From: Capitulum mitella
Taxonomy: Eukaryota; Arthropoda; Thecostraca; Pollicipedomorpha; Pollicipedidae
Assembly (NCBI GenBank): GCA_030062745.1
Contig: CP099839.1
Coordinates: 5,001-69,000, forward strand
Reading direction: 5' to 3'
DNA length: 64,000 nt
The notes under the pieces are model-generated. The model was not told the origin of the DNA, made no database searches, and saw only the letters and a program-made list of their open reading frames with translations. Shown here one piece after another: positions 1 to 64,000 of this stretch (the stretch's first letter is position 1; each line of letters starts with the position of its first letter). Made by a program: the position numbers and the translations under genes.

Positions 1-1804
1 ACCTTCACCCGTGACACCCCGCAAAACCCAAAATTCTCAAAATTTGGTGTTTTGACTTGCGGCTGAACGTCCAGGTAGGGTACTGCATACTCACAGGCTA
101 CCGAAGTTCCAGTGAGGTTTACCTCCCGTTTTGCAAAACCATGTTTGCACTGCAAGAATACTATACGTCGTAGAGACTTCAAACAAAAAATATGTTGTGT
201 CCCGCACTGAGACGAGTCTATCAAAAAAAAATTCGTCGAAATCGGACGGGGGGTTCCCAAAATATTTCGAAAAAACGTTTTAATGTTAAGCAATGGGGAG
301 TCGTTTTTCATTGGTTTTCGGCGTTTTTTTAGGTTGTTTTGCATATTTAAGAGTAAAACCGGATACCATTCGGTGCAGAACAACGAGACGCATCTTTTTG
401 ATGTTGGATATTTTTTCGTACAATGCATAGAAAAAAAGTTATTACGGGGGTAAGGTCGATTTTTGGGGTCAAACAGTGACTTTTTTGATCGAGTCCCGCA
501 CACTAACCAGAAAAGACAGGAGAACGAGACTACCGTCGTTGGATAGGCAAAAGAACATAGTTTTTGGGGTGGAAAACAAATTTCAAAAAAACTGAAAAAT
601 TTTCAAAAAATTTTTGGTGTCAAAAGTGACATATTTTGGGGGGCCCCCAAAACCGTATTTTCAAAATTTACGATGCGTCCTTTTAGGGTTAGATATTTGA
701 GGTTAATGACTACATTTTATCTAAGTAACTTTTTTCTCTATCTCCCTTAGATTTTGTTTTGGAATTTTTTCAAAATTTCAGTTTTGGGAAATTTTTTTTT
801 GTTCGATCTTTTTGGAACACCAACTCCCTTAGTAAAATTTGACGTAGAGTTTGATGGTGATGTTTATTTTGCTTAAATAGTACTTCTAGTGCCACAAAAA
901 GCACTAGTGTAAAAATGGCCTATATTTAAAGGTCAATAGTGACCGTTTCCAGGCTTTTTATAGTTAAGACACCCGACGTTAACCGAACATAGCCCCAGAC
1001 GCCTTAGATGTGTGTGCAAAGTTTGGAGTCGATCGGAACATATTTGTTGTGTCCGTAGTGCTTAGTGTATAGGTATAGAAAAAAACAAAAAATTTTGAAA
1101 TTGATCAAAAGTCATCATGCCGTACACCGTTCGACGCGCAATGCGACGTTCTATCCAGTGGTACTATTTGTTTTGTCATAAGTATAAAAGCACAAGAGTA
1201 AGAGGCGCATGAAGGTAAACCATGATCAAAATTGGCCCAAAATTGGTACAACTAACGCAATTATTAGGGTTTCTGTAAGCGATAGAAAAAAAATGAGGGT
1301 ACCATCGTGCTCACCGTGTCATTTTACATCGCAGGGCATGTGTTGTTGTCAAAATGTACGTGAAAATAAAATGTTATTAGAGAATATAGGTGCTTTTTTA
1401 AACATGGTACTTGAATTAAAGACATTCAAGGACTTTTGAATGGTCTCAGTGCATTGTCGGGGGCATCAATCGATGCACCGAGGCCAGGGCAATGTGTTCA
1501 GGGGCCTCAAATTTGCAATTGGTGTGTTTAAAGTGCTTTTTTCTGGCGCCAAAATCAGAGAGTATATAATTCAAAAATTCAAAGTGTATGATGTCTAGAG
1601 CGTTTTGCTATATGTCAAACGATGCAGAATGAGACGACACGGCTTTTTGCAATTTATACTTGGCACTTTAAAGGCATGGTTTGGCTGTCAGAGGCGAAAA
1701 ACTCTAATAGGTGTTTTTCGATTCAAGGTTGGTGAAATTCATTTTTTCGTGGCCATTCAAAAACGGTGTGAGGTAGGAACTTGAATTAAAGCTCATTGGA
1801 TTCA
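1..1804. other. AT-rich non-coding stretch
   Basis: AT-rich sequence with many homopolymer T/A runs and short open frames only. No frame shows recognisable protein similarity or splice-bounded exons. It reads like old repeat or intergenic sequence next to the satellite that follows. I see no gene in it. Confidence 0.6.
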
Positions 1805-1958
1805 GAATTAAATTCTGCACAGGACGATTGCACTTAGCATGCTCCAGCAGTCATTGGCAAGCCGCAGTATCCGTCCGTTTTCGGAAAAGATTACAAGAAA
1901 CACGTCTTTTCGTGCCTGATCGCCTGGTAATGGTGACGGTTTTTCTGCAAGGGTTCAG
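1805..1958 (+). repeat. Dispersed repeat, copy 1 (second copy at 13,722)
   Basis: About 150 bp, beginning near ttaaattctgcacagga and ending near tttctgcaagggtt, recurs in the same orientation at about 13,722-13,867 with scattered substitutions and small indels. It belongs to the repeat family that surrounds the satellite arrays. No coding content is visible. Confidence 0.75.
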
Positions 1959-2559
1959 CAAAATGCTCGTATTTCCTTAAGTATTTGCTCAAATATCAAT
2001 TGCTTTATATCAATCGATTCAGCTTAAAGTGCACTATGTGTTGCAACCTAGTAAATTGTTTTTGCACCTCTGCGAACTTAGTATTTTAGGTACAAACTTT
2101 TAAGTGTACTTAATTGGATAAGTCAGTACCTATTCAACGTAGAATACTTTGCTATAGCTCAAAAGATGCGCCAGAAGATGCCACGCACTTTTCCAATGCA
2201 CATTGTGTCGCTCCGATGCGTACTTTGGCTGTCAATTGCAAAAAACCCAAGTGCCAAATCCTTAACATTACGTAATGCTAAGCCAATGGGAAAAAAGGGG
2301 TCCACAAAGAACATTGTAACTTTTTAACTAACACAGCTATTGACATGCAATTTTCGGCATTCAAAAGCCAATTAACACAGCTATACACGGTGTGCCATCC
2401 AAGAGCGTATCTGGTTAAGTTACAGAGTAATCAAAGTTTGTCCAAACATTGTGTCAGTTGTGTCAAGGTTGACACACCAAGAATGCATTTGACACACATA
2501 TTGTCAATGTCGGGATTATAGGCAGTGAATGTGATAATGAGAATCTGAAATCAAATTAA

Positions 2560-4250
2560 AAGTATAAAAGAAAATTTTTTAAGAAATTTTGAGTCAAAGT
2601 TTTTCAAAATTTTGACCCCCCAAATTTTCGGTATGGGCATCCAAAAACTAGACTCGGATAGCAAATTAAATGGACTTTCTAATGGTGTACTTGCTTGGGT
2701 CCTAGGTGTAAGAAAAAGTGGCGTAATTGGCGGTCAAAGTTGGAAATTCGTACAGAGTGCCGCTCGACTCAATCCCGAAAATTTCCAAGTCCGTAATGCT
2801 AAGGCAATGGGGAAAAGTGCCTCCACTTAAAACCTTCTGCCTCCTGAACCGTGATAGCTAGCGACCTGCAGCTTTCGCCGTTCGATAGCCAAGATCAAGG
2901 GCTATAATTTATTCCCCACAAACTTTCTCGTATCTCTTAAAAGCACGGAGATGTAGAGGGTTGAAGACAATCAACTTTAGAAATTTCTTTTAGCATTAGC
3001 TAATGTTATGACAACGGGAAAAACAAGGCGTACAAAAAGCTTTCTAACTTTCTAAGTATGACAGCTATCAAAAAGCGGTTGACGGCATTCCATAGCCAAT
3101 TAATGCAGCTTCATACGCTAGATCTTTCAAAATTTTAACTTTCGAACTTACGGAGTGGCAAAAGTTCGTCCCAACATTGTATCAATTCGGTCAACGTTGA
3201 CACACTAAGAATAAATTTGACACACATCTTGCCAATTACAAACTTGTAAGCAATTTATGTGGCAATAAGAATCTGAAAAAAAAATGGGAGAAAAACTTAA
3301 TTTTTTTGAAAAATTTTGACTCCAATTTTTCCAAATTTTGACCCCCGAAATTTTGCCTATGGGCATCCAAAACCCAGATTCTGATAGCAAATTAAATGGG
3401 CTTTCTAACGATGTACCTGGTTTTGTCCTACCTTTTTGGAAAAGAGGTCAAATTTGCAGTCAAAGTTGAAAAATACCACATAGTCCCGTTCGACGGACAT
3501 TGAAAATTTTCTAAGTCCGTAATGTTAAGGCAATGGGGAAAAGTGCCTCCACTTAAAACCTTCTGCCTTTTGAACCGTGATAGCTAGCGACCTGCAGCTT
3601 TCGCCGTTCGATAGCCAAGATCAAGGGCTATAATTTATTCCCCACAAACTTTCTCGTATCTCTTAAAAGCACGGAGATGTAGAGGGTTGAAGACAATCAA
3701 CTTTAGAAATTTCTTTTAGCATTAGCTAATGTTATGACAACGGGAAAAACAAGGCGTACAAAAAGCTTTCTAACTTTCTAAGTATGACAGCTATCAAAAA
3801 GCGGTTGACGGCATTCCATAGCCAATTAATGCAGCTTTATACCCTAGATCTTTTAAAATTTTAACTTTCGAACTTACGGAGTGGCAAAAGTTCGTCCGAA
3901 CATTGTATCAATTCGGTCAACGTTGACACACTAAGAATCAATTTGACACACATCTTGCCAATTACAAAGTTGTAGGCAATTCATGTGCCAATAAGATTCT
4001 GAAAAAAAAATTGGGTAAAAAACTATATTTTTTTTTAAAATTTTGACTTTATTTTTTTTAAATTTTGACCCCCCAAATTTTGGCTATGGGCATCCAAAAA
4101 CCAGATTCTGATAGCAAATTAAATGGGCTTTCTAATGGTGTACTTGCTTTTGTTCTAGGTGTAAGAAAAAGTGGCGTAATTGGCGGTCAAAGTTGGAAAT
4201 TCGTACAGAGTGCCGCTCGACCCAATCCCGAAAATTTTCTAAGTCCGTAA
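2560..4250 (+). repeat. ~727-bp satellite, array 1 (about 2.3 monomers)
   Basis: Long monomers repeat in tandem: the landmark ccgtaatg occurs at 2,791, 3,517 and 4,245 (spacings 726 and 728). The monomer includes the stretch ccgtgatagctagcgacctg and a weak ~60-codon open frame that is also repeated (2,612-2,830 and 4,065-4,250). That frame has no recognisable family and is disrupted in other copies, so I do not treat it as a gene. A second array of the same monomer lies at 10,919-13,061. Confidence 0.85.
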
Positions 4251-4875
4251 TGTTAAAGCAACGGGGGAAACTACCTACACTTAAGAGCTCTTAGCTCCTA
4301 AGCTAAACAAGCTATTGCAACGCAATTTGCACTAATAGATAGCCACGATTCAGGGCTACAATTTACCTTACATCAACTTTCTTCTAACTTACCAACATAC
4401 TGAGTGAGACGAGTTTGAATGTAAGAAAAAAAATCCACCTTAAATCGCTGCATAATGTTAAGCCTATGGACAAAATAGGGTGTATAAAAGCGTCTTTTTC
4501 TCTTTAACGATAACAGATAGAGACACGCAGTAAAAACCGAAGAAAAGCCAATGTCCGCACCTATATACTGTGAACTTTACAGTGAGCTATCTCACTAACT
4601 CACAATAGTGAGAGAGTTTAACCAAACATGTTAAAGCATACGTCTCTTTGAGTCCTTTTTCAAACGCGCTTTCGCACACTAGTTTTACAGCGTCTTATTA
4701 AGCATACATTGTCATGTACGAGGATGAAAGAAATTTTTGAAAATTTTTCAAAAATTTTTTTTTGGGGTGGGTCAAAGTCCGACTAAGTCTGTGATTACAG
4801 TTTTTTAAACAGAGTTTTATTTTGCCGTGTGCGGACGGACAATTGCCTCAGAATTTGTGTGGTGTATTGCTTTTT
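4251..4875 (+). repeat. Satellite right flank, copy 1
   Basis: This non-tandem segment follows the last monomer and is closely matched at 13,062-13,690 after the second array (same order, same strand, with shared landmarks such as cttaagagctcttagctcc and gtgcggacggacaattgcc). The arrays were therefore copied or inserted together with this flank. No gene is visible. Confidence 0.75.
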
Positions 4876-6340
4876 GCAATCATTGGAGCAAAAGTATTTC
4901 TTATATTTTTGTCAATGTGCGGAATGCCATTAAGTGAACGTTTACGGATCCAAGAAACGACAGTCACTAAACTATGCACGGGATCACAAAACTGGCCTGA
5001 CTTTCGAACTCCCCGTGTCATTTTACGTCTAAAACAATACCTTAAACATTTCCCGACAATTTTCCAATCTCTTCACTATGGGGCATCCGACCCCCGAAAA
5101 TTTCCATCTTTGACCCCGCTTTTCACCCTTTTGCGTTGAATTTAGAGGGCAACATGGCATGAGAAAGTTGTTCAGAATGCTTGATTACCCCTAAATCCGT
5201 CCTCAAAACGACACTTTTCGGAAAAAAATTTCCGGGGTCCAAAAACCGGTCAAGGGGGTAGGCCAGGGATTTTAGGCCATTTTGGACATTTTAAACCGAG
5301 GACGTTTTAGACGTAAAATGGCATGCCAAACAACTTTGCAATGTATTTGTGTCACGAAAAATGAGAAACAAAAAAGTTATGGTCAAATGTTGGACTTAAA
5401 AATTTTTGGGGGGCACCAAATTTTGTAAACCCTATTTTTGACGGTACCATCGAATAGAGCGCAAAAAGATGTACTTATTAGTGTTAACTGCATCTCTCTA
5501 GCTATCGTACTTTTGCAGTTATGGGCGGACAAAAAACAGGGGGTCGGCCCTAAAATCTATCAGACAGACATGGCCCCACTTAAACATTGCGCCCCTTCGA
5601 ACGAGTGCCTCGATTTGAACGAAACAAAAACGAAACGATAGAGAACTCAACGGGCTATCGTTTTGTCCACAACAGTTGTTTTGTGGTATTAATTTCACCC
5701 CTCTAAAAGCACATGGAAATGGAGCATGGGAAAAATGTGGCAATAACAATCTGAAAGCAAATTGGCAAGAACGACAGGCTTCTTCAAAAAATTTTGAGTC
5801 AAAATTTTACAAATTTTTGAGACCTTAAATTTTTGACAGGGGCGCTGAAAAACCAGATTCTAATTATAAATTCAACGGGCCTTCCAATGGTGTACTTTGT
5901 TTTGTCCTAGCTTTACTGCAAAATGGTGCAATTGGCGGTCAAAGTTGGAGAACACCATACAGTGCCCATAGGGTGACCGGCCACCTGGCGGCGGGAGATC
6001 TTTTGTCAGTTTCAACCGACGAAAACAACTCTGGCTCAGGGTTCTCCGAGCGTCTGAAAGGAGTAACTCTACTTTTATCTCGCTCAATAGATGTCATGAA
6101 CCAAATTGGCGAAATTTTGTGATGTTTTTCCTTACTTTAGGCACCTCATAGTCTTCCTAAATGATGCAACTTCTAGGAAGAAAATGGATAGAGCATCACT
6201 TGAGTTGACCGTGACATTTTCATGCTAATCAGTTTCATTGTTCTTGCATGATTCCGAATTCTTGGAATGGACTAGACAACACAACATCGTGAATATGATT
6301 TAAGGCCTTCCGCCGTCGCTCAATCGCCATTCAGCCAGGC
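4876..6340. other. AT-rich spacer without a gene
   Basis: This is AT-rich sequence with short open frames. Parts resemble the satellite consensus in degenerate form (for example around 5,740-5,960). No exon, RNA gene or transposase motif is recognisable. Confidence 0.5.
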
Positions 6341-6365
6341 AACTGGTAAAAATGACAGTGTTCCC

Positions 6366-6710
6366 GCTTCCGGGCTCTACCGCACTATCGCACAGTACGG
6401 GTGCTGTTGTACTGAGGTACTGGTTTACGGTGCGTGCCCGGAAGAACGGCGTAATGTTGTCTCATGCCTGCTTCCTAAACCTCCTTCTGGGCTTTACCGC
6501 TGTATTGCACAATACGGGTGCTCTGGTACTGAGGTACTGGTTTACGGTGCGTGCCCGGGAGGAACGTGTATCCTTCCCTGTCCCTAAACCCCCTTCCGGG
6601 CTCTACCGGGCCCGGTTGGAAAGGGTCTCCTACCCCCTTCCGGGCCCCACCGCGCTATCGCACAGTATGGGTGCTCTGGCACTGAGGTACTGGTTTACGG
6701 TGCTTGCCCG
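6366..6710 (+). repeat. Three degenerate tandem copies, ~115-155 bp
   Basis: A module starting cttccgggctctaccgc and ending ggtttacggtgcgtgcccgg occurs three times (near 6,366, 6,480 and 6,636), with different lengths between copies. It marks the shift from AT-rich satellite to the GC-rich island holding the recombinase-like gene. A frame is open through it, but the protein is low-complexity and unrecognised. Confidence 0.7.
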
Positions 6711-7284
6711 GTCGGAGAGTATATCCCTCCCTGCCTTCTGCCTTCTTCTGCCTTTCCTTTCGGGCTCTTAACCCTTGCCCCTTGACTCTCTCTCTTTTCT
6801 ATAAACTAACAAAGCCGGTGGAAACCTAACGGTGTAAATCCCCCTGCTTGGGGCCATTGCGGCCAGGGCAGGAAGACCCTTGGGCTAACGCCTGGGTCGC
6901 GGGATCAACGAAACCGGTGTTTCCTTTTCAAGGGCCACCAGTGCCCGCAATCCGCTAACACTACACGCACACACACACTGGAATACGCTGACAAATGGAG
7001 TTTACACGTCGCAGTATGTTGTGGTGGTTCTATACCGCGGTATGTTGTCAAATCTGCAATGGCGGATGAAACTCAATGCCGTGGTAATGATTATCTCGTC
7101 CCAGACTGGAGAGAGGGTAGCTAACTGAAAAAACCCCCAGAGGTTTTTCTCGAGCGACCAACCGTTCGTGAAATAGAGGGGGGCCGGTCAACTGCCGACC
7201 CCCCCCCCCGGTTGCACATGTTCGAAACGGACCGATGGTCGTGCGCGGGTTATCTCACAGCTCACTGTGTCATCACAGCTTACG
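6711..7284. other. Upstream region of the recombinase-like gene
   Basis: GC content rises through this stretch. It contains a C-run at about 7,199-7,210. Promoter and 5' UTR of the following gene are expected here, but I see no convincing TATA box or initiator and no coding exon. Confidence 0.35.
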
Positions 7285-8265
7285 ATGGAGAACACCAGCA
7301 GCGAAAGCAGCGGGCCCCTTTGGGACGACTCGGACGAAGACGAGGATTACCGGGCGCCGCCACGCTGGGAAATCCTTGGCGAATCCGATGATTCTTACGA
7401 GGAGGGCCTGGTCGAAGAGCCTCCACACAAGAGACGGCGCCTTCCACCAGCCACAGAAATGACGGAGCAGGAACGGCGAGACGCGGCCGAGGCCGGCCCG
7501 TCGTGGCGGCCGGCGCCTGCGCCTGAACCTGACGCACCGCCATCTCGTGGAGCATCGGCAGCGCCGTCTACAGCGGGGGGCGACTCACCAACTCAACTGC
7601 CGGAGATGTGGACGCCGCCGCCGGGATGGACAGCGGCGCCGGCCGATCGGGTCTGGTGCCGATGCGGCACGATGGTGGAGCGCCGACGCCACGCCCGGCA
7701 TGCAAAACAGTTTTGCAGGTCGGAGAAGAATGATATGAACCACCCCCGAGCCATACTGGACAACCTTCGATCATTTGTTGCGCCTCACGCGCAAGAAGAG
7801 CTGAGATGCTCGTGCGGCCTGGTGCTGACAAGGACATCGAAAAAAGCGCTCCAGCAGGTACTGAGCAGCCACATAAACAGGCATGGAAAACACCGCGGCC
7901 TGGATGTCGCCGGCCGCGCGGTCGCCGTAAGGAGAGTGCTGAACCTAGCACACCGCACGGTCGCCATCACGCACGCAGCGGCGGTAGCCACCGGCCTTCC
8001 GCTCCACGTGGCGGGAATCGCCCGGGAAGGCGAGGAGCCGGACGCCCCTCGCCTGCCGGCCACAAGCAACTTGGCGGCGGACCGGCACTGGACTTTCAAA
8101 TATTCTGCGTACTGCGCAGATTTCACGCCGGAAGAGGCCCTCCCCGACAGCGGGACGAGGAGCCGGCGCACATACCGCTCCGTCCTCGCAAAACTGCTGG
8201 CGGAGTCGGAGATCCACGTCCCCGACTGGCGCTACGTCTTGCTGGACACGACGATGCTCAGACGG
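7285..8265 (+). CDS. Recombinase-like gene, exon 1
   Basis: Encodes residues 1-327: the acidic N-terminus, a Pro-rich linker and both zinc-finger-like motifs. It ends at ...agacgg|gttagc in phase 0. Confidence 0.7.
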
Positions 8266-10437
8266 GTTAGCGTTCATTACATGTAGTCTTTTCAATGGTA
8301 ACCATTCATAAATGATCGTGATGTTGAAAGCCAAACTTGTCAAAAGCGAAATAATCAATAAGGTGAATAACTCAGTCATCCCAAATCCAGGAAAAAGGCA
8401 TGACATTATCAAAATATATGTCTAACACTGAACACAATGAAACGTCCAAACGCACTCCAAGATTACACGACCACATGTCTGCAATGACAATGGAACTTTG
8501 TCCGTAGGTACGGGACGTCCTCCGGCAGACGCTCGAGGAGCAGCCGCCTACGGGCCTCATTATGGTTGCGGCCATAAGGGCGTTTATGGCGAGCGCGCAG
8601 GCCAGCGCCGCCCTGATCGACGACGGCGTGATCTGGGGACACCACTGCCTGAACTTGTCCCAGATCGCCAGAACAGAAAAGTTCAGAGCCGCCCAAGGTG
8701 CGTTTTATTCACAATCATGGCACGCATCGTCCACGTGTGACACGTCCTTATTGAAAATACGCTAAATTCCGAGTTCGACAGTCATAAGCTCAATACTAAG
8801 TTCCACAGCGAAATTTCAAACAGGCATGTTCTGCGTATTTGTTGCGGTTCAAAAAGTCACGATATAATAATCACGACTTCATGAGCACGGCACACAAAAC
8901 CATACATTACGAATATCTTGCGGTTTCCAGCCATCGCGAAATACAAGGCCGGGCAGGCCACCAAGAGAGAGGCCACCAGGACTCTTCTGACCACGGAGGA
9001 CCGCAAGCGGCTAAGAGAAGCGGCCCTCAGGTGGCATCGGGATGTCATCGCCGCCCCGCTGCCCACCACCGACGAGGACAAGAGGGCTCTTGCCAAAAAA
9101 TACCAGCAAGTCCTCTACATTTGCCTGTCCCTCTTCGCCGGCCAGAGGACGGGCGTGTTCACCGAACTGACGCTGGCTAAATACAACAGCGCTCGGGTCA
9201 GTGCTTTTTCGCATAATCACAACGCCAACTGATGGTTGACAGGTGACACGGTGCAATCGTGCAACAGCACTTCCTGTACAACACCGCTGACTGTGGCTGT
9301 CTTGTGTCCACAGTTCTCAGTTGCGACCGGAACTCATACGATCTCTCGGCTCGGTGGCAAAACATTGAAGTCAAGCGGCGCCTCCACGCTGGTGGTGCTG
9401 CCGGAGGAGTGGCGCGCCCTGACTTTCTTTGTGGAGCGGCTGAGGCAGTTCCTTCTGGGCAAGAAGGGTAAGGATTTCATATCTGTGATAATAAGCACGT
9501 TCCAGCAGTTACAAGGACATTACGCGACCGTTTCCCACACTGAAGGAGGTTACACTTTGGCATCGGTGTGCAAATATTCGATCACCATTACAGCATTTTC
9601 AATCAAGTATCCAATTTGTCCCCAGATGACACGCTGCTCTTCCCAACATTGAGGATATACGGCAACCTGGTCCACCCGGACGTCTTCCCGGCGGACATCC
9701 CATACGAGAAGGCCGTCCGGGGGAACGTTTCCAGGCGTTACCACACGGTAACAACCTACCACCTGCAGGAGAGCGGAGGCCTCCAGGGGGCGACATCGGC
9801 GGAACTCGCAGAGTACCGCCGCCACCGCGAGGACATCGCCCGCGGCGTCCGCCGACGCTCAGAGCGGGACGCTAGAGCGCAGCTCGCGTTCCTGCGCTCG
9901 GCGGGCGTCGTTGGCGACGCCCCCATCCTGCAGCCGGAGCCTTTGCCGCCGCACTCGCCGTCAGCGGCCAGCGACAGCGGCAACGTGGAGCCGCCGCCGG
10001 CCGCAGCCGAGCAGCCGACCCTCACCGCAGCCGAGGAGCCGGCACCGGCCGCAGCGGACGTCCCAGGAGCCGGCCAGCCGGCACCGGCCGCAGCGGCCCT
10101 GCCCGCAGCCGAGGAGCCGGCACCTGCCGCAGCCGGCCGGCCACCACCGGCCGCCGCGGGCACGTCCACCATGCCGACCGTGGAGGCCGAGTCGGGAATA
10201 CGCATTGAAAGCGACCTGCTGCCATTCTACTTCGTCCGCCTCCAGCAGAACACCAGCCGACGGCAGGGCGTGTCCTACGGCGTACGGTGGACGCCGGCAG
10301 AACTGGCGACGGTCGACCTGGCAGTGTCGACCATGCTTCCTGCAACACGGAGGGCCGTCACCGAGTTCCTGAACGCCAGGAGCTGGAACACAAAGAGACA
10401 CTCCGTCATGGCATTTGTACTGAAACTTAAACAATGA
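7285..10437 (+). CDS. Tyrosine-recombinase-like (Crypton-like) five-exon gene
   Basis: Coding exons 7285-8265, 8508-8697, 8931-9196, 9314-9467 and 9626-10437 join through GT-AG introns of 117-242 bp to 801 codons including the stop. The protein starts with an acidic Ser/Asp/Glu-rich segment, then two zinc-finger-like motifs (C125, C127, H136, H139, C144 and C175, C177, H196, H200). Residues ~400-540 look like the first half of a tyrosine-recombinase core: Arg463 in the motif GQRTGVFTELTL (box I), Lys495 in GGKTLKSSGAS (the hairpin Lys-Thr), then an LLFPT strand. The later HxxR and catalytic Tyr region is not recognisable. Residues ~630-705 are Pro/Ala-rich repeats. The start ATG at 7285 is the first in frame. 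It could be a Crypton-type transposon gene or a domesticated copy. Family assignment is inference from motif layout, while the gene structure is well supported. Confidence 0.72.
8508..8697 (+). CDS. Recombinase-like gene, exon 2
   Basis: The acceptor is tccgtag|gtacgg and the donor is caag|gtgcgt. Encodes residues 328 to ~390 in phase 0, ending with one extra base. Helical sequence with HHCLNLSQIARTEKF. Confidence 0.7.
8931..9196 (+). CDS. Recombinase-like gene, exon 3 (box I Arg)
   Basis: The acceptor is ggtttccag|ccatcg and the donor is gctcgg|gtcagt. It carries the helix and the GQRTGVFTELTL motif, which matches the R-containing box I of tyrosine recombinases. Confidence 0.72.
9314..9467 (+). 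CDS. Recombinase-like gene, exon 4 (hairpin Lys)
   Basis: The acceptor is tgtccacag|ttctca (an in-frame alternative cag is 6 bp later) and the donor is aagaagg|gtaagg. Encodes the beta-hairpin GGKTLKSSGAS followed by a helix ending in a run of Lys. Confidence 0.7.
9626..10437 (+). CDS. Recombinase-like gene, exon 5 (Pro/Ala-rich tail)
   Basis: The acceptor is ttgtccccag|atgaca. It begins DDTLLFPT, continues through an Arg-rich helix, a Pro/Ala-rich repeat region with recurring EEPAPAAA, and a conserved-looking C-terminal block, and ends at a TGA (10,435-10,437). Confidence 0.7.
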
Positions 10438-10620
10438 ACAGGAGAGCGACAGAGACGCGTGCTGGTGGCGAAAGAGACGCGTGCTGTTGGCGACAGAGAC
10501 GCGTGGTGGCGGGCACATAGTGTAGTGAAAACGCGCTGTGGACGATCAGAACCATGTAGTTTGTAGATAGGTAGGACCCTCCCGACGGGCACCACCTTTA
10601 CGTGGTGGGAGGGATTGCGC

Positions 10621-10672
10621 GCTCCATAATAGCCTTATGGCTATTATAATAGCCTGATGACTATTATGGAGC
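10621..10672. repeat. Perfect 12-bp inverted repeat (hairpin)
   Basis: The arms gctccataatag (10,621-10,632) and ctattatggagc (10,661-10,672) are exact reverse complements around a 28-bp loop that itself contains further ctattat/ataatag pairs. It lies 183 bp after the recombinase-like stop codon. It could be a 3' hairpin of the gene or the terminal structure of its mobile element. Confidence 0.8.
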
Positions 10673-10918
10673 CAGACTAAGAGTGCCCACTCCACTCCAC
10701 GTCCTCAGACGATGCCGACCGCCGGGCGCCGCCCCGGTGCGAACTTATGAGCGATGAAGCCGAGTGAACGGTCATGATGATGACGGTCATCATGATGACG
10801 GCCATCATGACGGTGATGATGATGACGGCGGCATAGAAATGGACGGGTCACACGCCTGGTGGCGGCTCGTCAGCGCCACCTACAGCTGGCGCCAGTACAG
10901 CAGCGCCATCTGCACAGC

Positions 10919-13061
10919 AAAATTTTCCAAGTCCGTAATGTTAAGGCAAGGGGGAAAAGTGCCTCCACTTAAGACCTTCTGCCTCCTGAACCGTGATAGC
11001 TAGCGACCTGTGACTTTCGCCGTTCGATAGCCAAGATCCAGGGCTATAATTTATTTCCCATAAACTTTCTCGTATCTCTCAAAAGCACGGAGATATCGAG
11101 GGTTGAAGACAATCAACTTTAGAAAGTTCTTTTAGCATTAGCTAATGCTATGACAACGGGAAAAACAAGGCGCACAAAAAGCTTTCTAACTTTCTAAGTA
11201 TGACAGCTATCGACAAGCAGTTAACGGCATGCCATAGCCAATTAACTCAGCTTTATACACTAGATCATTCAAAAACTTAACTTTTGAACTTACGGAGTGC
11301 CAAAAGTTCGTCCGAACATTGTGTCAATTCGGTCATTATTGACACACTAAGAATAAATTTGACACACATCTTGCCAACGACAAACTTGTAGGCAACTGAT
11401 GTGGCAATAATAATGTGAAAGGAAATTGGGCAAAAAAAAAAAAATTTTTTTAATAAGTTTTGACTCCAATTTTTTCAAAATTTTGACCTCCCAAATTTCC
11501 GGTATGGGCATCCAAAAACAAGTTCCTGTAGGAAATTAAATGGGCTTTCTAATGCTGTACTTGCTTTTGTCCTAGCTGTAAGGAAAAGTGGTGTAATTGG
11601 CGGTCAAAGTTCGAAATTCGTACAGAGTGCCGCTAGACTCAATCCCGAAAATTTTCTAAGTTCGTAATGTTAAGGCAACGGGGAAAACTACCTACACTTA
11701 ACACCTACTGCCTCCTGAACCGTGATAGCTAGCGACCTGCAGCTTTCGCCGTTCAATAGCCAAGATCCAGGGCTATAATTCATTCCCCACAAACTTTCTT
11801 CTATCCTTACAAAGTACGGAGGTATAGGGGGTTAAAGAAAATCAACTTGTAAAATTTCTCTTAGCATTAGCTAATGTTATGACAACGGGAAAAACAAGGT
11901 CTACAAAAATCTTTGTAACATTTTTGTTATGAAAGTTATTGAAAAACCGCAAGCAACGTTCGATAGCCAATTAAACAGGCGTTATTCAGTATACTACACA
12001 AGAACTTATTTGTTGAACTGACAGAGTGATTACAGTTCGCCTGAACATTGTGTCAGTTCAATCAACGTTGTCACCCTAAGAATAAATTTGACAAACATTT
12101 TGTCAATTATAAAGTAGTAGGCAATTTATGAAGCAATAACATTTTGGCAGAAAACTGAATGAAAAGTTTAAGTTTTTTTAAATTTTTAGTCAAACTTTTT
12201 TAAAATTTTGACCCCTTAAATTTTTGACGTAGTCGCCAAAAAACCTTATTGTAATAGAAAATTAATGGGCTTTCTAATGATGTCTTTACTTTTGTCCTAC
12301 CTCTTTGGCAAAGAGGTGAAATTTGCAGTGAAAGTTGAAAAATACTACACAGTCCCGTTCGACGGACTTTGAAAATTTTCCTAGTCCGTAATGTTAAGGC
12401 AATGGGGAAAAGTGCCTCCACTTAAGACCTTTTGCCTCCTGAACCGTAATAGCTATCGACCTGCAATTTTTACCGTTCGATAGCCAAGATCCAGGGCTAT
12501 AATTTATTTCCCACAAACTTTCTCGTATTGCTCAAAAGCACGGAGATATAGAAGGTTGAAGACAATCAACTTTAGACATTTCTTTTAGCATTAGCTAATG
12601 CTATGACAACGGGAAAAACAAGGCGTACAAAAAGCATTCTAACTTTCTAAGTATCACAGCTATCGACAAGCAATTAACGGCATGCCATAGCCAATTAACT
12701 CAGCTTTATACACGAGATCCTTTGAAAACTTAACTTTTGAACTTACGGAGTGACAAAAGTTCGTCCGAACATTGTGTCAATTCGGTCAACGTTGAAACAC
12801 CAAGAATCAATTTGACACACATCTTGCCAATTACAAACTTGTAGGCAATTGATGTGGCAATAATAATCGGAAAGGAAATTGGGCAAACATTTTTTTTTCA
12901 AAAATTTGGGCTTAAATTTTTTCAAAAATTTTTACCCCCTAAATTTTAAGTATGGGCATCCAAAAACCAGATTCTTATAGAAAATTAAATGGGCTTTCTA
13001 ATGGTGTACTTGCTTTTGTTCTAGGTGTCAGAAAAATGGCGTAATTGGCCGTCAAATAAGT
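10919..13061 (+). repeat. ~727-bp satellite, array 2 (about 3 monomers)
   Basis: The landmark ccgtaatg (or tcgtaatg) occurs at 10,933, 11,662, 12,386 and 13,062, with spacings 729, 724 and 676; the last monomer is shortened by a deletion. The sequence matches array 1 at 2,560-4,250 in the same orientation. The left edge is abrupt, joining non-satellite GC-rich sequence at about 10,918. Confidence 0.87.
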
Positions 13062-13690
13062 CCGTAATGTTGAAGCAACGGGGAAACTACCCACACTTAA
13101 GAGCTCTTAGCTCCCAAGCTAAACAAGCTATTGCAACGCTGTTTGCTCTAATAGATAGCCACGATTCAGGGCTACAATTTCCCTTACATCAACGTTCTTC
13201 TAACTCACCAACATACCGAGTGAGACGAGTTTGAATGTAAGAAAAAAAATCCACTTTAAATCGATGCATAATGTTAAGCCTATGGACAAAATAGTATATA
13301 TAGTGTATAAAAGCGTCTTTTTCTCTTTAACGATAACAGATAGAGACACGCGGTAAAAACCCAACGAAAGCCAATGTCTGCACCTATATACTGTGAACAC
13401 TACAGTGGGCCATCTCAGTAACTCACAATAATGAGAGAGTTTAACGAAACATGTTAAAGCATACGTCTCTTTTAGTCCTTTTTCAAACGCGCTTTCGCAC
13501 ACTAGTTTTACAGTGCCTTATTTAGCATACATTGTCATGTACGTAGATGAAAGAAATTTTTGAAAATTTTCCGACGAAATTTTTTTCGGGTGGGTGAAAG
13601 TCCGACTAAGTCTGTGGCTACAGTTTTTTGAACAGTTTTTTTTTTGCCGCGTGCGGACGGACAATTGCCTCAGCATTTGTGTTGTATATT
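13062..13690 (+). repeat. Satellite right flank, copy 2
   Basis: Closely similar to 4,251-4,875 with substitutions and small indels, including a duplicated tatata stretch near 13,292. No gene is visible. Confidence 0.75.
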
Positions 13691-13721
13691 GATTTTTGCA
13701 TCTTTTGCATTTTGCATGATA

Positions 13722-13867
13722 TTAAATTCTGCACAGGAAGAGTGCACTTAACGTGCTCCAGCAGTCACGGGAAAGCCACAATATTTTGCCGTTTTGGGAA
13801 ACACAAGAAACTTGTCTTCTCGTGCGTTAACGCCTCGTAATGGTAACGGCTTTTCTGCAAGGGTTGG
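13722..13867 (+). repeat. Dispersed repeat, copy 2
   Basis: Matches 1,805-1,958 in the same orientation. It lies to the right of array 2, whereas copy 1 lies to the left of array 1. Confidence 0.75.
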
Positions 13868-14915
13868 CTTGTGAACGGAATGTTCACTGGAGCACTAAAT
13901 GCATGTTATGTTACCATCGAGCCTTTGTGCCTGAGTGCTGAATGCCCTTGCCCCCGTAACCCCCGTCGGCACCAAAATCCGGTGTAGTTCAAAACATCCC
14001 CGGCCTCGTTGCCTCGTTTCACCGAATGTTAGCCGCGCCTGCATTTCGGCCAGCGCGCAATAGCTCGCCGATGGCGCATCCAAAAATGCCTTTTTCATAC
14101 CAGTTTTCCCATTTTCACCTTTCTCCCGATCCGTACCCACAAGCGTAACGAAATCCAAATTTCATTCATCAAACACCGCCCGAAACGGTGCCGCCATCTC
14201 TTGCCGAGCTCTTTTGGATCTCTTCTGCCATCGATTCGGCCACATGGGCCTATCGGAATGATTTTAAAAATAAACTTTCACCATTTGTTAACAGTCAGCA
14301 CCGGAAATCTCATTTCCACACATTATCCATTATTTTCACACCACATCGTAAACAACAATCGTCATGGCCTCATCCGGCACCACGGCTGCCATGCAGCCGT
14401 TTCCCGATTTTCTAATCACAACATTCTGCCGCACATTTTAACCGCCCGTCACCCGCGCCAAACGACGTGCGGCCGGTGCAGTCTTCAGACACCTTCAGCG
14501 TATACCCTCCATTGTCGACGTATCACCCTGTTCAGTGACACAGAGCAGTTTCTCCACTGAGACATCGCCGCTGCCGTACTCAAGATGGTGCATGTGACCA
14601 GCCCGCGTGCCCTGTCAGTCGCTAATTCGACAGTCGCGGTGCCTCCATGCGAAGAGGTTTGTCATTTACCATTCGTCCTTCAGTGTGTTACTTCCCGTTG
14701 AAGCCTTGGTGTCCCTCACTGGTTAACACATTTCCGTACGTTTTCAGATTCTCAGAAAACGTTCTAATCTCGTGATTGCCTCTGTCAGCCATTACTCCCC
14801 ACAACCGCTTCTGTCACCAATATTTCGCTGGCATGGCATTGGACAGCAGGTTTCGTATATCAGCAACGACGGGGCAACAACAGGTTAGTCGTTTATCTAC
14901 GCACCAAAACTTCTA
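13868..14915. other. Spacer without a recognisable gene
   Basis: Mixed base composition with short open frames on both strands. No splice-bounded exon, RNA gene or transposase motif is recognisable. Confidence 0.4.
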
Positions 14916-14972
14916 ACCTAACCTAACCCAGCTTAAACCTAACCTAACCCAACCTAGTTTAACCTAACCTTT
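14916..14972. repeat. Interstitial CCTAA (arthropod-type telomeric) block
   Basis: A short degenerate run of cctaa/aacctaacc units is read on the plus strand, broken by a few variant units. The complement is TTAGG, the ancestral arthropod telomere repeat. It is too short and degenerate to be a true telomere. Confidence 0.7.
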
Positions 14973-17900
14973 TTGCACTAAATAACCTGGGACCCTTTGA
15001 TTGAAAAACGTGTTTTTGGTGACTCACTGGAACTCATGGGACTGTCATGGCGCTGTGAATGGAGGCCAGCTGTTCTGGTCCTGGTCCGGATGCATGGCAG
15101 TTAGTTGCGAAAAACGTTCATATTCAAGGCAAAATCCATGATTAAAAGAAACCAAATTCTTCAGTAGACCATTTAGAATTACAGCAGTATTGGTTGTCTG
15201 GATGAGCTGTGTGCAAGGTAATTTTGTTTTTGGACCTTATTTTTCGCTTCTGGCCCTATTTCCGAAGGGCTACACGGTATGGCCGATTCCCGGCAGGGGG
15301 GTTGGGGGCGATTCGCCCCCCCCCTGAGATCTCGAGAATTACACAACCGATTTCATCGGAAACGGTAATCGATTTCCCATGACGTAAACCACACTTGAAA
15401 AAAGAATCCGCAAAATTTTGAAAGGGATGGATATAGGGAGCAGAAATACCAAAATGAGGGGTAATTTTGGAGTTGTTATAACTCCGTTTTTCATGGATCG
15501 ATTTCGATAAAATTGGCATGAATCAAGGGATTATGGATAGGACTTTTACCATCGGTGCACACGTTTGAAATTTTGAGAAAATTGGTGGGCGTTTACTAAG
15601 TTTTGAAAATAGGAGGATTAGTTTCTCAAAAACTGCATGAACAAAAAAGGTTTAAGCACTTTTTCGGCTTCTGCTAGTCATGATATTCTAAACAAGTGCA
15701 AATCGTATTACAAAGTTTGTATAATGTTAGCATAGGCGGTGCCAGGGACATGAAAAGGGGAAACTGTGATGGTCACGTGCTCTTCAGATCAGCTTGTGAC
15801 CTTTGATCTTAAATGACCCTTAGTGACCTTGGGGTCATTTGGAATAATCTCGTATGCATTTAGTATTATCTGTAAACGTTTTCGATCAGTTGAATTCACT
15901 CTATTTCAAAAATTCCATTTCACGGCTATTATGATATACGGTACAGTCACTGACATTTTAGCTCATAGCTCCGTGACCCGACCTGATATCAAGCTGAACC
16001 TTGGTACACAAGTAGATGACAAACTTCTACGTCATGCATATTCCGGGTTTGGCATTTTGAAAAAAAATGGCATTAAAAGTATTATTTTAAAACCAAATTT
16101 TGACTTTTGACCTTGACCTGGCCTTGTAAAGTGATCTCAGACGAACAAAACTGTATCTGTATGTTACCTAACTATTTAGCTATACATTCGTATAATGTTT
16201 TTAGTTCTATCTTAAAACGCTATTTTTGGCAGTCATTTTCCTTTTGCTCTCAACAGCGCCAAAAATGGCCAGAGGTGCCTCCCAGAAACGTTGCCTGGTT
16301 CCGCCCCTGGGTAGAACAGAATTTCGAAATTTTGTCACAATGTGTAGAAGGATAGCTAGGAAAGTCACCAAGTTTTGTGAAGCTGCGTCAAAAAGTCTGA
16401 AATTGACAAGCAAAAAACCCGAGGGGGGGGGCCAATTCAGCCACCCTGCCGGGAATAGGGCGAGCCTACTATCTTCCCCGCCCTTTTCCCTCAGCGTTTG
16501 ACTGCAATGTTTTCGGTTTTTCCCTTTCAGTGTCATTGTAGCATAACAGTGGTACCATATGATATTTCCCTACTCTGCGACCTGTGATTAAATCGAATTA
16601 TTAAATCGAAACTGATAGACGAGGCATTATGCAGTGACTCTGCACTTGGAGAAATCTTGTGTGACCACAGGAAACCCGGCATTTATTGTGCATTTCTGCA
16701 ATGACTTCTTATTTAAAGAAGCTACGTCTCCGCAGAAACCCTGTTTCAGACTTAATGATTTTGAACGTTCCAACCACCCTCCCCCCAGTTACCTGGTTTT
16801 GCCTTGACAGGGGGCTGGCGACTCCACTGCGGGGCTGAGCCCCCAGTTAACATGTCAGACGAGGCCGTGGACAAAGTTGCTTTGGAAAGTGCTTGAGATA
16901 ATGACTGCGTTCTCGTGTGATAGTCCGTAAGAGCTTTGTTGCTGAGTTCCGAGTTATAATTTAATGTAGTGCCAGGAAACTGTCTTTTAAACGTTTACAA
17001 ATATACGTTAAAATAATGCCAAATTCGTGTTGTAAACGCAAACAAAATAAGAGACAGGAAGTTTGCGTCATTCGCCATCACGTAGACGGATGCCCAAGGG
17101 CAAAGAGCTGAAAAATGTCAGTGGGTACAGACCTAAATAAAAAAAAATCCATGCATTTTGGGGAACACAAAATGAATACCAGCGCCAAAACCTGAGAAAA
17201 AAGTTCGTCTGTTTAACGAAAAACTGGGCAACGGCAAAAAGAACGGAATTCAGTTTTTCTCGGGGGGAAGGAAATAATTCAAATGAGGTCAGTCGTTGAT
17301 CCGATCCAGCTTGTGCCCCCAGCCGAAAATGCAATCCACCGTTCCTCGTGCTAGGACCCGTTGATACGTGAGTTGTAAACTCCATTACGCCATAAACCAT
17401 GGTAGGGGCCTTAAGGTAAGACTGGGTTATTCTTAAGCTCATAGTATCCGAAGAAAACGAAGAAATTAGTCCCATATTACGGCCACGGACCTTCCTCAGG
17501 GAAGCGTACATTGAGGTCGTGGGTTGCATTGGAGTGTGGAAAAGGAAAAGAACTTTTCACAAAGCGTTGGCCGAAATATAGGATGGATTTGTTTTCGTTT
17601 TCCTCGGATGTCATGAGCCTAAGGCTAATTTTATCTTACTTTATAGCAACAAACCAGCCCACTCAGGCACCTAAGTATATTAAAAGCCAAGAAAACATAA
17701 GCCCTTCACCATTTCTGCGACTTGGTAGCAAATTAGGGATATGGTAGCTATGAATATCTTGTTTGCTTTCGATTTCGGCGCCCACGTTCGCCTCACTTTT
17801 TGTTGGTTTTGAAACACGGGAGCGGTGCAGATGTGCATTGTGGGCTCATTCATGGTCTGATTGCAAGAGTGGTATCGAAGATTTGCTGAAGTGATATTTC

Positions 17901-19949
17901 TTTTGTGCATAAAGCGTTCTGCGAGGTGCAGCGTTACGTACTCCCGGATCGATTAGCATTGGATTTGCATTTATAACTACGATCAATTTTGCGGCGTTAA
18001 GTTTTGGCGCAACATCTCGCATTTGGGACATCGTTGGCCGTGTGGTTTTCAAGATTGCTTTTTACTTTGAGTTGTGGCGTGGCATTTACGGATGATAGTT
18101 GAAGGCCTGTTGGTGGGTGTTCGAGCCTCAATTCAAGTTTTATGGGGCTGCTAGAATGTCAATCTAGTTTATATTTGGGTTAGCCTTGTCCAGGTCCATC
18201 AGTATAAGAATGCCGGGAAAGAGCTCAGCTGTAAACAAAAAAGGTCAGTGTTATTAGTGAATGAGTAGGCAGGAGTCTCAGTTTCATCCATGCCAAATAT
18301 GTGCTCATCTGTTGCCCAGCATTGTTGATGAAGAAAGTTAGGATTCTTATCAAAAGGTGAAAAAATGGCAACCCAATATTGGTGATGAATGAAGTTAAAA
18401 CCTTGTGCTAAAGGATAAGAAATGTAAAGAAAAGTTGGGAATACTTTGAAAATTATGCTGGACTACCCAGCAGTCATGGTCTTTTTACAATGCTACAGCA
18501 TATTTCTTTACAATTTATGTTGGTTGTTTGTGAGTTAGGACACACAGCCTCTTGGGCTCAGGTGTCTGATGTCTTGTGTCAAGCCATATTTCTCATTTGG
18601 CATCAGTCAGCCATTTGCAATTTAGGGTAGTCCACAAGCTACTTGACAACTGTTGCAACCACACTTCCAAGTTTTCATGCAGAATTGCATCTTTATAGTG
18701 ATGTTGATAATGATGAGACAGTGGTAGTATAGTGATGTAAATACTATACCATGAATATGAGCCATTGCAGCTATTTAGTATGATGGAACAATTTTGTCCA
18801 TTAATGATATAATGGACCTTGCTCATAGAAGATAAATAATAACTACCTTGTGGTGCTTCTCACATCCTTTGGATAAGCAAATTTACCTTTGGACCCTTGT
18901 CTTCTAGTTATATTACATTTTATGCCAGATTGTCAGATGTTCAGCCAAATATTTGTGATCAGCTTACCATCTTTAAAATTTTACCAGTAGCCATATGTGG
19001 CTTATAAGTGCTGATATATGGTAAAAGCCCACTTTCCAAGATTGGCCTAATCCCATATGGTCCAGGCTGACCTAATTTCACATTTTGGGAAAAGATGATT
19101 GTTTTCAGGGCATACATACATTGTATAGGAACAGATGATAAAAACTACACCCCTGCTTGCTTCCTGTTGAGTTTTCATGTCCTGTCCTCCTATTTTTGGT
19201 CACCAAAATAAAAATTTTGGCCATTGCTAAAATAACTTTCCTTTGAATATTGGGCTTCTTCATTGCAGTGATGCCTGCCATCCAGGCGTCTGTGTGACTT
19301 ACATGAAGGAAATGATTTCGGGCATGTGTTTTGTGATATAGAAGAGATATTGGATATTGTAGGATTTTTTGCTGCATCTTGTCTGATCAGTGGGAAAGTG
19401 GTACATGATACAACAAATACTGGAAGTTCTTGATAGTAGGCATGGAAGTTTGACCTAGTTTGACTTTGTTTGACCATAACTATTGGTTGTAGATTTGATC
19501 ATCATCTAAAACATGATCTATCCCATAGATATTCTTTTGCAACAAGACAAATACAACTCCTTCTTTTACAAAATGATGGAATTTTCCTTTCATGTTCATT
19601 TTCATGCAAAATTGCCAAACATGGTATGAGGGACTCTTGTACTGCACCAACTGGGTAAATGAGGCCGTCTTTTGCATCATACTGTTTTGGAGGCACATAA
19701 ACAGCTTGACTGTTCCAGTTTTGTGCCAAAAATGTTACCAGGAGATTTGGCCTAAAGTGACCTGTGGGTCCTGCAATATTGACCAAGTGGGACTAATTCA
19801 GTGTTTTACCTAACTTTGCAAAGGCATTTCAATGGCCTGTTTGCCTTTCCTACACAACTTATAGTTCTTGAGATCTAGGGGGGCTTCTCATGATCACCCC
19901 TTTGGCCTGGTGAATTGGGAACTGTAGGCCAGCCTGGTGAGGGTTGAGA
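14973..19949. other. Long AT-rich intergenic region
   Basis: No gene is recognisable. Features visible by eye are short gaccttgacc-type motifs near 15,790-16,130 that resemble those inside the element at 19,950-22,696, and a G-run at about 16,421-16,428. The untranslated first exon and promoter of SRPK may lie in the right part, but I could not place them. Confidence 0.4.
19942..19949. repeat. 8-bp target-site duplication, left
   Basis: The sequence ggttgaga directly precedes the left terminal inverted repeat and is repeated exactly at 22,697-22,704 after the right one. Eight bp is the standard duplication length for hAT elements. Confidence 0.9.
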
Positions 19950-22696
19950 TAGGGATGCACCGGATATCCGGTCCGGCCGGATATCCGGCCGGATATTAGA
20001 GATTATCCGGTATCCGGTATCCGGCCGGATATTTTTGTGATCCGGCCGGACACTGCTGGATATTTAATCTCCCAGTGTACAATCAAGACGGTGATCTCAT
20101 GTCTGCGTCCAAAACCATTTCAGGGGATACATGCCTTGTTGTGTTAGATTGTCGATGTAACTGGCAGTTCCAAGTAGGTCTGGAGACCTTGGGACCAATA
20201 CTTTTCTGTATTGGTCCGGGAGGGTTCGGACATATCTTTGCAAGAATGGGACTCAGGTTCAAAACTGTAAAACAATAGCCCTCATGCGGTCAGTAGCCCA
20301 TCTTATGATTTATTATCTTCCTTTTTTCGAAATATTTCTCCTCTTTCTCAAATTCAGACACAAATGCATTAAGGAAAAATATAAATTGTGGGCACTGGAA
20401 AATGAGACAGTATTTAAAGTCATACCGTAAGCACATTTACTACTGTATGAACATTAAACTTTGCAGAATTGTAGCCATAACTGTTGTGGTCAGTTTTTGC
20501 TTAATGGATCATCTCCATCACTTCTCATCTGTCCGCAACACGCACGCGCCTGGATACGCGCACCAGCATTTAATGCGGTATCTCTAGGTCCAGAGCAGCG
20601 ATCACCTGGCTCATCCAGCGCTTTAGGGCGACTTTGGATGTTACGTACCAGTCTCCCTGATACATCCTCTGCTTAATGATGCCCCAGATGTCCTCAGTAG
20701 GACACACCTGGTGCACACAGGGGACTGCTGTCACGCACTACATACGGCACTCTGGTCTCTTCCAGCAACTTGAGCGTTTTCTTCGCATAATGAGCGCTGG
20801 CCAAGTCTGGCCAGATCAACATGTCCCTCTCGAAACAGTACCCATCCAAATATGGGATGAGCACATCTCCTACGCACTTCTCACGGTACACGTTACCATC
20901 AACATTACCCATACCCGGCATGATAGCCGGCTTTGTCACACCCCTGAGAGAGATGGCGGGCCACACGAAAAGATTGCGGGGAAACTTGCTCTCTGGCCTC
21001 AGTTGTACTTTTGTTGGACTTCTGCTGGACGTGCTCCAACAGAGTACCCAAGGTTTCCTGACATATACCTCTCGTGACAGGTGAAGTAGCTTTCGTCGTC
21101 CATGGCAATGCCCCGTTCTTTCCGATTTCATGTGATCTGCGTGGCAGTTTCCGGATGCGGGTCATTTGGGCGACCTCTTGTTTTTGGGTGACCTGGGGTG
21201 ACCTCTTGCTCTTTCGGTACCGAACCTTGTTTGCCAGCAATATTTTCTTGTCACGTACGTTCTGGAGATTCCAAACCTTCCAGCCGGAACGCGTTATGAC
21301 ACCCGTTGTTTTTACAGCTCGAATCAGCTACAGCTGTCTTTTAACACGCGCACTGGAATGGGAATCTTTTTGTGCCCCCCACCTGCTCTTCTTGAATATC
21401 TCGAGAATGCATCTGAGCTGGTTGCTGTTACTTTGTGACATTTATGGCAATTGAATAACTCATCGAATGGCGTAGAAAAATTGGAAATCAGCCGAAAATT
21501 TTGAAGTTTCAAGCATTTGAAGTCAGACAAACATCACGAAAACGACGGTTGTCGCTGACAAATGGGAACTTTGTGAAAGAACTGGCGTTCTACTTAAGAT
21601 TGCTGTTTGAAGACAGTCAGGCGATGTCATTCAGGCATAAGTGATGGACGTACCAAGGCCACAGCCAGGGTCAATAAGGGTTAAGGGCATCAAAGCTCAA
21701 GGTTTGTGACCTGATCCAGATTTCCTTTGCAATATGTCAGTTTGTATGAAATATGCATTCGAAGGCCCTAATAAAAACACGTGTGCGCACACTGATACGC
21801 TTACATATTGCAAGGTCAGTGAAGGTCAAGGTCGTTAAAGGCCAAGGTCAGATATCTTGTAAACTTACTCAGATTTGTTCTGCGACATGTCGATTTGTAT
21901 GAAATGTGCATTCAAAGACCCTAATGAAGACACGTGTGCGCACATGCAGACGCCTATATATATGCCAGAGTCATTTCAGGTCACAGTCATCAAAGGTCAA
22001 GGGCAGGTTTTTGTGACCTGGTCCAGGTTTGTTTCGCAATACATCGATTTGTGTGAAATACGCATTCAAAGACCCTTCTAAAACACGTTTGGCATATTGA
22101 TACTGACATGTATATACATACATAGCTATACATACATGCAGAAATATAAACGCTGGAAATGACCAGATGTACCGATGTTAGCTACCTTCACTGAAAATAC
22201 GCCAAAAGATACATGTCGCGCCCTCACTTGCTTTCAAACTGTCCCGTGTTATTCAAAATCTGGTCTGTAAAAGATGAAAAAATGACGTCACAGGTCATTG
22301 ACCTGACATGACCTCGACCCAAAATCCCCAGTCAAGACGCCAAATGAATGGAAGTTATCGTATTCCACGTTTTAACGGCCCAACAAACAACCCGTTTCGT
22401 TCGAAAAGCTGCACGGAATGGCCTGTACAGGCCGGTAAAGTGTCCAAAGTTGACCTTTTCCGCCTCATTTGGCCTTGAAGATATCGGCTCACAAGCTGTG
22501 GGCATTTTTTACTATTTTTTTTCAGTTTCTCATATTTTTCTTTTTCTATTCAGTCTTTTCGGTTATTATTTCAATAGAAATAGTAAATAAAAACATGTAA
22601 ACATAATATCCGGTATCCGGCCGGATATCCGGCACCCCGATCCGGCATATCCGGTATCCGGCCGGATCACAAAAATCCCGATCCGGTGCATCCCTA
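19950..22696. mobile_element. hAT-like DNA transposon, non-autonomous, 2,747 bp
   Basis: The termini are perfect 16-bp inverted repeats (left tagggatgcaccggat, right its reverse complement) and are flanked by the exact 8-bp duplication ggttgaga. Subterminal regions on both sides are packed with palindromic ccggatatccgg-type motifs and a shared atttttgtgatccggccgga block, the kind of array transposases bind. The TIR start and 8-bp duplication fit the hAT superfamily. No hAT transposase is present. The middle instead carries a Tc1/mariner-like relic and tracts of gaccttgacc/ggtcaaggtc repeats (about 21,650-22,320). It is therefore probably a deletion derivative that later took in another element. 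Confidence 0.88.
20590..21240 (-). pseudogene. Tc1/mariner-like transposase relic inside the hAT element
   Basis: The longest frame (20,694-21,131, minus strand) encodes a DDE-transposase-like stretch: FVWPAISLRGVTKPAIM (equivalent to the WG...G strand), an NVDGNVYREK segment, LIWPDLASAHYAKKT (the second Asp block) and, in an adjoining frame near 20,660-20,700, EDIWGIIKQRMYQ (the E/WG-K block). Neighbouring frames continue the similarity upstream, so frameshifts are present and no complete coding frame remains. Family placement rests on these motif orders. It is inactive as it stands. Confidence 0.7.
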
Positions 22697-22704
22697 GGTT
22701 GAGA
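22697..22704. repeat. 8-bp target-site duplication, right
   Basis: An exact second copy of ggttgaga immediately after the right terminal inverted repeat. Confidence 0.9.
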
Positions 22705-23717
22705 CAGTGGTACCGTGGAAATATTATTTGCATATCCACATTTCATCAGCTGTTGGCTTTAGCATCATTGACTTCATGAAATTCTCTCAGAATGTTTCAG
22801 TGTTTTGTGAAAAATGCTCATTCTTGACCAGGATGTATATTGTAGCCACTTTAAAAATGTTGATGAGGTAGGATTTCAATTATTTATTTTGGATCATGAA
22901 ATTATGTCAAAGCAGTTTTATATTGGAACTGTTTTGTCATTGTCAACACGAAAAGAGCTTCATTCTGTTCATTTTGTCCCTGTATTCTCTCCCACATTGC
23001 TGTGGGAGATCATCAAGGTTGAAAATGGCTGTGGTGTCAGGTCAGTTACCTCATCTCAGTTTATCACTGCTACCATTACTGTTATCCCTGATAGTATGCA
23101 ACTTAGCACCACCAGCATAGAAACTGATGAAATTGCTGATTTGAATTGATTTGTTTTTTAGATGATACTTTTCTCAGTTCTTGTATATTGTAGTCATCAT
23201 ATATTCATAGCAATTAGTATTCCTGTTTTCCAAATTTATGGAAAGGGCAAGGGCACTTCTCTGGTTGAAAACCTCACATCAGTCCTTGTATGTGCTAAGT
23301 CTCACATTATGAGCCAGGCTGACAAACCCCATTGAAGGGTGGCCCAGCAGTGGAGGCCTGCTATATTTGTGTGACCAGTGCAATAACAATAATCCTGTAA
23401 TTTGACATTGTGCATGTTGTATTGTATGGGAATAATGAGTCTAAAGATGTCTTGGTAGTACTGTTGATCTTTGGGAACACCTACTGATAATGCCCTTAGC
23501 ACTCATTGCCAGAAAGAGGATGCCAGAAAGCCTTTTTGTAAAATCCTCTGATGGAAGGCAGGAAGGGGCAAACAGTTCATGTTAAAGCGAAGGTATTGTA
23601 ACCAAAACGATCTGTTCTTTGCACCATTAAGTGTTTGAATGGTATATTTGCAACAGTATGTTGTGTACTGCCTTGTGTGCTTGTTGAGACCGATTTAATC
23701 CGACTGTTGTCGTGCAG
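22705..23717. other. AT-rich stretch upstream of the SRPK 5' exon
   Basis: No gene is recognisable. It ends in a pyrimidine-rich tract and ttgtcgtgcag acceptor feeding the exon at 23,718, so at least the right end is probably SRPK intron. Confidence 0.4.
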
Positions 23718-23844
23718 TGCGGGCGATCCAAGCCAAGAAGAAGCGTCCAAGGCGTCCGAATGCCAAGGCCAAACAGCAAACCCAGCCGTCCGGCGGCGGC
23801 CAGCACAAGGCCAAGGCTCGTGACAGCCTGAACCGCTCCGACAG
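23718..23844 (+). CDS. SRPK: SRPK 5' exon 1a (basic N-terminus)
   Basis: The exon is bounded by tgtcgtgcag|tgcggg and gacag|gtcagt. It encodes RAIQAKKKRPRRPNAKAK and continues with a Gln/Lys-rich stretch. This resembles the Lys/Arg-rich N-terminus that precedes the acidic box in animal SRPK1/2. It begins with two bases of a codon, so an upstream exon carrying the ATG is required and I could not locate it. It ends in phase 2 (ag), which joins exactly to exon 2 at 36,514 to make an Arg codon. It is the most conventional of the three candidate 5' exons. Confidence 0.68.
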
Positions 23845-24641
23845 GTCAGTCCCTCTCCTCCCTCCCCCCCCGGCGGCAGGATGAACGGGCTGGATCGGCG
23901 GGACGGTTCGGGTTCCAGCTGCACCAGATGTCTGGTGCATCTGGTTCATCCAGTCAGCATGAAATGGTGCAAACTAGTATTCCGTTTTACAACTGATCCG
24001 AACCTTGGCTCCTGGTTTTGATGCGCGGACAAAAAACGGCGAACCCGTGATGTGTTATTTAATGTTGCTTCTCAAACGACTCGATATTCAGCATTCCTTT
24101 GCTTGTTTATTGCCAACGGCAGATGGATGGACTGCCTGTGCAGCTCTGTTTACTATCGTTGAGGTAGATTCCAGGCACCCGACTGATCTTGAAGGCGTTT
24201 GTTTAAGATACGTTGCGTCGTTATGAAGCAGTGCGTTGCGTTTCTGACGTGCTGGCTGTTTTAAGACCCAGTTTGCCACGGCCTCGGCAGCTAAAGGATT
24301 TGTTTCTACACTAGGTACGGGTGTTGTCGTGACATGTGTCTTACTTCAGTTACGGCCACCATTGTGTGCCAGCTGACATTTCAGTGACAGCCATTATTTT
24401 TTTCGAACTAGTGTGCTTAGATGGACCGGATGTGGATTGATGGTTAGGACAACAGAAAAAATAAAATATCCACGCTCTCAAACCATTGTGAAACTGATTC
24501 AGCCAACTGACGGATTCAACCCCCCTGAGTTCATCCCTGAAAACCGTCTGAAATTTCTGTAATTATCATCTTTGGAAGCCAGAAAATGCATTCTGCAATG
24601 GATCGGGCTTAATACGCTTCATACGTTCCTGTTCAGTGCAG

Positions 24642-24775
24642 GTGCTTTCCGCGTCTCTGGAAGCTGCGACGCGCTCCCTCACCATCCCGCACGCTGTGGG
24701 CTCGGAGCTGAATGGCGCCACGGAGGCGGATATGCAGCGGGCCTCTGTGGGAGGCCTGGTCGCGAGCTTTGTCTG
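24642..24775 (+). CDS. Possible additional exon, unassigned
   Basis: An open segment lies between tcagtgcag|gtgctt and gtctg|gtagcg, encoding SASLEAATRSLTIPHAVG and about 25 more residues with a plausible protein composition. It starts in phase 0 and ends in phase 2, so it could feed SRPK exon 2 but cannot follow exon 1a directly. I recognise no family. It may be chance. Confidence 0.25.
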
Positions 24776-25814
24776 GTAGCGTCGACCGAGGGAAAGATCC
24801 TGCCTTAAGTTTCTCACCCTCACCCGAGCCGAAGCCGGTCTTAAGCGTTTTGCGCCTCGATTTCGCCGTATCGTGTTCCATTTCTCTGAGAAATTGGAGT
24901 GGGCCCGTTTTTCCCGAGCGTGGAAAACGTCACACCGCCTCCTTCAGAAGGGGGCTTTTTGCCGGGTCCGCGGACGCGCCTGCTCCACTGCTGGACGCCG
25001 GCTCTGGTGCGGGTCTGTCCGTCGGCTGATGATCGTCGTCAAGATCGGCCGGGGCGGGCGCCACCGGTGCCGCCACCTCGGGTGGCGGGTGCGGCCGCTG
25101 TGACCGGGGACAGTGAGCGCTGCAGGGTGCAGACGCGGCCCTGGACAGCACGGGCCCGTCAGAGATGTTCCAGTGCCCGGCTCGGGTGCTTTACACGGCT
25201 GTCGGCGAGGTTTTTAGCCGTCCGGCCGGGATGCTTCGCTGCTCGTTTGTGGTGTGCGTTTCGCTAGTTTCGGTGTGCGTTTGCGGGTGTGTATTACGAG
25301 CGTTCGGGTTGGCGTGACCGTAGAGGGCCTGTGAGCGTGGACCCGTGACGGTAACGCCCTCCGTAACCCCCCCCCCCCCACGGCGGGCGGGCCTAGCGGG
25401 CTGCGGTACCTGCGGTGGATACGGTGCTGACTGTCATGTGCGTGATGCTAATTACACGCGGCGTGGCTGAGGTCGGGACCGGAGCTGGCCGCTCCCGGTG
25501 CAGCCCGCCGGACACAGACGGCCGGCAGAGGCTGGCCTGGGCGTCAGGAGTCAGTCTGTGGAGCTTGTCTGGATTCGCCAGGGCGTTTGTGGACAGCGCG
25601 TAGATCCGCCATCTGTCCTGTTTTTTTTTTGTTTTTTTTTGCGCAATATGAACCTTTGAGTGTGGCATGCACTCTTTCGTCCCCGTTTTTATCCATTCTT
25701 ATTCTCAAACCCCTTCTATCCGGTACATATAAGTGCTCCTGTTATCGCATAACTCAGCAATGGTCGGTACTGACCGGAAGAGCTCTGTCTTAAACCACAA
25801 ATCACCAGGGTGGA

Positions 25815-26110
25815 CTGTTTGTGGATTCATGAGCGAGGTCCCATCTGTGGATACCCCCTGTATCCAGCAGGGAAGTCCGGGCTTTGGTGGTCCCTTCGGT
25901 ACCCCCCATCTAACAGAGAGGTCCTGTCTATAAATCCCTCTAGGGCCCATCATGGAGGCATCTCTGGACACCCCCTGTACCCAGCAGAGCGGTCCTGTCT
26001 TTGGACCCCTCCTTGGCCCACCATGGAGGTCCCTTCTGCGGGTGCCCCTTGTCCCCAGCAGAGAGATCCATCTTGGGCCCCTCCTGGGTGCCATCAGGGA
26101 GGTCCCGTCT
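25815..26110 (+). repeat. Degenerate ~50-bp minisatellite
   Basis: About five to six diverged units share a gaggtccc(atctgtgg)...ccccctgta(t/c)cccagcaga pattern. It lies in the presumed SRPK 5' intron just upstream of exon 1b. Confidence 0.65.
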
Positions 26111-26511
26111 GTGAACGCGGCGGGAAGCGCGGTGGGGCGCGGTCGGTCCGCCGGCCTTTGTTCGGGACGGTGTATCCGCGGGCGGAGCGGGACTCGGCCG
26201 CCGTGTCGGCCCTGTTTACGTGCTGTCGGCCGCGTGGACGGGCCCGCCGGCGGCGCTGCCGGGCCGGCGCTCAGCTGGGCGGCCGACAGCGCTGACCTTG
26301 CTCCGCCAGCGGCGGCCGCCAACGAAGCCCTGTCGCTGACGTGCGCCTGCTATTTCTGCCGGCCGGGCCGGGAAGCGGCTTGTCCAGCGTCGCCGGCGGC
26401 CAATGTGTGCGGCGATATTCGAGAGCGGCGGCTGGCGCGCCTCCAGTAACGCGGCCGCGCGGCGCGACAGCGACTCGGCGCGGCCGGCAGTCGCGGCGTC
26501 GGCCGGCTGCC

Positions 26512-28199
26512 ATGCTGCCGCCATGGCCGGCGCTGGGCGCTGTGCTGGCCGTTTCGGCGCTGTTGGCCGTGGCCGCGGTGGCCGCGGAGCTGGGTCTGGG
26601 GCTGCTGGAGGCGGCGCTGGCCGGCCGCGCCGCCGGCCAAGGTCGCGGCCGGCCGGCTGAGGCGCCGCCCCGGCCCGGCCGGCCGGCCGCCAGTCGGCGG
26701 TCGGCGCCCGTCCCGCCGGCCCGGGCCGCCGCCCGTCCGGCCATGGTGCCGCCCCCGACACCGCCACCACCTCCGCCGCCGACGGGCGGGCCGGTGGTGT
26801 CCAGAGGCGGGCCGTGCTGCGGCCTCGACTGCCATCCAGCCGTGCTGCAGTACGCCGAACGGCTGGTGCGCGACGTGATCACGTGTGCCGTGCATGGCCT
26901 GCACGGTGAAGGCGGCGGATGCCGGGCCGCCGCCGAGGCCGAACCCGAGCCCGGGCAGTGCGGCCAGCCGACAGACTGCTGCCGCCGGCCGGTCTCCGGC
27001 CCGGACGCGGCCGACGGCGACCGGCCGACGTCCGGTCGGACCGCCGACGCCCTGGACGGAGGGTCGCCTCGGCCAGAGACAGCGCCGTGCGAGCGACCGG
27101 CGCCCACCCCGGCGGCGGCGGAGGTATGTGACCGGCCGGCGTCCGAGCCAGCAACCGGCGGGCCAGCGCGGCCGCCGTCGAGCGTCGCCGCTGAAATCAG
27201 TGGCCGGCCGGCGAGCGCTGCTGCCGAAACCAGGGACCGGCCGGCGAGCACTGCTGCCGAAATCAGTGATGATCCGTCGAGCTTCGCCGCTGAAATCAGG
27301 GACCAGCCGTCGAGCTCCGTTGCGGAAATCAGTGACCAGAAGTCGAGCTCCGCAGGCAGAGTCGTAGGCCAGGCGTCGAGCTCCGTTGCCGAAATCAGTG
27401 ACCGGGCATCAAGCCGTGATGAAGCCGTACGGCACGATCGGCCGGCCTCCCTCCCGGCCTCAGAGTCGCGTGATCAGGAACCCGCCGGCGCCGTGACTGG
27501 AACGTGTGCCCCGCCTCCCAGCAGCTTCCCGGAGGAGGCGCTCAAGTCGCCGGCGCGTGCCGAGCCGGCCGGACTGTCACCGGATCAGCTGTCCGGCCGG
27601 GCCGCGGACGAGACGTCGCTGGCCGGCCCCAGTTCTGGGGCGGTGCGTGAGCCGCCAGTCCGGGCGGACACTGCCGAGCTGGAGTCCGGGGAACGCCGGT
27701 CCCCGGCGGGTCCGCCGGCGGCCGACGCCTCGCGGCCCGTCCAGCCGGCGGCCGAGGCGGGGCCGGCGGCCGGCGGCGGCCGGCACGCGGTCGACTGCGC
27801 GGCGCCCATCGATCGGCCGCCGCCGCCGCCGCCGCGGCCGCCGGCGCCGCTCTGGAGCCGGCAGTCGACGGCCGTCATCCCGCGCTGCTGCGCCGACGCC
27901 TACGGCCGGCCGGGCGGGCCGCGGCGCGCCACGCTGGCCGGCGAGCAGGCGGCGCCGGACGGCTCGTCCGGCTCGGAGCCATTCGCCTCCTGCGCCGAGG
28001 AGGCGCCGGCCTCGGCGCCGGCGGCGGCCGCCTCGCCGCCGGAGCGCGCCGAGCCGAGCTCGGAGGCGGCCAGCACCGACTGCGACCTGCTGGACGTGGA
28101 CGAGCTCTCGCTGGACCAGGAGCTGGCTCAGGTGGTCAGCGGCGGCGGCCGAGGCCTGCGCGACGACGTCCTCGACGAGATCCTGGCCACTGCCGGCAG
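26512..28199 (+). CDS. Large candidate SRPK 5' exon 1b: membrane-anchor and AKAP-like protein segment
   Basis: One uninterrupted frame of 562 codons from ATG 26,512 to the donor ggcag|gtactg. Residues 1-~35 are strongly hydrophobic (starting MLPPWPALGAVLAVSALLAV), like a signal anchor. A Pro-run follows, and then AVLQYAERLVRDVITCAVHG, an amphipathic helix of the pattern seen in PKA regulatory-subunit anchoring proteins. The middle has 15-residue repeats (27,170-27,420) rich in AEISD/RPAS, and the end is acidic (DLLDVDELSLDQEL). The exon ends in phase 2 with ag, so it joins in frame to SRPK exon 2 at 36,514. It could instead be the first exon of an AKAP1-like gene, but no KH or Tudor exon follows. 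The region is GC-rich, so long open frames also occur by chance on the other strand. Confidence 0.5.
27170..27420 (+). repeat. 45-bp coding repeats within exon 1b
   Basis: About five units of 45 bp (15 codons) carry the core gccgaaatcagtgac and diverge by substitutions that keep the frame open. Confidence 0.75.
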
Positions 28200-31100
28200 G
28201 TACTGCCGGGCGGCCGCCGCCCGGAGAGATCGGCCTTGGGCAGGGGTCTCGGGTGAACGGCCAGGGGCTTGCAACGACCCGGCCGCATTCCTTCCACCGT
28301 CCTGTTTTCATGGATATCTCTGATCCTTCGGTGATTTGCCCTTGCATGATTGGGCCGTGCAAAGTCCAAATGGGACTCTGACGTCACCACCCAGGGTACT
28401 CGTCGCCGGCCTGCTGTACAGTTGGCTGTCTTGGCATCCCCACTATCTCAGGCTGTCGAGTCTTCCGTGTTTGTCACCAGCATCTCCGGAATGCTGTTGT
28501 CAAGCAAGTTTTTATGCTAGCGACGTTCTTTCATGCGGTCTTTTACGAAGCTTCCGTGTACACGACGCCTGTCAGCCGCCGCTGCCGTGCGTGAAACACC
28601 GGGCCAGCTTTTTACCTGCACTGCCTACGGCCCGGCCACGCGCCGCTTGCGGCATTCAACCGTCGCGGCGGTACATCTACGGGCCGGAGGCGCCGGCGGA
28701 CGGCCCGGTGGCCGGGGCCGTACGGGCCGGCGTTCACGTGGGAGCCAGGGATAGAATCCTTTCGCTGGCGATGCGCCAGGAGAAATATTGACCGCGCGAG
28801 CTTTAAAGACCCCCCCTCTCCTCCCGGCATCATGCCCCGGCGGACGCTTCGACCCACTTTGGCTGCCGGCGCCTGAAAGGATCGAGGGCCTGGGGTGCCG
28901 CCGGTGTCCCTGGTTACCGCTTTGAGCGCTTTTGGTCGGCGTCTCAGTCTTACTAAAGCAACCCCATAAGAATGGGCTCTGTGCTTCGCGGCGGATGTCG
29001 AGTTCACCATCAGCTCGATGGAAAGCTTTTGTCCGCGGCCGACCTGCCGCGCAGCCGCCTACGCACACCAGCCGCTCATTCCCGTTTCAAGCAGCGGTCT
29101 GGCTTGTAAAGCCGGTTTCCGGCCGTTGTCCGTCGTACAGTGGGCGATATTGCGTCATGACGGTCAATGGGCGCCGTGCAACTACGCGGCGGGCGCGCCC
29201 TCGATTTCCAGTAACCAGCCGGCCTGACTTCTTTGGTCTCAAGTTACCCATTTCCCGGTAATGTGAGTTGGTGATCTGCCCTTTCCCTCGGGCACTGTTG
29301 GGTGCCAACTTTCCCGTCTTAATACCAGCGAGTTTGCGGCGTTTGTGTGCCGTTTCTGTGACGAAGATGCTCCATCGTTGCCCCTCGCCACTATTGCCCG
29401 CATCCACAGCATGTTAAGATCAGTCGTACTGCCATTTTAACATAATCTCATACTGCGTCATTTCTATGGTTACGACAAATTACTGCCAGATATTCTTGCT
29501 AGGGTGATCGAAGCACTCTTTGACGAGTGCGGTTTGTCCGTTGTGAGGGCTCCGTGATGCCGATTCTTTGTTTGGCAGCGCCACGTGGACGAGGTGAAAA
29601 CGGCCTTTGTTAGGCGAATGCCCGTTTTGGGACGTTTCCATGGTTGTCGTCTCCTTAAACGGATACAGTCTCCCGGGTTGTCTGATACCGGTCAGGAGCT
29701 CCTGGACGGGCATATGAGGACAAAAAGTCCTGGATGTCATGTGTTCCTGTTACGATATGTTTGTATTCTTGTGTGTCATTGTTATTGTTATGAAAGAAAA
29801 CCCGAGCTGTCCGTCTCTCTGGTGCGTCTCGATCCACCTTGTGACGTGTATATCTTCCAGGATAGGCATCCTCAGATGATCTGGTCTGCCGGCGAGGGAA
29901 CGATCCCTTGGAAGCGGAGCCTCCTTGTCAGGGCACGGTTCCTGGCTGTTGCCCCCCCCCCCCGCCGGATCATGTGATCCCAACTGCGGCGTCTCCTGTT
30001 GGCACCCTTGCTGTGGCGGCGGCCCGTCCCGAAGCCGCCGGGTCGGCCGGGAGCGTCGTGCCAGCTCTGCGCGGCGTTACGGCCGGCGAACTTTCCGCCT
30101 TATCGACGAGTCGGACCGCCTCCGCCGGTCGATACACGCAGCGGCGACGGCCGGCGTCAACTGGCCGGCCGGCGCCGTCTTTGTCGGCGGCCCGGCCCCG
30201 GCCGGGTACCTGAGCCGCTCAGAGGGCCGGCAACAGGATCAGGCGGCTGGCCGCGCCACCTTCAACTGGAGAGCTCTGTCCGGGTGGGCTCAGGCCTGGT
30301 GCGCAGATGTGGCCATTGTTTCTGGAGTGGGTCATGGATCCCATTGGATGAGCTGGAGCGTCTTTTTTGTGCTTATCTGGGACTGCGCAGCGTGAGGAAT
30401 GGTTCACATTTCAGCGCGGTCTCCGGAGGTTTATTTCTTGTTTTTACCAGTCGAGCTGGTCTCCGACGCGCCGCTCAGGGGGAGGGGGCTGCGTTTGTGC
30501 GTGTTTGGCTCTCTCCCGGGACACCGTCCGGTGACCATGACACCGGCCGACTGAGCCGCCGGGCGGGCTGTCACCAGCTGGGCCCGGTCGCCAACTGTCT
30601 CGTAAGCAGCACAATTATAGCGCCGGCCGCAGCCGTTTGCACAGCTGTCGAGCCGGCCCAGCCCGACCCGGCCCGGCGTGGCGGACGTCGAGCGTCTGGG
30701 CTGAACGGGCTGGCTTCGGGCTGCTGAGCTCCGGCGACTCACCGGGGACCGGAAATTGGGCGGAGGGAAACTCGTATGGCCCACCCGGAATCGGAGACTG
30801 TACTGAGGGAGCTTGCATAACCCACGGGGGGCCGGAGACCGGGGACCTTGTATGACCTACCCGAGACCGGAGACGGGACTGAGGGAGTTCTGACAGGACA
30901 CTGGGGAGGGACAAGCGTGTGGAGAAGACGTTGGCGGCTGCGGCGGGGGCGGTCACTAGAGGAATCAGTGGGGCGTTCCGAAGCTGCTCCCGTTGGACTG
31001 GCCGCCAGCTCACGTGGCTGCTATCTGATGAAACGCCGGCGGCCACCTGGGCCGACGCAGGCCCGCCAATACGCCGGTTTTGGGCCCTGGCCTGGACGCG

Positions 31101-32768
31101 TGGGTGTAACTTATGGTTCCGACGCACTAGCGGCATCGTGACGTCGCTCTCCTGCTTGCGCGGATCTTCCTATTTTGGCCTCGTTTTGAAGGCCAGCGTG
31201 GAGGGGATACGTTGGTCGCAGTACAGGCCAGGCGTTCGATCTTGAGTAGGGAAGCACGGCAGTCTCGATCGGGCGTCGTGGAGATGATGGACGGTCTCGG
31301 CGTCCCGCGGAGCGTGAGAAGCCGCGCCCCGGCTGGGATCAGACGGCGGCCGGGACCCGGAGGAGTGGCCCGCGGACGAGCCGGGGTGAGATGTTAAGCA
31401 GGGACGGCGGTCGAGCGACCCCGGCTCGTGTGAGTCGCCGGCAGCGATGTGAGATCTGTGGTGGCGAAGATGAGGTGCGGCTTGGCCCGGAAAACAGGCC
31501 TGTTCTTTGAGTTCTTGTTGGGTTCATTTTGTGTTGAATCCTCCGCAGATTGAATGGAGTTGCCGATTTGCCAGTTATCGATCGTCTGCTGACCTTGCTA
31601 AGTCGGCCTAATTTACGTTATTCTGTTCACGTGTTGTTATGCGATGGGAAGCATACAGTCATCAGCTTAGAACAGTTGCAGATCTCAGCAAAGCCTAAGA
31701 TAAATATGCAACCTTATCGTTGAGAAAAAAATCGTCTCTGTTGACCTGGTCTTGACCATTCACGTTGCTTGCTTAACGACCTATGAATGGCTTGGTACAA
31801 GGTGGTCCCGAAATGGACTCGGAACACAGGTCTTCTGGACAGGGAGGAAGGGGAGGACCAGAACATTGAATGATTCGCGCAGAACGCGCCGCCGCTTCTG
31901 GAGCGGCGGCGCGGAGGCGGCTTGTGGCGGATCCGAGTCCGGGTGATCCCATTTGGCGTCATTGCCGCCGTCTGCCGGCCGGGCGGCGGCCGGCGCCGGC
32001 AGTCTATTACTGTAGACGTCTGACGGTCCCGGCCAGTGCAAATAAATCCGGCGTTCGGCACGGCAAGGTCGGCCGAGATTCCGGGCCCGAATGACGTCAG
32101 AGTCGGAGTCGTCGACCGCCGGAGAGGTCGAACGTGTAAACAGGCCCACAGGCCCCGGCGGGACCGGCGGCGTCTACAGCCGATCTCAACTGGCGCCGGG
32201 ACGCAGCGGTTCGCCGACGCAGTTGCTGAAGAGCCTGACAGGTGCCCGTCTGATAAGACGTTTGCATGTAGGCCTTGAGGAATAATTAATGGTCCCATGG
32301 CCGAATCCGACATGGCTGAAGTCATTATTTTATAAAGTTTGTTTTTTTGTTGCAGTCAGTTCGGCCTTGACGGTACATGCAGCTGTTCCCTTTGGTAAAG
32401 AAGAAGTGGGGCAGGTAGATTGTAGTTCCGAACAGCGTGCTTCGCAGCATGCTGTCATTGCTTTGTCTTCGACCACAGATTCATCTGCAGAAACAACAAG
32501 CTTGCCATTCTGTCCGTAGATCATTTTTCCCTGATGTAGGCCAGTTAATGGATGGATTGAAGCGGCGAATGGAAAAAGATAATGTCAAACGTCGTGACCG
32601 GCTGGTCAACTTCGTCGGATCTTTATTTCTGGGGCTCAGGCTATCACCAGCTGTAAGCGCCTATCTTCGTTAGGACATTCTTGTTACTAGTTACCGCCTT
32701 TCAATGAACATCCCTCGTTTGTGTTCCTGGCGTCGTTCTGGCGAGGCTTGACATTTGCTCACACGTAC
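28200..32768. other. GC-rich presumed SRPK intron
   Basis: Several long open frames occur on both strands (for example 29,925-30,395 and 29,999-30,727), as expected in GC-rich DNA, but none shows a recognisable domain or convincing exon boundaries. There is a C-run at about 29,952-29,963. I call no gene here. Confidence 0.45.
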
Positions 32769-33577
32769 GGCAGCCACCAGCGTTTTGTCGTCCTGATCTC
32801 GCCTGTGATCAAGTCAGGTTTTCTGGTCGCGAGCATGCTGCTGTCTCTGACTGCCATCGCACGAGGGAGCCACCAGCGTTTTGTCGTCCTGATCTCGCCT
32901 GTGATCAAGTCAGGTTTTCTGGTCGCGAGCATGCTGCTGTCTCTGACTGCCATCGCACGAGGGAGCCACCAGCGTTTTGTCGTCCTGATCTCGCCTGTGA
33001 TCATGTCAGGTTTTCTGGTCGCGAGCATGCTGCTGTCTCTGACTGCCATCGCACGAGGGAGCCACCAGCGTTTTGTCGTCCTGATCTCGCCTGTGATCAT
33101 GTCAGGTTTTCTGGTCGCGAGCATGCTGCTGTCTCTGACTGCCATCGCACGAGGGAGCCACCAGCGTTTGGTCGTCCTGATCTCGCCTGTGATCATGTCA
33201 GGTTTTGTGGTCGCGAACATGCTGCTGTCTCTGACTGCCACCTGATCTCGCCTGTGATCATGTCAGGTTTTCTGGTCGCGAGCATGCTGCTGTCTCTGAC
33301 TGCCACCTGATCTCGCCTGTGACCAGGTCAGGTTTTCTGGTCGCGAGCATGCTGCTGTCTCTGACTGCCACCTGATCTCGCCTGTGATCAGGTCAGGTTT
33401 TCTGGTCGCGAGCATGCTGCTGTCTCTGACTGCCACCTGATCTCGCCTGTGATCATGTCAGGTTTTCTGGTCGCGAGCATGCTGCTGTCTCTGACTGCCA
33501 CCTGATCTCGCCTGTGATCAGGTCAGGTTTTCTGGTCGCGAGCATGCTGCTGTCTCTGACTGCCATCGCACGAGGCA
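32769..33577 (+). repeat. Minisatellite: 96-bp units then 65-bp deletion units
   Basis: About five 96-bp units (copies starting gccaccagcgtttt at 32,773, 32,869, 32,965 and so on) are followed by about five units of 65 bp (starting cctgatctcgcc at 33,241, 33,306 and so on) that lack a 31-bp block containing atcgcacgagggagccacc. The last unit returns to the longer form. Because 96 is divisible by three, a 32-residue repeat is open on both strands. The plus version is hydrophobic (FLVASMLLSLTAIARG), but it has no start context or splice support. Confidence 0.92.
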
Positions 33578-33948
33578 GCCACCGAAGCTTTTTTATCGGC
33601 TTTTTTACGCGGTGCGTCTCTCGCTGGCCGCTGTTACCTCTGTACAGACGAGGCTCTGGATCGTAGTGAACTTTGCAAGGTACGTCCCCTGGCGACGGCT
33701 GCCTCAGCTGACGCGGACGATGATTCCGCCGGTGACCGCTGCGGTCTCGGGCGTCTCCGTTGGCGCGGCGCCGGTGCGCGTGTCGCCGCCGACCGACGCC
33801 GGAACGGCGGTCCGGCGTCGGGACGGGCCGGCACGTCCGAGCGGCCGACTGACGGCTGCCACCTGTGACCTTATCACGGCCGCGGCTGTGTCAGAACAGC
33901 GTCCTGTCGGCCCGGCCGGCCGTCGCAGAGCCACGCGGCCGGTCAGGC

Positions 33949-54310
<20,362 letters not shown>

Positions 54311-54583
54311 CCTGGCGCCGCGCCGCCGCACATTCCGCGCCGCCTGCACCTCTTGTGATAGGGTGGCATCCACCCGCCGGCCGGCCGGCACTAGTTTTGT
54401 ACGGCGGCTCGCCGGGCGCGACCAGACCGGCCGGCCGCCCGCCTAGCTCGGTGTGTCAGTCCTGGCCCGCGGCGCCGCCCGCCGCACCGGCCACCGCGGC
54501 CCCCAGTCAGCTTGTTCTCCTTTCCAGCCGGTTCATGTTCACTTAGAGTTAAGTTGCTGTTTGAGAACCCGAATCAATAGTGT

Positions 54584-54591
54584 TTAATAAA
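54584..54591. terminator. Overlapping polyadenylation signals for both strands
   Basis: tttaataaa gives AATAAA on the plus strand (54,586-54,591), 276 bp after the SRPK stop. The same bases read on the minus strand give ATTAAA, which could serve convergent GCN1 transcripts reaching this point. Confidence 0.6.
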
Positions 54592-54699
54592 AAATTCGAC
54601 TTAAGGAGCGCGCTGTTTCGGCTCGGCGTCGGGGCGCGGCGGGGCGGTGGGGTGCGCGGACTGGACGGTGCTTCTCAAGGGCGTCCGAGCGGCGGTATG

Positions 54700-54870
54700 A
54701 TGCCGCCGCCGTGGCTGAGTGCATAGTACTCGGGGCTGGTAATCTGAAGCATGGCCGTTGTCTGGGTCCGATTCCCGGAGTGTTGCTAGTGCTTTCCGGA
54801 CGTCATTCAGCCACGGCGCGGCCGTGCCGTGCGATCCCCGGCACGTTAAACACCGCTCCGTACGTTAAAT
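54700..54870 (+). repeat. tRNA-derived SINE-like sequence
   Basis: ccgtggctgagtgcatagtac resembles an RNA polymerase III box A of a Ser/Leu-type tRNA, and ggtccgattcc about 50 bases later resembles box B. The tRNA-like head lacks full stem pairing and is followed by a non-tRNA body with gcacgttaaacacc, as in arthropod SINEs. It lies between the convergent SRPK and GCN1 3' ends. Confidence 0.55.
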
Positions 54871-55236
54871 AGTCTCGTAATTAAACAATCATGTCCCTGG
54901 GTCAGTTCAATGGAAATCAGCTCGCCGGCAAACTCCAAGAACGACGGGACGGGCGTAGTTCTGACAAATGAACAAAAGTAAAGGAGCGCTAATGGCTCTG
55001 CATACAATGAAGGCAATTAGCGAGGATAATAAAAATAAGATCTTAATTCATCGCTAGACTAACCAGACATCATCACGTGTTACCAGCCACGGCAGCCACT
55101 GGCGTTCCCGAGTCTCACGGCACGACACGCTGCAAGTAAACAAGCTTGTATTTCGATTGACGAATCCCACCAGCGTGCAACATCCCTCTGGCTGCGCCCC
55201 GCCCCCGGGCCGGGCCGAGCCGGCTGCGGCCGGCGA
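54871..55236. other. Intergenic or GCN1 3' UTR
   Basis: AT-rich towards the left. It probably contains the GCN1 3' UTR on the minus strand. No coding sequence is visible. Confidence 0.5.
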
Positions 55237-55365
55237 TCAGCTGAGCACCGTGTCGTCCAGGTCGTCCACCTGCTGGCCGGAGAGCACGGCATCCTTCCGC
55301 AGCACCTTGCTGATCACCTCCTGCAGCGAGTCGCGCGCGCCAGTGTCCAGCAGCGCCAGCATCTC
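55237..55365 (-). CDS. GCN1: GCN1 last exon
   Basis: The acceptor (minus) is ggccgcag|gagatg. It encodes EMLALLDTGARDSLQEVISK and then VLRKDAVLSG to LDDTVLS and the stop at 55,237-55,239. The ending matches animal GCN1. Confidence 0.95.
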   Translation of the reverse strand, partial: EMLALLDTGARDSLQEVISKVLRKDAVLSGQQVDDLDDTVLS

Positions 55366-58300
55366 CTGCGGCCGCGCAGGGGGCGACCGCGTCAGCGGCC
55401 GAAAACGACAGACAGAGCTCTCCTGACATCACAGCACACCGACGACCGAGGACCCTCTGCCGTCATAACGGTGCATCAGAGACTGACCAGAGGACCCTCC
55501 CGCCTTAACAGCGGCGCGTCAGAGATCCCGACCAAAGGATCCCCTCGCCACCATAACGGGACATGCGAGACCCTGACCAGAGGAGCCTCTCGCCGCCATA
55601 ACGGTACAACAGAGACTGATTAGAAGACCCTCTCGCCGCCAAAATGGCACACCACGGACTGGCATGACCCACGAATCAAGAATCACAAGAATCACACATT
55701 CAATCATCACAATGACAAAACTGCGGCTAATGGCGACTGACCAGAGCACGCTACGAACGATAATTTGGACCCCTGTCATCTATCGCACGCTACAGCCGCC
55801 AACAACATGATGACCTGATATACTGTGAAATGTTGTCACGACTAGAGATAGAGGAAAGCCGCCGTTCCACGACACTTCGCGCTTCATGCAAGTTTTTTCG
55901 CAACAGAAGTACCAAACAAAACGGACTCGACTGCATCTGTGGAACTGACTCCTAAGTGCGATACCAGCTACCCGCGGAGCGCATTCCGTGGTTACTTGAT
56001 GTCTGGTATCGCGCAGAAACCGGTAGAATTGGCCTTGGACCATAAAAGAGCAAAGCGAGATATCACGCGCAGTAAGTTGGATCTGCGCTGCCAGCACGAT
56101 TTACATTTCGCATTGCGTTGAGTTTTCCCTGCACCGCTCCGCAAGTGTCATCAATTAAGCGAAAACGTGATGTTACAACTGGAGTAACGGTTCGACGGCT
56201 ACTGGCACATTTTTCCCTGCCTCTGCAAAAACCGTTCATGAAAAGTCAGATGTAAAACTTTTCACATAATCTGTAACAAGACGCCAACTGCAGGGCTGCC
56301 CCTGAGCCGCCACGTGCCGCACTCACTTCCCACACACCCAAGTCCGCTTTCAAACAAACTACTGTCCGACAAACTTCCACGATTCCCACGTGCCGCCCCA
56401 CCTGCGTCCTCCGTCGCGCCTCGCCCGGACCGCCCCTCCCCCGGGGCAGCGGCCTCACCTCCTGCGTCTTCTCGCCGTGCTTGAGCCGGAGGACGGCGAC
56501 CAGACCGCTCTCGGCGCAGCTGCGCACCGCCGTGTTCTTCTCCTTGGTGCCGTTCACCAGCATCGGGATGAAGAGGCGGGCCATCTCGGCCGGCAGCGGC
56601 TCGTCCCTGACGCCGGCCAGCAGCTCCACCACCTGCGTCGACAGCTGCTTCACCTGGCGACGCCGGCCGGCGTCAGCGGCACCCACCGCGCGCTCACGGC
56701 CGACCCGCCGCCACGGCGGCGGGGCCACGCGGGCTGCGGCAGCTCCGCCGCCTGAACCGCTCCGCACGGCCAGCGCCGGCCGCAGCGGAGGAGAGTCGGA
56801 CGATGTCGTGCGCACTGGCCCGTAACGGGTGTTTGTCAAGTGGACGAGGGACGTCGACACCCCGTATTACACGCGCTGACGGCCGACGTGTCCCTCCCGT
56901 TGACATCTCTTCACCAGGATACTCGAAGTCGGCCTGCAAGGCTCGTCTGAGCCGCGCCGGGCCAGGAGCTTGTGTTCGAGTCTCCAGTCCGAGCTCAGAG
57001 CTCACGGCCCCGAACGCGGCTCTGGTGAGCTTCAGCTCGGCCTGTGGAGCCGCAGGCGGTCCGACCGCCACCGAACAGGTGGCGCAAAAACGTCCCCCGG
57101 CGGCCGGCCGGCCCGCACACCAGGTGCCGTCCGGCGGCCGCCGGCTAATGCAATGGCACGACCGGCGGCCGCCGCCCACGGCCGAGGAAAGGCGAGCTGG
57201 GCGGTGGGAACAGGACCACCGCCAGAGCCGAGGAAAGGCGAGCTGGGCGGTCGGAACAGGACCACCGCCAGAGCAGAACGGTTGGCAGAGCGGAAAGAGC
57301 GGCGGCAACTTCTACACCGTGAAACGCCTGCTTTCGGCAAGCTAGTGTTACGAACATGACATCAATCAATTCTATGAGGGGAAGCAGAGACCGAACGACA
57401 CACAGACGAACTACTAACAACATCCGTTAGCCATGGTGCAGGGCCACACAGGTCAAGGCCGACAGCGCGTGGCGCCAACAGTTCTCCCTGGACCTGTGAA
57501 CAGGTGCATAATCGACCACAATCCGGCCCATTCGGCATCTCCAGCGGCACGGAAATCATTGAGCAGGGCTCAGCGTTTCGAGACACGGGGGACATCTCGC
57601 CGCTCTCCGGGACGGCCGGGCAACGGAGATCAGATGGTCCGAAAATTATAGTCCGCTAGCTGCCGGCCAGGCTCGAGATATGGACCGTCCGGCCGCGACG
57701 ATCGCATTGTGATTTGAATCGGCGGTGAAACAGCACAGGACAAATGGATTTTCGGGGCGTCTCTGACTGAAGACGACGAAAAGGTTACGCTCTAGCGGGA
57801 GGAGCCAGACGAAGAGATGGGCCATGCCGGTAATCGCAGTGGTCAGCGAAGTCCAGAACTTGAATTAATGAAATTTAAAAACCCAGCACAGACGGAGGAG
57901 CCCCGGATATCCGCCAAAAGTTGCCTTGCACAGCCAAAAGGATGCCAAGTTTGCCCGCGCGCCCGGCACAAGCTTCCGGTACCAGCACTTCTGCAGGATG
58001 CGTCGTCCTGCTTGACCAACAAGATTCGTCACTTGGCCACGACATCACGGTAACACCGATCGGCCCCACGGCACATCACAGGTCACGGGGCGGCCGGGTC
58101 CACGACACACCACAGGTCACGGGGCCGCCGGGTCCACAGTACATCACAGGTCACGGGGCGGCCGGGTCCACGACACACCACAGGTCACGGGGCCGCCGGG
58201 TCCACAGTACATCACAGGTCACGGGGCGGCCGGGTCCACGACACACCACAGGTCACGGGGCCGCCGGGTCCACAGTACATCACAGGTCACGGGGCGGCCG

Positions 58301-61300
58301 GGTCCACGACACACCACAGGTCACGGGGCCGCCGGGTCCACAGTACATCGCAGGTCACGGGGCCGCCGGGTCAGTTGACGAACGATTCAGCGCCATCTCC
58401 TCACAGCACTCGACAGCCCACCAGGGAGCATGGAACACCGAGAACCCCGTTAGCGGCACAGAACGAAACACCCGCCTCCACGAAACACATCGCCAATGCG
58501 GGATACTAGCCGGGTGCGCTGAATCGTCAGCTCTGATTGTCGTCAGGCGAAAGCGAGGAGTTTAAGTTTTCTTGGCAATGCCAAAAATTGGAGGCTTCGG
58601 CGCCGTATCGGTCTACACACAACACAAACAATCCTGAACAATTCGTCCATCAATTTGTTACCTGACAGAAACCTCAGAATGATTCCGAAATCATCTGTCT
58701 CAATGCTCAATGCCCAGAACATTTATCGACATTGTCTATTGGTCACCGGACTCCTTATCGGTGCTTTCGACAGCGCCGGTCATTTCGCGTCGGAATCTCT
58801 CGCATCAGTTGTCCCGGAGAGGCGTTATTCGTCTTCGTGTTGACATACATCTCCTGTACACCCTTGTCATTCACTGACTGGCGCTGTAGTAATTCTTTTT
58901 CCGGCGGTATCGCAGCCGGCCAGACAGTTGTTGCCGTGTCCGCCGCTCTGGACGGACGGCCGAGCAGACCGCCGCCGGCCGGCAGACTGACGGCGCGCTC
59001 GGCCGCGGCGGCTTACCTCGTTGCTGGCGTTGTTGATGGAGCGGGCCAGCGGCACCAGGAGCAGCGAGCCGGCCGCCTGTCCGGCCGACAGCTGGTGCCG
59101 CAGCGCATACCCGGCCGCGCGCAGCCCGTTCATCACCAGCGGAGCACGGTCAGACTGCCGGCCACACAGGTCATCAACGCCACTGACGGAGTGTCGGACT
59201 GACGGCCAGACAGGTCATCAATGTCACTGACGGACTGCCAGACCGCGGGCCACTCAGGCCACCAACGTCATTAATGGAGTGCCCTATTGCAGGCCACACA
59301 GGTTATCAACGTCATTAATGGAGTGCCAGACTGCAGGCCACACAGGTTATCAACGTCACTAACGGGCTGTCAGACTGCCAGCCAAACAGGTCATTAACGT
59401 CAATGACGGAGTGTCAGACTGCAGAAAACAAGAGGCCGTCGATGTCACTCATACAGTACAGGACTATGGGCTACAGAGACCATCAACGTCACTTACTGAG
59501 AATCAGACCATCTGACAAGATTGGCAACACAGTCACTTAACGCGGTCAATATACCGTGCATGGTACACAGATATTTCACCACGGCAGCCGACACGACACA
59601 AGCCATCACCAAAGTGACTGCTGAACTCACAGGGAGATTTGTTTGAACTTCCCACAGCATTCACCGTCGCTTGAGTACTGCCGCATTGTAAAATGAAAAT
59701 TGGGAAGTTACGGGCAAGGCTACTACGTGGTCACACGACACCTACAGTAATTCGGTCCGGCTCTACCCCCTCCCCAATCCTCCATCAAGGCCACGACGTT
59801 CACGCAGCCAGATATACAACATTCAGCTAAGAACACTAGCGGGGGAATGTAAGACAGTCCGCTCCTCCAGCGAAGAAAGATTACGCCGAGTCGGACAGGA
59901 AGTAGCCAGTGTGGCAATCCCAGCCCACAGCGCGGCATCCCCGCACCGCACACCATGCATTCCACCACAGGACAGGCACCGCAGGAACGTGTAGTCCGTC
60001 GTCTTTATGCCTAACGCGACTCCCGCCGCAGCAGCCACTGGGGTCCACTATCAGAACTAACGCTGAACAGAACAGCCGTCTGCCACCACGCAGACGGTAG
60101 CCGATCCAGACGGCCGCCGGTGCGGGCCGAGGCGGAGCAGCGGCGCCGCTCACCTGCAGGTAGTTGACGATCACGCGCAGCGTCTTCTTGGTCCAGTCCT
60201 CGGTCAGCACCTGGTCCGGCGCGCTCTTCAGAGCCACGTACAGGGCGGCGCTGCGGCCGTGCAGCACCGTCCAGTCCAGCGCGGCGTCCTCGTCTGCCGC
60301 AGCGGAGACAGCCGTCAAGGGCGACCGCAGCCGGCCGCTCGACGCCGGGCCTTGATACGCGACCGCCGCCGACTGCGGCCGCTCAACACCGGGCCGTCAC
60401 AGGGACCGCTGCGGGCCGCCCGACGCCGGGCGTGCGTTCCTATTGTTTGACTACAGGGAGTGCCGGTTCCAAATGAGCTTTTTGATGAGCCCCGTGCGAG
60501 CCGAAGCACTGGCCAGGCTACGCCGCGCCGGGGCACGCTGCGTGGTGAGCGCAGTTCCAGCATGAACGATACAGCTGCGAATGAAGCGGCACAAAAGCAA
60601 TCTCGCGGACGACGATGGACGGACGGTTACGGGAGGATTTCAAACATTACTGGAAGGCAATACAGGTGCGAGGGGCCGCGGATGACGATCATTAATGACA
60701 TTTTCTTCCTGACCGACCAAACCCTTCTGGGTCGACATACTGGGCGAAGTGCCAGGATTTCATCCTTTTAGATTTCTGCAAGTCTCGATGACAAAAGTCA
60801 CATGCTATATCCATCAAGAAAGAATGTATGCATACACGGTCCGTCTAAAGCGTCACGGCGAGGACGGCTGGAAGGTTGTTATGAGTCCTCCACTGGCCTG
60901 CGTGTAGTGATTAGTAAGAAGCCATTTGTGTGCAGACCAAAAATAAGAGGACAGAACAATGAGACAACATTACTGGTCTTAATCAAGAATTCCTAGAAAA
61001 AGAACATGCTGCTTCAAAAGAGCAAGAAACCATTTCAAAAGTCCGATACAGCGCTGATCCACCATGGTGCCACATCACACCAATGACCAAGGTTGGCGTC
61101 ACGTTACATCACTGAGCCGACATGGTACAACATCACACCAACGACCCACGCTGGTGTCACATTACACCACTGACCCAGGATGGTTTCGCGGTAGGCCACG
61201 TGCAGTTCGTCGGGCGGCAGCCAGCGGCAGAGGGCTCCCAGACAGCCGGCCGCCGCCAGCCGCGTGCTCTCCTCGCCGTGACCGAGCAGCTCCAGCAGCG

Positions 61301-64000
61301 TCTTCAGAACCGGCTTCCGCACGGCGTCGCTCATCTTGTCGCCGGCCGGACCCACCAGGTTGCGCAGCGCCTGCAGCGTGGTGTCCCTGGAATCGGGCGG
61401 CGGGGCCGCGTCAGCAGCCGGCCGGCGATTACCGCCGACTGTCTCCTGGCACGCCGGACAGTCCCGGCGTCTTAACTGTACAGAGCCTGCTCGTCACATT
61501 AATCAACGGCATGGCTCTATAACCAATGCACAATTACCGCGGCGATGCGCAAAAACTGTCGGTCCCAGAGAACTCCCGACAATGTAGTCTTCTCGCCACA
61601 ACCGTAACCAACAAAATGCCCAGTTTATCTTTGTAGCGAATTCGCGATAAAACATCCGCCTGTCCGCCGCAGACCTGACGGCAGGTCCATTAGCGTCGTT
61701 TCGACGGCGACGGCCAACACTGCGGCCATTCGGCACCGAGCCCACTTCAGGTCCACTCGCCTGGACTAAGAGCCCCTACAACGTCAGCTGCAGTCTCGTA
61801 ACATTCGTCACTCCTGTCGCGTGGTGATGCGAAAAAAGCGCAGCCCATTAATACAGCTCGGAGTATCGGGCCTGACCTAGGTAGTAGGTACTTCAATAGG
61901 TACCTCAATCACACTGGGATTGAAACAAAAACGACCGTCGAATTGTAGACGACTGCATCGAACAAACAGTTGCCGTCCTCAGTTCCCTGTCCCGACAAGT
62001 CCTCTCAGTCCGCCGTTTTTGTGCTAACCCTACACCACCTGACGTCACACGTCCTCACTTGACGCCACCAGCCCTCTCAATCCGCCGTATTCACCCTCAC
62101 AACAGCACATATTCTCTTAATCCGTCGTCCCGTCCTTGCCTACCGTCAGGTCCTCACCTGACTTCAAACGCCACCTCAGTTCACCAGTTTACCATCCTCC
62201 ACTTCATTTGACGTCCAACCGGCCGTGCTCGTGCTCCCGTAACGTTGCAGTGCCCTCAGTCGGCCGCGCTCGCGCTCACCTGACGCCGGCCTCCTCGGCC
62301 GTGCGGATGCCGTTGTGCAGCTCGGTGAAGAGCGGGTCGACGCGCGTGTGGATCGGGATGAGCCGGCCAAGCGCGGTGGCCGCGCGCAGCCGCACCTGCT
62401 TGTGCGGGTCCACCAGCGCCTTGAGGAAGGTTGTCTGCAGCTGCGGCAGGAACGGCTTCAGCACCACGCCCACCTTCTCCAGCAGTAGCGCCAGACACTC
62501 GAGCACGGCCACCTTGACATTCCAGGCGAACCGGTCGCCAAGGATGCGGATCAGCGGGCCGGTGATGTGGACGACGCTGGAGCGCAGCGCCGCCGGGGAC
62601 GTCAGGCGGATGATCTCGGCTAGGCCGGCCGCGGCCGACTCCTTCAGCTCCGGCGCGCCGTTCAGCACCGCCTCGCGGAAGATCGGCAAGATCGGCGTGA
62701 TGCCCTGCGGGCGCGGCCGCGGAGGTCACGTCACAGTGAGGTGCTCTGAGCAGGAGAGGCAATGTCAACAACGTTTAATGTAACAATTTAGTGCAAGAAA
62801 AAAAAAACAGGAAAGCATGGCCAGAATGCAACAAAAAGGTGGACTTTCATGGAAGCTGACCCTGCGTGTTTACCAAGTTTATTTATCTGCATGTATGCTC
62901 CTGTTTGTTACCAACTGTCATTAACATATGGCATCTTATCACTAAATGCTATTCCGCAAGAAAAATAAGCAAAACAATGGACTAACAATCGATATTTAAA
63001 CATATTCAAAAGAAGCATATGATGTTCCAACTCCACGAAAGAGCCAGGCATATCGAAGATTGTCCTGACGTCCTTTCTGAGCCGTTTGCGACCTGATTCG
63101 GCCCTACCTTGGCCAGACAGAAGCCGGGCATGAGCTCCTTGCCCTTGAGGTCGCTGGCAGCGAACCGCACCGCCTGCCGCACGTCCGGAATGTAGTAGCT
63201 GTGCTCGTCGTCAAGCTCCAGGCGCTTGATCACGGCGCTCAGACCCTCCCAGGCCGACTGAAACAGCGAGACAGTGATGTTCAGTCTCGATTTAGAAGAC
63301 TGAATGGCAGGAGTAAATACAGTCCATGGCTCATTCCTAGGCGGCGTTTACATACAAGGAGCAACTGTCGGTTATCGGTTCCTTTCACTCCCGATACAGC
63401 GGCGACAGGTAGGTCTTCCGTCCCTGCTGAGCTGACAAATGCAGATATTGTCTGGTTCGCCGCGGCCGACGGACACCAGCCTACCTCATCATCCCTGGAC
63501 AGCCATTCCCGGATAGGTTCCCGCTCTGAATCCGATCGGCTCCAGCTCCCACCACCCGCCCCTGTCCCCCCGTCCGGACGGCCCCCGGCCTGCGCCGCGG
63601 CGGACAGACACCAGCCTGCCTCATCATCCCTGGACAGCCATTCCCGGATAGGTTCCCGCTCTGAATCCGATCGGCTCCAGCTCCCACCACCCGCCCCTGT
63701 CCCTCTGTCCGGACGGCCCCCGGCCTGCGCCGCGGCCGGCCGCCCACGCGCCGTCAGCCCGCGGCGCCGCCCATCCTCTCACCTGCAGCAGACACTCGTC
63801 CTCGGCCGTGAACAGGTGCGTCAGGCCACGCAGCAGCTGCGGCACGTGCTGCTCGTAGTCGGCGCGCGTCTGAGCGCAGAACGAGGCCAGCAGCGCCACG
63901 GCGGCGCGGCGGCGCGGCGGCGAGCCGGCGCGCGTCGCCTCCAGCAGTTCGTCGACCACGGTGCGCACGCCGGCCGGGTCCACCACGGACAGAATCACCG
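55237..64000 (-). CDS. GCN1: GCN1, eIF2-alpha kinase activator, 3' part (partial)
   Basis: Eight minus-strand exons: 63783-64000 (truncated by the window), 63108-63257, 62280-62704, 61175-61386, 60154-60293, 59017-59154, 56459-56653 and 55237-55365. Exons after the first total 463 codons including the stop, all phases consistent. The product is the C-terminal HEAT-repeat region of GCN1, a large cytoplasmic ribosome-associated protein that activates the kinase GCN2 on stalled or uncharged-tRNA ribosomes. Diagnostic stretches include VVHITGPLIRILGDRF, ALLLEKVGVVLKPFLPQLQT, RVDPLFTELHNGIRTAEE, EESTRLAAAGCLGALCRWL, LDWTVLHGRSAALYVALKS and the family-typical ending DDLDDTVLS. The encoded segment should include much of the GCN2-binding (RWD-binding) region, judging by position relative to the C-terminus. 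It is convergent with SRPK. The rest of the gene lies beyond 64,000. Confidence 0.96.
55442..55660. repeat. ~43-45-bp minisatellite in the last GCN1 intron
   Basis: About five diverged units of gaccagaggaccctctcgccgccataacgg type. It begins about 75 bp from the last exon's acceptor. Confidence 0.8.
55661..56458. other. GCN1 intron, remainder
   Basis: AT-richer sequence with short open frames. Nothing recognisable. Confidence 0.5.
56459..56653 (-). CDS. GCN1: GCN1 exon (VKQLSTQVVELLAG)
   Basis: The acceptor (minus) is gtcgccag|gtgaag and the donor is caggag|gtgagg. It encodes VKQLSTQVVELLAGVRDEPL, MARLFIPMLVNGTKEKNTAV and SGLVAVLRLKHGEKTQE, 65 codons in phase 0. Confidence 0.96.
56654..58073. 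other. GCN1 intron, left part
   Basis: GC-rich at the left, including a two-copy 48-bp duplication near 57,178-57,275 (ggcgagctgggcggt...caggaccaccgcc). No gene is seen. Confidence 0.5.
58074..58372. repeat. 68-bp higher-order minisatellite in GCN1 intron
   Basis: ggtcacggggcggccgggtc occurs at 58,081, 58,149, 58,217 and 58,285 (exact 68-bp spacing), with the related ggtcacggggccgccgggtc form at 58,353. Each unit is two diverged ~34-bp half-units, alternating ggcggccggg / ggccgccggg and cgacacacca / cagtacatca. Confidence 0.95.
58373..59016. other. GCN1 intron, right part
   Basis: No repeat, RNA gene or exon is recognised. Confidence 0.45.
59017..59154 (-). CDS. GCN1: GCN1 exon (SDRAPLVMNGLRAAGY)
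   Basis: The acceptor (minus) is gccggcag|tctgac and the donor is aacgag|gtaagc. It encodes 46 codons from SDRAPLVMNGLRAAGYALRH to ARSINNASNE, aligning with the DRIPIAVSGVRGMGF region of GCN1. Confidence 0.93.
59161..59430. repeat. 44-bp minisatellite abutting a GCN1 splice acceptor
   Basis: Six units of gccacacaggtcatcaacgtcactgacggagtgtcagactgcag type (first at 59,161, next at 59,205). On the minus strand each unit reads ctgtgtggcctgcag|tctgac, nearly the same as the true acceptor ctgtgtggccggcag|tctgac of the exon ending at 59,154. Confidence 0.92.
59431..60153. other. GCN1 intron
   Basis: No gene is recognised. Short open frames on the minus strand only continue neighbouring exon frames. 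Confidence 0.5.
60154..60293 (-). CDS. GCN1: GCN1 exon (DWTVLHGRSAALYVAL)
   Basis: The acceptor (minus) is ctgcggcag|acgagg and the donor is ctgcag|gtgagc. It encodes DEDAALDWTVLHGRSAALYV, then DQVLTEDWTKKTLRVIVNYL; the HGRS motif is conserved in GCN1. Confidence 0.95.
60294..61174. other. GCN1 intron
   Basis: GC-rich left end with three loose repeats of ggccgctcgacgccgggcc type (60,330-60,430), then AT-rich. Near 61,060-61,180 there are three degenerate copies of a ~40-bp unit with acatcacaccaatgacc. No gene is seen. Confidence 0.45.
61175..61386 (-). CDS. GCN1: GCN1 exon (LGHGEESTRLAAAGCLGALC)
   Basis: The acceptor (minus) is gattccag|ggacac and the donor is atcctgg|gtcagt. It encodes DTTLQALRNLVGPAGDKMSD, then EESTRLAAAGCLGALCRWLP. 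Phases are consistent with neighbours. Confidence 0.95.
61387..62279. other. GCN1 intron
   Basis: The right part has loose repeats of ccgccgt...accctcac / tcctcacctgacttc. No exon or RNA gene is recognised. Confidence 0.5.
62280..62704 (-). CDS. GCN1: GCN1 exon (most conserved HEAT block)
   Basis: The acceptor (minus) is gcccgcag|ggcatc and the donor is ggcgtcag|gtgagc. It encodes ~141 codons: GITPILPIFREAVLNG, VVHITGPLIRILGDRFAWNV, VGVVLKPFLPQLQTTFLKAL and IHTRVDPLFTELHNGIR. Confidence 0.97.
62705..63107. other. GCN1 intron, AT-rich
   Basis: AT-rich intron with an A-run near 62,800. Nothing else is visible. Confidence 0.55.
63108..63257 (-). CDS. GCN1: GCN1 exon (ELMPGFCLAK)
   Basis: The acceptor (minus) is ctgtttcag|tcggcc and the donor is ggccaag|gtaggg. 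It encodes 50 codons from SAWEGLSAVIKRLELDDEHS to DLKGKELMPGFCLAK, matching the PGFCLPKKGV region of GCN1. Confidence 0.95.
63258..63483. other. GCN1 intron, left part
   Basis: Nothing recognisable besides the polypyrimidine tract (minus strand) next to the acceptor. Confidence 0.5.
63484..63752. repeat. 135-bp tandem duplication in GCN1 intron
   Basis: Two nearly identical 135-bp copies (cctcatcatccctggacagc at 63,484 and 63,619), differing at only a few bases. It ends about 30 bp from the donor of the first GCN1 exon in the window. Confidence 0.93.
63783..64000 (-). CDS. GCN1: GCN1 exon, truncated at window end
   Basis: Its 5' end is cut off by the window; the donor (minus) is ctgcag|gtgaga. 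It encodes VILSVVDPAGVRTVVDELLE, RAAVALLASFCAQTRADYEQ and VPQLLRGLTHLFTAEDECLL, which align with GCN1 upstream of the PGFCLP block. Confidence 0.94.

Follow-up and report, generated by a model that had tools for sequence, protein, structure and literature searches.

Results

Gene structure and N-terminal region

The window, a stretch of 64,000 nucleotides from Capitulum mitella contig CP099839.1, carries on its forward strand a gene whose five exons, joined across GT/AG introns, yield an open frame of 800 residues (Table 1). Ten of the GT/AG combinations tried near the exon borders keep the frame open, and the chosen one is favoured by related copies. The exon lengths of 190, 266 and 154 bases are repeated together with the splice junctions in the copies C6b (92% DNA identity) and C7a (85%), and the junctions also in C10b, in which the exons are 69% identical and exon 4 has 151 bases; the same splice sites are common to copies differing by up to ~30%. 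Exons 2, 3 and 4 are under purifying selection, with dN/dS values of 0.13-0.27 between the window copy and C6b and of 0.10-0.19 between the window copy and C7a; exon 1 gives 0.66, nearer to neutral, and 0.31 in the same two comparisons. The recurrence of the splice junctions in relatives and the low dN/dS indicate that the five exons are coding, beyond chance, as the initial annotation had modelled them; the two CxC...H stretches and the GQRTG, GGKT and LLFPT motifs that it had listed also lie at the positions claimed.

The two N-terminal motifs are zinc-finger-like and would bind zinc, with DNA as their presumed target. One His is missing from the first motif of C10b, and the second retains CxC and HxxxH in C7a, C10a, C10b and C11.

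Table 1. Features of the locus, in window coordinates.
Feature	Start	End	Strand	Remarks
Inserted element, probable extent	5968	10918	+	~727-bp tandem satellite on both flanks
TATAAA (6800-6805) and conserved 5' module	6800	6966	+	probable promoter/5' leader
Probable 3' part of a 5'-UTR intron	7200	7278	+	putative acceptor TGTGTCATCACAG, shared with C10b
Exon 1	7285	8265	+	residues 1-327; acidic/Pro N-terminus and two CxC...H motifs
Zinc-finger-like motif 1, CRCG...HxxH...C	7657	7716	+	residues 125-144; present in C7a, C10a, C11
Zinc-finger-like motif 2, CSCG...HINRH	7807	7884	+	residues 175-200
Intron 1	8266	8507	+	unusually conserved; 3/242 differences from C6b (exon 2: 25/190)
Exon 2	8508	8697	+	gene model and recurrence in relatives
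Intron 2	8698	8930	+	unusually conserved; 5/233 differences from C6b
Exon 3	8931	9196	+	holds box I; profile match to lambda-type integrases
Box I Arg codon (GQRTG)	9146	9148	+	Arg in 10/11 copies readable here; aligns with lambda R212
Intron 3	9197	9313	+	unusually conserved; 2/116 differences from C6b
Exon 4	9314	9467	+	holds beta-hairpin Lys
Beta-hairpin Lys codon (GGKT)	9359	9361	+	Lys in 9/10 copies, window copy included; placed by motif and order
Intron 4	9468	9625	+	5/158 differences from C6b
Exon 5	9626	10437	+	LLFPT strand, proposed second half of active site, Pro/Ala tail, conserved C-terminal segment
Proposed box II Arg (RRYHTV)	9736	9738	+	Arg in 10/12 copies; placed by spacing, not by profile
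Proposed box III His (EYRRH)	9823	9825	+	His in 11/12 copies; aligns with lambda H333
9-bp gap site of window copy	9844	9852	+	three residues fewer; relatives carry the proposed catalytic Tyr there (alignment)
Conserved 3' module, two hairpins	10570	10695	+	probable element 3' end; z -4.4 against 200 shuffles

Similarity to tyrosine recombinases

The proposal that the protein is tyrosine-recombinase-like is backed by the box I profile match, which sets Arg on Arg and was equalled by none of 100 column shuffles. Compared with 11 lambda/Xer-type integrases the profile of exons 3-4 scored 24.5, the best of 100 column shuffles reaching 19.7; the hhalign probability of the box I match is 11%, with an E of 0.0028 for one comparison. 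Whole-domain profile alignment placed His and Tyr on lambda H333 and Y342 in three of four settings, the fourth covering the first half only, and did not place box II. In shuffles of the exon-5 half, His and Tyr were matched at a spacing of nine in 7/200 and 5/200 cases, and were both matched at any spacing in 17/200 and 33/200. Taken alone this half falls short of significance: 26 of 100 shuffles are equally good, and its best local match sets YDVRR on box II. Tests based on few templates were weak: the number of shuffles as good as the full domain, out of 60, was 2 for lambda, 3 for a mixed set, 13 for XerD, 35 for Cre and 36 for Crypton-like templates; for the exon-5 half it was 34-52 in all five tests.

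Pfam, PHROGs and PDB, searched by single sequence and by profile, gave no significant match, and viral contigs, prokaryote genome contigs and phage records contained no relative (best phage match, E 0.9). The search against Phage_integrase and Crypton models that the initial annotation had recommended came back empty: neither PF12012 nor Phage_integrase was matched, and the 46 places listed in the same genome by the PF12012 search include no copy of this recombinase family. The profile also lacked similarity to three Crypton-like frames of that genome, and the Crypton lineage suggested earlier is not supported by these results.

The absence of library matches, the hhalign probability, the non-significance of the exon-5 half and the frequency of shuffles matching both His and Tyr would all agree with a chance likeness of motifs in a multi-exon zinc-finger gene or in some other transposon family; this is nevertheless unlikely, as the match at box I, which has the exact Arg register, scores above all of 100 shuffles, His and Tyr at a spacing of nine are matched in so few shuffles, and the key residues are conserved across copies. 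The comparison modestly supports the identity of the protein as a tyrosine recombinase.

Proposed active-site residues

The HxxR and Tyr boxes had been reported as impossible to find, which holds for the literal motifs in the window copy. The family indicates what once occupied this place: relatives carry the sequence EYRRHREDVARSVYDVRRR, where a conserved His is followed by a Tyr nine residues on. This spacing is that of lambda Int, XerD and, with Trp, Cre: His-x8-Tyr is found in XerD and in the Crypton-like frames of the same genome, and Trp-x8-Tyr in Cre. The family probably does possess the second half of the active site, and the claim that it is absent or replaced is probably wrong; as judged from the alignment, in which it is three residues short, the window copy is one that has lost the proposed Tyr through a 9-bp in-frame deletion. 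That Tyr is retained in 8 of 12 copies and, besides the window copy, is lost in three others; two copies on contig 16 have Asp. In the proposed box II the usual His three residues upstream of the Arg is missing.

True loss or replacement of the second half in this recombinase family, with YDVRR as a decayed box II, would accord with the best-scoring local match of the exon-5 half, in which YDVRR falls on HELRS, and with the failure to find the paired box II His. The hairpin Lys and the box II His are separated by 72-73 residues in XerD and lambda. The distance from the hairpin Lys is ~111 residues to YDVRR and ~70 to the RRYH site, and the window protein contains no His-x8-Tyr downstream of YDVRR; on these grounds we regard a true loss as very unlikely.

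Copy family and age of the window copy

The recommended count of genomic copies revealed a family of ~19 dispersed copies on many contigs, so the window gene is not a single gene. All 12 other copies examined in detail are broken by frameshifts, stops or truncations, and among the 13 examined the full open frame is found only in the window copy. Changes private to the window copy affect 6 of 749 intron sites (3/591 as an alternative count), and in exons N 28/1619 and S 25/550 (ratio 0.38) or, with C10a added, N 17/1074 and S 12/357 (ratio 0.47). The intact frame and splice sites had been taken as an argument against a dead relic; both are real, but the frame carries little weight, the copy being young as judged by its private intron changes (6/749).

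Domestication, by which a catalytically dead recombinase is kept as a host DNA-binding protein, like ZMYM2, QRICH1 and WOC in other animals, could be read from the sole full open frame, from the clean in-frame deletion that removed the Tyr and from the private N/S ratios. The private changes, however, include pre-insertion ones from the active lineage, and the short time after insertion given by the introns (6/749 or 3/591) renders an intact frame unsurprising. Moreover, the copy lies within the satellite, 12 kb away from a contig end, and the two contig 16 copies with Asp are likewise without Tyr. With a dispersed multicopy family of which the other examined members are broken, the domestication put forward in the initial annotation is very unlikely.

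Element structure and satellite setting

On the left side the satellite ends at GTGCC(G), an identical point in 4/4 copies compared; on the right it restarts at AAAATTTTC (10919), at the same satellite phase in 4/5 such copies compared, for which shared descent may account. No terminal repeats were noticed at the junctions, and the exact element ends are unproven. Divergence at 6800-6999 is 0-4% from C6b, C10a and C11 and 2-7% from C7a, and 7200-7284 diverges at intron level. The 5' module is related to a dispersed repeat (1,239 first-look candidates, 40 scored). The 3' module is recognisable in the nine copies compared, one of them at 56% exon identity; its first hairpin was unmatched within 5 mismatches in L021-L024 and L029-L036. 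Rfam returned nothing above cut-off in the window, with sub-threshold matches only in 5700-11000. TTAGG arrays proved unusable as a telomere marker, giving 2,436 overlapping 35-mer matches of which those listed lie inside contig 1.

Intron conservation

In comparisons between lineages, conservation of the introns exceeds that of four-fold synonymous sites by a factor of 3-13; duplicates of dead copies, compared with each other, show no such gap. At four-fold sites the most frequent change is C-G between the window copy and C10a (22/65) or C7a (41/106), and A-G between the window copy and C6b (12/45). Hidden coding was rejected as a cause, with stops in 12/12 frames of introns 1 and 2 and in 10/12 of introns 3 and 4, as was RNA structure, six intron pieces giving z values of -1.3 to +1.2. 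CpG decay was also rejected as the source of the fast exons, the difference remaining outside CpG in C6b, C7a and C10a, and cDNA-mediated exon replacement is not favoured, since conservation extends to the presumed leader exon and the 3' module.

Tentatively, and at somewhat less than even odds, the four introns, the leader and the 3' hairpins may be the most constrained parts of the transposon, the introns carrying required cis-acting signals. It would then be a recombinase transposon unable to lose or change its introns; such a constraint, if real, would contradict the usual view that mobile-element introns change at a neutral rate and would offer a direct test of the role of introns in a DNA transposon. 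According to this reading, introns in active lineages changed little as four-fold sites diverged by 10-50%; candidate signals are splicing control, or DNA or RNA sites for transposition. Judged by titles, the literature matches listed include no report of transposable-element introns more conserved than exons, and among the matches listed for Crypton and barnacle none is about transposons.

Discussion

We propose, with a probability of about 0.63, that the window gene is one copy, young but inactivated, of a tyrosine-recombinase DNA transposon and lies within a 727-bp satellite. The element, ~5 kb here, would consist of five coding exons between a leader and a 3' hairpin module, both of them conserved. 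Its catalytic domain, of putative recombinase fold, would employ the Arg of box I, the hairpin Lys, the Arg of a box II devoid of the usual His, the His of box III and a nucleophilic Tyr encoded in exon 5. A 3'-phosphotyrosine would form in an intact member when this Tyr attacks one strand at a short site, and excision and insertion would take place via strand exchange, as in lambda Int and Cryptons. The window copy, without Tyr, should bind DNA and not recombine, its frame being still undecayed. Mobility was not observed, and the copies could also have arisen by co-amplification with the satellite.

Little is known of recombinase transposons in animals. The profile libraries tried missed this family, so similar ones have possibly been overlooked. 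An inactivated copy can, moreover, be taken for a domesticated gene or for a lineage lacking part of the active site.

As a special case of the proposed transposon, the element could belong to the crustacean recombinase lineage of endogenous nimaviruses and related host YR-like proteins, which we consider possible although doubtful. Some of these nimavirus-associated and host recombinases are described as multi-exon, zinc-binding and inserted in telomere repeats or 28S rDNA (PMC10871703). The described features that our element would share are a putative zinc-binding region, some multi-exon genes, insertion that may be repeat-specific, location in repeated DNA, key residues partly found (five of seven located) and the lack of closeness to Cryptons or DIRS (PMC10871703); the host genome also contains TTAGG arrays. 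Against this, no viral feature was noticed near the gene, and the nimavirus-type recombinases are placed by that description in large viral elements with telomere-repeat or rDNA targets (PMC10871703), whereas here a ~5-kb element lies in a satellite, its putative target.

Like Cryptons (CryptonA and CryptonI), the element would be a DNA element with one YR, no terminal repeats having been noticed, and relics with lost catalytic residues are common among them (PMC3212892); unlike them, it does not match PF12012, and its protein has a C-terminal tail and a zinc-finger-like N-terminus. The Crypton-derived DUF3504 genes (WOC, ZMYM2-4, QRICH1, KCTD1) are likewise recombinase-like without the catalytic Tyr, some with zinc fingers; however, they are conserved host genes in which the second Arg is lost too (PMC3212892), whereas the present family is multicopy and decaying and includes copies with Tyr, Arg and His. 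With the lambda-type phage integrases (PF00589) the protein shares the box I GQRxG...E, the hairpin Lys and the aligned His-x8-Tyr, and it differs from them in being too distant for a Pfam match, in its longer loops, in the lack of the box II His and in its eukaryotic introns. In the features described for them, the element is closer to the multi-exon crustacean recombinases than to Cryptons.

The five-exon gene and its copies in the genome

The five segments of the initial annotation do join, through GT/AG introns, into an uninterrupted reading frame 800 residues long. Among the GT/AG combinations that were tried, ten leave the frame open, and the homologous copies favour the one adopted. Exons 2, 3 and 4 measure 190, 266 and 154 bases, with identical splice junctions, in the copies C6b (92% DNA identity) and C7a (85%), and 190, 266 and 151 bases in C10b (69% exon identity). 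The dN/dS of these three exons is 0.10-0.27 in the pairs window-C6b, window-C7a and C6b-C7a, that of exon 1 being 0.66, 0.31 and 0.35, respectively. The recurrent exon lengths and junctions, together with the low dN/dS of exons 2-4, establish that the gene model is genuine.

Coordinates of non-coding features in the window
Feature	Position	Remark
Introns 1-4 of the window copy	8266-8507, 8698-8930, 9197-9313, 9468-9625	3-13 times more conserved than neighbouring four-fold sites between lineages
Tandem satellite, ~727 bp	2262-5968 and 10919-13700	both sides of the gene; also around several other copies
Leader module, 160-base	6806-6966	akin to a dispersed repeat that has 1,239 first-look candidates in the genome
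First 3' hairpin	10577-10626	

The 477-Mb genome, in 16 contigs, carries at least about 19 copies of the family, only the best candidates having been scored in the searches; the tally covers the window and 18 fetched regions, one of which holds two copies, with the weak region L035 dropped and small fragments left out. The whole frame is found in 0 of the 12 other copies checked exon by exon, and 6 of the 19 lie less than 100 kb from a contig end, a zone that makes up some 0.7% of all sequence. The family is dispersed and decaying, as a transposon would be and a single host gene would not. A divergent copy, L033, has a leader-like motif that lies upstream, ~330 bases from where exon 2 matches, exon 1 being apparently absent. 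The truncated copies C11 and C4 (regions L022 and L023, contigs 11 and 4), which served as a neutral control, both end at window position 9064 and, given this identical end base, appear to have arisen by duplication of a single copy that was already truncated.

Changes private to the window copy, compared with C6b and C7a, amount to 28/1619 nonsynonymous, 25/550 synonymous and 6/749 in introns; with C10a added they are 17/1074, 12/357 and 3/591. The few intron changes indicate a young copy, in which an open 2.4-kb frame comes as no surprise, so that the intact frame is weak evidence against a dead relic. The ratio for the private changes (0.38-0.47) mixes those before and after insertion and cannot reveal selection on this copy. 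Domestication, the other earlier suggestion, is not supported, the copy being young and one of a dispersed, decaying family.

The proposed active site

The second half of the active site, previously reported as missing, is probably present in the relatives. The window copy reads EYRRHREDIARGVRRRSE and relatives, for instance, EYRRHREDVARSVYDVRRRSE, with a Tyr nine residues past a conserved His. Twelve copies have this stretch: eight of them (L019, L020, L024-L029) carry Tyr at the position, L030 has His, L031 and L032 have Asp, and the window copy has lost it through a 9-bp in-frame deletion relative to the others. The His-to-Tyr spacing equals that of lambda Int and XerD and of Crypton-like frames of the same genome, and in Cre a Trp and the Tyr are so spaced. 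The Arg of RRYHTV is kept in 10/12 copies and stands where spacing would place box II, its partner His being absent; profile alignment does not fix the position of this box. Given the His/Tyr pair, the candidate box II Arg and the deletion, the family probably keeps most of the active site, the copy in the window being a member that has been inactivated. The two copies with Asp (L031 4074-4319 and L032 3585-3893) are both near the start of contig 16.

Comparison with tyrosine recombinases

Pfam and PHROGs, searched with single family members, and the PDB, searched with sequence and profile, gave no match. hhalign was used to compare profiles of the family's own copies with integrases. The results are weak when templates are few: for the full domain, 2 (lambda Int), 3 (mixed set), 13 (XerD) and 35 (Cre) of 60 shuffles score as well, and 36/60 against three Crypton-like frames of the same genome; the figures are 2 to 29 for exons 2-4 alone and 34 to 52 for exon 5 alone. 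Against a larger profile (n=11: lambda, XerD and nine phage integrases resembling lambda Int), exons 3-4 score 24.5, reached by 0/100 column shuffles (maximum 19.7), with the box I GQRTG of the family aligned onto GQRVG of lambda; the hhalign probability is only 11%, with E 0.0028 for a single comparison. Taken by itself, the exon-5 half does not reach significance against this profile (26/100 shuffles as good), its best local match being box II and not His/Tyr. In 3/4 settings of the whole-domain alignment the family His and Tyr fall on lambda H333 and Y342; of 200 exon-5-half shuffles, 17 (global) and 33 (global MAC) likewise match both residues, and 7 and 5 do so with the spacing of nine retained. 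These comparisons support, without proving, the proposed tyrosine recombinase identity.

Slow introns and non-coding modules

Introns differ less than four-fold sites in 11/11 between-lineage pairs (four-fold/intron ratio 2.9-12.8, Fisher p <= 9e-5), which share branches and are not independent. Four-fold versus intron-core differences are 45/422 vs 13/677 for window-C6b, 55/231 vs 10/538 for window-C10a, 42/249 vs 10/537 for C6b-C10a, 106/413 vs 61/678 for window-C7a and 154/301 vs 86/558 for window-C10b; amino-acid-changing sites also differ more than introns in the first three pairs (C10a without its broken exon-5 end). No clear gap is seen between close relatives of dead copies (four-fold vs intron): C11-C4, 3/141 vs 10/439, p 1.0; C6b-C11, 6/205 vs 8/439, p 0.39; C6b-C4, 7/137 vs 8/439, p 0.06. 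Pairwise realignment agrees, and 6800-6999, 7200-7284 and 10600-10699 are also low in divergence. The simplest reading of these alignments is that non-coding parts may have been constrained while the elements were active. CpG context, considered as a cause, does not account for the gap.

The window, C6b, C10a and C7a share the point where the left satellite array ends. The right junction, AGC|AAAATTTTC, does not change phase among the window, C7b, C10b and L028; in C8b it is altered, and the flanks of C15b and C6c are different. These junctions suggest insertion at one satellite site, or descent shared with the satellite. The 3' module, which contains two hairpins (z -4.4), is recognisable in the nine copies compared, even where exon identity is only 56%; a search allowing 5 mismatches detected no first hairpin in L021-L024 or L029-L036, although several of these are truncated. 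That hairpin is also seen at three places (L057, L058, L059) at what seems to be the 5' edge of another dispersed repeat, which also has GGAGCCAGACGAAGAGTGCC. Forty of the leader-repeat candidates were scored; family copies are among these, the others being 79-89% identical. A TTAGG 35-mer gave 2,436 overlapping matches genome-wide, those listed lying at many internal places of contig 1; TTAGG arrays make an arthropod host likely.

Relation to known systems

Animal Cryptons have a DUF3504-related YR and lack terminal repeats (PMC3212892). The family does not match that domain, and the Crypton lineage first proposed is not supported. PMC10871703 describes crustacean recombinases associated with endogenous nimaviruses as zinc-binding and repeat-specific, some of them multi-exon, and distinct from Cryptons and DIRS; five of their seven key residues were located, and further YR-like proteins are mentioned in decapods. 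Compared by description alone, the family is closer in these stated features to the nimavirus-associated recombinases than to Cryptons.
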